From: Candidatus Planktophila dulcis
GTDB lineage: Bacteria > Actinomycetota > Actinomycetes > Nanopelagicales > Nanopelagicaceae
Length of the DNA: 64,000 nt
Assembly: GCF_002288225.1 (NCBI RefSeq)
Contig: NZ_CP016777.1
Location: 310,001-374,000 of the forward strand
Direction of reading: 5' to 3'
In this document: piece after piece, positions 1 through 64,000 of the stretch
Position numbering within the stretch: position 1 is the stretch's first letter
How the letters are laid out: each line of letters begins with the position of its first letter
Made by a program: the position numbers and the translations under genes
The notes under the pieces: generated by a model
Database searches by the model: none
Seen by the model: the letters and a program-made list of their open reading frames with translations, nothing else
Told to the model about the DNA's origin: nothing

Positions 1-1
1 C

Positions 2-2188
2 CGTGAACATACCAATCGTGACGTCGATATTGCTTCGCGCCTTGTTGAGCAATTTCCCAAGAACATTCAATTCGTAACAATCCGCCGAGATTCTTTAGAA
101 ACCGTTTATGCCACATTCGCTTCACGAGGAGCGCTCTCAGTAGTTACTGCCAACGATCTCCAATTCTCCGACAATGAGATTTCAACCCTAGCTGTGATGC
201 ACGGTATTCAATATGAAAATTTCGATATTCGGCAGTCACTCGATGGAGCTCGGGGATGGCCTGCCGCTGTCTCGATGCTAGTTCATCAAATTGGAAAGAA
301 TAAGAAGCCAATTGATTTTGAGAAGTTGGTTTCTTCACAATCCGAACCTCTAAGGGCTTTAGCTTCATCCGTAATTAACTCACTTGATAATCAGACACGA
401 TTCCTGATTACTTCCCTTGCTGTCGTTAAAGAATTTACCCATGAAATGGCTGAAGTAATCCTCGGCGATGAATATTCATATGATGCCATTAACCAGATAG
501 CACTTGATGGCAACTACTTCACTCAAACAGGATCTCCAGAGCAGAGCTTTGAATTTTCGACACTGGTACGAGAAGTACTTCTGACAGAACTTCGAAAAGA
601 TAAGTACCAGAAGACGAGAATTCACTCGACGCTTCTTGCATTTCATGAGAATCGCAACGAACCCAATCTCGCCTTAGAACACGCCTATCTTGCAGGCGAT
701 TTCGAGAAAGTCGCAGAAATTTTCCCTGATGCTGCTCGAATCTTGCAGGCAACAGGTCGAGGACGCGAGCTCATTCGCTGGTCCATCTTTGCCGGTGACA
801 ATTCAGAGTTAGGTTTACTCAAGCGTGCGACAGTTGAATTGGCAGGACGATTAGCCAATCAAGAGTATGACTCGGTTTTGAGCATGATTGATCAGATGAA
901 TTTTAATGCAAAGGGCACGGTCCTCGAAGGATTCATCAAGCAACTCACATATGGATCTAGAGCACATGTAGAGATGGCGTTAGGGCGTTTTGATGAGTTC
1001 GATCAGAGCTACGCAATTGCGATGTCGAATAGTGACGGCCCAATCACCTTTGGAATAGAAGAGCAGATTGGCCTATTACGCCTTGCCGCGATGAAGAGCT
1101 TTATTCTGGATGAGACTGAATCGGTAGAAGCTTTGTATGAAGAGGCGAAAGCGCTAGCCAATAAATCTAAACTTCCCAATAACCACCTATTGCTCTCATC
1201 TATGAATGCGATGGCGCTCTTTCAGCGTGGTGACTATCGCAGAGCTTTTGAGGCCGCATCAGTGACATATTCTCAATTCACAAAAAGAGGCTACGTCGGA
1301 ATTTATGGTCCGCTAGATTCGATGTTCATCATTGCGCGCTGCCATCTTGAATTTGCTAGACCCCGCGAGGCCTTTGAGGTCTTCGGACAGATTAAACACT
1401 TGGGCGAGCAGTGGCAGCAATGGGTTTGGCATTTCTTTGCCGACGGTTACTTTGCTCGCGATCTTGTGATACGCGGGATGGCGACTGAGGCGCTCGACAA
1501 TATTAAGCGAGCCAGAGAACGGGCGAGTGAAATTGAATTTTCAGAAGGCCTGGTTTCAATCATTGATTTGAGCGAACTCTTCATTCGATTCACCCTTAAA
1601 GATAAAGAGCGCCTAGGGGCGCTCTTAGAACGAGCACCAAAACTGCGATTTGTACAACAGATAAGGCTTGCCTACGACGAGCGCATGGGCAAGAAATCCG
1701 TACGAGAAGAAGTGAAGAACCTTCCTGCACGCACTCCTCGCGAAAAGATTTGGAAACATCTCGCTGATGCTCACGAAGTAATTGATCAAGAGAATATGGC
1801 GCTGAAGGAGATGAAGAAGGCTCTTGAAGTCGGAGCCACAGTAGGTGCGAAAGAAACCTTCCTTCGTCAATCATCGGAAATGGGGAACCTCATCTTGAAA
1901 ATTGCTGGCGAGAATCCAACTGTTTATCTTGAAGATCTAGCCTCTAGCGTTGCCGAGCGCATTAAGTCAGATGCCAACCGACCAACAGAATTCGCTTCAT
2001 CGCTGACAAAGCGCGAACTCGAAGTTTTGAGACATTTATCAACGGATCGCCCAATCAGTGCCATTGCTACCTCACTTCATATCTCGCTGAATACGATGAA
2101 GACTCACCTAAAGAATCTTTATCGCAAGATGGAAGTCGATGGACGCGTAAACGCTGTCGAGAAAGCTAAGGCTCACTTCCTTCTCTAA
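2..2188 (+). CDS. LuxR-family regulator, MalT/LAL-like, 5' truncated by window edge
   Basis: The frame is open from the first complete codon at base 2, so the true start and probably an N-terminal ATPase domain lie outside the window. About 728 residues are visible. The first part has the helix pattern that follows the NTPase in MalT-like regulators, including ARGWPAAVSML. A long alpha-helical TPR-like middle follows. The last 60 residues form a LuxR-type helix-turn-helix (LTKRELEVLRHL, then ISAIATSLHISLNTMKTHLK). MalT-type proteins are ligand-responsive transcription activators; the ligand here is unknown. The gene is followed after 20 bp by a GNAT gene with its own promoter-like hexamer. 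Family assignment is firm; the target genes are not known. Confidence 0.8.
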   Translation, partial: REHTNRDVDIASRLVEQFPKNIQFVTIRRDSLETVYATFASRGALSVVTANDLQFSDNEISTLAVMHGIQYENFDIRQSLDGARGWPAAVSMLVHQIGKNKKPIDFEKLVSSQSEPLRALASSVINSLDNQTRFLITSLAVVKEFTHEMAEVILGDEYSYDAINQIALDGNYFTQTGSPEQSFEFSTLVREVLLTELRKDKYQKTRIHSTLLAFHENRNEPNLALEHAYLAGDFEKVAEIFPDAARILQATGRGRELIRWSIFAGDNSELGLLKRATVELAGRLANQEYDSVLSMIDQMNFNAKGTVLEGFIKQLTYGSRAHVEMALGRFDEFDQSYAIAMSNSDGPITFGIEEQIGLLRLAAMKSFILDETESVEALYEEAKALANKSKLPNNHLLLSSMNAMALFQRGDYRRAFEAASVTYSQFTKRGYVGIYGPLDSMFIIARCHLEFARPREAFEVFGQIKHLGEQWQQWVWHFFADGYFARDLVIRGMATEALDNIKRARERASEIEFSEGLVSIIDLSELFIRFTLKDKERLGALLERAPKLRFVQQIRLAYDERMGKKSVREEVKNLPARTPREKIWKHLADAHEVIDQENMALKEMKKALEVGATVGAKETFLRQSSEMGNLILKIAGENPTVYLEDLASSVAERIKSDANRPTEFASSLTKRELEVLRHLSTDRPISAIATSLHISLNTMKTHLKNLYRKMEVDGRVNAVEKAKAHFLL

Positions 2189-2196
2189 AGACATGC

Positions 2197-2202
2197 GATA
2201 AT
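2197..2202 (+). promoter_or_regulatory. candidate -10 element for leaderless GNAT mRNA
   Basis: GATAAT ends 6 bases before the GTG start at 2209, and there is no Shine-Dalgarno sequence. The spacing fits a transcript starting at or next to the start codon. Confidence 0.45.
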
Positions 2203-2208
2203 TCGCTT

Positions 2209-2775
2209 GTGATTGAGCCTGTGATTGTTACGCCCCGACTTGAGCTCCATCATCTCTCAGCCCAAGCAATTATTGACTTATTTGAAAAGCAAGACGATGT
2301 AGCAGCAATCGCTGGGCGAGGTTTTACCAACCCTCATCAGAATTTAGTGAAAGAAAGTGGACCTCTGGGCTGGCGAGTGCCACAAGTAAAAGTGGATTCA
2401 TCGGTCAACAAATGGTTTGTGCGCTTTATTGTTCTGAAAGAGAGTAAAGAAGTGATCGGCAGTACCAGCTTTCATGGCGTCCCAGATGCCGACGGGATGA
2501 TGGAAATTGGCCTCGGGATTGAAGAGGCTTTTCGCAACCAAGGTTATGCGCGTGAGGCGCTAGCGGGGATGTGGAAATGGGTAAGTACTTTTCCTGAAGT
2601 AAAAACCTTGCGATACACCGTGAGCCCCGAGAACCCTCCATCAATCGCTGTGATTAACTACTTCGGATTTGAATATAAGGGCCAGCAGATGGATGAGGTT
2701 GATGGCCCTGAAAACATCTACGAGATGAGCACTGCGGATTTTTTAAAGAAATGGGGGAGTGATGAGCAGCGATGA
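2209..2775 (+). CDS. GNAT-family N-acetyltransferase (RimJ/RimL-like)
   Basis: A 188-residue protein with the RimJ/RimL-type GNAT layout: an N-terminal TPRLELHHLS strand, a central beta region ending in MEIGLGIEEAFRNQGYAREA (the acetyl-CoA loop, with Q/RxxGxA-like NQGYA), and the late strand with SPENPPSIAVINYFGFE. The family transfers acetyl from acetyl-CoA to an amine, often a protein N-terminus or a small molecule; the substrate cannot be read from sequence. The GTG start is chosen because a GATAAT hexamer lies 6 bases upstream. The 3' end overlaps the start of pgl by 14 bases, so the two are probably translated from one mRNA. Confidence 0.8.
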   Translation: MIEPVIVTPRLELHHLSAQAIIDLFEKQDDVAAIAGRGFTNPHQNLVKESGPLGWRVPQVKVDSSVNKWFVRFIVLKESKEVIGSTSFHGVPDADGMMEIGLGIEEAFRNQGYAREALAGMWKWVSTFPEVKTLRYTVSPENPPSIAVINYFGFEYKGQQMDEVDGPENIYEMSTADFLKKWGSDEQR

Positions 2776-3496
2776 TTTTGATGCCATTGTTGGCGATATC
2801 GATGATGAACTCGATCTGACTCTTTTTGCAGATGCCACTGAACTCTCAGATGAGGTCACCGTTCAAATCCTTGCCGCAATTGAAAAGGGTCTGAAACTCA
2901 AGAGCCAATTTCATCTCGTTCTCACCGGCGGAACGCTGGGCGTGCAGATCTCTGAAGCACTTGTCAATGAATTTAATGCCGACCCAGATGGGTTTGCCGG
3001 TCTTCACATCTGGTGGAGCGATGAACGCTTTGTTCAAGGCGATAGCGTCGAGCGCAACGCATTTCCCTTCCATGGAACAGTGACCAACACAGCAGTAGTG
3101 ATCCACGAAGTGTTGGCATCTGATGTTGCCAAAAGCGTTGAGGAAGCAGTCAGTGATTACGAGTTAGCACTTGAAAACGTTGATATCGATCTCAATATTT
3201 TGGGACTTGGCCCTGATGGCCACGTGGCATCCCTCTTTCCTGGCTTAGCTGATGTGGATGATCATCGCCGAATCTTTGCGATTACTGATTCACCAAAGCC
3301 GCCTGCTGTGCGAGTTTCATTCACGATGTCATTGATTAATAGTGCACACGAGGTGTGGATTGTTGCTGCGGGCGAAAGTAAAGCTGATGCAGTGACAAAA
3401 ATTATTGAAGGAGATCTTTCAATACCGGCGAGTTATGTTCGAGGTCATTCGCATACTCGTCTGATTGTTGATACCGAAGCCTTCTTTTCAGAGTAA
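2762..3496 (+). CDS. pgl: 6-phosphogluconolactonase
   Basis: Hydrolyses 6-phosphoglucono-1,5-lactone to 6-phosphogluconate, step two of the oxidative pentose phosphate pathway, in the cytosol. The 244-residue product shows the family motifs VLTGGTLGVQ near the N-terminus, WWSDERFV in the middle and LGLGPDGHVASLFPG, which holds the catalytic histidine. It overlaps the end of the GNAT gene and is followed by gnd and zwf, so all three oxidative-branch enzymes are adjacent. An in-frame GTG lies directly before the chosen ATG. A GGGGGAG run precedes both but sits unusually close, so the start is uncertain by one codon. Confidence 0.93.
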   Translation: MSSDDFDAIVGDIDDELDLTLFADATELSDEVTVQILAAIEKGLKLKSQFHLVLTGGTLGVQISEALVNEFNADPDGFAGLHIWWSDERFVQGDSVERNAFPFHGTVTNTAVVIHEVLASDVAKSVEEAVSDYELALENVDIDLNILGLGPDGHVASLFPGLADVDDHRRIFAITDSPKPPAVRVSFTMSLINSAHEVWIVAAGESKADAVTKIIEGDLSIPASYVRGHSHTRLIVDTEAFFSE

Positions 3497-3555
3497 TTTC
3501 ACCTAAAATTCGCCTGAATTCGGATGGATGACCAATCACGCGTTAGACTACGAAC

Positions 3556-3567
3556 CTCAACGTTGAG
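3556..3567. promoter_or_regulatory. perfect 12-bp palindrome upstream of gnd
   Basis: CTCAACGTTGAG is a perfect dyad 27 bp before the gnd ATG, in a 98-bp intergenic region. It overlaps a TTGAGC that could act as a -35 hexamer for a TAGGCA-type -10 near the ATG, which is where a repressor site would be expected. No regulator is identified. Confidence 0.3.
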
Positions 3568-3594
3568 CGTTTTCTACAACGAATAGGCATATTC

Positions 3595-4572
3595 ATGGCA
3601 ACTACGAATTTCGGAATGGTCGGCCTAGGCCGCATGGGCGCAAATATCGTCCGCCGCCTTGCACTCCATAACATCACATCTGCTGTCTATGACGTCAGCC
3701 CTGATGCCGTAAAGACTCTTGCTGCCGAAGGTGCAATCGGTGCAACCGATATGGCAAACCTTGCCTCACAACTTTCAACACCGCGCACAATCTGGATCAT
3801 GGTGCCTGCAGCCGTTACTGATTCAACAATCGCATCACTGGCTGAACATCTCTCACCAGGGGATACCGTCATCGATGGTGGAAATAGTTATTACAAGAAC
3901 GATTTGAAGAACGCCGAGTTTTTGAAGGCCAAGGGAATCAACTTCGTTGATGTTGGAACTTCAGGTGGTGTCTATGGACTTGAGCGTGGTTACTCACTGA
4001 TGATCGGTGGAGATGACGCTGTTGTGAAGTCACTGGATCCCATCTTTAAAGCACTCTGCCCAGGAGTTGAATCAGCAGAGCGCACACCAGGTCGCACAGG
4101 TGAACCATCTCAAGCTGAATACGGCTATTTGCACTGTGGGCCAATTGGTTCAGGCCACTTCGTGAAGATGATTCACAATGGAATTGAATACGGAATGATG
4201 GCAGCTTTTGCTGAAGGTCTTGCAATCTTTGAAGCTGCAGATGAGATGACGCCTGCATATGACCTTGATATTCCAGCAATTACTGAAGTCTGGCGCCGCG
4301 GAAGCGTTGTTGCTTCTTGGCTACTTGATCTCACAGCGCAAGCACTTGTTGAATCTACGGAACTGAAAGAATATTCAACTGAAGTCAGCGATAGCGGTGA
4401 AGGTCGCTGGACTGTGCAGGCGGCAATTGAAGCTGGAATTCCAGCGCACGTCTTGAGCGCCTCGCTCTATGCGCGCTTTGCTTCCCGCAACAATGATGAA
4501 TTTGCCAACCGAGTATTGAGTGCGATGCGCTATAAATTTGGTGGTCATAATGAGAAGCCACAGGCTAAGTAA
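3595..4572 (+). CDS. gnd: 6-phosphogluconate dehydrogenase, decarboxylating, short (probably NAD-type) form
   Basis: Oxidatively decarboxylates 6-phosphogluconate to ribulose 5-phosphate. At 325 residues it is the short form of the family; the classic NADP form is about 470. The Rossmann glycines are at residues 10-15 (GLGRMG). The substrate-site signatures [24 protein letters not shown] and [18 protein letters not shown] are all present. Residue 33 after the second strand is Asp (VYDVS), where NADP enzymes carry an Asn-Arg-Thr motif, so NAD+ preference is inferred. The stop codon overlaps the zwf start by one base (TAATG), which implies translational coupling. Confidence 0.93.
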
Positions 4573-5960
4573 TGAAGGCTGATGCTTTAGTTCTATTTGG
4601 CGCGACCGGAGATCTTGCAAAGAAGAAGCTATTTCCGGCTCTCTATGACCTTGAAGATCTTGGTGAACTAGATGTAAAGATCTTTGGTGTTGCATCCTCG
4701 AAATGGACCCAGGATGTCTTTAAAGAGAATGTGGAAAGCTCGGTCCGTGCTCGTAAGCCCGATGTAGATGAGAAGGCCCTTGCCAAGCTACTAGGTGAAA
4801 TGCAACTGATTGTGGGCGACTATGAAGATCCACAAACCTTTATTGAACTTGCCGAAGCAATCAAAGATTTCAAACTTCCCGTAATCTACTTAGCTATTGC
4901 ACCTGAATACTTTGCTCGCATCACAGAAGCACTTGCCACCGTAGGTATTACTCGTCGTGCTCGTGTTGTTGTGGAAAAGCCATTTGGTCGTGACCTTGAG
5001 AGTGCGCGCGCCCTGGACTCAGAACTAAAGAAATTACTTCCAGAAGATCAGATCTATCGCATCGATCACTACCTTGGAAAAGAGGCGGTAGAAGATCTCT
5101 TGGTATTCCGCTTTGCCAATACCCTCTTTGAGCCTGTCTGGAATCGAAATTATGTGTCAAACATCCAGATCACGATGGCTGAGAACTTCGGCATCGATGG
5201 TCGAGGAAGTTTCTATGACGGAGTGGGTGCAACGCGCGATGTGCTGCAAAACCATATCCTTCAAGTCTTAACCATGCTCACTATGGAACCGCCTATCGAT
5301 ATGGGTTCTGAGGCGATGCAGAATGAGAAGATCAAGGTTCTCTCTGCTATCCGCGATATCAATAAGAATGATGTCGTCCGCGGGCAATTTGAAGGATTCC
5401 TCGATGAAGATGGCGTAGCTGAGAATTCAGATACGGAAACCTTTGTTGCTATGAAATTGTTTATCGATAACTGGCGATGGGCAGGAGTTCCTATCTACCT
5501 GCGCACAGGTAAGAAGATGCCTGAGACTGTCCTTGAAGTTATTGTTGAATTTAAGCAACCACCACGTGCGCTCTTCGGAAAGAGCCAATCAAACCAAGTG
5601 CGATTCCGCCTTGGTGCTAAAGATGGCGTGGATATCTCGCTCCAGGCGAAGAAGCCTGGAACTAAGTTGATGACAGAGACTGTTGATCTCTCCGTAGAGT
5701 TCGTTGCAGAGTTCGGCGATCGCCAAGGTCCATATGAGCGACTACTGCGCGCTGCAATGTTGGGAGATCACTTCCGATTTACTCGTATTGATGCTGTTCT
5801 GCACTCATGGCAGATTTTGGAAGATCTCTTAAAGAATCCAAATCCAGTAATCCAATATGAAGGTGGTTCATGGGGACCAGCAGAGGCTCAAGATCTCATT
5901 CCTGGTGGATGGTCTCCTGTGGGTAGTGAAGCTGAAAATCTTAAAGATCGACACCACTAA
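4572..5960 (+). CDS. zwf: glucose-6-phosphate 1-dehydrogenase
   Basis: Oxidises glucose 6-phosphate to 6-phosphogluconolactone, the entry step of the oxidative pentose phosphate pathway. The 462-residue protein opens with the nucleotide-binding motif [17 protein letters not shown] and contains the active-site signature RIDHYLGKE. Length is normal for the family. It is the last gene of the GNAT-pgl-gnd-zwf run. It overlaps gnd by one base and abuts the stop codon of the convergent tgt gene with no intergenic base, so no separate terminator fits between them. Confidence 0.96.
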
Positions 5961-7247
<1,287 letters not shown>

Positions 7248-7251
7248 CTAA

Positions 7252-8118
7252 ATGCCTCAATTTAAACTCAAAGATGGTCGCGAATTAGAGATTGCCGATA
7301 ATGGAATCAACTCTGAGAGCGCGATTGTTTTCCATCATGGAACACCAGGCCATGCAAGCTCATGGACTGATTGGCTTGAGTCAGCAGCAACTGCAGGTAT
7401 TCGCGCTATTGCTTATAGCCGCGCAGGATATGGAACCAGTGATCGCAATCCAGGTCGCAGTGTGATCAATGTGAATTCAGATATTGCTCAAGTGTTAGAT
7501 GCAAAGAACATCACGAAGTTTGTATCCATCGGTTGGTCTGGTGGAGGCCCACATTGCCTTGCAAATACCTTTGAACCGCGCAACGTTGGTGCAATCTCTC
7601 TCGCTGGTGTTGGTGCATTTGGTGTGGATGATCTTGATTTCCTTGAAGGTATGGGACCAGAAAACCATGATGAATTTGGTGCAGCGCTTAAAGGTGAAGC
7701 AGTCATTGATCAGTGGATGAATGACAATGCTGGTCCGATGAAATCTGTAACAGGAAGTGACATCATCGAAGCATTTGGTGGACTCATTGGAGATGCCGAT
7801 AAGGCAGTTCTTGAAGGTGGGGAAGCCGATGCAATGGCAGCATCTATGCGCAGCGCACTTGCTGTCAGCTTCGATGGCTGGATTGATGATGATTTAGTCT
7901 TTGTGAAGAAGTGGGGATTTGAATTGGCATCAATCACAAAGCCTGTCTTCTTATGGCAGGGCGATGATGACTTCATGGTTCCTCATGCGCACTCTTACTG
8001 GCTAGAAAAACACATTCCAACAGCGACTCTCTCTTTTAAACCCGGGGAAGGTCACATATCTCTGACGGTTAGGTACCGGGCCGACATCTTGGCGCAGGCG
8101 CAAAGCCTTTTAAAGTAA
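7252..8118 (+). CDS. alpha/beta-hydrolase fold protein
   Basis: A 288-residue serine hydrolase of the alpha/beta fold. The oxyanion region is FHHGTPGHASSW, the nucleophile elbow is GWSGGGP (Ser), and the C-terminal histidine is in GEGHISLT; a likely acid is in the QGDDDFMVP segment. No signal peptide is seen, so it acts in the cytosol. The substrate is not predictable. The stop codon is directly followed by the ATG of an MFS transporter, which suggests the two are co-transcribed and may handle the same compound. Confidence 0.85.
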   Translation: MPQFKLKDGRELEIADNGINSESAIVFHHGTPGHASSWTDWLESAATAGIRAIAYSRAGYGTSDRNPGRSVINVNSDIAQVLDAKNITKFVSIGWSGGGPHCLANTFEPRNVGAISLAGVGAFGVDDLDFLEGMGPENHDEFGAALKGEAVIDQWMNDNAGPMKSVTGSDIIEAFGGLIGDADKAVLEGGEADAMAASMRSALAVSFDGWIDDDLVFVKKWGFELASITKPVFLWQGDDDFMVPHAHSYWLEKHIPTATLSFKPGEGHISLTVRYRADILAQAQSLLK

Positions 8119-9342
8119 ATGCTCTATAAGGAATTTACCGTCCTGCTCAATCCGCAGTCACGGAAGATCATCTTTGGTATTTGCCTTAATGCAATAGGTG
8201 GCGGAATGACTTTGTCACTGCTACTTGTCTACTTGCACGATATGCGCGGCTTCACCAATACTTTCGGTGGCCTCTTGCTTGCATATGGCTCCTTAGTCAG
8301 CATCATTGCCAGCTCACCGATGGGTGCACTTGTCGATCGCATCGGACCGAAAAAGGTAATGATTGGTGGGCTTTTATTGAACTCTGCCGCAGCTTTCTCG
8401 TTATCGCAGGTGCAGACTCATTTTCAAGCAGTTATTGTGATTACTGGACTGAACATCGCAGGTCAGGCAATCTGGCCAAGTCAGAGTGTGATCTTGACTC
8501 GAGTCACACCAGAGCGAGATCGTCCAAAAATATTTGGCTTTAACTTTATGTTGCTCAATTTAGGTTTGGGAGTTGGTGGCTTACTCTCATCACTGATTAT
8601 TCAGCGCGGTGACTTACTCTCATTCCAAATCATGTATTGGGTCGATGCCTGCACATTCCTGCTCTATCTACTGATTGTGCTCACTCTGCGTGGGGAGCAT
8701 GTCAATAAATACATCCCTAAAGAGCATGAACCAAAGACTGGTTCCTATAAAGATCTCTTTGAAATAAAGCCTCTGATGTTCTTAGGCATCGCAGGAATCA
8801 TCCTCTTCACCTTCGGCTATGGAACGATACAAGCCGGAATTCCAGTTTTTGCAACGCAATTCCTTGGACTCTCACCTAAGTGGCTTGGGATTATCTTTGG
8901 CGTGAACACACTCTCGATTGTTATCTTTCAGCCACTTGTGATGCGAGTGATTGATAAGTATTCCAAGTATGCAGCCCTCATTGCCGTGGGATTGGTGTGG
9001 GCGCTCTCGTGGGTCTTTGTTGGAATTGCTCCATACCTGCCACTTTTTGCATCCGGTATTGCACTCTCCTTAAGCCAATTTATCTTTGCAGTCGGTGAAA
9101 TGATTCAAGCTCCTACAATTCCAACTCTTGCAAACGAACTAGCTCCTGAACATATTCGTGGCCGCGCTAATGCGTGGATGAGTTTGCAATGGTCAGTCTC
9201 TGGAGTCCTTGGCCCTGCCATCACAGGGCTGATGCTGGGGGCAGATCTTGCAACCGCCTGGATCATCACAATGTTTATCGGCTGTTTTCTTTCAATCCCG
9301 CTATTTCTTGCAATGAAGAGGGCTGCAGCGGTCGCGCTATAA
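8119..9342 (+). CDS. major facilitator superfamily transporter
   Basis: A 407-residue integral membrane protein with about 12 hydrophobic segments. The loop between helices 2 and 3 has the MFS motif A pattern (MGALVDRIGPKKVMI). The start follows the previous stop directly (TAAATG), so translation is coupled to the hydrolase gene. The family includes drug and metabolite exporters and sugar importers, and the substrate is unknown. Downstream lie 132 bp with no clear terminator before the peptide transporter operon. Confidence 0.87.
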   Translation: MLYKEFTVLLNPQSRKIIFGICLNAIGGGMTLSLLLVYLHDMRGFTNTFGGLLLAYGSLVSIIASSPMGALVDRIGPKKVMIGGLLLNSAAAFSLSQVQTHFQAVIVITGLNIAGQAIWPSQSVILTRVTPERDRPKIFGFNFMLLNLGLGVGGLLSSLIIQRGDLLSFQIMYWVDACTFLLYLLIVLTLRGEHVNKYIPKEHEPKTGSYKDLFEIKPLMFLGIAGIILFTFGYGTIQAGIPVFATQFLGLSPKWLGIIFGVNTLSIVIFQPLVMRVIDKYSKYAALIAVGLVWALSWVFVGIAPYLPLFASGIALSLSQFIFAVGEMIQAPTIPTLANELAPEHIRGRANAWMSLQWSVSGVLGPAITGLMLGADLATAWIITMFIGCFLSIPLFLAMKRAAAVAL

Positions 9343-9474
9343 CGAGTCGGTAACGACCTCTGCAAAATGGGGTGATTTAGGACATTTGGGGTTTCTTTTT
9401 AGCCATCTTGCGACTACCTTGCAGTACTCACGGGTAAGTCCGTGGCAATAACCGTGTTCTAAGGGGCCCAACAA

Positions 9475-10437
9475 TTGACTGCCGTTGTACTCGAAGAAGA
9501 GTCACAAGAGATAGTTCAGCGCACCCCGAAACAGATCGCATGGGGACGTTTTAAGCGCAACAAAGTTGGCGTCTATGCAGGCTTTGCAACTATTTTCTTC
9601 TTAAGCGTCTCAGTTCTTGCTCCCATCATTACTCGCCTCGTTGGAGTTGATAATCGCACCATCTATGACGGTGTATTAAATGAATTTGCAATGCCGATCG
9701 GACCTTGGGGTGGAATCTCCTTGGCACATCCTCTTGGCGTTGAGCCGGGTGTTGGACGCGATGTCTTTGCACTTCTTCTCTATGGTTCACAACTTTCATT
9801 TCTTGTTGCAATCATCTCAACTGTTGCAGCAATCAGTATAGGTATGTTGGTTGGAATTGCCACAGGTTATTTCAAGGGGCGCATCGACTCCACTGTTGGT
9901 CGCTTTGCTGACTTCCTCCTTTCATTTCCTGGAACATTTATGATCATCGCTCTCTCACTACCGCTGGTGCAGCGCGTTGAGGCGACAGGTATTGCTCATG
10001 AAAATGCCGCTCGAATCTTGGTTCTGGTCACCTTCCTTGTCTTCTTTGGCTGGACAGGTTTCTACAGACTTATTCGCTCACAAGCGATGTCACTGCGTGA
10101 ACGTGACTTTGTCATGGCAGCACAAGCGATGGGTGCATCGAGCTGGCGCATTATTGTTAAAGAGTTACTACCAAATCTTTGGCCAACTGCCATTGTCTTT
10201 ACCTCACTCTCACTTCCTGGATATATCGCAGCAGAGGCGACATTCTCATTCTTGGGTGTTGGCGTTCAGCCACCTGCATCAACCTTTGGGCTTGTGCTCT
10301 CTGATGCCATTGGCTACTGGCGTGAAGACCCCGCATACCTTCTTATTCCATGTGTGATCCTGATTGCCATCGTGCTCTCACTCAACTTGTTGGGCGATGC
10401 AGTACGCGATGCGCTCGACCCTAAGGCAGGTAGATAG
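9475..10437 (+). CDS. dppC: peptide ABC transporter permease, DppC/OppC type
   Basis: One of two membrane subunits of a dipeptide/oligopeptide importer. The 320-residue protein has an N-terminal cytosolic segment, a first helix followed by a large outside loop, and the C-terminal permease domain. The EAA loop that contacts the ATPases reads AAQAMGASSWRIIVKELLPN. The TTG start at 9475 is supported by AAGGGG about 8 bases upstream. It is the first gene of the operon dppC, binding protein, dppB, dppD, dppF. Placing the C-type permease before the binding protein and the B-type permease is less common than a B-C order. Confidence 0.9.
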   Translation: MTAVVLEEESQEIVQRTPKQIAWGRFKRNKVGVYAGFATIFFLSVSVLAPIITRLVGVDNRTIYDGVLNEFAMPIGPWGGISLAHPLGVEPGVGRDVFALLLYGSQLSFLVAIISTVAAISIGMLVGIATGYFKGRIDSTVGRFADFLLSFPGTFMIIALSLPLVQRVEATGIAHENAARILVLVTFLVFFGWTGFYRLIRSQAMSLRERDFVMAAQAMGASSWRIIVKELLPNLWPTAIVFTSLSLPGYIAAEATFSFLGVGVQPPASTFGLVLSDAIGYWREDPAYLLIPCVILIAIVLSLNLLGDAVRDALDPKAGR

Positions 10438-10447
10438 ATAGACCTAA

Positions 10448-10488
10448 TTTTCCATAGAAATATGGGATTTTCCGTAGCAATACGGGAA
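10448..10488 (+). repeat. two tandem 20-bp repeats forming covarying GNRA hairpins
   Basis: Two adjacent 20-bp units (10448-10467 and 10468-10487) differ at three positions. Each folds: CCATA-GAAA-TATGG and CCGTA-GCAA-TACGG, extended outward by U-G and A-U pairs to 7 and 8 bp. The A-to-G change in one arm is matched by T-to-C in the other, and both loops remain GNRA tetraloops. This supports a selected RNA structure, or a doubled protein operator, between dppC and the binding-protein gene. Confidence 0.7.
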
Positions 10489-10500
10489 GAAGCTTCAATG

Positions 10501-10525
10501 AAGAGATATCTCGCGAGTTTCTCTT
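10501..10525 (+). other. third potential hairpin in the leader of the binding-protein gene
   Basis: AAGAGA and TCTCTT flank the palindrome CTCGCGAG, giving a bulged stem. Together with the two GNRA hairpins just upstream, it makes the 149-bp dppC-to-binding-protein interval heavily structured. Confidence 0.35.
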
Positions 10526-10586
10526 AATGAAGTTTCAGATCTGGTTCACGACCCGTGAATTAGAACCGCTTCTACAAGGAGGACAC

Positions 10587-12341
10587 ATGTCCGGTTTGAA
10601 AACTAGCCGTCGCATCCTTGCTTCAACAGCTGCAATTGCACTCGCTGTTGGCGTAACAGTTGCATACGGCTCAAGTGCAAACGCTGCTGAAAAGCCAATT
10701 ACTGGCGGCACTTTGTACTTCATTACACATGCAGAGCAGTTTGATCACGTAGATCCAGCCCGTGTTTACACAGGCCGCGATATCGCGTTCTTCAACTCAT
10801 ATATCTACCGTAACTTGGTTTCATACAAGCCAACTCCGGGATCAGCAGGATCATCACTCGTTGCAGACCTTGCAACTAACACTGGTGTTCCATCAAATGC
10901 TGCAAAGACATGGAAGTTCACACTTCGTTCAGGCGTCACATGGGAAGACGGCTCAGCTGTTACCTGTGAAGATGTTAAGTACGGTGTATCACGTCCATTC
11001 GCGCAGGATGTCATCACTGACGGTCCTCAGTACCTAGTACAGGCACTCGATATCCCTAAGGATAAAGATGGCGCATCTGTATACAAGGGTCCATACAAGA
11101 AGACCGGACAGGCTCAATTCGATAAGGCAGTTTCTTGCTCAGGTAACACAATTACCTTCAAGCTAAACCGCTCATTTGCTGACTTCAACTACGCACTTAC
11201 TTACCCAGCAGGTGCACCAGTGAAGGCTTCAAAGGACACAGGCGATAAGTACGACCTCAAGCCATTTGCTAACGGTCCATACAAGATTGCTTCATACAAG
11301 ATCGGCGACACAATGGAGCTCGTACGTAACACAGCATGGAAGAAGTCTTCTGACGCTGTTCGTACTCCATACCCAGATAACATCGTTGTTCGCTTCGGTC
11401 TAGCTGAAGATGTTCGCGATCAGATCATGCTCGAAGATCAGATCCCAAACACAGCTTCACTTGATTCATTGTCACCTGCAAATACACGTGCATTCTTCGA
11501 TGATCCAACAAAGAAGACACAGCGCTTTAACGTGTATGACCCATACGTTCGCTACTCAGCGATGAACGTCAAGAAGGGCAAGATGGATTGCCTCGATGTA
11601 CGTAAGGCTCTCTTCTTTGCAGTTAACACACAGGCTCTCATCGACCTTTCAGGTGGACGTGAGTTCTACGGAGATCCAGGAGATAACCCTGTTAAGCCAG
11701 TTCTTGGTCTTGACTATGCAAAGACAAAGGGCAACATCAGCGATCCAAACTGGAAGATCACTGGAAATCCAACCTATGCAGCTTCATTGATGACAAAGGC
11801 TAAGACCTCTTGCCCAGATGCTCACGCTCGCGCGACATCTGCTGACAAGGGAATCATCTGGGATATTGCGCAGTCTGCAACTAACCAGAAGGCATCTGTC
11901 TTGATTCAGGATGCTGCTAAGGAAGCTGGCATTGTTGTGAAGTTCAACTTCATTCCATCAGGTCAGTACTACTCAACAGTTCTCGACGGCACCAAGCAGA
12001 ATGATATTTCATCTGCTGGCTGGGGAGCTGACTGGGCAAATGCATCAACAGTTATTCCTGAACTCTTCACAAAAGAGGGCGGATTTAACCTGTCACAGAA
12101 CTGGGATGATGCAGCATATGCAGCATTCAAGAAGAAGTCAGATGCTGCAAAGGTAGAGACAAACCGCACAAAGCAGGCAGGAATGTGGAAGGAACTATCC
12201 CAGTACGTTATGGATCAGTACTGGATCATCCGCCCTGTCTTCTCAAAGACCCAAGAAGTTTGGGGATCTAAGGTTGGCGGCGTGTACTACTGGGAGCCAC
12301 AAGGTAACTTCGGCTTCGGACAGATGTACGTCAAGAACTAA
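10587..12341 (+). CDS. dppA: peptide ABC transporter substrate-binding protein
   Basis: Extracellular binding protein of the peptide importer (family 5 solute-binding protein, 584 residues). The start at 10587 is set by AAGGAGG ending 4 bases upstream; a longer in-frame reading from 10527 lacks a ribosome-binding site. An N-terminal signal peptide (SRRILASTAAIALAVGV...) ends at ANA-A, a signal peptidase I site. No lipobox cysteine is present, unlike most Gram-positive binding proteins. The mature part has the family 5 patterns WKFTLRSGVTWEDGS and DCLDVRKALFFAVN. Codon choice is strongly skewed to common codons, as in highly expressed genes. Confidence 0.92.
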   Translation: MSGLKTSRRILASTAAIALAVGVTVAYGSSANAAEKPITGGTLYFITHAEQFDHVDPARVYTGRDIAFFNSYIYRNLVSYKPTPGSAGSSLVADLATNTGVPSNAAKTWKFTLRSGVTWEDGSAVTCEDVKYGVSRPFAQDVITDGPQYLVQALDIPKDKDGASVYKGPYKKTGQAQFDKAVSCSGNTITFKLNRSFADFNYALTYPAGAPVKASKDTGDKYDLKPFANGPYKIASYKIGDTMELVRNTAWKKSSDAVRTPYPDNIVVRFGLAEDVRDQIMLEDQIPNTASLDSLSPANTRAFFDDPTKKTQRFNVYDPYVRYSAMNVKKGKMDCLDVRKALFFAVNTQALIDLSGGREFYGDPGDNPVKPVLGLDYAKTKGNISDPNWKITGNPTYAASLMTKAKTSCPDAHARATSADKGIIWDIAQSATNQKASVLIQDAAKEAGIVVKFNFIPSGQYYSTVLDGTKQNDISSAGWGADWANASTVIPELFTKEGGFNLSQNWDDAAYAAFKKKSDAAKVETNRTKQAGMWKELSQYVMDQYWIIRPVFSKTQEVWGSKVGGVYYWEPQGNFGFGQMYVKN

Positions 12342-12385
12342 TTAACAATTAGATTTATCTAAAGTTAATTAGCACTTCGTAAGAT

Positions 12386-12421
12386 GTTGCGGGCGGTTTA
12401 AGAAATTAAGCCGCCCGCAAC
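12386..12421 (+). other. 14-bp GC-rich hairpin between binding-protein gene and dppB
   Basis: Arms at 12386-12399 and 12408-12421 pair over 14 bp with one G-U, around an 8-base A/T loop. No T-run follows, so it is not a canonical terminator. It may instead protect or process the abundant binding-protein mRNA while allowing some read-through into dppB. Confidence 0.6.
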
Positions 12422-12461
12422 TCCACGAAATCACCAAATGAAGAAATAAGGAGATTTAAAG

Positions 12462-13466
12462 ATGTTGAAGTACTTAGCTCGTCGATTGAGTGCGACCTTC
12501 CTGGTCATCACTCTCGTGAGCATGTCTGTATTTGGCATCTTCGCCGTCCTTCCTATGGACCCAGCAGCGCTCACATGCGGAAAAGCATGTTCCCCTGCTG
12601 TTATTGAAGCTAACCGCCATCGCCTTGGGCTTGATGTCCCTGTGCACGTTCAATATGGCCGCTTTGTTAAGGGACTAGTTGCAGGGCGTGAATATGGCGA
12701 TGGAGCAGCCAAGTTTGAATGTCCAGCTCCAGCATTCGGTTATTCATATAACCGCCACGAATGCGTGACAACTCTCGTCGCAGAAGCATTCCCAGTCACT
12801 TTATCTCTAGCAGTGGGAGCCTTTGTTCTCTGGCTTTCTGTCGGTGTCGGCCTTGGAATCCTCGCGGCCCGAAAGAGAAATGAGTGGCAAGATCGCGGTG
12901 CTACGGCATTCGTTCTCATCGGCACATCACTTCCAACATTTATCTCGGGTATTTTGATTCTTCTCTTTGTGGCGTTGAAATTTAATCTCATCAATCCACT
13001 GGAGATGGGACGGTGGGTCTCACCATTAGAAGATCCAGTTGCATGGTTTAGATCCTTTATCTTCCCTTGGATTACCTTGGCGCTCCTCTATGCAGCGACC
13101 TATACGCGTTTTACGCGCTCTAGTGTGATTGAGATTTCTTCTGAAGATTACATTCGCACAGCGCGCGCCAAGGGATTAAATGAGCAAGATATCTTGCGCA
13201 AGCACACACTGCGCGCCGCCCTTGCCCCTATCGTCACACTTGCTGGTCTTGATTTTGCCGGGTTACTCGGTGGCGCAATCATCACCGAAGGAATATTTAA
13301 CTTGCCAGGGTTAGGTCGTCTCTCGATTCGAGCAGTGCTCAATGATTACGACCTGCCAACTATTCTTGCAACAACGATCTTGGCGGCATCATTTGTAGTT
13401 ATTGCAAACCTCTTGGTCGATATCTTGTATGCATATATTGATCCACGAGTGAGAGTTGCTTCATGA
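12462..13466 (+). CDS. dppB: peptide ABC transporter permease, DppB/OppB type
   Basis: Second membrane subunit of the peptide importer, 334 residues. It has the family layout: a first helix at residues 10-30, an outside region of about 80 residues here containing four cysteines (LTCGKACS, EC, HEC), and a five-helix permease core. The EAA loop is TARAKGLNEQDILRKHTLRAAL. The start has AAGGAG about 8 bases upstream. The stop overlaps the next start by four bases (ATGA), so dppB and dppD are translationally coupled. Confidence 0.92.
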   Translation: MLKYLARRLSATFLVITLVSMSVFGIFAVLPMDPAALTCGKACSPAVIEANRHRLGLDVPVHVQYGRFVKGLVAGREYGDGAAKFECPAPAFGYSYNRHECVTTLVAEAFPVTLSLAVGAFVLWLSVGVGLGILAARKRNEWQDRGATAFVLIGTSLPTFISGILILLFVALKFNLINPLEMGRWVSPLEDPVAWFRSFIFPWITLALLYAATYTRFTRSSVIEISSEDYIRTARAKGLNEQDILRKHTLRAALAPIVTLAGLDFAGLLGGAIITEGIFNLPGLGRLSIRAVLNDYDLPTILATTILAASFVVIANLLVDILYAYIDPRVRVAS

Positions 13467-14497
13467 CGCTTAAGCCATTTCTTGAGGTTAAAAACCTCAA
13501 CGTTGCATTCCCTACTGAAGATGGCCTTGTGCAAGCATCTAATGACATCTCCTTTACTGTGGCACGTGGTGAAACCCTTGCCGTCGTGGGTGAATCAGGC
13601 TCAGGTAAATCTGTTACATCACTTGCTGTGATGGGCTTGCATGATCGAAAGCGCACACAAATCACAGGCCAAGCATTTCTTAATCTTGATTCAGGTCCGA
13701 TCGATGTCATCTCAGCCGATGACGAGGTAGTGCGAAAGCTGCGCGGTAAGGCGATGTCGATGATCTTCCAAGATCCGATGTCGGCTCTGCACCCGTATTA
13801 CTCCATTGGAAACCAGCTCATCGAAGCGTGGGCTCTCTATAACGAAGGCGATAAGGCGGCAGGTAAGAAGCGCGCTATCGAGATGCTCGATCTTGTGGGT
13901 ATTCCAGATGCTGCAAAGCGCGTGGATGAATTCCCTCACCAATTCTCAGGTGGAATGCGCCAGCGCGTGATGATTGCAATGGCTCTTATCAATAATCCCT
14001 CCCTTTTGATTGCAGATGAGCCAACAACGGCGCTGGATGTGACTGTGCAGTCTCAGATCTTGCAGCTCATCCGTGAGATGCAGAAAGAGTTCAATATGGC
14101 TCTTATCTTGATCACTCACGATCTTGGTGTTGTCGCTGAAGTCGCAGATCGCGTTAACGTGATGTATGCAGGAAAGATTGTCGAAAGCGGTAGCGCTGAA
14201 GATATCTACTATCGCCCCGATCATCCTTACTCCATCGGCCTACTGAACTCGATTCCAAAGATCGGCGAACTTGAATCAAAACGTCTTGTCGCAATCCCTG
14301 GACAGCCACCATCGCTGATTAATCTGCCCAAGGGATGTTCATTCCGCGCCCGTTGTTCCTTTACAGATCGCGTTGCAGGCAATCTCTGTGCCACAACAGC
14401 GCCGACACTTGATAACAAAACCACAGAGCACTTCTCACGTTGCCACCTCACGGAGGTAGAACTTGTCAAAGCTCGCACAGAAATCGGTGGCCGCTGA
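13463..14497 (+). CDS. dppD: peptide ABC transporter ATPase, DppD/OppD type
   Basis: One of two ATPases of the peptide importer (344 residues). Walker A is GESGSGKSV, the Q-loop lies in [11 protein letters not shown], the ABC signature is [11 protein letters not shown], Walker B is [12 protein letters not shown], and the switch histidine is in LITHDLG. The C-terminal oligopeptide-transporter domain has the cysteine pattern [10 protein letters not shown] and a later Cys pair, which in this family can hold an iron-sulfur cluster. It overlaps dppB by four bases and dppF by one. Confidence 0.93.
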
Positions 14498-15483
14498 TGA
14501 ATCAGCCAGTTCTAAAAATTGAAGGATTAAAGAAGCACTTCGCCACAACAACCGGTGGTGCTTTCTCCAAGGTCAAGGGCACAGTCAAGGCTGTCGATGG
14601 CATCGACCTTGAAATCTATCCAGGTGAAACTATTGGCCTTGTGGGTGAATCCGGCTGCGGTAAGACAACTGCAGGGCGCACAATTTTAAAGCTCTATGAG
14701 CCAACAGAGGGAAAGATCACCTTTGAAGGTCAAGACATCACACACTTAAAGCCAAAGCAGATGAAGCCACTGCGTTCACAGATGCAGATGATCTTCCAAG
14801 ATCCCTTTGCATCCCTGAACCCACGTCACACCGTCGGAACGATTATTGGCGCAGCATTTGATATTCAAGGCATTACTCCTGCCGGCGGCGTTGAAGCAGA
14901 AGTACAGCGCCTGATGGCTCGCGTGGGCCTGAACCCAGAACATATCAACCGCTATCCCCATGAGTTCTCAGGTGGCCAGCGCCAGCGTATTGGCGTTGCT
15001 CGCGCAATTGCACTCAAGCCAAAGCTCATCGTTGCCGATGAGCCAGTCTCAGCACTGGATGTTTCTATTCAAGCTCAGGTCGTTAACTTACTTGAAGACT
15101 TGCAAGATGAATTCAACATGGCATACATCTTTGTAGCTCACGATCTCTCAGTTGTTCAACACATCTCAGATCGCGTCATTGTGATGTATCTCGGCAAGGT
15201 GATGGAGCAGGCCCAGAAGGTCGATCTCTTTACCCATCCTCGCCATCCCTATACAAAGGCACTTCTGTCAGCAGTTCCTGTTGCAGATCCAATTAAGGGT
15301 CGAAAGCGCGAGCGCATCATCTTGCAAGGTGATCTTCCAAGCCCTGTAAATCCACCAGCAGGCTGTGTATTTAACACTCGCTGCTGGAAGGCGCAGGATA
15401 AGTGCCGCACGCAAGTCCCAGAGTTGATGCAGATTGGCACAGATCCAAGCCATCGCATCGCTTGTCACTACCCAGAGGATTAA
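14497..15483 (+). CDS. dppF: peptide ABC transporter ATPase, DppF/OppF type
   Basis: Second ATPase of the importer (328 residues). Walker A is GESGCGKTT, the signature is EFSGGQRQRIGVARAIAL, Walker B is LIVADEPVSALD, and the switch is FVAHDLS. The C-terminal oligopeptide domain has GCVFNTRCW plus a later Cys. The start is the ATG that overlaps the dppD stop (TGATG); an in-frame reading from 14440 would add 19 residues inside dppD and is not supported. A strong terminator follows. Confidence 0.93.
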   Translation: MNQPVLKIEGLKKHFATTTGGAFSKVKGTVKAVDGIDLEIYPGETIGLVGESGCGKTTAGRTILKLYEPTEGKITFEGQDITHLKPKQMKPLRSQMQMIFQDPFASLNPRHTVGTIIGAAFDIQGITPAGGVEAEVQRLMARVGLNPEHINRYPHEFSGGQRQRIGVARAIALKPKLIVADEPVSALDVSIQAQVVNLLEDLQDEFNMAYIFVAHDLSVVQHISDRVIVMYLGKVMEQAQKVDLFTHPRHPYTKALLSAVPVADPIKGRKRERIILQGDLPSPVNPPAGCVFNTRCWKAQDKCRTQVPELMQIGTDPSHRIACHYPED

Positions 15484-15495
15484 GAAGGAAATAAG

Positions 15496-15523
15496 AAAGC
15501 CCCGACCAATTGGCCGGGGCTTT
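15496..15523 (+). terminator. intrinsic terminator of the dpp operon
   Basis: AAAGCCCCG and CGGGGCTTT form a 9-bp stem around an inner CCAATTGG dyad, followed by a T-rich stretch. The symmetry lets it serve the minus-strand gene ending at 15556 as well. Confidence 0.85.
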
Positions 15524-15555
15524 ACTTATTTCAAAACGCTATTGATTAGTTAAGT

Positions 15556-16086
15556 TTATGCAAGCTTTCCATCTACCTGCACAGTTGATTCGCCGATGCG
15601 AACTGTCAGGGTCAGTGGATCTCCAACAGAGGCTTGGCAACCAACTCCATACTTGTAGGTGATTTCAGCTCCGGCCTTCAGTGACTCAGTTGGAGCGCCG
15701 TTGATATCAAGGTCTCCCAAGACATCGAAGCAGACATTGGCACCGGATGCTGCCTGCAATGAGACAGTAGTGAAATCAAGAGGTGTCTTTCCACCGTTTT
15801 TAATGATGACTTCAAATGAGTTTGAAGTCTTTGGCTTCTGATCAATATTGGTCATGAATTGCGTTGGTGAAAAACGTGATGGGGCAGAGACGGTGACGAA
15901 GACGCCTCCACCAAGGTCAAGCGGTGCATCAAAGGCGATAGTGGCAACAGGGGCCTCTTCCTGGACCAAGGTCGCCGCATCAACAGGGGCATCTGAGCCG
16001 CCATTGGTGACAGAGCGAAGGATCGCTCCGCCGATAAGAACTACGACAGCGATGATGATCCACTGCTTACGAGAAAGTTTTTTCAT
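15556..16086 (-). CDS. membrane-anchored extracytoplasmic protein, DUF4352-like
   Basis: A 176-residue protein with a basic N-terminus (KKLSRKQ) and one hydrophobic segment at about residues 9-23, then an extracytoplasmic beta-rich domain. The segment PKTSNSFEVIIKNGGKTPLD resembles the immunoglobulin-like fold of DUF4352 proteins. Two cysteines (NVCFDV and GVGCQA) could form a disulfide. Function is unknown. TAGAAT sits 7 bases before the ATG, inside the 16-bp gap after the M13 peptidase gene, so it probably has its own promoter. Confidence 0.65.
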   Translation of the reverse strand: MKKLSRKQWIIIAVVVLIGGAILRSVTNGGSDAPVDAATLVQEEAPVATIAFDAPLDLGGGVFVTVSAPSRFSPTQFMTNIDQKPKTSNSFEVIIKNGGKTPLDFTTVSLQAASGANVCFDVLGDLDINGAPTESLKAGAEITYKYGVGCQASVGDPLTLTVRIGESTVQVDGKLA

Positions 16087-16093
16087 GAGTGTG

Positions 16094-16099
16094 ATTCTA
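16094..16099 (-). promoter_or_regulatory. candidate -10 for leaderless DUF4352-like mRNA
   Basis: TAGAAT on the minus strand ends 7 bases before the ATG at 16086. Confidence 0.5.
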
Positions 16100-16102
16100 C
16101 CT

Positions 16103-18055
16103 TTACCAAATCCGAACGCGCTCTTTTGGCGCTAGCCAGAGCTTATCTTTTTCAGTCAGCGCGAATGCGTCATAGAACTCCTGGACATTGCGGACAATCT
16201 GGTTGCAACGGAACTCATCAGGGGAGTGTGGGTCGATTGCAATGCGACGGCGCACCTCTTCAGGACGGTTCTTATTGCGCCATGAGTGCGCGTAGGAAAG
16301 GAAGAAGCGTTGATCACCGGTAAATCCATCAATCACAGGGCTCTGTGCGCCCTTCAGAGCCAATTTATAGGCCTTATAGGCGATTGCAAGGCCACCTAAG
16401 TCACCGATGTTCTCACCCAATGTGAAGGCGCCATTAACGTGGATATCAGGTGTGCTCTCAGGTGAGAGCGCATCAAATTGCGCAACTAAGACGCTAGTGA
16501 GCTCTTCAAACTTTGCACGGTCCTCATCAAGCCACCAATCGACCATATTGCCATCGCCATCGTATTTCGATCCTTGATCATCAAAGCCGTGGCCGATTTC
16601 ATGGCCGATAGTGGCACCGATTCCGCCGTAGTTGGCAGCCATCTCAGCATCGAGATCAAAGAAGGGCGGCTGCAAGATGGCAGCAGGAAAGACGATCTCA
16701 TTAGCAAGGGGGTTGTAATAGGCATTAACAGTCTGAGGAGTCATATGCCACTCATCGCGATCGACAGGTGCTCCAATCTTTGCAATGGCATAGGCATGAT
16801 CAAACTCTGCAATGCGCCAGAGGTTTCCAATCAAATCATCGGCTGAGATTTCAAGGGTTGAGTAATCACGCCACTTATCGGGATAGCCAATCTTGGGAGT
16901 GAACTTTTTGAGCTTCTCCAGCGCCTTCTGCTTTGTGGCATCTGACATCCACGGCAGTTCCAGAATGCTCAAGCGATATGCCTCAAGGAGGTAATCAACG
17001 AGGACCTTCATCTCTTGCTTTGCGCGAGCAGGGAAATGCTTTTCCACATAGACCTTGCCGATGGCTTCTCCTAGTGCACCTTGTGTGACGGAGACTCCGC
17101 GCTTCCAGCGATCGCGGATTTGTGGTGTGCCAGAGAGAGTCTTTGCATAGAACTCAAAGTTCTGCTGGACGATCTCATCGGTGAGGAAGGCCGCGCTCGC
17201 AGAGACAAGATTGAGTTTGAGCCAGGCCACCCATGAATCGCGGTTGGAATCAAAGCGAGCAAACATGGCAGAGAGTGATTCAAAGAAGGATGGTTCACAG
17301 ACGACCAAAGATTCAAATGCCTTTGCCGGCACCTTGGCGTTGCTGGCCCAGGTGTCGAATAAGAAGTGTGGGGCAAGGCTTTCAAGCTCTGCCCGTGAGT
17401 ACTTGTTATAGGTAAGGGTTGCATCGCGGTCTTTGACCTGATCCCAGTGATGGGTGGCAATCTCTGTCTCAAGAGTCAGAATCTTCTTTGCAACATCTGC
17501 GCCATTGGCGATTCCAACGAGTGCGCACATCTTTGCCACGTGGTCGAGGAATGCTGTGCGGATGGAGGCAAACTGTTCTTCGCGGTAGTAGGACTCATCA
17601 GGAAGTGAGAGACCACCTTGGCCGATATAGAGAATATTGGTATTGGAATCCATCGCATCGGGATAGATAGCTGCTCCAAAGATTCCACCGATGCCGCGCA
17701 TCTCAAGGCGGGCCATGACGGTGATGAATTCTTTTAAGTTGGTGATGCCATCGATAGCAGCAAGGTCATCGACTATCGGTGAAATTCCACGTGCCTTAAT
17801 GGCATCGGTATCCATAAATGATTTATAGAGATCACCGATCTTCTGGGCTTCACCTTCACCCGATGATGTCTCAATAATCTGGCGAACTTGCTCCTCAGCC
17901 TCGTCATGGAGTTTGCGAAAGATTCCATCGCTGGAGCGATCAGCCGGCATCTCATACTCGCGGACCCACTTGCCGTTGTAGTGGCGAAAGAGGTCATCTT
18001 GAGGGCGGACCAATGGGTCGAGGGAGGCGCTATCGATTCCTGATGTGAGGCTCAT
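16103..18055 (-). CDS. pepO: M13-family (neprilysin/PepO-like) zinc metallopeptidase
   Basis: A 650-residue zinc endopeptidase. The metal site is IGHEIGHGFDDQG (HExxH), the third ligand lies in GENIGDLGGLAIAYKAY (ExxxD), and substrate-binding NAYYNPLANEIVFPAAIL precedes the HExxH. The C-terminus ends with the family-typical RVW-like sequence. No signal peptide or membrane anchor is seen, so it probably degrades peptides in the cytosol, as bacterial PepO does. That fits the nearby peptide importer. The ATG at 18055 is preferred over a TTG three codons upstream. It is divergent from a MarR gene across about 70 bp. Confidence 0.92.
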   Translation of the reverse strand: MSLTSGIDSASLDPLVRPQDDLFRHYNGKWVREYEMPADRSSDGIFRKLHDEAEEQVRQIIETSSGEGEAQKIGDLYKSFMDTDAIKARGISPIVDDLAAIDGITNLKEFITVMARLEMRGIGGIFGAAIYPDAMDSNTNILYIGQGGLSLPDESYYREEQFASIRTAFLDHVAKMCALVGIANGADVAKKILTLETEIATHHWDQVKDRDATLTYNKYSRAELESLAPHFLFDTWASNAKVPAKAFESLVVCEPSFFESLSAMFARFDSNRDSWVAWLKLNLVSASAAFLTDEIVQQNFEFYAKTLSGTPQIRDRWKRGVSVTQGALGEAIGKVYVEKHFPARAKQEMKVLVDYLLEAYRLSILELPWMSDATKQKALEKLKKFTPKIGYPDKWRDYSTLEISADDLIGNLWRIAEFDHAYAIAKIGAPVDRDEWHMTPQTVNAYYNPLANEIVFPAAILQPPFFDLDAEMAANYGGIGATIGHEIGHGFDDQGSKYDGDGNMVDWWLDEDRAKFEELTSVLVAQFDALSPESTPDIHVNGAFTLGENIGDLGGLAIAYKAYKLALKGAQSPVIDGFTGDQRFFLSYAHSWRNKNRPEEVRRRIAIDPHSPDEFRCNQIVRNVQEFYDAFALTEKDKLWLAPKERVRIW

Positions 18056-18082
18056 GTCATCCAATTCGCTAAGAAAAAAGTA

Positions 18083-18096
18083 GTTGAAAGTTCAAC
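18083..18096. promoter_or_regulatory. inverted repeat between pepO and marR, candidate MarR operator
   Basis: GTTGAA-AG-TTCAAC is a perfect dyad in the divergent promoter region. It is nested between AAGTAG and CTACTT, which are also inverted. Its right half (TTCAAC) is 17 bp from the TACACT -10, so a bound repressor would block the marR promoter. Confidence 0.5.
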
Positions 18097-18119
18097 GTAT
18101 TCTACTTCTGCCGTACACT
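18091..18119 (+). promoter_or_regulatory. marR promoter (-35 TTCAAC, 17 bp, -10 TACACT)
   Basis: TACACT ends 7 bases before the ATG at 18127 and has a -35-like TTCAAC at 17-bp spacing. This predicts a leaderless transcript. Confidence 0.55.
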
Positions 18120-18126
18120 TCTATGC

Positions 18127-18609
18127 ATGGCAGGGCAAAACGCTACAACACCACGCTGGTTAAACCCTGCCGAAATGAAGGCTTGGCGCCGCTACATCAT
18201 CGCTAGCCGGCGCCTACTTGAGGCGCTGGATTACGACCTCGATCACCATGAGCTGTCCATGGCGGATTATGAAGTCTTGGCACAACTGAGCGATGCCCCA
18301 GAGCGACGAATGCGTATGAGCGAGTTGGCAGATATGGCGATGCTCTCTCGCTCACGTCTATCCCACAGAATTAAGGTGATGGAGAAGGCCGGCTGGGTAA
18401 AGCGCGAGGCCTGTCCTATCGATAAACGCGGCTACTTCGCTGTCATGACTGCCAAGGGATGGAAGGCGATTGTCGCTGCTGCCCCAGATCATGTCGATAG
18501 CGTGCGAGGCAGATTTCTTGATCACCTGAGTAAGGAAGATCAGAAGGTATTGGCAGAGATTTTCGAACGGGTGAGTGATTCCTTAAAAGAGAATCCGCTA
18601 GAGGATTAG
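18127..18609 (+). CDS. MarR-family transcriptional regulator
   Basis: A 160-residue winged-helix regulator. The DNA-binding region runs from about residue 40 to 105: DYEVLAQLSDAPERRMRMSE, the recognition helix around MLSRSRLSHRIKVMEKAGWV, and a wing beginning CPIDKRGYF with the conserved D-x-R. MarR proteins are dimeric repressors released by small ligands. An inverted repeat lies in the divergent region toward the M13 peptidase gene, so autoregulation and control of that peptidase are plausible but untested. A strong terminator follows. Confidence 0.9.
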   Translation: MAGQNATTPRWLNPAEMKAWRRYIIASRRLLEALDYDLDHHELSMADYEVLAQLSDAPERRMRMSELADMAMLSRSRLSHRIKVMEKAGWVKREACPIDKRGYFAVMTAKGWKAIVAAAPDHVDSVRGRFLDHLSKEDQKVLAEIFERVSDSLKENPLED

Positions 18610-18649
18610 CTCAAAGGATTAATCAGCCGACGAATTAGTTGTAAGCAAT

Positions 18650-18683
18650 AAAAAACCCCGCCAGTTGCCTGGCGGGGTTTTTT
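18650..18683. terminator. bidirectional intrinsic terminator between marR and the H1-like gene
   Basis: AAAAAACCCCGCCAG pairs with CTGGCGGGGTTTTTT over 15 bp around a 4-base loop. The A-run and T-run on both sides let it stop transcripts from both converging genes. Confidence 0.93.
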
Positions 18684-18695
18684 ATAAGTAATGAA

Positions 18696-19112
18696 TTACT
18701 TAGCTGCTGCCTTCTTACGACGGCGGCGCTTTGGAGCAGCTGCTGGAGCTGCTGCCTTCTTCTTGCGGCGCTTTGGAGCAGCCTTCTTAGCTGCTGCCTT
18801 CTTACGACGCTTTGGAGCAGCCTTCTTAGCTGCTGCCTTCTTACGACGCTTTGGAGCAGCCTTCTTAGCTGCTGCCTTCTTACGACGCTTTGGAGCAGCC
18901 TTCTTAGCAGCTGCCTTCTTACGACGCTTTGGAGCAGCCTTCTTTGCTGCTGCCTTCTTACGACGCTTTGGAGCAGCCTTCTTAGCAGCTGCCTTCTTGC
19001 GACGCTTCTTTGGTGCTGCTGTTGCAGCAGCCTTCTTACGACGCTTCTTAGGTGCTGCTGGTGCAGCTGCCTTCTTGCGCTTCTTTGGAGCAGATTTCTT
19101 AGCTGCAGCCAT
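18696..19112 (-). CDS. lysine/alanine-rich histone H1-like DNA-binding protein
   Basis: A 138-residue protein made almost only of Lys, Arg, Ala and Pro. The core is a 13-residue repeat of the form AAPKRRKKAAAKK. No folded domain is visible. Such tails resemble eukaryotic histone H1 and the C-terminal tails of actinobacterial HU proteins (HupS, Hlp), which bind and compact DNA; here the tail stands alone without an HU domain. The ATG at 19112 has AGGAG about 10 bases upstream; an in-frame extension to 19154 lacks one. The opposite strand is open only because of the repeat. Confidence 0.85.
   Translation of the reverse strand: MAAAKKSAPKKRKKAAAPAAPKKRRKKAAATAAPKKRRKKAAAKKAAPKRRKKAAAKKAAPKRRKKAAAKKAAPKRRKKAAAKKAAPKRRKKAAAKKAAPKRRKKAAAKKAAPKRRKKKAAAPAAAPKRRRRKKAAAK
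18763..19074. repeat. 39-bp tandem repeat array (8 units) inside the H1-like gene
   Basis: Units begin at 18763, 18802, 18841, 18880, 18919, 18958, 18997 and 19036. The central five are nearly identical and the outer ones have diverged. Each encodes 13 residues, so gain or loss of units keeps the frame. Confidence 0.88.
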
Positions 19113-19336
19113 GTGTTTATCTCCTAATCGGAAGGGTTCGGATCCGTCACCCAAACCTGTTTCGTGGATAAGTGTGACTGAATATGTAAAGAATTACCAC
19201 TACATTGTGAGAAAAATTGCAGTGCGTGTCGCTAATTATTTTTTATTTTTTCTATGCTCTTTCGCAATTTTGCTAACTATTTTTCAACCAGATTTACCGA
19301 AATTTGGGAAAAAATGTTGAAAATTTGGTGCACGAG
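19113..19336. other. AT-rich upstream region of the H1-like gene
   Basis: These 224 bp are clearly richer in A and T than the neighbouring genes, with T-runs near 19238-19250. I see no ORF with coding character and no clear terminator for the MFS gene that ends at 19337. The region presumably holds the promoter and leader of the H1-like gene. Confidence 0.4.
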
Positions 19337-20605
19337 TTAAGAAATCTCACGATTTTTACGAATTTCCCGCTCTCGAACGGCAAATTCGTTCGTTTGGACG
19401 TCGTATTTCCACATTTTCGGCAAGAAAATTGCCAAAAATGCAACCACAACGACACACATCAACCCCCCGGAAGTTACCGAGATCGACAAGGTGGTAGCTG
19501 CGGCCATAGAAGCTGCGCGAAGTTGGCCAGCTAAGGGACCGACTGAATAGGAAAGTAATTCGATTCCGGCAAGACGTCCACGGAAGTGATCGGGGATGGT
19601 CTGGTTCCAAATATTTCCCCGGAAGAGGGCACTGACCATATCCGATGCTCCGGCAACGGTGAGAAAGAAAAGGACGAAGATCAGTGAGGTGCTCAGGCCA
19701 GCTGCTGCAATGGCAAGTCCCCATCCCATCGCAGCCAAGATGACGGCGCGACCGTGATAGCGGTAGGTGCGAGTCCACCCAGAAGTCAAAGTGACAATGA
19801 CAGATCCGACAGTGATGGCGGCATAGAACATTCCGAGGGCCCACGGTGCATTTAATTCATCGGCCCAGAAAGGATAGAGCGCCATCGGCATCGCAAGAGT
19901 CATCGCTGCAAGATCGATGATGTATGTACCCAATAAATCTTGTCTCTTCAATGCATATCTCACACCATCTAATAACGCTGACAGAGATGGCTTTTCGGCC
20001 TCCTTGGAACGAGGGATAGAGCGCACCCGTGCAAGGAAAAGTAGCGAGAGTACATAGGTTGCGATATCAACGACATATCCAGCGCTGACTGACATCGTTG
20101 AGAAGATAATGCCGCCGATAGTGGGTCCGACGATGACTCCCAACTGCCAGCGCAAACTTAAGAGAGCACTTGCTGCTGGTAAATCTTCATGGCTGACAAG
20201 TCGTGGCAACATCGCATCCATCGAAGGGCGCTGCAGACCATCGACTACGGCAAAGAGAGCTGCGACGAGATAGATGGCAAGGGTGGTGGGGCTGCCAAGA
20301 AGTGAATTGCCAAGGAGAACCAAGACCAAGATGAGGGCGCCGGCTTCAGTTGCCCAGACCATCTTCTTACGGTCAACAGAGTCTGCAAGGACACCGCCAT
20401 AGAGACCGAAGATGATCAGAGGCACAATCTCAACAACACCCAGAAGTCCTACTGCGAGGTAGGAACCGGTGAGCTCTTTGAGTTGAAAGGGCAGTGCAAC
20501 GTAGGTGATCATCGATCCGAAGTAGGAAATCAGCCCTGCAGTCCAGAGATTACGAAAATCTGGGTACTTCTTTAGGGGAGTCAGATCAATTGCAAAGTTA
20601 GCCAC
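19337..20605 (-). CDS. MFS transporter, EntS/MFS_3-like exporter
   Basis: A 422-residue membrane protein with about 12 helices and the motif A loop GGVLADSVDRKKMVWATE, as in the EntS/MFS_3 branch of exporters. Substrate is unknown. I place the start at the GTG at 20605 because TAGTCT ends 6 bases upstream of it; a TTG two codons earlier is in frame but lies inside that spacer. The -10 hexamer begins with the TAG stop codon of panB, so the promoter is embedded in the end of the upstream gene. Confidence 0.85.
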   Translation of the reverse strand: MANFAIDLTPLKKYPDFRNLWTAGLISYFGSMITYVALPFQLKELTGSYLAVGLLGVVEIVPLIIFGLYGGVLADSVDRKKMVWATEAGALILVLVLLGNSLLGSPTTLAIYLVAALFAVVDGLQRPSMDAMLPRLVSHEDLPAASALLSLRWQLGVIVGPTIGGIIFSTMSVSAGYVVDIATYVLSLLFLARVRSIPRSKEAEKPSLSALLDGVRYALKRQDLLGTYIIDLAAMTLAMPMALYPFWADELNAPWALGMFYAAITVGSVIVTLTSGWTRTYRYHGRAVILAAMGWGLAIAAAGLSTSLIFVLFFLTVAGASDMVSALFRGNIWNQTIPDHFRGRLAGIELLSYSVGPLAGQLRAASMAAATTLSISVTSGGLMCVVVVAFLAIFLPKMWKYDVQTNEFAVREREIRKNREIS

Positions 20606-20611
20606 CTGCAA

Positions 20612-20617
20612 AGACTA
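20612..20617 (-). promoter_or_regulatory. candidate -10 for MFS gene, overlapping the panB stop codon
   Basis: TAGTCT on the minus strand ends 6 bases before the GTG at 20605. Its first three bases are the panB stop codon. Confidence 0.45.
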
Positions 20618-21436
20618 GTGAAAGGTTTCCTTTTCGGAAGGAAATGCACCCGAACGAACCTCGAGAGCAAATTCCTGGGTTGCATCGAAGAGCTCTTTAC
20701 GCAGATTGCGATATGCCTTGGCAAGCTTGGGAGGATTGGCAGTTAGCCCTGCCATATCTGTCCAGACAAGTACTTGGGCATCGCACACACTTCCTGCACC
20801 GATTCCGATGGTGGGAATAGAAAGGGCGGCAGTAATGCGGGCGGCAAGTTCAGCTGGAACGAGTTCAAGAACGATGGCAAAGGCGCCAGCTTTTTCTAGG
20901 GCGAGGGCCGCATCGAAAATCACATCTGCATCATCTCTGCCCTGCACGCGATAGCCACCTAATTGGTGAAGAGATTGCGGGGTAAGGCCCAGATGGCCCA
21001 TGACGGGAATGCCAACGGATGTGAGCTTTTCAACGGTAGCAAGGTGAGCACCTTCTAACTTCACTCCCATCGCACCTGCCTCTTTAAAAAATCGTGTGGA
21101 GGTGGCAAGTGCAAGTTCTGCTGATGCTTCATAAGAACCAAAGGGAAGGTCTGCAATGACAAGGGCGCGGTTGGATCCTCGAACAACGGCGCGGGTCAGT
21201 GGGATTAAATCATCGACTGTGACAGGGATGGTGTTCTCTTCCCCGAGAAAATTATTGCCAGCGCTATCGCCCACAAGAAGGACGGGGATTCCTGCCTCAT
21301 CAAAGATCGATGCAGTCATCTGCTCATAGCTTGTGAGCATCGCCCATTTCTCACCGCGCTCTTTGGCAGCGCGCAGGTCAAGGATGGTGACGCGACGATG
21401 GGATGCACCGCCATAGAGGGTCGTTGATGTGCTCAT
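20615..21436 (-). CDS. panB: 3-methyl-2-oxobutanoate hydroxymethyltransferase
   Basis: Adds a hydroxymethyl group from methylene-tetrahydrofolate to 2-oxoisovalerate to make ketopantoate, the first committed step of pantothenate synthesis. The 273-residue protein shows the metal-site region LLVGDSAGNNFLG, the segment ADLPFGSYEAS, GVKLEGA, MGHLGLTPQS and GIGAGSVCDAQVLVWTDM. Length is normal. The start has GGAGAAG upstream, so this gene carries a conventional leader. It is divergent from nadE across 76 bp. Confidence 0.96.
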   Translation of the reverse strand: MSTSTTLYGGASHRRVTILDLRAAKERGEKWAMLTSYEQMTASIFDEAGIPVLLVGDSAGNNFLGEENTIPVTVDDLIPLTRAVVRGSNRALVIADLPFGSYEASAELALATSTRFFKEAGAMGVKLEGAHLATVEKLTSVGIPVMGHLGLTPQSLHQLGGYRVQGRDDADVIFDAALALEKAGAFAIVLELVPAELAARITAALSIPTIGIGAGSVCDAQVLVWTDMAGLTANPPKLAKAYRNLRKELFDATQEFALEVRSGAFPSEKETFH

Positions 21437-21500
21437 AATTTCTTCTCCTGCCTCGAAGCCTCATGCGAGGTCCCCGGGTCGACACCAATGCTACTCCCGA

Positions 21501-21506
21501 TACTCT
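21501..21506 (+). promoter_or_regulatory. candidate -10 for leaderless nadE mRNA
   Basis: TACTCT ends 6 bases before the ATG at 21513. Confidence 0.5.
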
Positions 21507-21512
21507 TGAACT

Positions 21513-23180
21513 ATGAAGTTGCGTTTGGCGCTCGCTCAGATAAACCCCACGGTCGGAGACCTTGCGGGTAATGCTGCGCTGATTACCCAATCAGTCGATC
21601 AGGCTGTTGCAGCCGGTGCCCATATCGCAATCTTTCCTGAGATGGTGCTGACCGGTTATCCGGTGGAGGATTTAGCGCTGCGCCCTTCTTTTCAGGTGGC
21701 AAGTAAGAGCGCACTTACAGCACTGGCCACACAATTAGATATGAGCATCGTCTCTATCGTGGGTTACTTAGACCAGGTCGATGGCAAGCCACAGAATATG
21801 GTCGCAGTCATTGCAGGTGGGCAAGTAAAGGCGCGTTATGCAAAGTGCCATCTGCCTAACTACGGCGTCTTTGATGAGTTCCGCAATTTTGTTGCAGGAG
21901 ATTCAACCCTTGTCGTGCGCATCCATGGCATCGATGTTGGCATCGCCATCTGTGAAGATCTCTGGATCGATGGGGGAATTACCGCGCAGCTGGCAGAGCG
22001 CACGCCAGGGCTCGTCATTGTTCCCAATGGATCTCCCTATGAGAGAGCCAAAGATGATGTGCGCCTTGCACTGGTTACCAAGCGCGCTCGCGAAGCGAAG
22101 GCTCCACTTGCCTATGTGAATATGACCGGTGGCCAAGATGATCTGGTCTTTGATGGCGACAGCATTGTTGTGAATTCTGATGGAGCCGTTATTGCTCGCG
22201 CTCCTCAATTTGAAGATGGTGTGATGATCGTTGATGTCGATGTTGCACCTGGGACATCAACTCCTGATGTCATTATCTCTGAAGATTCTGTGGAGATTGC
22301 AAAGCCTTCTATTCCTGGAATTGCTCATCGCCTTGGTGATGAAGAAGAGATGTGGAACGCCATTGTTGTGGGCCTTCGCGATTATGTGACTAAGAATGGC
22401 TTTACATCAGTCCTCGTTGGTTTATCTGGCGGCATTGATTCAGCTCTCGTTGCAGCACTTGCCATTGATGCATTGGGCCCCGATCGCGTGCACGGTGTTG
22501 CTATGCCAAGTAAGTATTCATCTGAGCATTCGATTGAAGATGCCCAATTGATGGCTGCAAATACCGGCCTTGGTTTTCGCATTATTGAGATCCAGAAGAT
22601 GGTCGATGCCTTCCTGAATGAGGTAGAGCTCACCGGACTTGCTGAAGAGAATGTGCAGGCACGTGTGCGAGGAACAACGCTGATGGGCCTTTCTAATCAA
22701 TTTGGCCATCTTGTTCTTGCCACAGGAAATAAATCAGAGCTCGCCTGCGGATACTCCACCCTCTATGGCGATGCTGTCGGTGGTTATGCACCGATTAAAG
22801 ATATTTATAAGACAGATGTGTGGGCACTTTCTCGTTGGCGCAATCAGGTGGCCGCGGATGCAGGTGAAGTGCCACCGATTCCTGAGCGCTCCATTACGAA
22901 GGAGCCCTCTGCTGAGCTGCGTCCTGACCAAAAGGATTCTGATTCACTTCCAGAATATGAAGTATTGGATAAAGTCTTAAAGGCCTATGTCGATGATGAT
23001 TTGGGACGCGATGCCCTTATTGCTGCAGGCTTTGATAAAGCACTTGTCATGCGAGTGATCTCAATGGTCGATAGGGCCGAATATAAGCGGCGCCAATATC
23101 CGCCTGGCACCAAGGTCTCCAAGCGTGCCTTCGGTAAGGATCGACGCCTGCCTATGACAAGTAAGTGGCGCGAACTCTAA
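21513..23180 (+). CDS. nadE: glutamine-dependent NAD+ synthase
   Basis: Makes NAD+ from deamido-NAD+, ATP and glutamine. The 555-residue protein has two domains. The N-terminal nitrilase-fold glutaminase has its triad at about Glu43 (FPEMVLTGYP), Lys111 (RYAKCHLPNYG) and Cys147 (ICEDLWIDGG). The C-terminal synthetase has the ATP-pyrophosphatase P-loop GLSGGIDSALVA and the later STLYGDAVGGYAPIKD segment. The glutamine-using form ties NAD synthesis to glutamine supply, and the next gene is a glutamine synthetase. Confidence 0.95.
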   Translation: MKLRLALAQINPTVGDLAGNAALITQSVDQAVAAGAHIAIFPEMVLTGYPVEDLALRPSFQVASKSALTALATQLDMSIVSIVGYLDQVDGKPQNMVAVIAGGQVKARYAKCHLPNYGVFDEFRNFVAGDSTLVVRIHGIDVGIAICEDLWIDGGITAQLAERTPGLVIVPNGSPYERAKDDVRLALVTKRAREAKAPLAYVNMTGGQDDLVFDGDSIVVNSDGAVIARAPQFEDGVMIVDVDVAPGTSTPDVIISEDSVEIAKPSIPGIAHRLGDEEEMWNAIVVGLRDYVTKNGFTSVLVGLSGGIDSALVAALAIDALGPDRVHGVAMPSKYSSEHSIEDAQLMAANTGLGFRIIEIQKMVDAFLNEVELTGLAEENVQARVRGTTLMGLSNQFGHLVLATGNKSELACGYSTLYGDAVGGYAPIKDIYKTDVWALSRWRNQVAADAGEVPPIPERSITKEPSAELRPDQKDSDSLPEYEVLDKVLKAYVDDDLGRDALIAAGFDKALVMRVISMVDRAEYKRRQYPPGTKVSKRAFGKDRRLPMTSKWREL

Positions 23181-23214
23181 TTTTGTAACACTGCCGTAAC
23201 TTCACTTTGGCACG

Positions 23215-24534
23215 ATGGGCCACATGTCCCCAAGTGAGAACATCAGCAAGCAGCAAGAGTTCGTCCTTCGCACTATCGAAGAGCGAGATATTCGTTTCAT
23301 TCGTCTGTGGTTTACCGACATTCTTGGAACGTTGAAATCTGTCGCTATCGCACCTGCTGAACTTGAAAATGCCTTTGAAGAAGGAATCGGTTTTGATGGT
23401 TCTGCGATTCAAGGATTTGCTCGCGAATTTGAATCCGATATGTTGGCAAAGCCAGATCCTGCAACATTTACTATCTTGCCTTGGCGCGCTGAAGCACAAG
23501 GTGCTGCGCGTATGTTCTGCGACATTACTCTGCCAAGCGGTGAAGCATCTCCTGCCGATTCGCGCAATGTTCTTCGTCGCACCTTAGAAAAGGCCGCCAA
23601 GATGGGATACACCTGTTACACCCATCCTGAAATTGAATTCTTCCTCTTTAAATCACAACCTGAAAAAGGTGTGGCACCTGTTCCCGTTGATCAAGGTGGC
23701 TACTTCGATCACACACCAGCTGTTGTGGGACATGACTTCCGTCGTCAGGCAATTACGCTGCTTGAGGCAATGGGTGTCTCTGTTGAATTTAGCCATCACG
23801 AAGGTGCCCCTGGCCAACAGGAGATTGATCTTCGTTATGCAGATGCCTTAAGCACTGCAGATAACATCATGACTTTCCGCCATGTGATTAAAGAAGTAGC
23901 TCTGAACCAAGGATTCTTTGCATCCTTTATGCCTAAGCCCTTTACTGATCATCCTGGCTCTGGAATGCACACTCACGTCTCACTCTTTGATGGTGAGAAG
24001 AATGCTTTCTATGACTCCAGTGCAGAGCTCAATCTTTCAACAGTGGGCCGCCAATTTATTGCCGGCATCTTGAAGCATGCTGCAGAAATTACAGCGGTGA
24101 CAAACCAATGGGTCAACTCTTATAAGCGCCTGCAAGGTGGGGGAGAAGCACCTTCGATTATCAACTGGGGCCACAATGATCGTGGAGCTCTTGTGAGAAT
24201 TCCTATGTATAAGCCAAAGAAAGAGAACTCAACACGTATTGAATTCCGCTCACCAGATTCAGCATGTAATCCATACCTTGCCTATGCGGTGATGTTAGCT
24301 GCAGGTCTTAAGGGAATTGAGAAGAAGTATGTGCTTGAGCCATCGACTGACACTCAACTACTTCCATCAAATCTTGAAGAGGCAATCCTTGTGATGGAGA
24401 AGAGTGAACTTGTGCGCGAGACGCTGGGTGAGCATGTATTTGATTACTTCCTTCGCAATAAGCGCTCTGAGTGGCAGGACTATCGCCGCCAGGTCAGCGC
24501 CTATGAATTAGATCGATATTTACCCGTCCTCTAA
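23215..24534 (+). CDS. glnA: glutamine synthetase, type I without adenylylation site (GlnA2-like)
   Basis: Ligates ammonia to glutamate using ATP. The 439-residue protein has the GS signatures GFDGSAIQGF, the metal and substrate region HPEIEFFLF, PGQQEIDLRYADAL, the HTHVSLF segment and the arginine-rich site RIPMYKPKKENSTRIEFRSPD. The usual adenylylation motif of GSI-beta enzymes (NLYDLPP-like) is missing; the matching segment reads DTQLLPSNLEEA. The shorter length and missing tyrosine resemble mycobacterial GlnA2. Control must therefore be by other means. Heliorhodopsin follows after 36 bp, and a heliorhodopsin-glutamine synthetase interaction has been reported in related actinobacteria. A second ATG lies three codons in. 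Confidence 0.94.
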   Translation: MGHMSPSENISKQQEFVLRTIEERDIRFIRLWFTDILGTLKSVAIAPAELENAFEEGIGFDGSAIQGFAREFESDMLAKPDPATFTILPWRAEAQGAARMFCDITLPSGEASPADSRNVLRRTLEKAAKMGYTCYTHPEIEFFLFKSQPEKGVAPVPVDQGGYFDHTPAVVGHDFRRQAITLLEAMGVSVEFSHHEGAPGQQEIDLRYADALSTADNIMTFRHVIKEVALNQGFFASFMPKPFTDHPGSGMHTHVSLFDGEKNAFYDSSAELNLSTVGRQFIAGILKHAAEITAVTNQWVNSYKRLQGGGEAPSIINWGHNDRGALVRIPMYKPKKENSTRIEFRSPDSACNPYLAYAVMLAAGLKGIEKKYVLEPSTDTQLLPSNLEEAILVMEKSELVRETLGEHVFDYFLRNKRSEWQDYRRQVSAYELDRYLPVL

Positions 24535-24558
24535 CAAGGATTTTGGCAAGGACTTCTG

Positions 24559-24564
24559 TAGCAT
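24559..24564 (+). promoter_or_regulatory. candidate -10 for leaderless heliorhodopsin mRNA
   Basis: TAGCAT ends 6 bases before the ATG at 24571, so heliorhodopsin may be transcribed on its own as well as with glnA. No good -35 is seen at 17 bp. Confidence 0.5.
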
Positions 24565-24570
24565 TTTGCT

Positions 24571-25338
24571 ATGGCTAAAGAGATAAACGCAGGATCAATT
24601 CGTCGCTACAACCTCATTGCAGGTTTCTTCCATCTTGTTCAAATGGCGGTAGTGCTTGTCCTTTCGAGTGACTTCACCTTGCCTATTGTTGCCCGTTACG
24701 CAGCAGGACCTCCAGGAAGTGATTTTGCAGAACCTGTCACACTTTTGAATGCACCCATCGGTCTGACTGTTGGGATATTTCTAGGACTTTCAGCTTTCTT
24801 CCATTTCTTAGTTGCAAGCCCACAATTCTTTAGCCGCTATAGCGCAGGCCTTGCAGCTCACCGCAACTACTTCCGTTGGGTTGAATACTCAATCTCTTCA
24901 TCAGTGATGATCGTTCTCATCGCTTTGATTACTGGTGTCTCTGATGTTGTTGCCATCATCTGTCTCTTTGGTGTGAATGCATCGATGATTCTCTTCGGCT
25001 GGCTTCAGGAAAAGTATGAGCAGCCAGGCAATGGTGGATGGCTTCCATTTATCTTTGGTTGCATCGCGGGCGCAGTTCCATGGATTGCACTCTTGTTCTA
25101 TGTCTTAGCTGTCGGAGGACCAGGCGATACGAAAGCACCAGCATTTGTCTATGGAATCATCTTCTCAATCTTTTTCTTCTTCAACACCTTTGCAATCGTG
25201 CAATATCTGCAATACAAGAAAGTCGGTAAGTGGTCTGACTATCTACGGGGAGAAAAGACTTACATCACGCTCTCTTTGGTTGCTAAATCTGCACTCGCAT
25301 GGCAGATCTTCTCGGGGACCTTGATTCCACCTCAATAA
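24571..25338 (+). CDS. heliorhodopsin
   Basis: A 255-residue seven-helix retinal protein of the heliorhodopsin family, close in sequence to the actinobacterial type protein 48C12. The retinal Schiff-base lysine is Lys239 in helix 7 (SLVAKSALAWQIFSGTL). The counter-ion position is Glu105 in helix 3 (FRWVEYSISSS). The active-site histidines are His21 and His78, and FGWLQEKYE forms the helix 4-5 region. Heliorhodopsins sit with the N-terminus inside the cell, have slow photocycles and are not known to pump protons. Position after glnA suggests a role in nitrogen metabolism, and retinal could come from the crtYcd-blh genes at 58297-59939. Signalling partner and output are not visible in sequence. 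Confidence 0.95.
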   Translation: MAKEINAGSIRRYNLIAGFFHLVQMAVVLVLSSDFTLPIVARYAAGPPGSDFAEPVTLLNAPIGLTVGIFLGLSAFFHFLVASPQFFSRYSAGLAAHRNYFRWVEYSISSSVMIVLIALITGVSDVVAIICLFGVNASMILFGWLQEKYEQPGNGGWLPFIFGCIAGAVPWIALLFYVLAVGGPGDTKAPAFVYGIIFSIFFFFNTFAIVQYLQYKKVGKWSDYLRGEKTYITLSLVAKSALAWQIFSGTLIPPQ

Positions 25339-25344
25339 GGCACC

Positions 25345-25374
25345 TTGATTAGATAAGCGCTCTCGCGCTATTCT
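25345..25374 (+). promoter_or_regulatory. leuA leader promoter (TTGATT, 18 bp, TATTCT)
   Basis: TTGATT at 25345 and TATTCT at 25369 are 18 bp apart and 9 bases before the leader-peptide ATG, predicting a transcript with almost no untranslated sequence before the peptide. Confidence 0.6.
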
Positions 25375-25383
25375 GTAGCCACT

Positions 25384-25428
25384 ATGAAGCTCCGCGGACT
25401 CCTCCTTATCCGCCGTAGCGAGGCCTAA
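25384..25428 (+). CDS. leuL: leucine-rich leader peptide of leuA
   Basis: A 14-codon reading frame, MKLRGLLLIRRSEA then TAA. Four of 14 residues are leucine, three in a row (codons CTC CTC CTT) and followed by Ile and two Arg. It starts just after a promoter and ends 78 bp before leuA. This is the form of a leucine-sensing attenuation peptide: scarce charged tRNA-Leu stalls the ribosome on the Leu run and changes folding of the RNA that follows. Leaders of this type before leuA are known in Actinobacteria. Confidence 0.82.
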   Translation: MKLRGLLLIRRSEA

Positions 25429-25498
25429 CAACCGGTCTCCTCGCTGCGGAGTTTGGTGTTGCCGGTAAACACCTTCGGTTAACCAAACAAATTAGGAG
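25390..25498 (+). promoter_or_regulatory. leuA attenuator: competing RNA hairpins before leuA
   Basis: Hairpin 1 pairs 25413-25423 with 25439-25449 (11 bp, one G-U). Hairpin 2 pairs GTTTGGT at 25451 with ACCAAAC at 25482, or in an alternative form GGTGTT at 25455 with AACACC at 25468. CTCCGC at 25390 in the peptide coding region can instead pair with GCGGAG at 25446. The CTCCT Leu codons are complementary to the leuA ribosome-binding site AGGAG at 25494. No T-run is present, so control of translation or Rho access is as likely as intrinsic termination. Confidence 0.6.
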
Positions 25499-25506
25499 CT
25501 AAGTAA

Positions 25507-27222
<1,716 letters not shown>

Positions 27223-27223
27223 C

Positions 27224-27229
27224 TATCGT
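27224..27229 (+). promoter_or_regulatory. candidate -10 for leaderless recO mRNA
   Basis: TATCGT ends 7 bases before the ATG at 27237 and lies immediately after the leuA stop. Confidence 0.4.
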
Positions 27230-27236
27230 ACGCAGT

Positions 27237-27983
27237 ATGTCTGCGCCCCGTTCATCGCTCTATCGCGATGAGGCCATCATCCTGCGCACGCAAAAGCTAG
27301 GCGAAGCCGATCGCATCATCACTCTGCTTACCAAAGATCATGGGCGTATCCGTGGTGTGGCAAAGGGAGTTCGTCGCACCATGTCTAAATTTGGTGCACG
27401 CCTTGAGCCAGGTAGCCATGTCGATATTCAGATGCACTCAGGTAAGACTTTTGACACGATCACACAGGTTGAAGCGATTATGAATTACGGTGAAGCACTC
27501 ACCGATGATTACCAGCGCTGGACGATTGCTCACGCCATCCTTGAAACTGCTGAGCGCTTTACACAACAAGAGGAAGAACCAGCTCCTCAAGAATTTCAGT
27601 TAGTAGTTGGCGGCATGAAGGCACTTGCAGAGAAGAGATTTGATTCATCCCTAATCCTTGATGCTTTTCTGCTGCGATCACTTTCCATCGGTGGATATGA
27701 ACCTTCGATGACTTCATGCTCTCGCTGTGAAAAGGCTGGTCCTCACCGTTACTTCTCTTTAGTTGGCGGCGGATCGGTCTGCATGGATTGCAGGCCATCA
27801 GCATCGGCGACTGCCTCAAGTGAAGCTCTTGAATTAATGCAGGCGCTACTTAAAGGCGATTGGGAGACGGCAGAGAAAAGCGAACATCGACATCGCCGAG
27901 AGGCTAGTGGTTTGGTAACTGCTTACCTACAATGGCACCTTGAACGCGGACTGCGAAGTTTGCCGATGGTCGAGAGGGCTTAG
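27237..27983 (+). CDS. recO: DNA repair protein RecO
   Basis: Recombination mediator that anneals single strands and loads RecA with RecR. The 248-residue protein has the N-terminal OB-fold (YRDEAIILRTQKLGEADRII), the characteristic LEPGSHVDIQMH segment and a four-cysteine zinc site CSRCEKAGPH...CMDC at about residues 161-182. The recO-uppS order, with only 11 bp between the genes, is the same as in mycobacteria. Confidence 0.93.
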   Translation: MSAPRSSLYRDEAIILRTQKLGEADRIITLLTKDHGRIRGVAKGVRRTMSKFGARLEPGSHVDIQMHSGKTFDTITQVEAIMNYGEALTDDYQRWTIAHAILETAERFTQQEEEPAPQEFQLVVGGMKALAEKRFDSSLILDAFLLRSLSIGGYEPSMTSCSRCEKAGPHRYFSLVGGGSVCMDCRPSASATASSEALELMQALLKGDWETAEKSEHRHRREASGLVTAYLQWHLERGLRSLPMVERA

Positions 27984-27994
27984 TTAGAACACTG

Positions 27995-28705
27995 ATGGCT
28001 AAGAAGATTGAGATTCCCCAACACATCGCAATTGTGATGGATGGCAATGGGCGTTGGGCTAAAGAGCGCGGGCTACCTCGCACAGCAGGTCATCAAGCTG
28101 GTGAAAAGGTTCTCTTCGATATCGTCGAAGCTGCTATTGATTTCGGTGTGAAGGAAATTAGCGCATATGCATTCTCCACAGAGAATTGGAAGCGCAGCCC
28201 TGAAGAGGTGAAGTTCTTGATGGGTTATAGCCGCGAGATGCTTCGCACCCGTCGTGATCGCCTCAATGAGATGGGCGTGAAGATCAATTGGTTGGGTCGC
28301 CCGCAGAAGCTATGGAAATCAGTGATCTCAGAGCTGGAAGAGGCGCAAGAGCTGACGAAGAGGAACAAGAAGCTCACTCTCAATATGTGTGTGAACTATG
28401 GGGGCCGTGCTGAGATTGTTGATGCAGCAGCTGAGCTGGCTCGCGATGTGAAGCGTGGCAAAGTAAAAGCAGATGCAATAACTGAGAAGACTTTAGAGAA
28501 GTACCTGTATTCACCCAAGATGCGCGATGTGGACATGTTCCTGCGATCATCAGGGGAACAGCGCACTAGCAACTTCTTGCCATGGCAATCTTCCTACGCT
28601 GAGTTCGTATTTATGGATGTTCTGTGGCCAGATATGACGCCAAAGTTATTGTGGAAAGCGATTGAGATTTATTCAGAGCGTGAGCGGAGATTCGGCTCAG
28701 CTTAA
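27995..28705 (+). CDS. uppS: isoprenyl (polyprenyl) diphosphate synthase, cis type
   Basis: Extends allylic diphosphates with cis isoprene units to make the lipid carrier for cell-wall synthesis. The 236-residue protein has the catalytic start MDGNGRWAKERGLPR, the ISAYAFSTENWKR segment and the C-terminal substrate site RSSGEQRTSNFLPWQSSYAE. Chain length (decaprenyl or undecaprenyl) cannot be fixed from sequence. It lies 11 bp after recO. Its stop overlaps the stop of convergent tspO by four bases (TTAA). Confidence 0.94.
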   Translation: MAKKIEIPQHIAIVMDGNGRWAKERGLPRTAGHQAGEKVLFDIVEAAIDFGVKEISAYAFSTENWKRSPEEVKFLMGYSREMLRTRRDRLNEMGVKINWLGRPQKLWKSVISELEEAQELTKRNKKLTLNMCVNYGGRAEIVDAAAELARDVKRGKVKADAITEKTLEKYLYSPKMRDVDMFLRSSGEQRTSNFLPWQSSYAEFVFMDVLWPDMTPKLLWKAIEIYSERERRFGSA

Positions 28706-29169
28706 TTATTGGCTGCGTAATTGGCGTTAAGCGCTGCTGCAGTGAAGATCCAGATTTGGTAGGGGATGAGCGCAATCCCAACTTTGATTGATTGCGTAAA
28801 TGTGATGGCGAGAAATGGAATCGTCAGAATCGCTGTTGTGAAAAGCGAGATGGTCGCACCTCGTAAATCGTGGACCTCATAAAACAGGTAAGACCAACGC
28901 AGAGCAATAATGACGCTAGTTGCAAAGAGAGTCACAGCGGAGGCAACAACTACTGGTGATGCTTTGCTAGCAATAACCCAGAGCGCGATTCCGATAACAA
29001 TGAAGTTATAAGGCCAGATCAGACCAAAGACGAAGCCAGGAGGCTGCCATGAAGGTTGGTTCAGAGATTGATACCAACCATCTTGCTTATTCCAATAGTT
29101 GGCGCCACCTGCATAGACAAGAACACATGCAATTCCTATGACAGCGCTGATGGTTCGCCAGAGACTCAT
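28702..29169 (-). CDS. tspO: TspO/MBR-family membrane protein
   Basis: A 155-residue five-helix membrane protein of the tryptophan-rich sensory family. The signature segment is LNQPSWQPPGFVFGLIWPYNF after the first helix; the later LRWSYLFY helix also matches. TspO proteins bind porphyrins and cholesterol-like ligands and act in oxygen, light or stress responses in several bacteria. The role here is not known. It follows the Zur-like gene on the minus strand by 18 bp, and GATAGT ends 6 bases before the ATG, so it may also have its own promoter. Confidence 0.88.
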   Translation of the reverse strand: MSLWRTISAVIGIACVLVYAGGANYWNKQDGWYQSLNQPSWQPPGFVFGLIWPYNFIVIGIALWVIASKASPVVVASAVTLFATSVIIALRWSYLFYEVHDLRGATISLFTTAILTIPFLAITFTQSIKVGIALIPYQIWIFTAAALNANYAANN

Positions 29170-29187
29170 GTCGTAACTATCTCACTC

Positions 29188-29553
29188 TTAGCACTTAGCG
29201 CAGAGGCCAAAGATTTCTGCGGTGTGGCCTACTTCGCGAAAGCCATGTTCTTCAGCCATTACCCTCGCCCATTTTTCAATAGCGCCGCCTTCGATTTCAA
29301 CGGTGTCACCGCAGCCCTTGCAGACCAAGTGATGATGGTGTGCTTCCCCGCAGAGGCGATAGATAGCCTCACCATCATCACGTCTGAGCACATCAACAAT
29401 CTTGTCATTGACCAAACTCTGCAACGAGCGATAGACAGTGGTCAGGCCAATGCTCTCGCCTTCTCGTTGCATGAGTCTGTAAACCTCTTGTGCGCTAGCA
29501 AATCCGCCGGCGCGCTCGAGAGTACTTAGGACTCGTGGGTTTGATCGAGACAT
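29188..29553 (-). CDS. zur: Fur-family metal regulator, probably Zur
   Basis: A 121-residue metalloregulator. The winged helix spans about residues 1-75 (ALF of the form LERAGGFASAQEVYRLMQ and TTVYRSLQSLVNDKIVD). The sensing region is HHHHLVCKGCGDTVEIEGG, and a second CxxC site, CAKC, ends the chain, giving a structural Zn(Cys)4 site. The start is the ATG at 29553, two bases after the stop of the ZIP gene; a longer in-frame reading would lie inside that gene. Co-transcription with a ZIP transporter behind a Zur-like box supports zinc as the ligand over iron. Confidence 0.87.
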   Translation of the reverse strand: MSRSNPRVLSTLERAGGFASAQEVYRLMQREGESIGLTTVYRSLQSLVNDKIVDVLRRDDGEAIYRLCGEAHHHHLVCKGCGDTVEIEGGAIEKWARVMAEEHGFREVGHTAEIFGLCAKC

Positions 29554-29555
29554 TT

Positions 29556-30305
29556 TTAGCCCATACCGTGAAGAAATCCGACAAGTGCCCACATAATTGC
29601 AACACCACTGATTGTTGCCAAGATTGTGTATCGGGAGGAATGTCGTGAATGTGCTTCGGGCAAGATATGAGAAGTTGCAAGGTAGATAACAATTCCTGCA
29701 AAGAGAGCGAGATAAAGTCCAACAAAGTTATCGTTGACTGCAAAGCTAGAACCAAGTGCAGCACCGCTAATACGTGCAACTGCATCTACACCAAGTAGCC
29801 AGACGCCCTTCTTGCCCCAAGAACCGCTCTTGATTAAGAATGAAACAGTATTGAGTCCATCTGAGAATGCGTGGACGAGAAGTGCGATAAAGACTGCGAC
29901 TCCAAGATTATTGCTGACAGAGAATGCAACACCGAGTGCAACACCATCAAGGAATACGTGGCCACCCATTGCAAGTGCGCCAAAGGCTCCTGCAATGCTG
30001 GAGGTATGGTCATGGTCATGGCCGTAATCTGATTCGGCAGGTTCATGGGAACCAAAGATTTGCTCGTAGAAGTGAAGGAGTAAGAAACCTGCAACAAGTG
30101 CAATTGAGGCAGCAGGTGCATGGAGAAATTCTTGAGTATTAAGTTCAAAGATTTCAGGCAGAAGATCGAAGGCAACAAGACCGAGAAGCAGGCCGGCTGA
30201 GAGCCCCAACACTAAGTGGAGGCGATCCTTTGATTTAATTGCTAGATATCCGCCTGTAGTAGTTGCGATTGCAGTCGATGCTGCCAAGATGATTGCGATG
30301 TTCAT
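29556..30305 (-). CDS. ZIP-family metal (zinc) transporter
   Basis: A 249-residue membrane protein with about eight helices. Helix 4 contains MGGHVFLDGVALGVAFS and helix 5 LLVHAFSDGLNTVSFL, carrying the His and Asp residues that form the ZIP metal path. The loop before them is His-rich (GHDHDHTS). ZIP proteins move zinc and related metals into the cytosol. A Zur-type palindrome lies directly upstream, with TACGGT 6 bases before the ATG, so it is likely repressed when zinc is plentiful. Confidence 0.9.
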   Translation of the reverse strand: MNIAIILAASTAIATTTGGYLAIKSKDRLHLVLGLSAGLLLGLVAFDLLPEIFELNTQEFLHAPAASIALVAGFLLLHFYEQIFGSHEPAESDYGHDHDHTSSIAGAFGALAMGGHVFLDGVALGVAFSVSNNLGVAVFIALLVHAFSDGLNTVSFLIKSGSWGKKGVWLLGVDAVARISGAALGSSFAVNDNFVGLYLALFAGIVIYLATSHILPEAHSRHSSRYTILATISGVAIMWALVGFLHGMG

Positions 30306-30311
30306 GGCCAG

Positions 30312-30317
30312 ACCGTA
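30312..30317 (-). promoter_or_regulatory. candidate -10 for leaderless ZIP mRNA
   Basis: TACGGT on the minus strand ends 6 bases before the ATG at 30305. The Zur-like box begins 4 bp further upstream. Confidence 0.5.
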
Positions 30318-30321
30318 TCAC

Positions 30322-30342
30322 AAATGAAAATGATTTTCATTT
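30322..30342. promoter_or_regulatory. Zur-box-like palindrome
   Basis: AAATGAAAATGATTTTCATTT is a palindrome apart from its central base. TGAAAATGATTTTCA matches, from memory, the operator recognised by mycobacterial Zur. It lies between the ZIP gene promoter and the TAGGCT -10 of the gene at 30371, so it could repress in both directions. Confidence 0.75.
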
Positions 30343-30358
30343 CCATAGCCCAGCACCC

Positions 30359-30364
30359 TAGGCT
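30359..30364 (+). promoter_or_regulatory. candidate -10 for leaderless mRNA of the gene at 30371
   Basis: TAGGCT ends 6 bases before the ATG at 30371. The Zur-like box is centred 27 bp upstream of it. Confidence 0.5.
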
Positions 30365-30370
30365 CACCTC

Positions 30371-30640
30371 ATGATCGCCATCGCAAGATTTAATGTTCCT
30401 ATGAGTGAATCGGCCTCTTTTCGCGCAGAGATTGAGCTAGCTCGCGATGTCTTAGCCCAAGCTGCCGGATATCTCTCAGGCACGGTCGGCCAGAATCTTG
30501 ATGAGCCAACGCTCTGGGTCTTAAGTACTGAATGGGAGAACGTGGGCTCATATCGCAGAGCTTTAAGTTCTACGCGCGCAAAGTTAGAAGCCATTCCAGT
30601 CTTGGCTCGCGCGATCGATGAGCCCGGAGCCTACGAGTAA
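30371..30640 (+). CDS. small ABM/dimeric alpha-beta barrel protein
   Basis: An 89-residue protein with the pattern of the antibiotic-biosynthesis-monooxygenase fold: an opening strand MIAIARFNV, a helix with RAEIELARDVLAQAAGYL, a strand with TLWVLSTEWENVGSYRRAL and a final Lys/Glu-rich helix. Members are small dimers acting as quinone or haem oxygenases, or with no known reaction. It is divergent from the zinc transporter gene and shares its Zur-like box, so zinc-linked control is possible. Confidence 0.6.
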   Translation: MIAIARFNVPMSESASFRAEIELARDVLAQAAGYLSGTVGQNLDEPTLWVLSTEWENVGSYRRALSSTRAKLEAIPVLARAIDEPGAYE

Positions 30641-30703
30641 ACTAAGAACACGATTGCAACGACCGTTGTTATTCGCCGACAGCCAGCCGGATGGAGATTT
30701 GAA

Positions 30704-32083
30704 ATGGCCGTAGACCGTCTAGAAAATATTGTTTCGCTCTCAAAGCGTCGTGGATTTGTATTCCCCTCTTCAGAGATTTATGGAGGCCTTCGCGCTTCTT
30801 GGGATTACGGCCCACTCGGCGTTGAACTCAAAAATAACGTGAAGCGCCAGTGGTGGAAATCCATGGTTATGGGTCGCGAAGATGTCGTCGGTATCGACTC
30901 ATCAGTGATCTTGGCTCGCGAAGTCTGGGAAGCATCAGGACACGTTGCAACATTTAGCGATCCTCTTACCGAATGTACTTCGTGTCATAAGCGCTATCGC
31001 GCAGATCATTTAGAGGAAGCATATGAAGCAAAGCATGGAAAGACGCCAGCATCTCTTGCAGATGTGAACTGTCCTGCCTGTGGCAACAAGGGCCAATTCA
31101 CAACACCGAAGCAGTTCTCAGGTTTGCTCAAGACCTTCCTTGGACCGGTCGAAGATGAATCAGGACTTGCCTACCTTCGCCCAGAGACTGCGCAAGGAAT
31201 CTTTATCAACTTTGATCAAGTGATGACAACATCACGTAAGAAGCCACCTTTTGGTATTGGCCAGATTGGTAAGTCATTCCGTAACGAAATTACTCCAGGA
31301 AACTTCATCTTCCGTACTCGTGAATTCGAGCAGATGGAGATGGAGTTCTTTGTAGTTCCAGGAACTGATGAAGAGTGGCACCAATATTGGATTGATACAC
31401 GTCTTGCTTGGTATAAAGATCTTGGAATTAATCCAGATCGCCTTCGTATCTATGATCATCCAAAAGAGAAGTTGTCGCACTATTCAAAGCGCACAGCAGA
31501 TATCGAATATAAGTTTGAATTTAATGGAACTGAATGGGGCGAGCTCGAAGGTATTGCAAACCGCACCGACTTTGACTTGAAGGCTCACTCAGCAGCATCC
31601 GGTAAGGACTTGTCTTACTTTGATCAAGAGAAGAATGAACGCTGGACACCATTTGTGATTGAACCTGCAGCAGGTGTTGATCGTTGCACACTGACATTTA
31701 TGATGGATGCTTACACAGAAGATGAAGCACCGAATGCAAAGGGTGAGATGGAAAAGCGCGCTGTGATGAAGTTCGATCACCGCCTAGCTCCTGTCAAAGC
31801 TGCAGTTCTTCCACTTTCTCGAAATGCTGACCTTTCTCCAAAGGCTCGCGATCTTGCAGCTCAACTGCGTAAGAACTGGAACATTGATTTCGATGATTCA
31901 GGTGCCATTGGCCGTCGCTATCGTCGCCAAGATGAAATCGGTACTCCCTACTGCATCACTATCGACTTCGAAACTTTGGAAGATCAAGCAGTGACCATTC
32001 GCGATCGCGACACAATGGCGCAAGAGCGCATTGGAATTGATCAGGTAGAAGCATGGCTAGCGCCACGTCTACTCGGCTGCTAG
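30704..32083 (+). CDS. glyS: glycyl-tRNA synthetase (alpha2 type)
   Basis: Charges tRNA-Gly. The 459-residue single-chain form, as in Gram-positive bacteria and eukaryotes. Class II motifs are visible: motif 1 near [18 protein letters not shown], motif 2 at [19 protein letters not shown], motif 3 near [14 protein letters not shown] zinc site [12 protein letters not shown]...CPACGNKG is inserted near residues 87-130. The C-terminal anticodon domain starts near [12 protein letters not shown] precedes the ATG by 8 bases. The gene overlaps dus by 31 bases. Confidence 0.96.
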
Positions 32084-33219
32084 CACCGCTTCAACTCCCG
32101 CTCAAAGATGGAGTCCATCTAGTAGATCCACCTGTAGTTCTTGCACCGATGGCAGGAATTACCAATGCAGCTTTTCGCATGCTCTGCCGCGAACAAGGTG
32201 CTGGTCTCTTTGTCTCTGAGATGGTGACTGCTCGCGCGCTACTAGAGCGCATTCCAGAAACATTGCGCATGATCGAACCTGGTGCTGGTGAGTGGCCACG
32301 ATCTGTGCAGCTCTATAGCGTTGATCCTCACCATATGGGGGAGGCGGTGAAGATGATTGGTCGCGAGAATTTAGCCGACCATATCGATATGAACTTTGGT
32401 TGCCCAGTTCCTAAGGTGACGCGCAAAGGTGGGGGAGCAGCGCTACCTTTTAAACGCAATCTCTTCCGCGAGATTGTCAAAGCTGCAGTAGAGAATGCAA
32501 AGCCATATGGAATTCCTGTTACCGTCAAGATGCGTATCGGCATCGACACAGATCACCACACATATTTAGAGGCTGCAAAGTCGGCTGCAGATCTTGGTGT
32601 TGCATGGGTTGCACTGCATGCACGAACTGCGCAGCAGATGTATGAAGGAAAAGCAGATTGGTCTGCCATTAAAAATCTTGTAGAGCACCTGAAACCAACA
32701 GGAGTTCCCGTGCTTGGCAATGGTGATATTTGGTCGGGCGCAGATGGTGTTGAGATGGTGCGCCAGACAGGGTGTGCTGGTGTTGTTGTAGGCCGCGGGT
32801 GCCTCGGGCGTCCATGGTTATTTGCAGACCTAGTTGATGCATTTAACGGTGGAGATAAGCGCGTATTGCCTACTTTGCATGAAGTGCGCGAAGTGATGTT
32901 CCGCCATGGCGAGCTCATCGTTGATTACTTTGAATCTGAAGATCGTGGATGCCGCGACCTACGTAAACATATGGCTTGGTATCTCAAGGGATTTAGTGTT
33001 CATTCAGAGTTGCGTCGTCAATTTGGCATGGTGGGTTCCCTCACAGAACTTCGCTCACTTCTTGATCAACTCGATGATCAGCCATATCCGGTCGAAATCG
33101 GCGATAAGCCACGTGGTCGCACAAGTAGTGGTCGCCCACCAACTCTGCCTGATGGCTGGCTCAATGATCCCGATGAAATGATTACTCTCGATGTTGAAGA
33201 TATGTTCTCGGGTGGTTAA
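32053..33219 (+). CDS. dus: tRNA-dihydrouridine synthase
   Basis: FMN enzyme that reduces uridines in tRNA D-loops. The 388-residue protein has [15 protein letters not shown] at the flavin site, the catalytic-cysteine motif [19 protein letters not shown], and [10 protein letters not shown] and [12 protein letters not shown] further on. It belongs to the DusB-like group common in Gram-positives. The ATG lies inside glyS, giving a 31-base overlap, and the stop overlaps the next start by one base (TAATG). It is part of a glyS-dus-sanA-like-dgt-dnaG run. Confidence 0.93.
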
Positions 33220-33878
33220 TGTTTAAATTCATTCGTCGAGTTATCTCACTCATTCTTGTAGTTATCGTCATCATTCCAACGTATGCACTCTTTGTGACAT
33301 GGAATTCTGCGAAGAATCCATCTTTTCGCACATCAGCTGAAGTCATTGTGGTTCCAGGTGCTGCGCAACTCAATGGTGCACCTGGTGAAGTACTTCTGGC
33401 CCGATTAATTGAAGCAAAGAGATTACGAGATAAGGGTTATGCGCCCTTCATCATTACCGTCGGCGCAGGTGCTCCGGGAGATCGCACAACTGAGGCTGCT
33501 GCAGGAAAGTATTGGCTCACCCGTCACGGCATTGCAAAGAGCAGAGTGATTGCACTTCCTGTTGGCCGCGATACTTTGAGTCAGACACGGGCATACATCA
33601 AGGAGATGCGTTCACTGAAGATTTATAACGTCATCATTGCAACTGATGCCTATCACTGCCAACGAGCAATGACGATGGCAAATGATTTAGGCGCCGTTGC
33701 AACCTGTTCACCAACGCAGAGCGGGCCTAATACTCTGGAGAATTCACGCTATCGCTATCTCATCCGTGAAGCAGGTGCCTATCTGGCATACATCACCTTG
33801 GGACGCAGGGGCATTCACATCTCAGATCATCTGAGCAATAGTGGACTTGTAAGGTATGTGCATGAGCTCATCCAGTAA
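33219..33878 (+). CDS. SanA/YdcF-like membrane protein (DUF218)
   Basis: A 219-residue protein with one N-terminal membrane helix (residues 8-26) and a DUF218 domain outside it: AEVIVVPGAAQLNGAPGEVL, ITVGAGAPGDRTTEA, the SRVIALPVGRDTLSQTR segment and NVIIATDAYHCQRAM. The family includes SanA and ElyC, linked to cell-envelope integrity, though the biochemical reaction is unclear. It starts within the stop codon of dus and overlaps dgt by 17 bases. Confidence 0.8.
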   Translation: MFKFIRRVISLILVVIVIIPTYALFVTWNSAKNPSFRTSAEVIVVPGAAQLNGAPGEVLLARLIEAKRLRDKGYAPFIITVGAGAPGDRTTEAAAGKYWLTRHGIAKSRVIALPVGRDTLSQTRAYIKEMRSLKIYNVIIATDAYHCQRAMTMANDLGAVATCSPTQSGPNTLENSRYRYLIREAGAYLAYITLGRRGIHISDHLSNSGLVRYVHELIQ

Positions 33879-35091
33879 CTACAGCGCCGCAGATCAAGAG
33901 CGCTTCCTGGATGAACCAGCAAAGCGCCCAGGTCGCACAGAATTTATGCGCGATCGCGCGCGTGTTATTCACTCGGCAGCACTTCGCCGACTTGCTGCAA
34001 AGACTCAAGTAGCAGTTCCTTGGGAGAATGATTTCCAGCGCACCCGTCTTTCACATTCACTGGAGTGCGCACAGATTGGTCGCGAACTCGGTGAATCATT
34101 GGGCGCAGATCCAGATCTTCTTGAGACTGCTTGTCTATCACACGATATGGGCCATCCACCTTTTGGTCATAATGGTGAAGAAGCACTTGCAGAAGTTGCA
34201 GCACCGTGTGGTGGATTTGAAGGTAATGCGCAATCATTTAGATTGCTCACTCGTATTGAAGCAAAGACTGTGGATGGCAATGGCAAGAGTCTTGGACTTA
34301 ATCTGACTCGTGCATCGCTCGATGCTGCAACAAAATATCCATGGGCTCGCGCGGAGAATCCTCGCAAGTTTGGTGTGTATGACGATGACACAGAAATCTT
34401 TCATTGGGTTCGAGAAGCAGCCCCTGTGGGCCGCAAATGTATTGAAGCCCAGATCATGGATTGGTCTGATGATTGCGCTTACTCAGTGCATGATCTAGAA
34501 GATGCGATATTTGCCGGGCAAGTCACTGTGAAGAACTTTGATAGAGATTTCGACATTCTCTATACAGAGATGGTCAGCGGTTATGGCAGTGATGCAAGCA
34601 AATCAGAAGTTGAAGCAGCCCTTACTCGACTCCAGAATCTTTCATGTTGGCCCGTTTCATTCGATCGCACACACCAAGCCCTTGCTCGCTTGAAAGATAC
34701 GACTTCTCAACTCATCGGCCGCTTTGTATTGGCTGCAGAACTTGAAACTCGCAAAGTCCATGGAGATGGACCTCTTACGCGTTATAGCGCGAACCTTGAA
34801 ATTCCACGTGAGCAGAAGATTGAAGTTGATTTCCTTAAAGCTATTGCAGGTCACTACCTGATTAATGCAGCAGCATCACAAGAGCGTTATGCAAAGCAGC
34901 AGGTAGTAATTCACGAACTCGTGGAGATGCTCTTTCAGGCTGCTCCCAAGGAACTTGACCCCATCTTTGAAGATGATTGGAAAGTTGCTACCAATGACTC
35001 AGAGCGGCTACGCGTAGTAGTCGACCAGATTGCCAGCCTGACCGACCCTGGTGCATATGCACTCCATGCACACCTTTCGGCACGTCGGTAA
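33862..35091 (+). CDS. dgt: deoxyguanosinetriphosphate triphosphohydrolase-like protein
   Basis: HD-domain enzyme that cleaves dNTPs to deoxynucleoside and triphosphate. In the 409-residue protein the metal-site residues are in RTRLSHSLECAQIGREL and CLSHDMGHPPFGHNGEEAL (the HD pair), with IMDWSDDCAYSVHDLEDA carrying the distal Asp. AAGG sits 7 bases before the ATG at 33862, which is preferred to the ATG two codons earlier. The dgt-dnaG neighbourhood is the same as in mycobacteria. Confidence 0.92.
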   Translation: MSSSSNYSAADQERFLDEPAKRPGRTEFMRDRARVIHSAALRRLAAKTQVAVPWENDFQRTRLSHSLECAQIGRELGESLGADPDLLETACLSHDMGHPPFGHNGEEALAEVAAPCGGFEGNAQSFRLLTRIEAKTVDGNGKSLGLNLTRASLDAATKYPWARAENPRKFGVYDDDTEIFHWVREAAPVGRKCIEAQIMDWSDDCAYSVHDLEDAIFAGQVTVKNFDRDFDILYTEMVSGYGSDASKSEVEAALTRLQNLSCWPVSFDRTHQALARLKDTTSQLIGRFVLAAELETRKVHGDGPLTRYSANLEIPREQKIEVDFLKAIAGHYLINAAASQERYAKQQVVIHELVEMLFQAAPKELDPIFEDDWKVATNDSERLRVVVDQIASLTDPGAYALHAHLSARR

Positions 35092-35100
35092 GGTAGGAAC

Positions 35101-36936
35101 ATGAGCGGTCGCATTAGGGCAGATGACATTGTTTATGTGCGCGAACATGCACATATCGATGAGGTAGTCACTGCAGCTGGTGTTGCTCTCAAGAATGCTG
35201 GTGGGGGACAGAAGAAGGGACTGTGTCCTTTCCATGATGAGAAGTCACCTTCATTTCATGTGACACCATCAAAGAATTACTACCACTGCTTTGGTTGCGG
35301 TGTGGGCGGTGATGTCATCGACTTTATGATGAAGACAGATCACCTTTCCTTTACTGAAACCATTGAACGCCTAGCATCCCAAATTGGTTACACGCTTCGC
35401 TATGAAGAAGGTGGGCCAGCACAACCCACATCACAGCGCTCACGTCTCTATGCTGCACATGTTGCAGCTGCAAAGTTTTATCAGGAGTTACTGAACTCAT
35501 CTCCTGATGCATCCCATGCTCGTGATCTTCTGACCAAACGAGGATTTGATAAGGCTGCGTGTGATTCATTTGGCGTTGGCTATGCACCTAATGGGTGGGA
35601 TGGACTCACAAAACATCTGCGCGCAGCAGGATTTACGATTGAAGAGTTAGAAGAGGCAGGGCTATCAAAGATGGGTGAACGTGGCCCCATTGATAAGTTC
35701 CGCAATCGCATCATGTGGCCGATTAAAGATATTTCAGGAGACATCGTTGGTTTCGGTGCTCGTAAGTTAGCTAGCGATGAAGAAGATCAAGGACCTAAGT
35801 ATCTCAATACCTCTGAGACACCTATCTATAAGAAGTCACAAGTGCTTTATGGCCTTGATATGGCAAAGAAAGATATTGCTAAAAATCGCCAGGTAGTAGT
35901 CGTTGAGGGCTATACCGATGTGATGGCATGTCATATAGCCGGCATTACAACAGCAGTTGCCACATGTGGCACAGCATTTGGAGATGATCACATCCGCATT
36001 ATTCGTCGCTTACTCATGGATGCCGATACTTTCCGCGGTGAAGTGATTTTCACATTCGATGGCGATGCTGCAGGACAGAAAGCTGCGATGAAAGCCTTTG
36101 GCGATGATCAGAAGTTTGTCACGCAGACATTTGTAGCCGTTGAACCAGATGGCCTAGATCCGTGCGATCTGCGTCAACATAAGGGAGATCTTGCTCTGCG
36201 TGATCTCATTGCAAAGCGAGTTCCACTCTTTGAATTTGCTATTCGCACAGAGCTTAAAAAACATGACCTGACAACTGCAGAAGGTCGCGTGAATGCTCTC
36301 AATACCGCGGCTCCCTTAGTTGCCGCCATCCGCGATAAATCACTACGTCCCGAATACATTAAATCTTTATCGGGCTGGCTTGGAACAGAGACTGAAGTGG
36401 TGAATGCAGCTGTCAACACTGCGCTGAAGAAAGTCACCACAAGTGCGGCACCTGTTGAAGTGCCGACTTCAGATACTGCATGGCGTCCCAATCCCAATGA
36501 ACCTACTTTGATGCTTGAGCGCGAAGTATTGAAGGCAAAGCTGCAGATGCCTGGACTTGTCCTTGATTGGAAGACTATTGAAGAGGATGCATTTACTCAT
36601 CCTGCTTATCGTGAACTTCGCCGCATCATTGATTCATTTGGAACAGAACCTGTTCTTCTTGAAAATGTGAGCGATGAGAGAATGCGTCAGCTCTTTACAG
36701 AGCTCTCTGTTGAACCCGTGCGCACAGATGGTGCAGTCTCTGATAAATATGTTGCAAGTATTGTCGCTCGTCTTCGCGAAGTACTTGTCAGTCGCAAGAT
36801 TGCAGATCTCAAATCGAGTTTGCAGCGCTTAAATCCCGTTGAAAACCAAGAGCAATACAACGGTGCATTTGCTGATTTGGTAGCCCTTGAAACCCAGAAA
36901 CGTGGGCTTCATGAGCTATCGATTGGTTCGCTCTAA
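35101..36936 (+). CDS. dnaG: DNA primase
   Basis: Synthesises RNA primers at the replication fork. The 611-residue protein has the N-terminal CHC2 zinc finger CPFHDEKSPSFHV...YYHCFGCGVGG at residues 41-65. The catalytic core and Toprim domain follow (VVVEGYTDVMACHIAGITTAVATCG and VIFTFDGDAAGQKAAMKAFG), then a C-terminal helicase-interaction region. Length is normal. AAGG precedes the ATG by about 7 bases. It ends the glyS-to-dnaG run and is followed by the tRNA-Asn promoter. Confidence 0.96.
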   Translation: MSGRIRADDIVYVREHAHIDEVVTAAGVALKNAGGGQKKGLCPFHDEKSPSFHVTPSKNYYHCFGCGVGGDVIDFMMKTDHLSFTETIERLASQIGYTLRYEEGGPAQPTSQRSRLYAAHVAAAKFYQELLNSSPDASHARDLLTKRGFDKAACDSFGVGYAPNGWDGLTKHLRAAGFTIEELEEAGLSKMGERGPIDKFRNRIMWPIKDISGDIVGFGARKLASDEEDQGPKYLNTSETPIYKKSQVLYGLDMAKKDIAKNRQVVVVEGYTDVMACHIAGITTAVATCGTAFGDDHIRIIRRLLMDADTFRGEVIFTFDGDAAGQKAAMKAFGDDQKFVTQTFVAVEPDGLDPCDLRQHKGDLALRDLIAKRVPLFEFAIRTELKKHDLTTAEGRVNALNTAAPLVAAIRDKSLRPEYIKSLSGWLGTETEVVNAAVNTALKKVTTSAAPVEVPTSDTAWRPNPNEPTLMLEREVLKAKLQMPGLVLDWKTIEEDAFTHPAYRELRRIIDSFGTEPVLLENVSDERMRQLFTELSVEPVRTDGAVSDKYVASIVARLREVLVSRKIADLKSSLQRLNPVENQEQYNGAFADLVALETQKRGLHELSIGSL

Positions 36937-36958
36937 CGTCGCGTATTTCTCCCTAATT

Positions 36959-36987
36959 TTGGCAGGGGTTAGAGCCTGCGGTAGAGT
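36959..36987 (+). promoter_or_regulatory. promoter of tRNA-Asn (TTGGCA, 17 bp, TAGAGT)
   Basis: TTGGCA at 36959 and TAGAGT at 36982 are 17 bp apart. The -10 ends 14 bp before the mature tRNA 5' end. Confidence 0.7.
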
Positions 36988-37001
36988 TGCGCCCGTTACA
37001 T

Positions 37002-37076
37002 TCCCTGATAGCTCAACGGCAGAGCAGTCGACTGTTAATCGACAGGTTCTTGGTTCGAATCCAAGTCAGGGAGCCA
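37002..37076 (+). tRNA. tRNA-Asn (GTT)
   Basis: A complete cloverleaf: acceptor TCCCTGA/TCAGGGA, D-arm GCTC...GAGC, anticodon stem GTCGA/TCGAC with loop CTGTTAA (anticodon GTT), T-arm with TTCGAAT loop, discriminator G and an encoded CCA tail. Confidence 0.97.
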
Positions 37077-37093
37077 TTTAGGCGGGGGTGCTT

Positions 37094-37099
37094 TACCCT
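37094..37099 (+). promoter_or_regulatory. candidate -10 for leaderless DoxX-Rieske mRNA
   Basis: TACCCT ends 6 bases before the ATG at 37106 and favours that start over an in-frame GTG at 37088, which lies upstream of the hexamer. Confidence 0.5.
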
Positions 37100-37105
37100 A
37101 ACTTT

Positions 37106-38008
37106 ATGAATTCGCTCCGCAGCATCTCCCGTGGCGCGCTCTCTTCATGGCGCTCACAATCCAACGCCCTTCGCATCATGCGTCTCTTTCTTGGGCTCAC
37201 ATGGATCTACGCGGGCTGGCATAAGGCAAGTGATCCCGGATTTCTTACGCAAGGTTCACCTACCTATATCGGAACGCAACTGGCTGCCTTCGCACAAAAT
37301 TCACCTATTGGTTTCTTGCTTGACTACACGATTGAACGCGCAGCCCTTGTTGGCGCCTTCGTTATGTTTGCAGAGTTCGCAATTGGATTTGCAACACTCT
37401 TATCTGTTGCACCCAACAGCGCTGCTTTCGGTGGCTTTGCCATGGCAACAGGGCTCTGGCTCTCCAGTTCTTTCAACACAACTCCATACTTCTTAGCCGG
37501 TGATAGCGCCTACGCAATATTGTGGCTGGCCTACTTATTACTACTGATTGGAAATCGTCGCATGCCATCTTTTAATATCGAGCGCCGTGGCGCTATTCGC
37601 ACCGGTGTTGTCGCATCACTTGCTGTGCTTGCATCCTTCGCAGGTCGGGCATTTCCCGTGGCAACTGCTGCATCAAATTCTGCAAAATCAACAGCGAAGG
37701 CAACTGGAAAGCAGATTATCAAGTTGGCAGATATGAAAGTTGGAAAGACTTATAACTTCATCCATTCGTCACAAGGTGTTCCAGCGATTCTCTTTCGCAC
37801 CAAAGCTGGTGTCTTTGCCTACTCTGCAATCTGCACCCACCAAGGCTGCACAGTTTCGTATAACGCATCTTCAAAGCGATTGCAGTGTCCGTGCCACGCC
37901 GCCGAATTTGATCCACTCAAGAGTGCTAGCCCTGTGAGTGGACCTGCCGAGACCCCGCTTGCAAGGGTCAAAGTTGCAGTCAAGGGTGCATGGATTGTTG
38001 AAGCCTAA
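37106..38008 (+). CDS. DoxX-like membrane domain fused to a Rieske [2Fe-2S] domain
   Basis: A 300-residue two-part protein. Residues 1 to about 170 form a four-helix DoxX/DoxD-like membrane domain (MRLFLGLTWIYAGWHKASDP opens it). After another hydrophobic stretch and an Ala/Ser/Lys linker, residues 205-300 form a Rieske domain with cluster ligands in CTHQGC and CPCHAAEFD. DoxD-type subunits belong to thiosulfate:quinone oxidoreductases, and Rieske domains pass single electrons, so the fusion suggests a quinone-linked redox protein with the cluster outside the membrane. The donor is unknown. The two domains are certain; the role is inference. Confidence 0.82.
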   Translation: MNSLRSISRGALSSWRSQSNALRIMRLFLGLTWIYAGWHKASDPGFLTQGSPTYIGTQLAAFAQNSPIGFLLDYTIERAALVGAFVMFAEFAIGFATLLSVAPNSAAFGGFAMATGLWLSSSFNTTPYFLAGDSAYAILWLAYLLLLIGNRRMPSFNIERRGAIRTGVVASLAVLASFAGRAFPVATAASNSAKSTAKATGKQIIKLADMKVGKTYNFIHSSQGVPAILFRTKAGVFAYSAICTHQGCTVSYNASSKRLQCPCHAAEFDPLKSASPVSGPAETPLARVKVAVKGAWIVEA

Positions 38009-38065
38009 AGGTCTACACATTTACATTACAGGGAACTCTCAGGAAGTAGAGGCAGGATTACGGGT

Positions 38066-39181
38066 ATGAGAAAAATCAAGTTAAACGTCAGAGTAGTTGC
38101 GGCATTTATCGTAGGCGCAGCCCTTGCAGGATCTATTGCAACTGCTGCAATAACCCCAACAACAGGCACTCTTAAAGCATGTGCCGACAATCGCACCCAA
38201 GCTCTCTTTCTTTCAACGACAGGCACCTGCGCATCAAGTCGCACACTGGTTGAAATAGGTGGCAATGGAATGAACACCAAAGCCATTTCATCTCTTGTGA
38301 CTCCATCCGTTGTTTCAATCTCTGTGACTGCCTCAAGTGGTAGTGGAACAGGGTCAGGCTCTATCTATAAGAGCAACTCAACATCGAGCTACATCATCAC
38401 CAACAACCACGTTGTGAACACTTCAGGTGCTGCGGCAACAATCAAGGTTGAACTCTCTAATGGTGATCAATACACAGCAAAGATTGTTGGGCAAGATCCC
38501 GGTTATGACATTGCAGTTCTTCAAATTCAGATGGGTAACTTGCCAGCTGTCACACTTGGGGACTCAAGCAAGGTCAGCGTTGGAGATCCTGTTCTTGCAA
38601 TCGGTTCACCTCTTGGCCTTGCAAGTACTGTCACAAGCGGAATTATCTCTGCGCTTAATCGCCCTGTTTCAACGGGAACCGGTGATGCGCAGTCATATGT
38701 CAATGCAATTCAGACCGATGCTGCAATTAATCCTGGTAACTCAGGTGGCGCCCTCATTGATTCTCAAGGTCGCATCATTGGAGTGAACTCAGCTATTGCA
38801 ACTCTTTCCAGCGGATCTGCAAGTGGATCTATTGGACTTGGCTTTTCCATTCCTATCAATGAGGCAAAGCGCGTCATTGATGAAATTATTGCAACCGGAA
38901 AATCAACGCGACCAGTTCTTGGCGTCTACTTTGATCCCACATACACAGCAGGTGGGGCAAAGATTTCTCGTCTGAGCGCCAATGAAGGTGCAGAGAAAGC
39001 TGGCATTCCAGTGGGAGCAATTATTCGAAGCATCGATGGATTTAAGATTGTTGATACAGATACAGCAATCGTTCGCATCCGTTCCTATAAACCAGGTGCG
39101 GTTGTCACGATTGTGGCAGACCTACCGACAGGTGGAAGTAAGACATTTAAAGTGACTTTAGGCTCAGCACCATCGATCTAA
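38066..39181 (+). CDS. HtrA/DegP-like serine protease with PDZ domain
   Basis: A 371-residue envelope protease. One N-terminal hydrophobic segment (VVAAFIVGAALAGSIATAAI) acts as anchor or signal. The trypsin-like domain has its triad in ITNNHVVN (His), DIAVLQI (Asp) and NPGNSGGALID (Ser). A PDZ domain follows from about residue 285. HtrA proteins degrade or refold damaged exported proteins. The gene ends in a long hairpin at 39198-39232. Confidence 0.93.
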   Translation: MRKIKLNVRVVAAFIVGAALAGSIATAAITPTTGTLKACADNRTQALFLSTTGTCASSRTLVEIGGNGMNTKAISSLVTPSVVSISVTASSGSGTGSGSIYKSNSTSSYIITNNHVVNTSGAAATIKVELSNGDQYTAKIVGQDPGYDIAVLQIQMGNLPAVTLGDSSKVSVGDPVLAIGSPLGLASTVTSGIISALNRPVSTGTGDAQSYVNAIQTDAAINPGNSGGALIDSQGRIIGVNSAIATLSSGSASGSIGLGFSIPINEAKRVIDEIIATGKSTRPVLGVYFDPTYTAGGAKISRLSANEGAEKAGIPVGAIIRSIDGFKIVDTDTAIVRIRSYKPGAVVTIVADLPTGGSKTFKVTLGSAPSI

Positions 39182-39197
39182 ATCTTCCTTAAGAGAT

Positions 39198-39232
39198 ATA
39201 CCCGTTACCTAAAGTTCATAGGTAGCGGGTAT
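39198..39232 (+). terminator. 14-bp hairpin after htrA-like gene, overlapping the next promoter
   Basis: ATACCCGTTACCTA pairs with TAGGTAGCGGGTAT (14 bp, one G-U) around a 7-base loop and is followed by CTTTCTT. The last three bases of its right arm are also the first three of the TATCTT -10 hexamer of the ACT-domain gene. Confidence 0.7.
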
Positions 39233-39235
39233 CTT
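39230..39235 (+). promoter_or_regulatory. candidate -10 for leaderless ACT-protein mRNA
   Basis: TATCTT ends 6 bases before the ATG at 39242 and overlaps the terminator-like hairpin of the upstream gene. Confidence 0.5.
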
Positions 39236-39241
39236 TCTTCC

Positions 39242-39484
39242 ATGGCTCTCTTTACTTTGCAGGTTTCTCTTCCTGATCGCCCTGGATCACTGGGCATGCT
39301 CGCATCTGCAATCGGTAGCGCAGGTGCTGATATTCGTGGCGTTCAGGTACTTAAAAGTGAAGCTGGAACAGGTTATGACGAGATTACCGTCGCTGTTCCT
39401 GGAACAGATCCAACAGATTTGGTAGAAATACTTAACTCCATCGGCGGCGTTGAAGTTCTCTCGATTGAGCCAGCAACCAACTAA
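39242..39484 (+). CDS. stand-alone ACT-domain protein
   Basis: An 80-residue protein consisting of one ACT domain (beta-alpha-beta-beta-alpha-beta). It opens FTLQVSLPDRPGSLGMLASAIG, with the ligand-turn Gly-Ser typical of amino-acid-binding ACT domains. ACT domains usually bind amino acids and regulate a partner enzyme; no enzyme is fused here. It is convergent with galK, with two bases between their stops. The partner is unknown. Confidence 0.8.
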   Translation: MALFTLQVSLPDRPGSLGMLASAIGSAGADIRGVQVLKSEAGTGYDEITVAVPGTDPTDLVEILNSIGGVEVLSIEPATN

Positions 39485-39486
39485 AG

Positions 39487-40623
39487 CTAGTTGATAAGGC
39501 TTGCACTAGCTCCAGCACTCGGTAGTGATGTAAAAAAGCGTGGCTTCTTATATCCCTTAGCTTCAAATGCTGCTAGAACTGCATCTTTAGTCTTCTGAAC
39601 ATCACTTGCTTTAATCAGTGCGATTGCACTTCCACCAAAGCCGCCACCGACCATACGTGAGCCCATCGCACCTGCTGCAAGGGATGCATCCACTGCAACA
39701 TCAAGCTCAGGACATGAAACTGCGTAATCATCACGCAGTGATGCGTGAGATGCGTTAATCAGTTGTCCAAGCGTTGCAAAATCAGAGGCACGAAGTGCTG
39801 TGACCGCCTCAAGGACGCGAGCAATTTCAGTCACGGCATGGCGAGCTCGGATGAATTCAGTGGCAGTTAACTTCTCACGGTGAGCCTCTAGGACTTTAAG
39901 GGTGAGATGGCGCATTGATGGAATACCTAATTTACTAGCAACAGATTCACAGGCAGCGCGTCGCTCTGCGTATCCTCCATCGACGAGTGCATGGTGGGCT
40001 TGCGTATCAATAATGAGAAGTTCTAAACCAGCAGATGCGACATCAAAAGGAATGCTCTCTGTCGTGAGGTCGCGGCAATCAAGTAAGAGCGCGCTACCTG
40101 CTTGGCCCATGAGTGAGACAGATTGATCCATGATGCCGCAGGGCATTCCCACGTAATCATTTTCTGCCTTCTGTGTGGCCCGCGCTAAATCTTGCTTACT
40201 CATCTCAAGCGAGAAGAGCGCGTTCAGCCCCACCGCTACAGAACATTCCAGCGCTGCAGATGAAGATAGTCCAGCACCTGATGGAACGCTTCCATCGACC
40301 AAGATATCTACGCCTGTTGTAATTCCTAGGCTCCAGAGAACTCCGAGAACATATTTCTCCCAGTCACCTTTGCTGCCCGGCTTCACATCACTGATATCGA
40401 TAGAGAAAATCTTCTCTTTACGTTGATGCGATGCGATACGCACTAATCCATCTGGGCGAGCTGCAATAGCTGCATAGGCACGATCTGCGATGGCGAAGGG
40501 CAGTACGAAACCTTCGCTGTAATCAATATGTTCACCAATGAGGTTGACGCGACCTGGAGCTTCTGCGAATACTTCTGGTTTACGACCATAGAGCTCTTCA
40601 AAGCTACGTGCAATTGATGCCAT
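39487..40623 (-). CDS. galK: galactokinase
   Basis: Phosphorylates galactose to galactose 1-phosphate (Leloir pathway). The 378-residue GHMP kinase has the galactokinase signature GRVNLIGEHIDYSEGFVLP, the ATP loop GSVPSGAGLSSSAALE and the C-terminal motif GGGFGGSAIAL. It follows galT by three bases, so the two form an operon. An alpha-galactosidase at 55057 would supply the substrate. No galE is in the window. Confidence 0.95.
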   Translation of the reverse strand: MASIARSFEELYGRKPEVFAEAPGRVNLIGEHIDYSEGFVLPFAIADRAYAAIAARPDGLVRIASHQRKEKIFSIDISDVKPGSKGDWEKYVLGVLWSLGITTGVDILVDGSVPSGAGLSSSAALECSVAVGLNALFSLEMSKQDLARATQKAENDYVGMPCGIMDQSVSLMGQAGSALLLDCRDLTTESIPFDVASAGLELLIIDTQAHHALVDGGYAERRAACESVASKLGIPSMRHLTLKVLEAHREKLTATEFIRARHAVTEIARVLEAVTALRASDFATLGQLINASHASLRDDYAVSCPELDVAVDASLAAGAMGSRMVGGGFGGSAIALIKASDVQKTKDAVLAAFEAKGYKKPRFFTSLPSAGASASLIN

Positions 40624-40626
40624 TGC

Positions 40627-41739
40627 TTAGAGCTTTACATCTTTTAACTGTTGCGCAGATTGCTCAGGCTTCATATCCATGATGAATGCGCCCATTGCAG
40701 ACTCTGAACCAGCGAGATATTTAAGTTTTCCTGGAGCGCGGCGCACGCTCGTAATCTGCCAGTGCAGACGAAGAAGGTCACGGCCTTCGCGCACAGGTGC
40801 TTGATGCCATGCAGCGATATAAGCCATATCGATGCCAAATACTCCATCAAGGCGTTGCATCACTTCGATTGCAATCGATGGGAATGAATCACAGGCAGCA
40901 GGTGCTAGGTCGGTCAGATCTGCAACCGGCTGCAATGGAACAACATGAATTTCAAATGGATAGCGTGATGCATAAGGCGTGTAGGCAACCCAATGTTCAT
41001 TGCGAGCGATGATGCGCACGCCATCACGGAGTTCGCGAGCAAGGACATCATCGAATAAGACGCGTCCTGTCTTTGTGTGGTGTGCACGTGCCACATCAAG
41101 CATCTTTGTCACACGGGGTGGTAGGTATGAATAGGCGTAGATCTGGCCATGTGGGTGAGCAAGGGTCACACCAATCTCTTCGCCACGGTTTTCAAAAGGT
41201 GCGATGTGAGAAATGAAAGGAAGTTGTGAGAGTTCTGCTGTGCGATCGCGCCATGCTTCAAGAAGTGTGCGCACACGTTGTGGGGAAAGTGATTTAAATG
41301 CGCCACCGTGATCTGCAGTAAAGCAGATGACTTCACATTTACCAGCAGCTGCGCCTTCATCAGTATCTGAGCCGACCATATCGGGAAGTGCAAAATCTCC
41401 ATCAGGTGGGCGAAGTGAAGGGGAGCGGTTATCAAAGACAACTACTTCAAAATCATTTTCAGGAATTTCAGTAAGGAGATCTCCCGTTGTTGGGCACAGT
41501 GGGCAGAGCTCTTTCGGCGGTAAGAAGATGCGTCCTTGGCGATGAGCTGCCATAGCAACCCATTCATTGACCAGTGGATCAAGGCGAAGTTCACCGATTC
41601 CAGGTTGTTCTTCTTGCGGACGTTGATCGGCAACGGTGCGAGTTTGTCCTGCAGTGTCGTAATAGCGAATGGTTCGGCCATCGTTCATGGTGCGGCTTGT
41701 GCGCACAACGCCAGCGGAAAGTTCGACTATCTCATCCAT
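40627..41739 (-). CDS. galT: galactose-1-phosphate uridylyltransferase
   Basis: Exchanges galactose 1-phosphate with UDP-glucose. The 370-residue protein has the active-site motif LAHPHGQIYAYSYLP (nucleophilic His in HPH), a zinc-type CPLCP near residue 80 and FEIHVVPLQP further on. The start at 41739 has TAGAGT 9 bases upstream, a looser match to the leaderless pattern. It is the first gene of galT-galK and lies 37 bp beyond the stop of glpK, which is on the same strand. Confidence 0.93.
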   Translation of the reverse strand: MDEIVELSAGVVRTSRTMNDGRTIRYYDTAGQTRTVADQRPQEEQPGIGELRLDPLVNEWVAMAAHRQGRIFLPPKELCPLCPTTGDLLTEIPENDFEVVVFDNRSPSLRPPDGDFALPDMVGSDTDEGAAAGKCEVICFTADHGGAFKSLSPQRVRTLLEAWRDRTAELSQLPFISHIAPFENRGEEIGVTLAHPHGQIYAYSYLPPRVTKMLDVARAHHTKTGRVLFDDVLARELRDGVRIIARNEHWVAYTPYASRYPFEIHVVPLQPVADLTDLAPAACDSFPSIAIEVMQRLDGVFGIDMAYIAAWHQAPVREGRDLLRLHWQITSVRRAPGKLKYLAGSESAMGAFIMDMKPEQSAQQLKDVKL

Positions 41740-41776
41740 GATGTGCCTACTCTACCGTGCGAGTAGCTATTTTTCG

Positions 41777-43273
41777 TTAAGCCCAGTTAAGCGTGCGTTC
41801 AATCGCTTTCTTCCATCCGGCGTAACCAGTTGCACGATCTTCAGCGCTTGTTGTTGCGCTCCAGCGACGAGATTGTTTCCACTGCTTCTTCAATTCATCT
41901 GTGTTCTTCCAGAATCCAACTGCTAGCCCTGCAGCATATGCAGCACCTAGTGCGGTGGTCTCAGTAATCAAGGGACGAGTGATATCGATTCCCATGATGT
42001 CTGCCTGCATCTGCATACAGAGAGAGTTAGCAGTGATGCCACCATCAACGCGCATCTCAGTCATGGGAACACCGCTATCTGCAACCATCGCATCCATCAC
42101 ATCGCGTGTTTGGTAGCAGATTGCTTCAAGGGCAGCCCGCGCAAGATGTGCTTTGGTGGCAGCACGCGTGAGACCGACAATGACACCACGTGCATCTGTA
42201 CGCCAATATGGTGCAAAGAGCCCGGAGAATGCAGGAACAAAATAAACACCTGCTGTGTCAGTAACTGATGAAGCAAGTGCTTCAGTCTCGGCAGCGTTTG
42301 AAATGATTCCTAGTTGATCGCGCAGCCATTGAATAGCAGAGCCGGTAACAGCAACTGAACCTTCCAGCGCATACATCGCAGGTTGATCACCGAATTTGTA
42401 ACAGACGGTCGAGAGAAGACCATTCTTCGAGCGGACTATCTCTGTTCCAGTATTGAGAAGTGCGAAATTACCCGTTCCATATGTGGTCTTGGATTCACCG
42501 CGTTCAAAGCAGACCTGGCCAACCATTGCTGCATGTTGGTCCCCAAGAATTCCTGCAATAGGAACTGCTGAGCCGAGAGGTCCATGGGGATTAGTCATCG
42601 CATAAATCTCTGATGAAGATTTGATTTCCGGTAGAACGGCGCGAGGGATATCGAAGTAACCAAGTAGTTCATCATCCCATTGCAGAGTTTCAAGGTTCAT
42701 TAGCAAGGTGCGGCTTGCATTGGTCACATCGGTGAAGTGCACACCACCTTGCACCCCGCCAGATAAGTTCCAGAGAAGCCATGAATCCACAGTTCCAAAA
42801 CGTGCTGTGCCAGATGCAATTGCGCTCTTGACCTCTGCAGAATTTTCAATAAGCCAATGCATTTTGCTACCGGCAAAGTAAGGTGCAATCGGTAGCCCTG
42901 ATTTATGGGTGATTGCCTTCGAAATTTCGGGGGAGAAGGTAGATAAATATTCAGCAGTACGGGTGTCCTGCCAGACGATGGCGTTATGAAGTGGGCGACC
43001 TGAGGTGACATCCCATGCAACAGTTGTTTCACGCTGATTAGTGATTCCAATAGCAGCTAGATCTGAGCCCAAAATATCTGCTTGCTTCAGAGCGCCCGCA
43101 ATAACTTCCTTGGTTCGATCCCAAATTTCAGCGGCATCATGTTCAACCCACCCTGCGTGCGGAAGTATTTGGCGGTGTTCTAATTGATGCTGGCCAACAA
43201 CTTTTCCATCACCATCGAAAATCATGAAACGGGTGCTACTGGTTCCCTGGTCCAAACTTGCGATGTATGCCAT
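41777..43273 (-). CDS. glpK: glycerol kinase
   Basis: Phosphorylates glycerol to glycerol 3-phosphate. The 498-residue FGGY-family kinase has the N-terminal phosphate loop [13 protein letters not shown], the [10 protein letters not shown] segment, [12 protein letters not shown] and the C-terminal [20 protein letters not shown] signature. It is divergent from glpD across 66 bp, so the two steps of glycerol use are likely controlled together. TAGTCT lies 7 bases before the ATG. Confidence 0.96.
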
Positions 43274-43280
43274 ATAGTTA

Positions 43281-43286
43281 AGACTA
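43281..43286 (-). promoter_or_regulatory. candidate -10 for leaderless glpK mRNA
   Basis: TAGTCT on the minus strand ends 7 bases before the ATG at 43273. Confidence 0.5.
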
Positions 43287-43339
43287 CTAAAGACCGTGAA
43301 AACTACTCAAGCACACAGGAATTGGTAGCCCTCCAAAAG

Positions 43340-44995
43340 ATGTTTACTTCACAGCTCAATCCACTGCAACGCCAGAAGGCTCTTACCTCTCTGGCCAGTG
43401 AAGAGTTCGACATCCTCATTATCGGTGGCGGAGTCAACGGAGTAGGTGCAGCCCTTGATGCTGTTTCTCGTGGATTAAAGGTCGCCCTCGTTGAAGCCCA
43501 TGATTATGCAGCCGGAACTTCAAGTCGATCCAGCAAACTTATTCACGGTGGCCTTCGATACCTTGAGCAATATGATTTCAAATTAGTACGCGAGGCTCTG
43601 CATGAGCGCGAACTCATGGTTTCAACACAATGTCCGCACTTAGTAAAGCCGGTCAGTTTTCTCTATCCATTGACGGAAAAAGTAAAAGAGCGCACATATG
43701 TAGGTGCAGGACTTGCTCTCTATGACGCACTTCGTGGATTTAAGCGCGCACTTCCTTCTCACAAGCATTTAACGGGTAAGACAATTGCAAATATCTCACC
43801 ATCACTGAGACAAGACATTATTACTGGTGCTATTCGTTACTTCGATGCACAGGTAGACGATGCTCGCCACACGATGATGATTGCTCGAACGGCAGCTCGG
43901 CACGGCGCAGTCATGGCAACAGGTGTGCGCGTTGATGACCTGACTCGCTCTGGCAAGAAAGTAATAGGCGTTGTTGCAATCGATACTGCAACTAATAAGA
44001 AATTCACCATCTCTGCAAAGGCAACAATCATGTGTGCTGGTGTGTGGAGCGATGAACTCCACGAGAAGTTTGGTCTCACACCTGGTTATTCAGTAGCAAT
44101 GTCTAAGGGTGTTCATATCGTTGTTCCAGGAGATGCCATCCACTCCAAAGATGGAATTATTCTGAAGACCCCAGTCTCTGTGCTCTTTCTTATCCCTTGG
44201 GCAGATAAGTGGATTGTTGGAACCACAGATACTCCCTATGAAGGAGATCGCTCTAAGCCGCTTGCCACACAAGAAGATGTGCAATACATCCTTGATCAGG
44301 CAAACCGAGTGCTCGATCCGCAACTGAACGCTGAAGACATCATCGGAGTATTTGCAGGTCTTCGCCCATTGGTTGCGAATAAGACTGGCTCTGCAACAAC
44401 AAAACTTTCCCGTGAACATACAGTCGATCGACCAGCACCTGGCTTTGTCAGTATTGCTGGTGGTAAATACACCACCTATCGCGTGATGGCTAAAGATGCC
44501 GTTGATCTTGCCGTGCTTGATCTTCGTCGACTAGTCAATGATTCAGTCACTGAGAAACTTCCTCTTATTGGCGCAGATGGCTACTTTGCACTTAAGCAAC
44601 AGGTTGCCAAGATTGCAGAAGAGAATGCAATCTCTGAGGCAACTGTGACCCACCTTCTTGATCGCTACGGCTCACTGATTGAAGAGATTCTTGAACTTAT
44701 TGCGCAAGATTCATCTCTTTCTGAACGCATCATTCCTGAACTTCCTTATCTCAAGGCAGAGATTCTTCATGCTGTCACCCATGAAGGTGCGCTCTCAGTT
44801 GAAGATGTTCTCCTTCGTCGCACGCGCATCTCATTTGAAGCCTTCGATGGTGGCGCAGATGCAGCGAAAGAGGTGGCAAAGATTATTGGTGATGCACTTG
44901 GATGGGGCGCGAAAGAACGTAACGCTTCAGTTAGCGACTTCCTTGCTGTGATAGAGAAAGAAGAAGAAGCTCTCGTTGAGCTGATTAATTCTTAA
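43340..44995 (+). CDS. glpD: glycerol-3-phosphate dehydrogenase (FAD, quinone-linked)
   Basis: Oxidises glycerol 3-phosphate to dihydroxyacetone phosphate and feeds electrons to the membrane quinone pool. The 551-residue protein has the FAD-binding motif DILIIGGGVNGVGAALDA, the SSRSSKLIHGGLRYLEQYDF signature and the C-terminal AGGKYTTYRVMAKDA. I start it at 43340; an in-frame extension back to 43184 would overlap glpK and has no family similarity. TAGCCC lies 8 bases upstream. The 3' end overlaps the convergent GH25 gene by 11 bases. Confidence 0.95.
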   Translation: MFTSQLNPLQRQKALTSLASEEFDILIIGGGVNGVGAALDAVSRGLKVALVEAHDYAAGTSSRSSKLIHGGLRYLEQYDFKLVREALHERELMVSTQCPHLVKPVSFLYPLTEKVKERTYVGAGLALYDALRGFKRALPSHKHLTGKTIANISPSLRQDIITGAIRYFDAQVDDARHTMMIARTAARHGAVMATGVRVDDLTRSGKKVIGVVAIDTATNKKFTISAKATIMCAGVWSDELHEKFGLTPGYSVAMSKGVHIVVPGDAIHSKDGIILKTPVSVLFLIPWADKWIVGTTDTPYEGDRSKPLATQEDVQYILDQANRVLDPQLNAEDIIGVFAGLRPLVANKTGSATTKLSREHTVDRPAPGFVSIAGGKYTTYRVMAKDAVDLAVLDLRRLVNDSVTEKLPLIGADGYFALKQQVAKIAEENAISEATVTHLLDRYGSLIEEILELIAQDSSLSERIIPELPYLKAEILHAVTHEGALSVEDVLLRRTRISFEAFDGGADAAKEVAKIIGDALGWGAKERNASVSDFLAVIEKEEEALVELINS

Positions 44996-46283
44996 TCTGA
45001 TTCCTGCAGCTATCGGTTGCAGGTTTTGCTGAAGGCTTTTTAGTCGGTGTTGGTGGGGGAGTTGGTCCCTGTTCGATTGTGAGAACTAGTGGCTGCTTAA
45101 TCTCAGCGTGAGTACCTGATGCATCCTTAAATCCAACGTTACCGGTCCACGTTCCCGCAGGGAGTCCTGCAATAGATAGTTTCCATGAACCACTTGTCTC
45201 TCGAGCGATCGTTTGTGTGACCTTTGGAACTACTTGATTGGTTGAGTTGAAGTAGTACTTCACCGAGCCTGTAACAACAGGTGAGTTATCTGGTCGCTTA
45301 ACCTCAACGGAAATCACTGCATTCTTATTTGTGGTGGAGGCAAATACAGATGTAATCGCCATCGTGGTGGTCTCACCCTGAGGCATAAAATCTGCAGGAT
45401 CAGGCAGCCATGTACCCGTGAGCAAACTTTGGAATTTCTCTGGAGTGCCGGCAAAAACATTGAGATCTAATCGATTTCCAGGCACGCCGTACTTAGGTGC
45501 AATTCCACATGATGTGTATTGCCATACAGTCCAATTGGCAGAGCATTGCGCTGTTGTCCATGAGTGAACAAAACAGCCCGCAGCCTTCACATTGGGCTTG
45601 GCGCCTTCCTTGGCTGGATCGATTGCATACTGCGCAATCCAAAGAGGATAAGTGCTCAGCTCTTTATCTCGAACGAGTGAGTTTTCAAGGAAGTGAGGGG
45701 AAGAGTAGATAAATGGTGTGCGACCTGTCTTCTCTTTGACGGTCTTCAGAAATGTCTTTGCCCAGAGCGTTGCAGCACTACGTGTCGCATATTTTTTGCA
45801 GACTCTCGTTAAACTCACTCTCACGCAGTTATTTTCAAGGTCGAGGGCGATAGGTAAATCCATCTCGTTATATCCACCAAGGGATGCGATTCTCCACACA
45901 ACTTTCTGGCCTTGGATACGAGCATCACGCGCTATTGCAGATGGTGATGTCACATCAGGAAGGAGTGCATAGTGATAGAAACCGGTGTAGATACCAGCCT
46001 CTTGTGCTCCTGTGCGATCCATCTTGAGATACTTTGCTGCGAGAAGATCTGCATCATCTCGAGTATCTGATGCCTTGATCATGACAAATGACAGACCTGC
46101 ATCATGCATCTTCTGAAAATTAATGGGTTTGCCATCGGGATGTTGCCAGCGACTGATATCTGCCCCATGGATTCGTGCACCGGGACCAATCAGGTTGAGG
46201 TCAGTGGCGCCTGCAGGTGAAATTGATTGAATAGATAGAGAGAGAAAAACTATGGAGGAGAGAAGTACAAGTAGCTTCTTCAC
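44985..46283 (-). CDS. secreted GH25-family lysozyme
   Basis: A 432-residue exported muramidase. A signal peptide of about 26 residues ends near SPAGA. The GH25 domain follows: GADISRWQHPDG with the first catalytic-face Asp, FVMIKASDT, GFYHYAL and the acidic motif IALDLENN. The C-terminal part is a beta-sandwich followed by a Pro/Lys tail. GH25 enzymes cut peptidoglycan glycans, here probably for wall turnover. The GTG start overlaps the stop of the upstream gene (GTGA), so the two are translated together. Confidence 0.9.
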   Translation of the reverse strand: MKKLLVLLSSIVFLSLSIQSISPAGATDLNLIGPGARIHGADISRWQHPDGKPINFQKMHDAGLSFVMIKASDTRDDADLLAAKYLKMDRTGAQEAGIYTGFYHYALLPDVTSPSAIARDARIQGQKVVWRIASLGGYNEMDLPIALDLENNCVRVSLTRVCKKYATRSAATLWAKTFLKTVKEKTGRTPFIYSSPHFLENSLVRDKELSTYPLWIAQYAIDPAKEGAKPNVKAAGCFVHSWTTAQCSANWTVWQYTSCGIAPKYGVPGNRLDLNVFAGTPEKFQSLLTGTWLPDPADFMPQGETTTMAITSVFASTTNKNAVISVEVKRPDNSPVVTGSVKYYFNSTNQVVPKVTQTIARETSGSWKLSIAGLPAGTWTGNVGFKDASGTHAEIKQPLVLTIEQGPTPPPTPTKKPSAKPATDSCRNQIKN

Positions 46284-46549
46284 TTTTCGACCACCACAAT
46301 TGTTTGGCCGAATACATCAAAAATTGCACTTTGCAGAAGTGAGCGATGACGCAATCGTGCCTCTTGATAATCATGGCCCGTGGCAAGTTTGTTGCTATCT
46401 CTGAAATCGAGAGCTAAGCGTCCATTTTCAAATGAGTCTAGACGAGCATCAAAGTATGCAATCCACACAACTCGGTCACGACTTTCAACAAGATCGAGAA
46501 CTTCATTCCAGCGCTGACGTAGGTCAGCAAGGGTAAGTTCTGCGGGCAT
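46280..46549 (-). CDS. small protein resembling the C-terminal tail of DnaX (gamma/tau)
   Basis: An 89-residue cytosolic protein. The pattern TLADLRQRWNEVLDLVESRD, then VVWIAYFDARLDSFENGRLA and LLQSAIFDVFGQTIVVV resembles the C-terminal domain of actinobacterial DNA polymerase III gamma/tau (W..VL..V..R...W, L.L.F). No AAA+ part is present. It overlaps the GH25 gene by four bases. It may be a detached paralogue of the clamp-loader tail; the similarity is from memory of the family and has not been tested by profile search. Confidence 0.55.
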   Translation of the reverse strand: MPAELTLADLRQRWNEVLDLVESRDRVVWIAYFDARLDSFENGRLALDFRDSNKLATGHDYQEARLRHRSLLQSAIFDVFGQTIVVVEK

Positions 46550-46572
46550 GCCGCGACTTTACCCCACGGGAG

Positions 46573-47259
46573 TTAATGTCTAGGTGCGCCGAGCCACTTG
46601 AAGTATTCGCCAGCCAAAATCACACGAAGATTACGACTACGATCTGGAGATATTGCAAGGTGTTGTGCGATGCGCGCAACTATTTGTTCCACAGACTTTT
46701 CTGAAACAAAACGGACGCGGGCTATCTCAGAGTTACTCAGGCCTTGTGCAACAAGGCGCAACGTCTCAATTTGAATATCAGTAAGGTCACTCAAAATACT
46801 GATGAATGAATTCTCATGAATATCAGCGTGGATACTGATCCATTTCATGCCGGAACCATCACTGGCGGACTCCATACTCTCTGTCAGCGCGAAAGTAATG
46901 ATAGATAGATCTGAGACGGAGCGCTTGAGAATAATTTTGCTCCCAAGCGGGATGTTCTTTTCAAGGAGTCCAAAGAGTCTTAAGTCTGGGCAAGATGTAA
47001 TGATGACGATTCCAAGCTCAGGATCCACTTTTCTAAAGCGTTGCAGTAATCCAACTGCTTCTTCACCTGAGAATTGCAGGTCAATCATGACAATTTCTGG
47101 TTGAAGAGAGTGAAAGAGATTCTCGGCTACGAAGATATTGGAGGCTTCTCCGACAATATTGGTGCTGTGCAATCGAAGGGATGCAGACATTGTGGCGAGT
47201 TCGAATGCATCATCGTTGATGAGCAAGACTCGCGCTGGATTCGCGAGAGTTTTAACCAT
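46573..47259 (-). CDS. NarL/LuxR-type response regulator, orphan
   Basis: A 228-residue two-domain regulator. The receiver has acidic residues at Asp16-Asp17 (LINDD), the phospho-acceptor Asp60 (VMIDLQF) and the conserved Lys in IILKRS. The LuxR helix-turn-helix is at about residues 165-220 (LTDIQIETLRLVAQGLSNSEIA). No kinase gene is adjacent; the nearest, at 48004, belongs to an OmpR-type partner. The start is the ATG at 47259, with TACCCT 5 bases upstream. Confidence 0.85.
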   Translation of the reverse strand: MVKTLANPARVLLINDDAFELATMSASLRLHSTNIVGEASNIFVAENLFHSLQPEIVMIDLQFSGEEAVGLLQRFRKVDPELGIVIITSCPDLRLFGLLEKNIPLGSKIILKRSVSDLSIITFALTESMESASDGSGMKWISIHADIHENSFISILSDLTDIQIETLRLVAQGLSNSEIARVRFVSEKSVEQIVARIAQHLAISPDRSRNLRVILAGEYFKWLGAPRH

Positions 47260-47317
47260 AGATAAGGGTAGTTCCCGTTTAATGGTTTATACGAGAAGGG
47301 ATATCCCTAGAGTGAAG

Positions 47318-48007
47318 CTATGCCTCGAATTTATAGCCTAATCCACGGATTGTTTGAATGAGAACAGGATTAGCTGGGTCTACCTCAATCTTTGAGCGCA
47401 AACGCTTGATGTGAACATCGAGAGTCTTTGTATCACCGTAGTAATCGCCGCCCCACACCCGATCGATGAGTTGTCCGCGAGTAAGAACACGTCCTTCATT
47501 ACGAAGTAGGAATTCAAGTAGTTCAAACTCTTTTAATGGCAGAGGAATCAAATTGCCATTGACAGTTACTTGATGGCGTTCGATATCCATGCGGATACCA
47601 GCTGCTGTGTGGATTCCACTTGATTCTGATCCAGATGACTCTTCAGGAGTTCCACGTCGCAATACAGCTTTGATGCGGGCTACAAGTTCGCGAGCAGAAT
47701 ATGGCTTTGTTACATAGTCATCTGCGCCAAGTTCTAATCCAACAACCTTATCCACCTCAGAGTCTTTTGCAGTGAGCATGATGATGGGAACTTGTGAGGT
47801 TGTGCGAATAGTTCTGCAGACATCGATACCTGAAATCTCAGGAATCATGAGATCAAGGAGAACTAAGTCGAATGTGCTCTTATTAAAGGAGGCGATACCT
47901 GCCTTGCCTGTCTCGGCAACTTCAGTCTGGAAGCCTTCTTTTTCGAGAAGGAAGCTCAGCGCCTCAGAGAAGGAGATTTCATCTTCGATAATTAGAATTC
48001 TTGTCAT
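47318..48007 (-). CDS. regX3: OmpR-family response regulator, RegX3/PhoP-like
   Basis: A 229-residue regulator. The receiver has the acidic pocket IIEDE, the phospho-acceptor Asp52 (LVLLDLMIP) and Lys in VTKPYSARELVARI. The winged-helix effector has LPLKEFELLEFLLRNEGRV and the C-terminal VHIKRLRSKIE and TIRGLGYKF. It overlaps the kinase gene by four bases. Kinase, regulator and divergent phoU match the phosphate-starvation module of Streptomyces (PhoR-PhoP) and mycobacteria (SenX3-RegX3). Confidence 0.92.
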   Translation of the reverse strand: MTRILIIEDEISFSEALSFLLEKEGFQTEVAETGKAGIASFNKSTFDLVLLDLMIPEISGIDVCRTIRTTSQVPIIMLTAKDSEVDKVVGLELGADDYVTKPYSARELVARIKAVLRRGTPEESSGSESSGIHTAAGIRMDIERHQVTVNGNLIPLPLKEFELLEFLLRNEGRVLTRGQLIDRVWGGDYYGDTKTLDVHIKRLRSKIEVDPANPVLIQTIRGLGYKFEA

Positions 48008-49065
48008 TCTCGAGTTTCTCCATTTGCGTTGTTATATACGGGCAGGCGAAGTGCAAAGGTCGATCCAACGTTCTGTGAGCTCCATACTTTGATCTCGCCG
48101 CCGTGTTTAGCAGCGACATGTTTAACGATGGAAAGTCCCAGTCCTGTTCCACCTGTTTCGCGTGAGCGGGCAGGGTCTACTCGATAAAAGCGCTCAAAGA
48201 TTCGCTCGAGATCAGACTCAGGGATACCAATTCCTTGATCGGCCACAGAGATTGTCACGATTTCATCTTCAAGACTTGTCGAGATGGAAACCTTTGTATT
48301 TTCAGGGGAGTAGTTGATGGCATTCTCAATAAGGTTGTGAATGGCCATAAGAAGTTGATCCCTGTCACCAAATACGGTTACTTGAACTTGCTCAGATACT
48401 GCCAAGCCAATATTTCGTGCCTCTGATGTTGTCTGGCATTGATCGACTGCTTCTGCAATCAGATCACCGAGAACAAGTGGTTCTGCCACTTGAAGTGGAT
48501 CCGAATCTTGTAAGCGAGAAAGATTAATGATTTCTTGGACAAGGTCAGTCAATCGCTTTGCTTCTTGCTGCATGCGTGAGGCAAATTTCTCAACAGCATC
48601 AGGCTCATGCTTGGCAGAGAGGACTGCCTCACTTAACAGTGACAGTGCACCGATTGGGGTTTTAAGTTCATGCGAAATATTTGCAACGAAATCGCGACGG
48701 ACTTCATGGACGCGCTCTGCTTCACTCTCATCACTGAGTAGGACAAGAATTTGCAACTCTTTCTTAAGTGAAATTACCTTGACAGTTAATTCACGTAAGC
48801 CTTCACCGATGGGACCGCGAGGAACTTCGATTTTTCCACTTTGGGTAAAACCAGTTCTGCGGACAACGCGAATGATTGCAAGGAGCTCAGGGCTAAGTAA
48901 TCGCCCATCTTTCATTACATTGAGGGTATCTAATCCAGATGTTGCAAAGAGTGGAACATCACCCGGGGCTAGAAGAAGTGCATCTTGATCTAGCTGTTCA
49001 AGGACTTCAAAGAGAATTGCAGGGTCTTCGATGCGGGTCGTTTCCTCAGATCTCCGAAGCCACAT
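48004..49065 (-). CDS. senX3: SenX3/PhoR-like histidine kinase without membrane segments
   Basis: A 353-residue kinase. Residues 15-115 look like a PAS-type sensor region. The phospho-acceptor His132 is in ANISHELKTPIGALS, followed by the ATPase boxes LIENAINYSPENTKV, VADQGIGIPESDL and GGTGLGLSIVKHV. SenX3 and PhoR normally begin with two membrane helices; none is present. The upstream frame runs only about ten more codons before a stop, and TACTCT ends 6 bases before the ATG, so the short form seems real. It must sense phosphate through a partner such as PhoU or act in the cytosol. Confidence 0.9.
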   Translation of the reverse strand: MWLRRSEETTRIEDPAILFEVLEQLDQDALLLAPGDVPLFATSGLDTLNVMKDGRLLSPELLAIIRVVRRTGFTQSGKIEVPRGPIGEGLRELTVKVISLKKELQILVLLSDESEAERVHEVRRDFVANISHELKTPIGALSLLSEAVLSAKHEPDAVEKFASRMQQEAKRLTDLVQEIINLSRLQDSDPLQVAEPLVLGDLIAEAVDQCQTTSEARNIGLAVSEQVQVTVFGDRDQLLMAIHNLIENAINYSPENTKVSISTSLEDEIVTISVADQGIGIPESDLERIFERFYRVDPARSRETGGTGLGLSIVKHVAAKHGGEIKVWSSQNVGSTFALRLPVYNNANGETRE

Positions 49066-49071
49066 GCCGTA

Positions 49072-49077
49072 AGAGTA
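49072..49077 (-). promoter_or_regulatory. candidate -10 for leaderless senX3-like mRNA
   Basis: TACTCT on the minus strand ends 6 bases before the ATG at 49065 and supports the short, soluble form of the kinase. Confidence 0.55.
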
Positions 49078-49142
49078 ATGGCTGAAAAGGCCTGTTTACC
49101 GTCCGTTCATTCCTATGACTTTCATTATTCACCGAACCCCCC

Positions 49143-49148
49143 TAGTTT
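49143..49148 (+). promoter_or_regulatory. candidate -10 for leaderless phoU mRNA
   Basis: TAGTTT ends 6 bases before the ATG at 49155. Confidence 0.5.
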
Positions 49149-49154
49149 TGCCCC

Positions 49155-49811
49155 ATGGCACTTATTCGTTCAGTCTTCCAAGATGAGTTAGATGGCGTCT
49201 CTCAGTCACTTGTTGACCTCTCAAAGATGGTCGCCGAATCCATGAAGAAGGCAACGGAGGCGCTACTAGGTGCCGAGCTTCGAGTCGCAGAAGAAGTTAT
49301 CTCTACAGATGAAAAAATTGATGATTTTCAACATGAACTAGATAGTCGCATCATTGACATCATTGCGCGTCAGCAACCTGTTGCATCTGATCTTCGTGCA
49401 CTCATCACAGCTCTTCGTATGAGCGCTGACCTTGAGCGAATGGGCGATCTTTCGCACCACATCGCCAAGATTGCACGTCTTCGCCATCCAGAGGTCGCTG
49501 TCCCTCAAGATCTTCATGACATCGTGCGTCACATGGGTGATGCCACAACAAAGATTGCTGAAAAAGTGGGAACAGTTATTGAAACTCGCAACACAAATAT
49601 GGCTCTGGAACTTGAACAAGATGATGACGTCATCGACACATTGCATCGCGAACTAATCGGAAAATTGACTTCAGGGTCATGGGATAAGGGCGTTGCCGCT
49701 GCTGTGGATATGACTCTGCTAGGTCGCTACTACGAGCGTTTTGCAGACCATGCGGTCTCTGTCTCGCGTCGTGTCTACTTCCTTGTTACCGGCGAATTCG
49801 CAAAGCACTAA
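49155..49811 (+). CDS. phoU: phosphate signalling protein PhoU
   Basis: A 218-residue all-helical protein made of two PhoU repeats. The metal-binding motifs are present in each half (ADLERMGDLSHHIAKIARL and GRYYERFADHAVSVSRRVYF). PhoU links the Pst phosphate importer to the sensor kinase and keeps the phosphate regulon off when phosphate is plentiful. It is divergent from the SenX3-like kinase across 89 bp, as in Streptomyces. No pst genes are in the window. Confidence 0.95.
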   Translation: MALIRSVFQDELDGVSQSLVDLSKMVAESMKKATEALLGAELRVAEEVISTDEKIDDFQHELDSRIIDIIARQQPVASDLRALITALRMSADLERMGDLSHHIAKIARLRHPEVAVPQDLHDIVRHMGDATTKIAEKVGTVIETRNTNMALELEQDDDVIDTLHRELIGKLTSGSWDKGVAAAVDMTLLGRYYERFADHAVSVSRRVYFLVTGEFAKH

Positions 49812-49837
49812 ACCTTTCATTCTTCACCGCGCTCAAG

Positions 49838-49843
49838 TAGAGT
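49838..49843 (+). promoter_or_regulatory. candidate -10 for leaderless xylA mRNA
   Basis: TAGAGT ends 7 bases before the ATG at 49851. Confidence 0.5.
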
Positions 49844-49850
49844 CGCGCCC

Positions 49851-51008
49851 ATGACGTACACACCCACACCTGCAGATAAATTCACATTCGGACTCTGGAC
49901 TGTCGGTTGGCAAGCACGCGATCCATTCGGAGATCCAACCCGTGAAGCGTTAGACCCAGTGCGCACAGTCAATGAACTCGCAGCCCGTGGTGCATACGGT
50001 GTGACATTCCATGATGATGACTTGTTCCCATTTGGTTCTGATGATTCAACTCGCCAAGGACATATCGATCGCTTTAAGAAGGCACTGGCTGAGACTGGAA
50101 TGAAAGTTCCGATGGCCACAACAAACCTCTTTAGCCATCCCGTCTTTAAAGATGGAGCGCTGACCAGTAACGATCGCGATATTCGCCGCTTTGCCATTCG
50201 CAAGGCGATGCGCAATATTGATTTGGCTGTTGATTTGGGCGCAAAGATTTATGTTTGCTGGGGTGGACGTGAAGGCGCTGAATCTGAAAGCTCAAAGGAT
50301 GCCTACGTTGCCCTTGAGCGTTATGCAGAAGGCTTTAACATCCTTGGTCAATATGTGATTGATAAGGGTTATGACATCAAGTTTGCAATCGAACCTAAGC
50401 CCAATGAGCCACGTGGAGATATCTTCCTTCCAACTATTGGCCACGCTCTTGGCTTTATTGAGATGCTCGATCATCCAGAGATGGTGGGACTTAATCCTGA
50501 AGTTGGCCACGAGCAGATGGCTAACCTGAACTTTGTTCACGGAATTGCACAAGCGCTCTGGCAGAAGAAGTTATTTCATATCGACCTCAACGGTCAGCGC
50601 GGACCAAAGTATGACCAAGACTTTGTCTTCGGCCATGGCGATGTGAAGAGCGCCTTCTTCCTCGTCGATCTTCTTGAGAGATACGGATATTCGGGGCCTA
50701 AACACTTTGATTACAAGCCTGTGCGCACCGATGGTGATTCAGGTGTCTGGGCATCTGCAACATCGAATATGCGTATGTACTTGGTCCTTAAGGAGCGCGC
50801 AGCTGCATTCCGCAAGGATCCACGAGTCATCGCAGCGATGAAGGAATCTAATATTCCAGGTCTTTCAGAGCCAACTCTTGCAAAGGGTGAGACCTGGAAG
50901 GATCTTGCAAAGGATTCATTTGATGCAGATGCTGCTGGAAAGCGTGGTTATGGATATGAAATCCTCGACCAACTCGCTATGGAGCATTTGATGGGCGTCA
51001 CTGCTTAA
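49851..51008 (+). CDS. xylA: xylose isomerase
   Basis: Interconverts D-xylose and D-xylulose (and glucose and fructose) using two divalent metals. The 385-residue TIM-barrel protein is the shorter actinobacterial class I type. It shows [30 protein letters not shown], the metal-site segments [12 protein letters not shown] and [16 protein letters not shown], and [15 protein letters not shown]. No xylulokinase or xylose transporter is nearby; the gene sits alone between phosphate-related genes. Confidence 0.96.
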
Positions 51009-51014
51009 TCTCGT

Positions 51015-51020
51015 TACACT
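51015..51020 (+). promoter_or_regulatory. candidate -10 for leaderless ppx mRNA
   Basis: TACACT ends 6 bases before the ATG at 51027. Confidence 0.55.
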
Positions 51021-51026
51021 TCGAAA

Positions 51027-51941
51027 ATGCGTTTAGGTGTGCTTGATGTTGGTTCCAATACCATTCATCTACAGGTTATTGATGGCTACTTGGGTGGACC
51101 ACCAATCCCTAATTCATCTCATAAATCAATTATTCGTCTGACGGAATATCTTGATGAGGCAGGTTCGATTACAGAAATTGGTGTTGATCGAATCACAGAT
51201 GCGATTGCAGCAAATATCAAGAGTGCTGAGCATTTAGAAATTGATGAGCTATTAGCCTTTGCAACATCGGCAATCCGTGAAGCAAATAACTCGGATGAAG
51301 TTATTGCGCATGTGAATAAGACCTGCAATATCGATTTGCAAGTTTTAAGCGGTGAAGAGGAAGCCCGCTTTACATTCCTTGCAGCGCGTCGATGGTTGGG
51401 CTGGTCATCTGGAGATCTCCTTGTGCTCGATATTGGTGGTGGATCTCTAGAAATAGCACGCGGTGCTGAGGAAGATCCCGTTTTTAAGACTTCGATGCAA
51501 CTCGGTGCTGGACGACTTACTCGCACATTCCTAAAAGGTGACCCATTTACCTCTAAATCTTTGAAGGCGCTAGAAGAATACCTGGAAGTGAAAATTGATC
51601 CACTTGCTGCATCTTTGTCTACTTTTGAGAAAGATAATGCAGCCGGCACAAGTAAGACATTTAGAACGCTAGCTAAACTCTCGCAGAATTACTATCCGAA
51701 GTTTGGGCCACACCTGACTTTAAACGCCCTTGAAGAGTTGGTTCCAAAGTTGCAGGCACTAAACGTTGATGGACGTATGGAGCTTCAATCTGTTTCAGCA
51801 GAACGTGCGCCCCAGATAGTTGCTGGTGCGATGGTGGCTAGACAACTCATGCAAACTCTGGAATTGAAAGAGATTCGTATCTGCCCATGGGCGCTACGAG
51901 AGGGAATAGTTCTACACAGACTCGATTGGATCGAGCGCTAA
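51027..51941 (+). CDS. ppx: Ppx/GppA-family exopolyphosphatase
   Basis: A 304-residue enzyme of the ASKHA fold that removes terminal phosphates from polyphosphate or hydrolyses pppGpp. The phosphate loops are LGVLDVGSNTIHLQVIDG at the N-terminus and LVLDIGGGSLEIARG in the middle, with FATSAIREA and LSGEEEARFTFL between them. This short two-domain form matches mycobacterial Ppx1/2. It is convergent with the NUDIX gene and overlaps it by four bases. The polyphosphate-making ppk1 is next, so both synthesis and breakdown are encoded together. Confidence 0.93.
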   Translation: MRLGVLDVGSNTIHLQVIDGYLGGPPIPNSSHKSIIRLTEYLDEAGSITEIGVDRITDAIAANIKSAEHLEIDELLAFATSAIREANNSDEVIAHVNKTCNIDLQVLSGEEEARFTFLAARRWLGWSSGDLLVLDIGGGSLEIARGAEEDPVFKTSMQLGAGRLTRTFLKGDPFTSKSLKALEEYLEVKIDPLAASLSTFEKDNAAGTSKTFRTLAKLSQNYYPKFGPHLTLNALEELVPKLQALNVDGRMELQSVSAERAPQIVAGAMVARQLMQTLELKEIRICPWALREGIVLHRLDWIER

Positions 51942-52816
51942 TTCTTAATGCTTAAGTAATCCAAACCAACAATTTCGCCTTGCACGCGGTGAACAATCCA
52001 CGCGTCCCCTGGCTCAAGTTTGATGAGATCCTTATTCTTAAGCTTTGTATTAAGGATTCCACGTAGCATTGTTGGAATTACTGGATTATGACTACATATC
52101 AATATGTTCTTCTCATCTTGCTTCAGAGCATTGGCAAATGCAACCGCTCGCTGTGGGTCATTCTCAAATGTCTCTTCATTCAAGCTCGGCACCTGAGTAA
52201 TGGTTAACCCTCGAGAGTGAGAAAGGGGAGTCACCGTCTGAACGCACCGCGTGTAATTGGAGGTGTAGACCTCATCGATAGCAAAAGGCTCTAAGTGTTT
52301 GATGAGCAATTGTGCTTGATCAAAACCAACTTCATTAAGAGTGCGTTCTGAGTCAACTTCATCCCAGTCACCTCGCTCGAGTGCTTTTGTGTGGCGAAGG
52401 ATAATCAAAGTATCGGTACGCGGTTCCTCCGATTGGAAATTTGCAATCATCTGACGATCTGAGTCATACGTTGCTTTTGCCAAAGCTTCTTCCGGCGTAA
52501 GCCACTCGAGTTGATCCACTTCCTCATTGGAAACAAATGTGCTGGCATGAAGTGGGCATTGAGCTGCCCAGAAAAGCACTCGCTTTTTCTCACCACTCTC
52601 TTCATAGTCAACCGATCCCAGTTGACGTGTAAACCTCGCCTTGATGCCAGTCTCTTCAATCAGTTCACGATACGCACATTCAAGAGCTGTCTCACCCTCT
52701 TCTATCTTGCCCTTAGGCAAAGTCCAATCGTCATACTTTGGGCGATGAATGAGAGCAATCTCAATATTTCGGGGATCTATTTCTCGCCAAAGTAGGGCGC
52801 CAGCTGCTCTAATCAT
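51938..52816 (-). CDS. mutT1: NUDIX hydrolase fused to a histidine phosphatase domain (MutT1-like)
   Basis: A 292-residue bifunctional protein. The NUDIX box is GKIEEGETALECAYRELIEE at about residues 36-60. The C-terminal half is a histidine phosphatase: LIILRHTKALERGDW (RHT in place of the usual RHG) and a second histidine in ICSHNPVIP. Mycobacterial MutT1 has the same fusion and removes oxidised GTP and diadenosine polyphosphates, and it also lies next to a polyphosphate kinase gene. The start overlaps the ppk1 stop by four bases. Confidence 0.92.
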   Translation of the reverse strand: MIRAAGALLWREIDPRNIEIALIHRPKYDDWTLPKGKIEEGETALECAYRELIEETGIKARFTRQLGSVDYEESGEKKRVLFWAAQCPLHASTFVSNEEVDQLEWLTPEEALAKATYDSDRQMIANFQSEEPRTDTLIILRHTKALERGDWDEVDSERTLNEVGFDQAQLLIKHLEPFAIDEVYTSNYTRCVQTVTPLSHSRGLTITQVPSLNEETFENDPQRAVAFANALKQDEKNILICSHNPVIPTMLRGILNTKLKNKDLIKLEPGDAWIVHRVQGEIVGLDYLSIKN

Positions 52817-54876
52817 GCTCGGTTGTGCTTATCGATGAAGTGATCTTGGAAATTGACCAAGTAATTTCCATCAGTATCAGTCACATTTCTTACCCACTGG
52901 TTATCCTCAGTGAGCTTCCATGTTGAATATTGATCAGAAAGTGAATCATCCAAAATTCCCTTAAGGCGTTCCTTGTGTTTTTCAGAATCAATTCTGACAA
53001 GTGACTCAACGCGTCTATCCAAATTTCTTTGCATCATGTCAGCGCTTCCGATGAAGTAATCCTCAGCACCGTCATTGCGGAAGTAGTAGATGCGAGAGTG
53101 CTCCAAGAATCGCCCGAGAATGGAGCGAACCTTGATATTTTCGCGTCGTGCTTGGTTATTGAGCTGGAGTGAACAAATACCGCGGACGATAACTTCTACT
53201 TTGACGCCTGCATCGGCAGCCTCATAGATTGAAGCAACAATTTCTTCATCTAGAAGTGAGTTCAGTTTCAAGCGAATCCAAGATGGCTTGCCATCGAGGT
53301 GATTCTTCGTCTCACGCTTGATGCGCATTAGCAAACCTTTACGCAAGCTATGAGGTGCTACAAGCAAACGAGAATAATCATGTTTTGTTGAGTGACCTGA
53401 GAGTTCATTAAATAGACGCGAGAGATCTTCGCCAAGAACTGGGTCCGAACTCAGTAACCCAAGGTCGTCATAGAAACGTGCTGTCTTTGGGTTGTAGTTA
53501 CCTGTTCCAACGTGGCAGTAGCGGCGAAGTACATCGCCTTCTTCACGCACTACAAGAGATAACTTTGCGTGGGTTTTTAGGCCCATCAACCCATAAACAA
53601 CGTGTACACCGACTTCTTCAAGCTTTCTTGCCCAACGTACGTTTGCCATTTCATCAAAGCGTGCTCGGATTTCAATGACAGCAAGTACTTGCTTTCCTGC
53701 TTCTGCTGCCTCAATAAGCGCCTCGATTATGGGTGAATCACCTGATGTGCGATACAAAGTTTGTTTGATTGCAAGAACTTGAGGGTCGCGAGCGGCATTT
53801 TCAAGAAACTTAACAACTGAAGTTGTAAATGATTGGTAAGGGTGGTGAAGCAAGATTTCACCCTTACGTAGTGCCGCAAAGTAAGAATCAGCGGAGTCGG
53901 GATCCACATCTCGAAGTTCTGGTGCTGTCTCACTTCGAAATGGCTTGTATTTCAAATCTGGGAAGTCAAGATCTGCAATCTGATTCAAGCTTCGAAGGTC
54001 AAGAGGGCTGTCATATTTAATGACATCTTGAGGTTCAATTTCTAGCTCATCCATAAGTTCATTGAGAACTTGGGTATTGATCACCTTATCCACCTCAAGG
54101 CGCACGGGAGGTCCGAAGCGGCGGCGAGTAAGTTCCCTCTCCATTGTTTGAAGGATGTCATCAGTTTCATCTTCATCAAGGTCAAGATCTTGGTTTCGAG
54201 TTACGCGGAAGAAGAAGTGATCTTTTAGCGTTACGCCTGGAAAGAGTTCCGATAGGTGCTCTGCAATCAATTCATCAAGAAGCACAAACCTAAATTTTGA
54301 ATTATCCGATGTGCGAATGAAACGAGGAAGATTTGAAGGAACCTTTACGCGAGCAAAGCTAATATCAAAGTCATCTGTTGACTCGATATTGATTCCGATA
54401 TTTAACGATAAGCCAGAGATATATGGAAAGGGGTGAGACGGATCAACGACAAGTGGTGTGAGAACCGGGAAGACGCGCTTATTGTAATAATCTTTGAGAT
54501 GATCGCGCTCATCTTGTGATAGCTCGCTAATCTTGAGAAATTCAATTCCATGTTGCGCCAATTCTGGAACTATGACATCTCTAAATCGTTCTGCCTGAAT
54601 TCCGACTAACTCCTGAGTTCGCTGTAAAACAATCTTGAGCAACTCTTTAGGTGTATATCCGGCACTATTCGGAGCAGTTACTCCACGTTCAATTTTTGCT
54701 TTTAGTGATGCCACGCGGACCATGAAGAATTCATCAAGATTCGAAGAGAAGATGGCAAGGAATCGGACTCGTTCCAGCAAGGGGATTGTTGGGTCTTCTG
54801 TGAGCTCAAGGACCCGGGTATCGAAATCGAGCCAGGTGAGTTCACGATCCTGAAATGTTGCCGCTAAATCTTTCAC
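52813..54876 (-). CDS. ppk1: polyphosphate kinase 1
   Basis: Polymerises the terminal phosphate of ATP into polyphosphate. The 687-residue protein has the N-terminal EFFMVRVASLK region and the two catalytic histidine motifs GLKTHAKLSLVVREE (the phosphorylated His) and LEHSRIYYFRND. Length is normal. The start is GTG at 54876, with CATTCT 6 bases upstream, a partial match to the leaderless pattern. It is the first gene of ppk1-mutT1. Confidence 0.96.
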   Translation of the reverse strand: MKDLAATFQDRELTWLDFDTRVLELTEDPTIPLLERVRFLAIFSSNLDEFFMVRVASLKAKIERGVTAPNSAGYTPKELLKIVLQRTQELVGIQAERFRDVIVPELAQHGIEFLKISELSQDERDHLKDYYNKRVFPVLTPLVVDPSHPFPYISGLSLNIGINIESTDDFDISFARVKVPSNLPRFIRTSDNSKFRFVLLDELIAEHLSELFPGVTLKDHFFFRVTRNQDLDLDEDETDDILQTMERELTRRRFGPPVRLEVDKVINTQVLNELMDELEIEPQDVIKYDSPLDLRSLNQIADLDFPDLKYKPFRSETAPELRDVDPDSADSYFAALRKGEILLHHPYQSFTTSVVKFLENAARDPQVLAIKQTLYRTSGDSPIIEALIEAAEAGKQVLAVIEIRARFDEMANVRWARKLEEVGVHVVYGLMGLKTHAKLSLVVREEGDVLRRYCHVGTGNYNPKTARFYDDLGLLSSDPVLGEDLSRLFNELSGHSTKHDYSRLLVAPHSLRKGLLMRIKRETKNHLDGKPSWIRLKLNSLLDEEIVASIYEAADAGVKVEVIVRGICSLQLNNQARRENIKVRSILGRFLEHSRIYYFRNDGAEDYFIGSADMMQRNLDRRVESLVRIDSEKHKERLKGILDDSLSDQYSTWKLTEDNQWVRNVTDTDGNYLVNFQDHFIDKHNRA

Positions 54877-54941
54877 TGACTAAGAATGTCGCAAAAGGGT
54901 GAATAACAGGTAATCGGTCCATGAACGGAACACTTTTGAAG

Positions 54942-55015
54942 TGAGGCGGGTCGGGCTCGAACCGACGACGACCGAATTATGAGTTCGGGGCTCTAACCAA
55001 CTGAGCTACCGCCTC
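54942..55015 (-). tRNA. tRNA-Met (CAT, elongator type)
   Basis: The minus strand folds into a full cloverleaf: acceptor GAGGCGG/CCGCCTC, D-arm GCTC...GAGC, anticodon stem CCGAA/TTCGG with loop CTCATAA, variable TCGTC, T-arm GTCGG/CCGAC, discriminator A. CCA is not encoded. A lysidine-modified tRNA-Ile with the same anticodon is possible but less likely. Confidence 0.93.
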
Positions 55016-55025
55016 GTCCTGAGCA

Positions 55026-55031
55026 ATCTTA
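55026..55031 (-). promoter_or_regulatory. candidate -10 for tRNA-Met
   Basis: TAAGAT on the minus strand ends 10 bases before the tRNA 5' end. Confidence 0.4.
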
Positions 55032-55044
55032 CGGGGTGGCTCAT

Positions 55045-55050
55045 TAGGAT
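55045..55050 (+). promoter_or_regulatory. candidate -10 for leaderless alpha-galactosidase mRNA
   Basis: TAGGAT ends 6 bases before the ATG at 55057. Confidence 0.5.
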
Positions 55051-55056
55051 AACGCC

Positions 55057-57165
55057 ATGATTCATCTGAGCCAGGCGCGATCCTCAATCATCTTCGAGCA
55101 AGATGGGGATTCACTTGCCGTTCTTTATTGGGGTAAGAAGCTAGGTTCAATAAATGAGAAATCAGCGGATGCAATTCGTTCTGCGCTGACTAAACCAGCA
55201 TTTCATGGCGGCCTTGATGTCTCTTCCAGCAATCTAATTCTTCGCGAACATTCTCGTGGATGGATTGGCCACCCAGCACTACGTGGTCATCGCGGTGGAG
55301 TAGGCGCTTCAAATTCTTTTACGGTAAAGAGTGCCGTACAGAAAGATCAATCAATGATTGCAGTTTTTGCTGATGCAATTGCAGGACTTGAAATTGAGAT
55401 TACCTACACCCTGACTCCTTCAGATATTTTATTGATGGATGCAAAAGTGACCAATACTGCCGAAGGTGATTACTTCCTTGATCATTTCCTCTACTGGCTT
55501 CCACTTGCTGAACAAGCTAATGAAGTTCTTGATTTCTATGGCCACTGGACGAAAGAGCGTCAACCTCAGCGCAGATCTATTGATTATGGACTTCTAACCC
55601 GTGAAGGTTTTGAAGGTCGATCTGGTCACGATTACACAATCACTCAGGTAGCGCTGAACCATGCAACAGGATTCCGTCACGGTGAAGCATGGTCACTTGC
55701 TATGGCATGGTCTGGAAATAACATCCACCACGTTGAACGTTTGATTGATGGACATAAATCAATTGGTGCGGGTGAATACTTATTGCCGGGTGAAGTAATT
55801 TTGAAGAAGGGCGAGAGCTATGTAGCACCTCGTGCGATTGCCACCTTTAGCGATCGTGGCCTTGATGGCGTTACCAACAATCACTACTCATGGATTCGCT
55901 CCCGTAGTAATCACATTACAAAGGTTCGCCCTCGTCCATTAACGCTCAATATGTGGGAGGCGGTCTACTTCAATCACAATGAAGAAGGCATCCGCACGAT
56001 GGTTGATAAAGCTGCTGACATTGGAGTCGAGCGCGTTGTATTAGATGATGGCTGGTTTGGTTCTCGCCGCAATGATCGCGCCGGCCTTGGTGATTGGGTT
56101 GTCTCAAAGGATGCATGGCCTAATGGACTTGGCCCCATCATCAAATACATCAACGATAAGGGCATTGAATTTGGTCTCTGGTTTGAAGGAGAGATGGTTA
56201 ACCGCGATTCAGATCTCTATCGCGCCCACCCTGATTGGATTCTGCAAGAGCCAGGTCGCTTGCCTATCGAAGGACGTTGGCAGCAAGTACTAGATCTGAC
56301 TAAGGAAGGCGCATATAACCATGTGCTGAATCAAGTAGATGCCGTTCTCTCCGAATACAACATTGCCTATATCAAGTGGGATCACAACCGTCACTTAACA
56401 GATCCGATTTCTGATGGTCGCCCAGTTGTTCGTAAACAGACGCAAGCTATCTATCGCCTGTTTGATGAGCTTAAGAAGCGTCATCCAGGCCTTGAGATTG
56501 AATCCTGTTCATCAGGCGGCGGCCGTATTGACCTAGGAATGATTGAACATGCAGATCGTTTCTGGACATCAGATCAAAATGATCCACTAGAGCGCCAGCA
56601 GATTCAGCGTTGGACAGGACTTGTTATTCCACCTGAGTTCCTCGGTACTCACGTTGGACCAACAGTGGGCCATCAGATGCATCGCACGCATTCGATTTCT
56701 TTCCGCGCGCTGAATGCACTCTTTGGCCATGCAGGTATCGAATGGAATATCTCTGAGGCAGATGCGAAAGAGACTCAAACGCTCAAGGCATACATCGCCT
56801 TCTATAAGAATCACCGTGACTTACTGCATTCAGGAACAGTTGTTCGAAGCGATGAGATTGTTGGTAACGCGCAGCTCTATGGCACTGTTGCACTCGATAA
56901 AAAGGAAGCAATCTTTACCTATATGCAGCTGACTTCTCTCGATAACTTTGGACCACTATTAACTACATTTGATGGACTTGATAAGGAAACTACCTATCGC
57001 ATCACCGTTGTTGAGGATTTGAGCGCAGATGACTTTATCCAAAAGCGAGCACCAGGTTGGTGGCCAGCACTCAATCTGACCGGTGATCAACTTGCCCACG
57101 TTGGATTGCAACTTCCGGTCTTAAAGCCTGAGAGTGGTTTGTTGTTTCATATCCAAGCTCTTTAG
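55057..57165 (+). CDS. alpha-galactosidase, GH36
   Basis: Releases galactose from melibiose, raffinose and related galactosides. The 702-residue protein has an N-terminal beta-sandwich, the barrel signature LNMWEAVYFNHNEEG and LDDGWFGSRRND, the nucleophile Asp442 in YIKWDHNR and the acid/base region SDQNDPLERQ (Asp506, Asp509). No signal peptide is seen, so it works on imported sugars. galK and galT at 39487-41739 would use the galactose. The gene has its own promoter-like hexamer. Confidence 0.95.
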   Translation: MIHLSQARSSIIFEQDGDSLAVLYWGKKLGSINEKSADAIRSALTKPAFHGGLDVSSSNLILREHSRGWIGHPALRGHRGGVGASNSFTVKSAVQKDQSMIAVFADAIAGLEIEITYTLTPSDILLMDAKVTNTAEGDYFLDHFLYWLPLAEQANEVLDFYGHWTKERQPQRRSIDYGLLTREGFEGRSGHDYTITQVALNHATGFRHGEAWSLAMAWSGNNIHHVERLIDGHKSIGAGEYLLPGEVILKKGESYVAPRAIATFSDRGLDGVTNNHYSWIRSRSNHITKVRPRPLTLNMWEAVYFNHNEEGIRTMVDKAADIGVERVVLDDGWFGSRRNDRAGLGDWVVSKDAWPNGLGPIIKYINDKGIEFGLWFEGEMVNRDSDLYRAHPDWILQEPGRLPIEGRWQQVLDLTKEGAYNHVLNQVDAVLSEYNIAYIKWDHNRHLTDPISDGRPVVRKQTQAIYRLFDELKKRHPGLEIESCSSGGGRIDLGMIEHADRFWTSDQNDPLERQQIQRWTGLVIPPEFLGTHVGPTVGHQMHRTHSISFRALNALFGHAGIEWNISEADAKETQTLKAYIAFYKNHRDLLHSGTVVRSDEIVGNAQLYGTVALDKKEAIFTYMQLTSLDNFGPLLTTFDGLDKETTYRITVVEDLSADDFIQKRAPGWWPALNLTGDQLAHVGLQLPVLKPESGLLFHIQAL

Positions 57166-57212
57166 GAGTAGCATGCTTTAAGTCCAGTCAACGTCGACTA
57201 TAGGAGTTAATT

Positions 57213-58292
57213 GTGCTTGTCGGTATCCCAAAAGAAGTTAAGAACAATGAATTTAGAGTTTCAACTACACCGGCAGGAGTTCACTCTCTCGTCATTGCAG
57301 GCCACACTGTTTTTGTTGAAAAGAGCGCAGGATTAGGCTCATCCATTACAGATGGTGAATATGTAAAAGCTGGAGCAACAATCCTTGATACCGCCGATGA
57401 AGTATGGGCGAAGTCCGAGATGATCATTAAGGTCAAAGAGCCTGTTGCTGAGGAATACCACCGAATGCGTAAGGGGCAGATTCTCTTTACCTATCTTCAC
57501 CTTGCAGCATCCCGCGAATGCACAGATGCACTCATCAAATCTGGTGTCACAGCAATCGCCTATGAAACTGTTGAAGTAAATCGCTTCCTTCCACTCCTTG
57601 CTCCGATGTCAGAAGTTGCAGGTCGAATGTCTATTCAAGTTGGAGCAGCTGCGCTGCAGCGCCCAGCTGGTGGGCGCGGAGTCTTGCTCGGGGGAGTTCC
57701 CGGAGTTGCACCTGGCAAGGTAGTTATTCTGGGCGGCGGAAGTGTTGGTGTGTCAGCTGCTGCCATGGCTATTGGATTACGTGCAGATGTCACACTGCTT
57801 GATATCAACCTTAAGCGTCTTGTTGAAATAGATGAGATGTTCCACGGCCAAGTGAAAACCGTTGCATCCTCAGCCTTTGCCATTGAGGAGTACTGCACTC
57901 AAGCTGATCTCGTTATCGGTGGAGTATTGATTCCAGGTGCTGCTGCGCCAAAGCTTGTCACCGATGCGATGGTTGCAAAGATGAAGCCAGGATCAGTTCT
58001 CGTCGATGTTGCCATCGATCAAGGTGGATGCTTTGAAGGCTCTCATGCAACAACACATGCCGAGCCCACATTTAAGGTGCACAACTCACTCTATTACTGC
58101 GTGGCAAATATGCCGGGTGCAGTTCCTGCAACATCTACTGCAGCACTTTCCAATGCAACGCTGAAGTATTCACTTGCACTTGCCAATAAGGGCTGGGAGC
58201 AAGCGATGAATGATGATGCAGGGCTTGCTGCGGGGTTAAATGTGCACGATGGAAAGATCATGTACGCCGCGGTTGCTGCAGCGCACGGCTAA
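57213..58292 (+). CDS. ald: alanine dehydrogenase
   Basis: Reversibly deaminates L-alanine to pyruvate and ammonia with NAD. The 359-residue protein has [20 protein letters not shown] at the N-terminus, the active-site [14 protein letters not shown] segment, the Rossmann loop [20 protein letters not shown] and the C-terminal [19 protein letters not shown]. The GTG start has AGGAG about 7 bases upstream. It ends 4 bp from the stop of convergent crtYd. Confidence 0.96.
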
Positions 58293-58296
58293 TCAT

Positions 58297-58602
58297 TTAG
58301 TGGCGCTGGTAGCCCTTACGTCCCCAGACTTCCCACAACCCCATCACACTTAACAAGAGCGCGAAGCCGAAGAGAACATCTTCGGCTGGGGCGGAGAAGA
58401 GTCGTAGCCCCATAATTGCATCGGGGTTATACATAACGATATTTCTTGAGGTGAGCCACCAATTCGTTAAGAATTGAAATGGCAAGATGATTGCATACGA
58501 TGTCCAGAAGGCAGGGCGTGTGAGCATTGATGTTTTAAAGATAAAGAGGTCGACCATAACCGCTATGGAAAAAGCGGTAATTGCAATATCTGAATAGATC
58601 AT
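58297..58602 (-). CDS. crtYd: lycopene cyclase subunit, CrtYd-type
   Basis: A 101-residue membrane protein with three hydrophobic segments and the acidic motif SAPAEDVLFGFALL, as in the second half of actinobacterial heterodimeric lycopene cyclases. With its partner it closes beta-ionone rings on lycopene to give beta-carotene. It overlaps the partner gene by four bases (ATGA). Shows normal length for a half-size subunit. Confidence 0.87.
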   Translation of the reverse strand: MIYSDIAITAFSIAVMVDLFIFKTSMLTRPAFWTSYAIILPFQFLTNWWLTSRNIVMYNPDAIMGLRLFSAPAEDVLFGFALLLSVMGLWEVWGRKGYQRH

Positions 58603-58934
58603 TCGCCGAACTCATCCTTTCGCCAATGAGGCTTTACCGTGGTCACGCCTTCGATTGTGAAGATAGCTGCCATAGGGATAACCATGAAGAACAGGTACTC
58701 CTCGAGTGGAATACCGAAGGGGCCGAAAATTCCCAAGATTTGTTCACGATCAAAGAACCAATGACCCTGCGCAATCGCATAGGCATCCCATGCAAGAAAG
58801 AGAACGCTGATGGGAAGAACGCTTATTGCGACTCGTTTGATTCGGCGCAGCACACCAGTCTTGAGGTAAATCTCAAGCCATGCAGAACCGCAGAAGGTGA
58901 AAATCAGCATCGCCATATATGACCACTGTTTCAT
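58599..58934 (-). CDS. crtYc: lycopene cyclase subunit, CrtYc-type
   Basis: A 111-residue membrane protein with three hydrophobic segments. The conserved acidic motif is FGIPLEEYLFFMVIP, matching the PxEE motif of the first lycopene cyclase half. It pairs with CrtYd. The gene is divergent from blh across 48 bp, so beta-carotene formation and its cleavage to retinal are encoded back to back. The other carotenoid genes (crtE, crtB, crtI) are not in this window. Confidence 0.87.
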   Translation of the reverse strand: MKQWSYMAMLIFTFCGSAWLEIYLKTGVLRRIKRVAISVLPISVLFLAWDAYAIAQGHWFFDREQILGIFGPFGIPLEEYLFFMVIPMAAIFTIEGVTTVKPHWRKDEFGE

Positions 58935-58969
58935 CTTCGTATTTTTGCATACATCTCCACGAATCTTGC

Positions 58970-58975
58970 TACTGT
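58970..58975 (+). promoter_or_regulatory. candidate -10 for leaderless blh mRNA
   Basis: TACTGT ends 7 bases before the ATG at 58983 and favours that start over an in-frame GTG at 58974, which overlaps the hexamer. Confidence 0.45.
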
Positions 58976-58982
58976 GGCGTTT

Positions 58983-59939
58983 ATGGAGATGGCCAAGTTA
59001 AAGACATTTTCGAGAGTGCGCACCTTCTCTAGCGCTATCGTCGCTATGGCAATCGCTGCCTCCATCGCATTCTCCTCCTGGTTAGGTGCTGATTCACTGA
59101 ATTGGCAGGTTGTGATGGCTGTCGTTGCACTTGCAATAGGGATTCCGCATGGCGCCCTCGATCATCTTGTGACTCTTCCAAAATCTGCACCATGGAAGAT
59201 GGCGCTATTTGTTGTGATCTATGTGGCTATTGCACTTGCTGCAATTTGGGCAATCTTGCAATGGAATGTGTGGGGATTTATTGCAGTGGTCATTATGAGT
59301 GCAACTCACTTTGGTATTGGAGATAGTGCATTTATCTCTGAACTCAATCATCTCAAGGGCAATACATCTTCGAAGTTACCTGTGTGGGCATATGCACCAG
59401 CTGCAGGACTTTTGCCTGTGGTGATTCCACTAGTTAATAGTCGAAGCACTGAGGCGCTGACCAAAGTCAATGCAGAGTTAATCAATTGGCACTATGGCTA
59501 TACCTCTGAGATTCAGATTGCAGTTGCTGCCATCGCAACTCTTTCAGCAATGGCGCTCATAACTCGAAAGCGATATCGCGATCTTCTAGACCTCGCACTC
59601 CTTGCAGCCCTTGCCTCCGTTGCACCACCACTTGTCGCATTTGCTGTCTACTTCGGATGCTGGCATGCCATGCGCCACACAGCACGCCTGACATCTCTGC
59701 TTCCTCGCTCTATCGCCTCATATGAAGGTGGTAATTCACGTGGCGCATTTACTCATGCAGTAATTCCTGGGCTTCCAGCACTTGCGGGAACTCTGATCTT
59801 TGTTGCCCTCCTTGCTGGATTTTCACAAAGCAATGTCAGCGACACATTCTTATGGCTGACGCTGGTCACAATCTGGGCTCTAACAGTTCCTCACATGATT
59901 GTCACAGCCAAGTTAGACCGCGCCGCACTCAAGAATTAA
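58983..59939 (+). CDS. blh: beta-carotene 15,15'-dioxygenase, Brp/Blh family
   Basis: Cleaves beta-carotene to two retinal molecules at the membrane. The 318-residue protein has about nine hydrophobic segments and the four conserved iron-ligand histidines: His56 and His61-region in IPHGALDHLV, His109 in MSATHFGIGDS, and His228 and His232 in GCWHAMRHTARL. It is divergent from crtYc-crtYd. The retinal can serve the heliorhodopsin at 24571 and any pumping rhodopsin elsewhere in the genome. Confidence 0.92.
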   Translation: MEMAKLKTFSRVRTFSSAIVAMAIAASIAFSSWLGADSLNWQVVMAVVALAIGIPHGALDHLVTLPKSAPWKMALFVVIYVAIALAAIWAILQWNVWGFIAVVIMSATHFGIGDSAFISELNHLKGNTSSKLPVWAYAPAAGLLPVVIPLVNSRSTEALTKVNAELINWHYGYTSEIQIAVAAIATLSAMALITRKRYRDLLDLALLAALASVAPPLVAFAVYFGCWHAMRHTARLTSLLPRSIASYEGGNSRGAFTHAVIPGLPALAGTLIFVALLAGFSQSNVSDTFLWLTLVTIWALTVPHMIVTAKLDRAALKN

Positions 59940-59951
59940 TCGTAGTTTCGT

Positions 59952-59957
59952 TAGGCT
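59952..59957 (+). promoter_or_regulatory. candidate -10 for leaderless M23 peptidase mRNA
   Basis: TAGGCT ends 7 bases before the ATG at 59965. Confidence 0.5.
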
Positions 59958-59964
59958 AAGGCAT

Positions 59965-60549
59965 ATGTTGAGAAAACTTATTATCCTTACGCTTGTTTTC
60001 ACTGCGATACCAAGTGCACAAGCAGCACCTATCTACACATTTCCGGTAGCAAACTGCGAAGTGAACTATGCAAGAGCGCATCACGATTACGCTGCCACAG
60101 ATATTTTGGCTAAAGCTGGTTGCCGATTTGTAGCACCTATTGATGGTGTAGTCGATGAGGTCAATCGCACTGATATGTGGAGTGGAAAGACAAACCTTGG
60201 AATAGATCGTGGCGGGCTCTATGTCTCTATCATCGGTATAGATGGAGTGCGTTACTACGGCTCTCACCTTCGCTCAATTCCAGCAAGCATTCAACCTGGA
60301 GTAGAAGTTAAGGGTGGAAGGTTATTAGGTACGATCGGATCCACGGGAAGTGCACGAGGCACTGCGCCACATCTTCACTTTGGAATTTCATGGCCCACAC
60401 CTGCTGACACATGGTGGGTCAGACGCGGTGAAGTTCTGCCGTGGAAATATCTAGATGCGTGGAAGAGTGGAAAAGATTTATCTCCAGCAAGCGCTGTTGC
60501 TGCGCTCAAAGCTAAAGTGGGAGAGATTCCACCACTTCCTAAGAAGTAG
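59965..60549 (+). CDS. secreted M23-family peptidase
   Basis: A 194-residue exported protein. The signal peptide (LRKLIILTLVFTAIPSAQA) is cut near residue 20. The LytM-type domain has YARAHHDYAATDILA (first His and Asp) and TAPHLHFGISWP (HxH motif), so the zinc site appears complete. M23 enzymes cut peptidoglycan cross-bridges. The gene has its own -10-like hexamer and ends at a terminator shared with the convergent cold-shock gene. Confidence 0.88.
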   Translation: MLRKLIILTLVFTAIPSAQAAPIYTFPVANCEVNYARAHHDYAATDILAKAGCRFVAPIDGVVDEVNRTDMWSGKTNLGIDRGGLYVSIIGIDGVRYYGSHLRSIPASIQPGVEVKGGRLLGTIGSTGSARGTAPHLHFGISWPTPADTWWVRRGEVLPWKYLDAWKSGKDLSPASAVAALKAKVGEIPPLPKK

Positions 60550-60569
60550 TTCTAAACTTTTTGGCAAAA

Positions 60570-60605
60570 AAATAAGGCCCACTGATTTCTCAGCGGGCCT
60601 TATTT
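60570..60605. terminator. bidirectional terminator between M23 peptidase and csp genes
   Basis: AAATAAGGCCC pairs with GGGCCTTATTT (11 bp), with CTGA/TCAG pairing inside after one mismatch and a 4-base loop. A-rich and T-rich flanks let it serve both converging genes. Confidence 0.88.
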
Positions 60606-60615
60606 ATAAGTGAAA

Positions 60616-60819
60616 TTAGTTAGCGTTCACTGCGTCTGCCTGAGGACCCTTAGGACCCTGGACAACCTCGAATGAAACTGCCTGACCCTCTTCAAGGCTC
60701 TTGTAACCGTTTCCCTGAATTGCTGAGTAGTGAACGAATACATCTTGTCCGCCACCATCAACTGCAATGAAACCGAATCCCTTTTCAGAGTTGAACCACT
60801 TAACTGTACCTGTTGCCAT
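60616..60819 (-). CDS. cspA: cold-shock protein, CspA family
   Basis: A 67-residue single-stranded nucleic-acid-binding beta-barrel. RNP1 is KGFGFIAV and RNP2 DVFVHYSAI; it opens [15 protein letters not shown] as usual. Start at 60819 is the standard one, with AAGGA about 12 bases upstream. The frame stays open for 26 more codons to an ATG at 60897, giving a basic extension unlike the family. Csp proteins act as RNA chaperones at low temperature and in normal growth. Confidence 0.95.
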
Positions 60820-61141
60820 ATTTTTTACTATTCCTTCGATATGTGTAGGAGTTCGAGAATTCCTCGAGCTTCCAGTCTTCGTCTTGCGTTCAGCCATACC
60901 GAGTAAAGAAGTAAATCTAACAACGGGTACTGATAAAGCGTCCGACTAGGGAAAATCGTACCTGCTACCTACCCGTATGCCTATTCCCAATTCCTGCCAT
61001 CCACGCTCAAATGGCCTCTCAAAGAGGGCAGATATTCACAAAGTCAGTAGAAAGTTGTATAAATAGAGCACTCACTAGTAATTGGTAGTCGTTGTGGATC
61101 GGGGAAGGTCGCACAAAGCGAGCCTTGCTAGGAGTATTTAG
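60820..61141. promoter_or_regulatory. divergent regulatory region between csp and DUF3145 genes
   Basis: These 322 bp hold the csp 5' leader on the minus strand, including a short inverted repeat TCGAG-GAATT-CTCGA at about 60852-60866, and the promoter of the DUF3145 gene on the plus strand. The only open frame is the csp extension. No RNA gene is recognised. Confidence 0.45.
61034..61062 (+). promoter_or_regulatory. promoter of DUF3145 gene (TTCACA, 17 bp, TATAAA)
   Basis: TTCACA at 61034 and TATAAA at 61057 are 17 bp apart. They lie about 80 bp before the start codon, so this transcript would have a normal leader. Confidence 0.5.
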
Positions 61142-61627
61142 ATGCACGAAAAAAACCTCGCTGGTTTGGTTGTTATCCATTCCGCGCCTACTGCCCTGCG
61201 CCAACATATTGAGTGGGGGCTGAATTCACTCCTTGGTGCGCCACAGAATATTTTCTGGCGCGATCAACCACTAGCAGCCGGCACCGTGCGCACAACTCTT
61301 GAATTTCGCGCTCCGCTCGGTACTGCATCAAAGATTGCAACAGCTCTTAAGAACTGGCATTACCTTCGCTTTGAGGTCAGTGAACTGGCAAGCCATGGCG
61401 GTGAGATCTTCCGCTGCACACCAGAACTTGGAATTCACCGTGCAACTCTGGATGAGGTGGGCACAATCCTCGTGAGTGAAGATGTGATCCGCAAAGCTCT
61501 ATCTCACTTCGATGATTTAGAAATTCGTGAGAATTTAGGGACAGCACTCGGAAGTGCGTGGGATCAAGCACTGGAACCGTATCGAGGTGTAGACCTACAG
61601 GAAGTTCAAAGACTTCGCGCGATATGA
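61142..61627 (+). CDS. DUF3145-family actinobacterial protein
   Basis: A 161-residue cytosolic protein found only in Actinobacteria as far as I know. Features seen: GLVVIHSAPTALRQHIEWGL at the start, WRDQPLAAGTVRTTLEF, and LRFEVSELASHGGEIFRCTP. Function is unknown. AGGAG lies 8 bases before the ATG, one of the few genes here with both a long leader and a clear ribosome-binding site. It ends inside the -10 hexamer of the next gene. Confidence 0.72.
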   Translation: MHEKNLAGLVVIHSAPTALRQHIEWGLNSLLGAPQNIFWRDQPLAAGTVRTTLEFRAPLGTASKIATALKNWHYLRFEVSELASHGGEIFRCTPELGIHRATLDEVGTILVSEDVIRKALSHFDDLEIRENLGTALGSAWDQALEPYRGVDLQEVQRLRAI

Positions 61628-61628
61628 T
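61623..61628 (+). promoter_or_regulatory. candidate -10 for leaderless SIMPL-protein mRNA
   Basis: TATGAT ends 6 bases before the ATG at 61635 and overlaps the stop codon of the DUF3145 gene. Confidence 0.55.
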
Positions 61629-61634
61629 GCGCTC

Positions 61635-62390
61635 ATGACATCACAAGCTCCCATGACTTCAACAGAACGACGCCAATCCATTCTCTATATTGGAATCGCT
61701 CTCATTCTTGCCGTCGCACTTGGTGGCGGACTTGTGAAAGTCGGTGCGGGTTTTGCAGCTCGTAATACAAATGGAATTACAGTCACAGGATCTGCAAAGA
61801 CAGAAGCAACAGCCGATAACGTTGTCTGGACACTTAATGTCTCACTCACTCGCCCTACTGTTGCAGAAGCTGTGACAAAGGTCGGTAACGATGTGGCATC
61901 TGTAAGCAAATATCTCACCGATGGTGGAATTCCTGCTGATGCGCTGACATTAGGTTCAGTTTCCACCTATGCCAATGAGCAGTGGGTCAATGGAAATAAC
62001 ACAGGCAAGATTCTTAACTACCGTGCATCACGCGATGTTGTTGTTCGCTCCAAAGATGTGCAGCTTGTCTCTAAACTTTCTCAAGGAATAGGAACCATCT
62101 TGCAGCAGGGTGTGACTGTAAATAACTACGGTCCTCAGTACTACCTCTCCACTCTTCCCAAGCTTCGCCCACAACTTCTTGAAGAGGCGATGAAGGATGC
62201 CAAGATCCGTGCAGAAGCAATCACTAAGGCAGTGGGCGGCAAAGTTGGTTCAGTGCAATCAGTTCGCTCAGGCGTATTCCAGGTGACAACACCGGATTCA
62301 ACGATGACGCAAGATACTGGCGCATATGACACTTCCAGTATTGAAAAGACCGTGACATCAACAGTCTCAGTTACTTTCTCCGTTAAGTAG
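61635..62390 (+). CDS. SIMPL-domain (DUF541) membrane-anchored protein
   Basis: A 251-residue protein with an N-terminal membrane helix at about residues 16-35 and a SIMPL domain outside it, opening ITVTGSAKTEATADNVVWTL and ending in VTSTVSVTFSVK. The family's biochemical role is unclear; some members affect oxidative stress resistance or signalling. It is convergent with accD, with 6 bp between stops. Confidence 0.85.
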   Translation: MTSQAPMTSTERRQSILYIGIALILAVALGGGLVKVGAGFAARNTNGITVTGSAKTEATADNVVWTLNVSLTRPTVAEAVTKVGNDVASVSKYLTDGGIPADALTLGSVSTYANEQWVNGNNTGKILNYRASRDVVVRSKDVQLVSKLSQGIGTILQQGVTVNNYGPQYYLSTLPKLRPQLLEEAMKDAKIRAEAITKAVGGKVGSVQSVRSGVFQVTTPDSTMTQDTGAYDTSSIEKTVTSTVSVTFSVK

Positions 62391-62396
62391 TTCCTA

Positions 62397-63785
62397 CTAA
62401 AGAGGAATATTGCCGTGTGATCCACGGCGGTATTCAGTTGCTGCAAGAACCTTTGCAATAGCGCTACGAGTCTTATCGGGCTCGATCATTTCATCGACTG
62501 CGCCAATTTCAATGGCGCGAGCAACACCGCCTGAAGCTTTCTCATGCTCGGCAGCAAGCTCAAGCTCCATGCCCTCTCGTTGTTCAGCAGGAAGATCTGC
62601 AAGAAGTCTGCGGTGCAGAACGCGCACAGCGGCAACTGCGCCCATGACTGAAACTTCTGCTTGAGGCCAAGCAAATACGCGAGTGGCACCGAGTGACTTT
62701 GAATTCATCGCAACAAAGGCTCCACCGTATGCCTTGCGGGTAATGACGGTAACGCGAGGAACAACAGCTTCAGCAAATGCGTGAAGCAACTTCGCACCGC
62801 GGCGCACAGCGCCTTCCCACTCTTGGCCGATGCCAGGCAAGAAGCCAGTCACATCGGCAATAACAACAAGTGGAATTCCAAAGGCATCGCAGGTGCGAAC
62901 AAAGCGAGCTGCCTTTTCACCGGCTGCAGAGTCAAGGACTCCACCGATCACTTGTGGGTTATTTGCGATAACTCCCACTGTCCGACCACCGAGTCGGCCA
63001 ATAACAGTTGTCATGTTCTCAGCCCACATATCAAGGAGCTCTAACTTTTCGCCATCCTTATCGAGAATCGCATCAACAAGTGGATGTACTTCATAAATAC
63101 GCTTTGCAGAATCTGGAACTAAATGGGCAAGCTTCACATCTTCTACGTGCGGCGACATTAAGCTTTGATTAGCAAAGAGGGATACAAGATCTTGAATCTC
63201 GCTATAGGCAATATCTTCAGAAGGCGCGATGACGTGTGCAACACCTGAATTCTTACTATGCGCCTCTGGCCCACCGAGCAGTGCCATATCGACGATATCT
63301 CCGGTTACAGATTTCACGACATCGGGTCCTGTAACAAAGATCCGTCCTTCAGGTGCAAGGACCACGATGTCGGTGAGGGCTGGACCGTAAGCGCCGCCTC
63401 CAGCTGTGGGACCAAGAACTAATGAGAGTTGTGGGATGCGACCACTTGCTGTGACCATCGCTTGGAAGACTTCACCAAAAGCGTTGAGGGATGCAACACC
63501 ATCACTTAATCGCGCACCGCCTGAATGCCAAATTCCAATGATCGGAACTTGTGCTCCCATCGCTGCGCGATATGCCTGCACAATAACTTGCGAGCCTTCA
63601 ATGCCGAGTGCGCCACCTTTAATAGTGGGGTCAGATGCGAAGACAACAACTTTGTTTCCCTTAATTAATCCTGTTGCTGCAACCATTCCACAATCAGTGC
63701 GAGGAAGGAGTAGCTCAAAATTGCCGTCATCAAGTAATTTGGCGATACGGGCTTCAGGATCGAGCACCTTCTCTGGTGTTGCCAT
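62397..63785 (-). CDS. accD: acyl-CoA carboxylase carboxyltransferase (beta) subunit
   Basis: Transfers the carboxyl group from biotin to acetyl- or propionyl-CoA. The 462-residue protein has both crotonase-fold halves: GIWHSGGARLSDG and LGPTAGGGAYGPALTD in the first, VITRKAYGGAFVAMNSKSLGA and FAWPQAEVSVMGA in the second. No N-terminal zinc finger is present, as in actinobacterial AccD types. It follows fabF by 9 bases, the arrangement of mycobacterial accD6 after kasA-kasB, so a role in malonyl-CoA supply for fatty acid synthesis is likely. Confidence 0.92.
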   Translation of the reverse strand: MATPEKVLDPEARIAKLLDDGNFELLLPRTDCGMVAATGLIKGNKVVVFASDPTIKGGALGIEGSQVIVQAYRAAMGAQVPIIGIWHSGGARLSDGVASLNAFGEVFQAMVTASGRIPQLSLVLGPTAGGGAYGPALTDIVVLAPEGRIFVTGPDVVKSVTGDIVDMALLGGPEAHSKNSGVAHVIAPSEDIAYSEIQDLVSLFANQSLMSPHVEDVKLAHLVPDSAKRIYEVHPLVDAILDKDGEKLELLDMWAENMTTVIGRLGGRTVGVIANNPQVIGGVLDSAAGEKAARFVRTCDAFGIPLVVIADVTGFLPGIGQEWEGAVRRGAKLLHAFAEAVVPRVTVITRKAYGGAFVAMNSKSLGATRVFAWPQAEVSVMGAVAAVRVLHRRLLADLPAEQREGMELELAAEHEKASGGVARAIEIGAVDEMIEPDKTRSAIAKVLAATEYRRGSHGNIPL

Positions 63786-63794
63786 GGCTTTAGA

Positions 63795-64000
63795 TTAGAG
63801 CGATTTAAATGCAAGTACTACGTTGTGGCCGCCAAATCCGAAAGAATCATTGAGCGCAGCAATATCTCCCGCTGGAAGTTGGCGTGGTGTGTCGCGAACG
63901 ACATCGACAGTCACAGCTGGGTCTAAGTTTTCGATGTTGATAGTTGGGGGAGCAAGGCGATCTTGAAGAGCTTTGACAATAAAGACAGATTCGATTGCAC
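63795..64000 (-). CDS. fabF: 3-oxoacyl-ACP synthase II, C-terminal part (cut by window edge)
   Basis: The last 68 codons are visible; the rest lies beyond the window. The segment ends LNDSFGFGGHNVVLAFKSL, the C-terminal signature of FabF/KasA enzymes with the catalytic-face GFGGHN loop and second active-site His. It condenses malonyl-ACP with acyl-ACP in fatty acid elongation. The stop is 9 bp before accD, so the two are in one operon. Confidence 0.9.
   Translation of the reverse strand, partial: AIESVFIVKALQDRLAPPTINIENLDPAVTVDVVRDTPRQLPAGDIAALNDSFGFGGHNVVLAFKSL

Follow-up and report, generated by a model that had tools for sequence, protein, structure and literature searches.

A heliorhodopsin gene in the slot between a GlnA2-type ligase gene and leuA of Candidatus Planktophila dulcis

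The window analysed here is a stretch of 64,000 nucleotides (positions 310001–374000) of the 1.348 Mb single-contig genome of Candidatus Planktophila dulcis, a genome of the acI/Planktophila type with Ca. Planktophila versatilis and IMCC25003 among its relatives. It contains, on one strand, a nadE gene, a glutamine-synthetase-like gene and a heliorhodopsin (HeR) gene, with leuA and its putative leader as the right border (Table 1). The first-pass annotation had described a complete HeR with Lys239, Glu105, His21 and His78, located 36 bp downstream of glnA and near nadE, and the open reading frames, the gap and the residues were all confirmed; this is the layout of the GS group operon. The HeR product, which also carries S235, clearly exceeded the curated cut-offs of two profiles, and its retinal-binding lysine K239, glutamate counterion E105 and histidine pair H21/H78 were invariant across 79 classified HeRs. 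The leader upstream of leuA encodes the peptide MKLRGLLLIRRSEA followed by strong hairpins (25384–25506), forming a putative attenuator; an Rfam search around leuA returned no match. Elsewhere in the window, the minus strand encodes a histone-H1-like Lys/Ala/Pro repeat protein with KKAAPKRRKKAAA repeats (18696–19154); facing it on the plus strand is a long ORF, also repetitive (18691–19320), that is probably mirrored by these repeats.

Table 1. Features of the nadE–leuA region, in window positions.
Feature	Positions	Strand	Support
nadE, glutamine-dependent NAD+ synthase	21513..23180	+	NF010588, 676.8 bits
GlnR-type box GTAAC-N6-GTAAC, 5' of glnA2	23185..23200	+	family conservation and genome-wide pattern scan
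putative extended -10 element (TGG-CACGAT) of glnA2	23208..23216	+	position and conservation in upstream alignment; inferred
glnA2, GlnA2-type glutamine-synthetase-like ligase	23215..24534 (439 aa; likely start 23224, 436 aa)	+	class-wide orthology, active-site substitutions
leaderless -10 box TAGCAT of HeR	24559..24564	+	6 nt 5' of HeR ATG; conserved TAnnnT
heliorhodopsin (HeR)	24571..25338 (255 aa)	+	profile search: PF18761, 332.5 bits (cut-off 26.7); NF038020, 345.6 bits (cut-off 100)
leuA leader peptide of putative attenuator	25384..25428	+	sequence; stable fold z = -5.05
leuA, 2-isopropylmalate synthase, right border of slot	25507..27222	+	NF002991 and TIGR00970 over cut-off

Judged by its genes, the window locus is another member of the published HeR–glutamine synthetase (GS) locus, or 'GS group', of acI actinobacteria. 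Cho et al. (2022) described in IMCC26103 the order panB, NAD synthetase, AbGS, AbHeR, oxidoreductase and leuA (PMC9529153), and panB, nadE, GS, HeR and leuA share one setting in both organisms, as do the HeR residues, including K216, K217 and K220, and the GS substitutions Ala55 and Pro238. In contrast, the window HeR carries Q151 where IMCC26103 has E151, no Gfo/Idh/MocA gene separates HeR from leuA, and the genome contains two GS genes instead of three. The grouping of NAD synthetase, GS and HeR also matches the class 1 HeR co-transcripts recovered in Planktophila by Bulzu et al. (2021; PMC8612252); the window HeR differs in having a predicted promoter of its own. Of the ten groups of HeR partners listed in a survey from 2024, GS is one (PMC11109279). 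The arrangement is already published and not new; our additions are the GlnA2 identity of the enzyme, the cassette behaviour of HeR, its own predicted promoter and the lack of specificity of the binding lysines.

The earlier statement that HeR had been reported to bind and modulate GS in related actinobacteria is borne out by the literature for this very gene order. Binding of AbHeR to AbGS was detected by ITC with a Kd of 100 µM in detergent and 6 µM in vesicles; it was lost in the K216Q, K217Q and K220Q variants and became about three times tighter in E151Q (PMC9529153). The kcat/Km of AbGS was 5.4 for the enzyme alone, 8.0 with HeR in the dark and 12.2 with HeR in the light (PMC9529153). 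For glutamate, however, this range (5.4–12 per M per s, with a Km of 27 mM) contrasts with 900–28,000 for real GSs (PMC9529153). AbGS is thus over 70-fold less efficient than even the poorest of the reference GSs, which is how an enzyme assayed with the wrong amine would be expected to behave. AbGS slowly and partly complements an E. coli glnA mutant, so that it can form some glutamine, and Cho et al. remarked on Ala55 and Pro238 and left an alternative reaction possible (PMC9529153).

Our comparisons indicate that the window 'GS' is the class-wide actinobacterial orthologue of GlnA2. In a protein search it matched all 148/148 genomes of the class, the best copies showing 64–100% identity, while the highest-scoring paralogue among the matches listed reached 37% identity and 212 bits. 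The canonical Asn264 is replaced by Pro (HPGSGMH), as in all extracted orthologues save two with Ala, and Ser53 by Ala, as in almost all of them (Ser in three, Val in one), so that the active site departs from that of a canonical type I GS at both positions. The protein also falls short of the TIGR00653 GlnA equivalog cut-off (424.3 bits vs 429.15). The other GS of the genome, on the other hand, is canonical and keeps FDGSS and DNGSGMH. In the Streptomyces-sized genomes of the set (L144–L146), Pro238, Glu310 and the same start were found; since Glu55 and Asp150, named in the Streptomyces study (PMC8998196), were unmatched by motif count in that comparison, the case for orthology depends mainly on the search across the class. 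Krysenko et al. (2022) characterized the GlnA2 of S. coelicolor (SCO2241) as a gamma-glutamylpolyamine synthetase with a Km for putrescine of 0.55 mM, in which Ser53 is lost and Asn264 is replaced by Pro238; GS activity was absent in vivo, and a phosphate-release assay gave activity at unphysiologically high ammonium (PMC8998196). The window protein resembles it in both substitutions, in its class-wide lineage and in a gTnAc promoter motif, but its gene has a HeR neighbour, and none is reported for the Streptomyces gene. By analogy, window GlnA2 may ligate glutamate to amines instead of forming glutamine from ammonia, and gamma-glutamylation of putrescine-like amines seems the more likely physiological reaction compared with bulk ammonia assimilation. 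Genomes of acI carry putative spermidine/putrescine transporters. When signs of a dedicated polyamine-catabolism gene set were looked for with PF07722, weak, generic glutaminase-like matches alone were obtained, and we rejected them as evidence of PuuD. Among the titles and abstracts found, none linked heliorhodopsin with polyamine in the sense of the GlnA2/amine idea.

The first-pass annotation had also pointed to a glnA product devoid of the tyrosine motif used for adenylylation. The motif is indeed absent from window GlnA2, and the genome's canonical GS has it (DLYEL), but as a clue this was rejected, since its absence is ordinary for GlnA2, being general in the GlnA2 sequences examined, and non-adenylylation is a background condition of the whole family. 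GlnE was absent from the window's own genome and from 11/11 family genomes tested, while it occurred in 106/107 other genomes of the class; with both motif and GlnE missing, window GlnA2 is not an adenylylation-controlled GS (GSI-beta). Even so, a tyrosine motif is retained in the genome's canonical GS.

Two promoter regions were considered. Upstream of HeR, all 30 relatives with an adjacent GS and 39/49 of those without had a TAnnnT motif at -12/-13; most other offsets gave 0–3 matches, and this conservation argues against a chance occurrence. A leaderless -10 spacing is present in 21/55 ORFs of the window, so the HeR box is not special in that respect, and a sigma-70 -35/-10 scan of the region gave no promoter, the sole signal being of the leaderless -10 type. 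These data support a leaderless promoter proper to HeR, from which the rhodopsin could be expressed separately, as the first reading of the TAGCAT motif had proposed. As for glnA2, its first ATG (23215) overlaps the conserved -10 element and reads ATG-TAG in L004 and other loci, which makes ATG 23224 the more likely start. Every one of the 44 regions upstream of glnA2 in the family contained a relaxed pattern, [GT]TAACN6GTAA[CT] (mean after shuffling, 0.15), which was consistent with the GlnR consensus GTnAC-n6-GTnAC (PMC10704036), so that the box upstream of glnA2 fits a GlnR-type nitrogen-control element. The strict form GTAAC-N6-GTAAC was located at only three sites genome-wide, before glnA2 (333185; window 23185), glnA1 (784302) and amtB (831151, named from its sequence), which suggests that the streamlined genome has a minimal nitrogen regulon of the GlnR type. 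The argument is one of position and not of number, because the looser GTNACN6GTNAC was not enriched genome-wide (10 sites vs 40 for the reversed control). No GlnR-type box was found in the HeR upstream regions.

HeR was present in 132/201 family genomes and GlnA2 in 171/201, covering all 16 genera. Among the genomes with both genes listed, adjacency occurred in 29/53 of the own genus and in 0/44 of other genera, so the gene order, whose conservation had been proposed as a check, is kept in part of one genus; draft genomes may hide some adjacencies, but the single-contig genomes G100, G107, G051, G067 and G079 are clearly non-adjacent. The spacing was 36 nt in 20/30 adjacent loci, and adjacency was kept in several sublineages. 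In many actinobacteria nadE lies near glnA2, often divergently. In loci that lack HeR, the leuA leader, which borders HeR in the window, comes immediately after glnA2; this was observed in L179 (95% GlnA2 identity) and also in L181, L095, L101 and L113, from which HeR is read as an accessory one-gene cassette in a fixed glnA2–leuA slot. On the HeR tree, adjacency requires approximately four changes, and a single monophyletic origin was rejected. Non-adjacent HeRs have varied neighbours. In several genus members with the slot devoid of HeR (L095, L097, L101 and L105 among them), nadE does not lie beside glnA2, which is preceded by cysK-cysE-like genes, named from sequence. Some relatives (G057, G068 and G187) carry a pair of HeR genes separated by a few kb, and in G187 a HeR fragment with an internal stop lies upstream of the intact copy. 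Compared with L009, the window HeR was 84–85% identical in its 5' half and 99.7% in its 3' half, with flanks at 95–98%, while the 5' half of the L009 gene was 94.7% identical to that of L012; HeR is read as a recombination mosaic whose alleles appear to have been swapped within the slot, though L009 may be a MAG chimera.

Those residues named in the AbHeR binding study that were compared are all present in the window HeR, save E151 (here Q). The three ICL3 lysines (K216/K217/K220) were conserved in 29/30 adjacent and in 48–49/49 non-adjacent HeRs; being equally invariant without a GS neighbour, they were rejected as a signature of GS-coupled HeRs and do not constitute a GS-specific interface. 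Position 151 differed most, being mostly E/Q in adjacent and mostly T in non-adjacent HeRs.

The best explanation in our estimate, quite possible though not yet probable as a whole, is a HeR cassette, flanked by glnA2 and the leuA leader, that has its own leaderless promoter, can be transcribed by read-through from nadE-glnA2 as well, and may activate GlnA2. If both proteins interact as in IMCC26103, membrane-bound HeR would be a weak, light-boosted and non-essential activator of GlnA2, whose upstream region carries the GlnR-type nitrogen-control box, and bulk ammonia assimilation would be carried by the other, canonical GS of the genome. For this proposal we could draw on what is shown above, namely what the genes are, the orthology of GlnA2, the conservation of promoters and operator and the limited spread of the adjacency, and on published work for binding, light effect and Streptomyces GlnA2 activity, while the substrate and the function in the organism we infer. 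It accords with the presence of the named AbHeR residues (the one exception, Q151, corresponding to the exchange that tightens binding), the low AbGS efficiency, the loss of Asn264 in all extracted orthologues and the DNGSGMH kept by the other GS of this genome, the Streptomyces enzyme that releases phosphate with excess ammonium and lacks GS activity in vivo, the putative polyamine transporters, the conserved HeR -10 box and the published co-transcripts. The partial complementation of the E. coli mutant, the invariance of the binding lysines in HeRs without a GS neighbour, the many relatives with HeR elsewhere or no HeR in the slot, and the weak, generic PF07722 matches where a polyamine-catabolism set was sought all speak against it. 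Our confidence in the mechanism is moderate to low, since a single published system supplies all the functional data; binding and light activation of GS by HeR are published for IMCC26103 only, and gamma-glutamylpolyamine synthetase activity of GlnA2 for S. coelicolor only.

A lack of any functional link, with HeR occupying a convenient slot beside a housekeeping gene, transcribed from its own promoter and acting elsewhere in general light sensing or with another partner, is in our estimate only slightly less likely. The 0/44 adjacency outside the genus, the 24/53 genus genomes in which both genes are non-adjacent, the empty slot in a close relative, the several changes on the HeR tree, the leaderless promoter, the varied neighbours and the non-specific lysines all favour it, whereas the ITC binding and light effect in IMCC26103, the short-spaced adjacency maintained in several sublineages and the co-transcripts count against it. 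The proposal of the first-pass annotation, that HeR lets light tune the assimilation of ammonia by a true GS not subject to adenylylation, we consider unlikely. It gains from the light-raised phosphate release with ammonium and the weak glnA complementation of the homologue, and from the GlnR-type box common to glnA2, glnA1 and amtB, but the GlnA2-type active site, the very low GS efficiency, the separate canonical GS and the Streptomyces orthologue without GS function in vivo are at odds with it. What stands of that proposal is the published HeR–GS effect; the enzyme concerned is GlnA2 rather than this genome's canonical GS for ammonia assimilation. Support for a control of ammonia assimilation by light is weak, and a light-modulated GlnA2, or no functional link at all, is no less likely.

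Actinobacteria of the acI lineage rank with the most abundant bacteria of fresh water, and there is continuing debate about the function of HeR. Activation of GS, the best-known role claimed for it, was reported with an enzyme whose orthology and active site identify it as GlnA2. By analogy with Streptomyces, the HeR-regulated enzyme of acI could be a gamma-glutamyl-amine ligase and the published 'GS' effect a side reaction, an improbable reading in our judgement; if true, light would steer the use of polyamine or amine nitrogen in these organisms.
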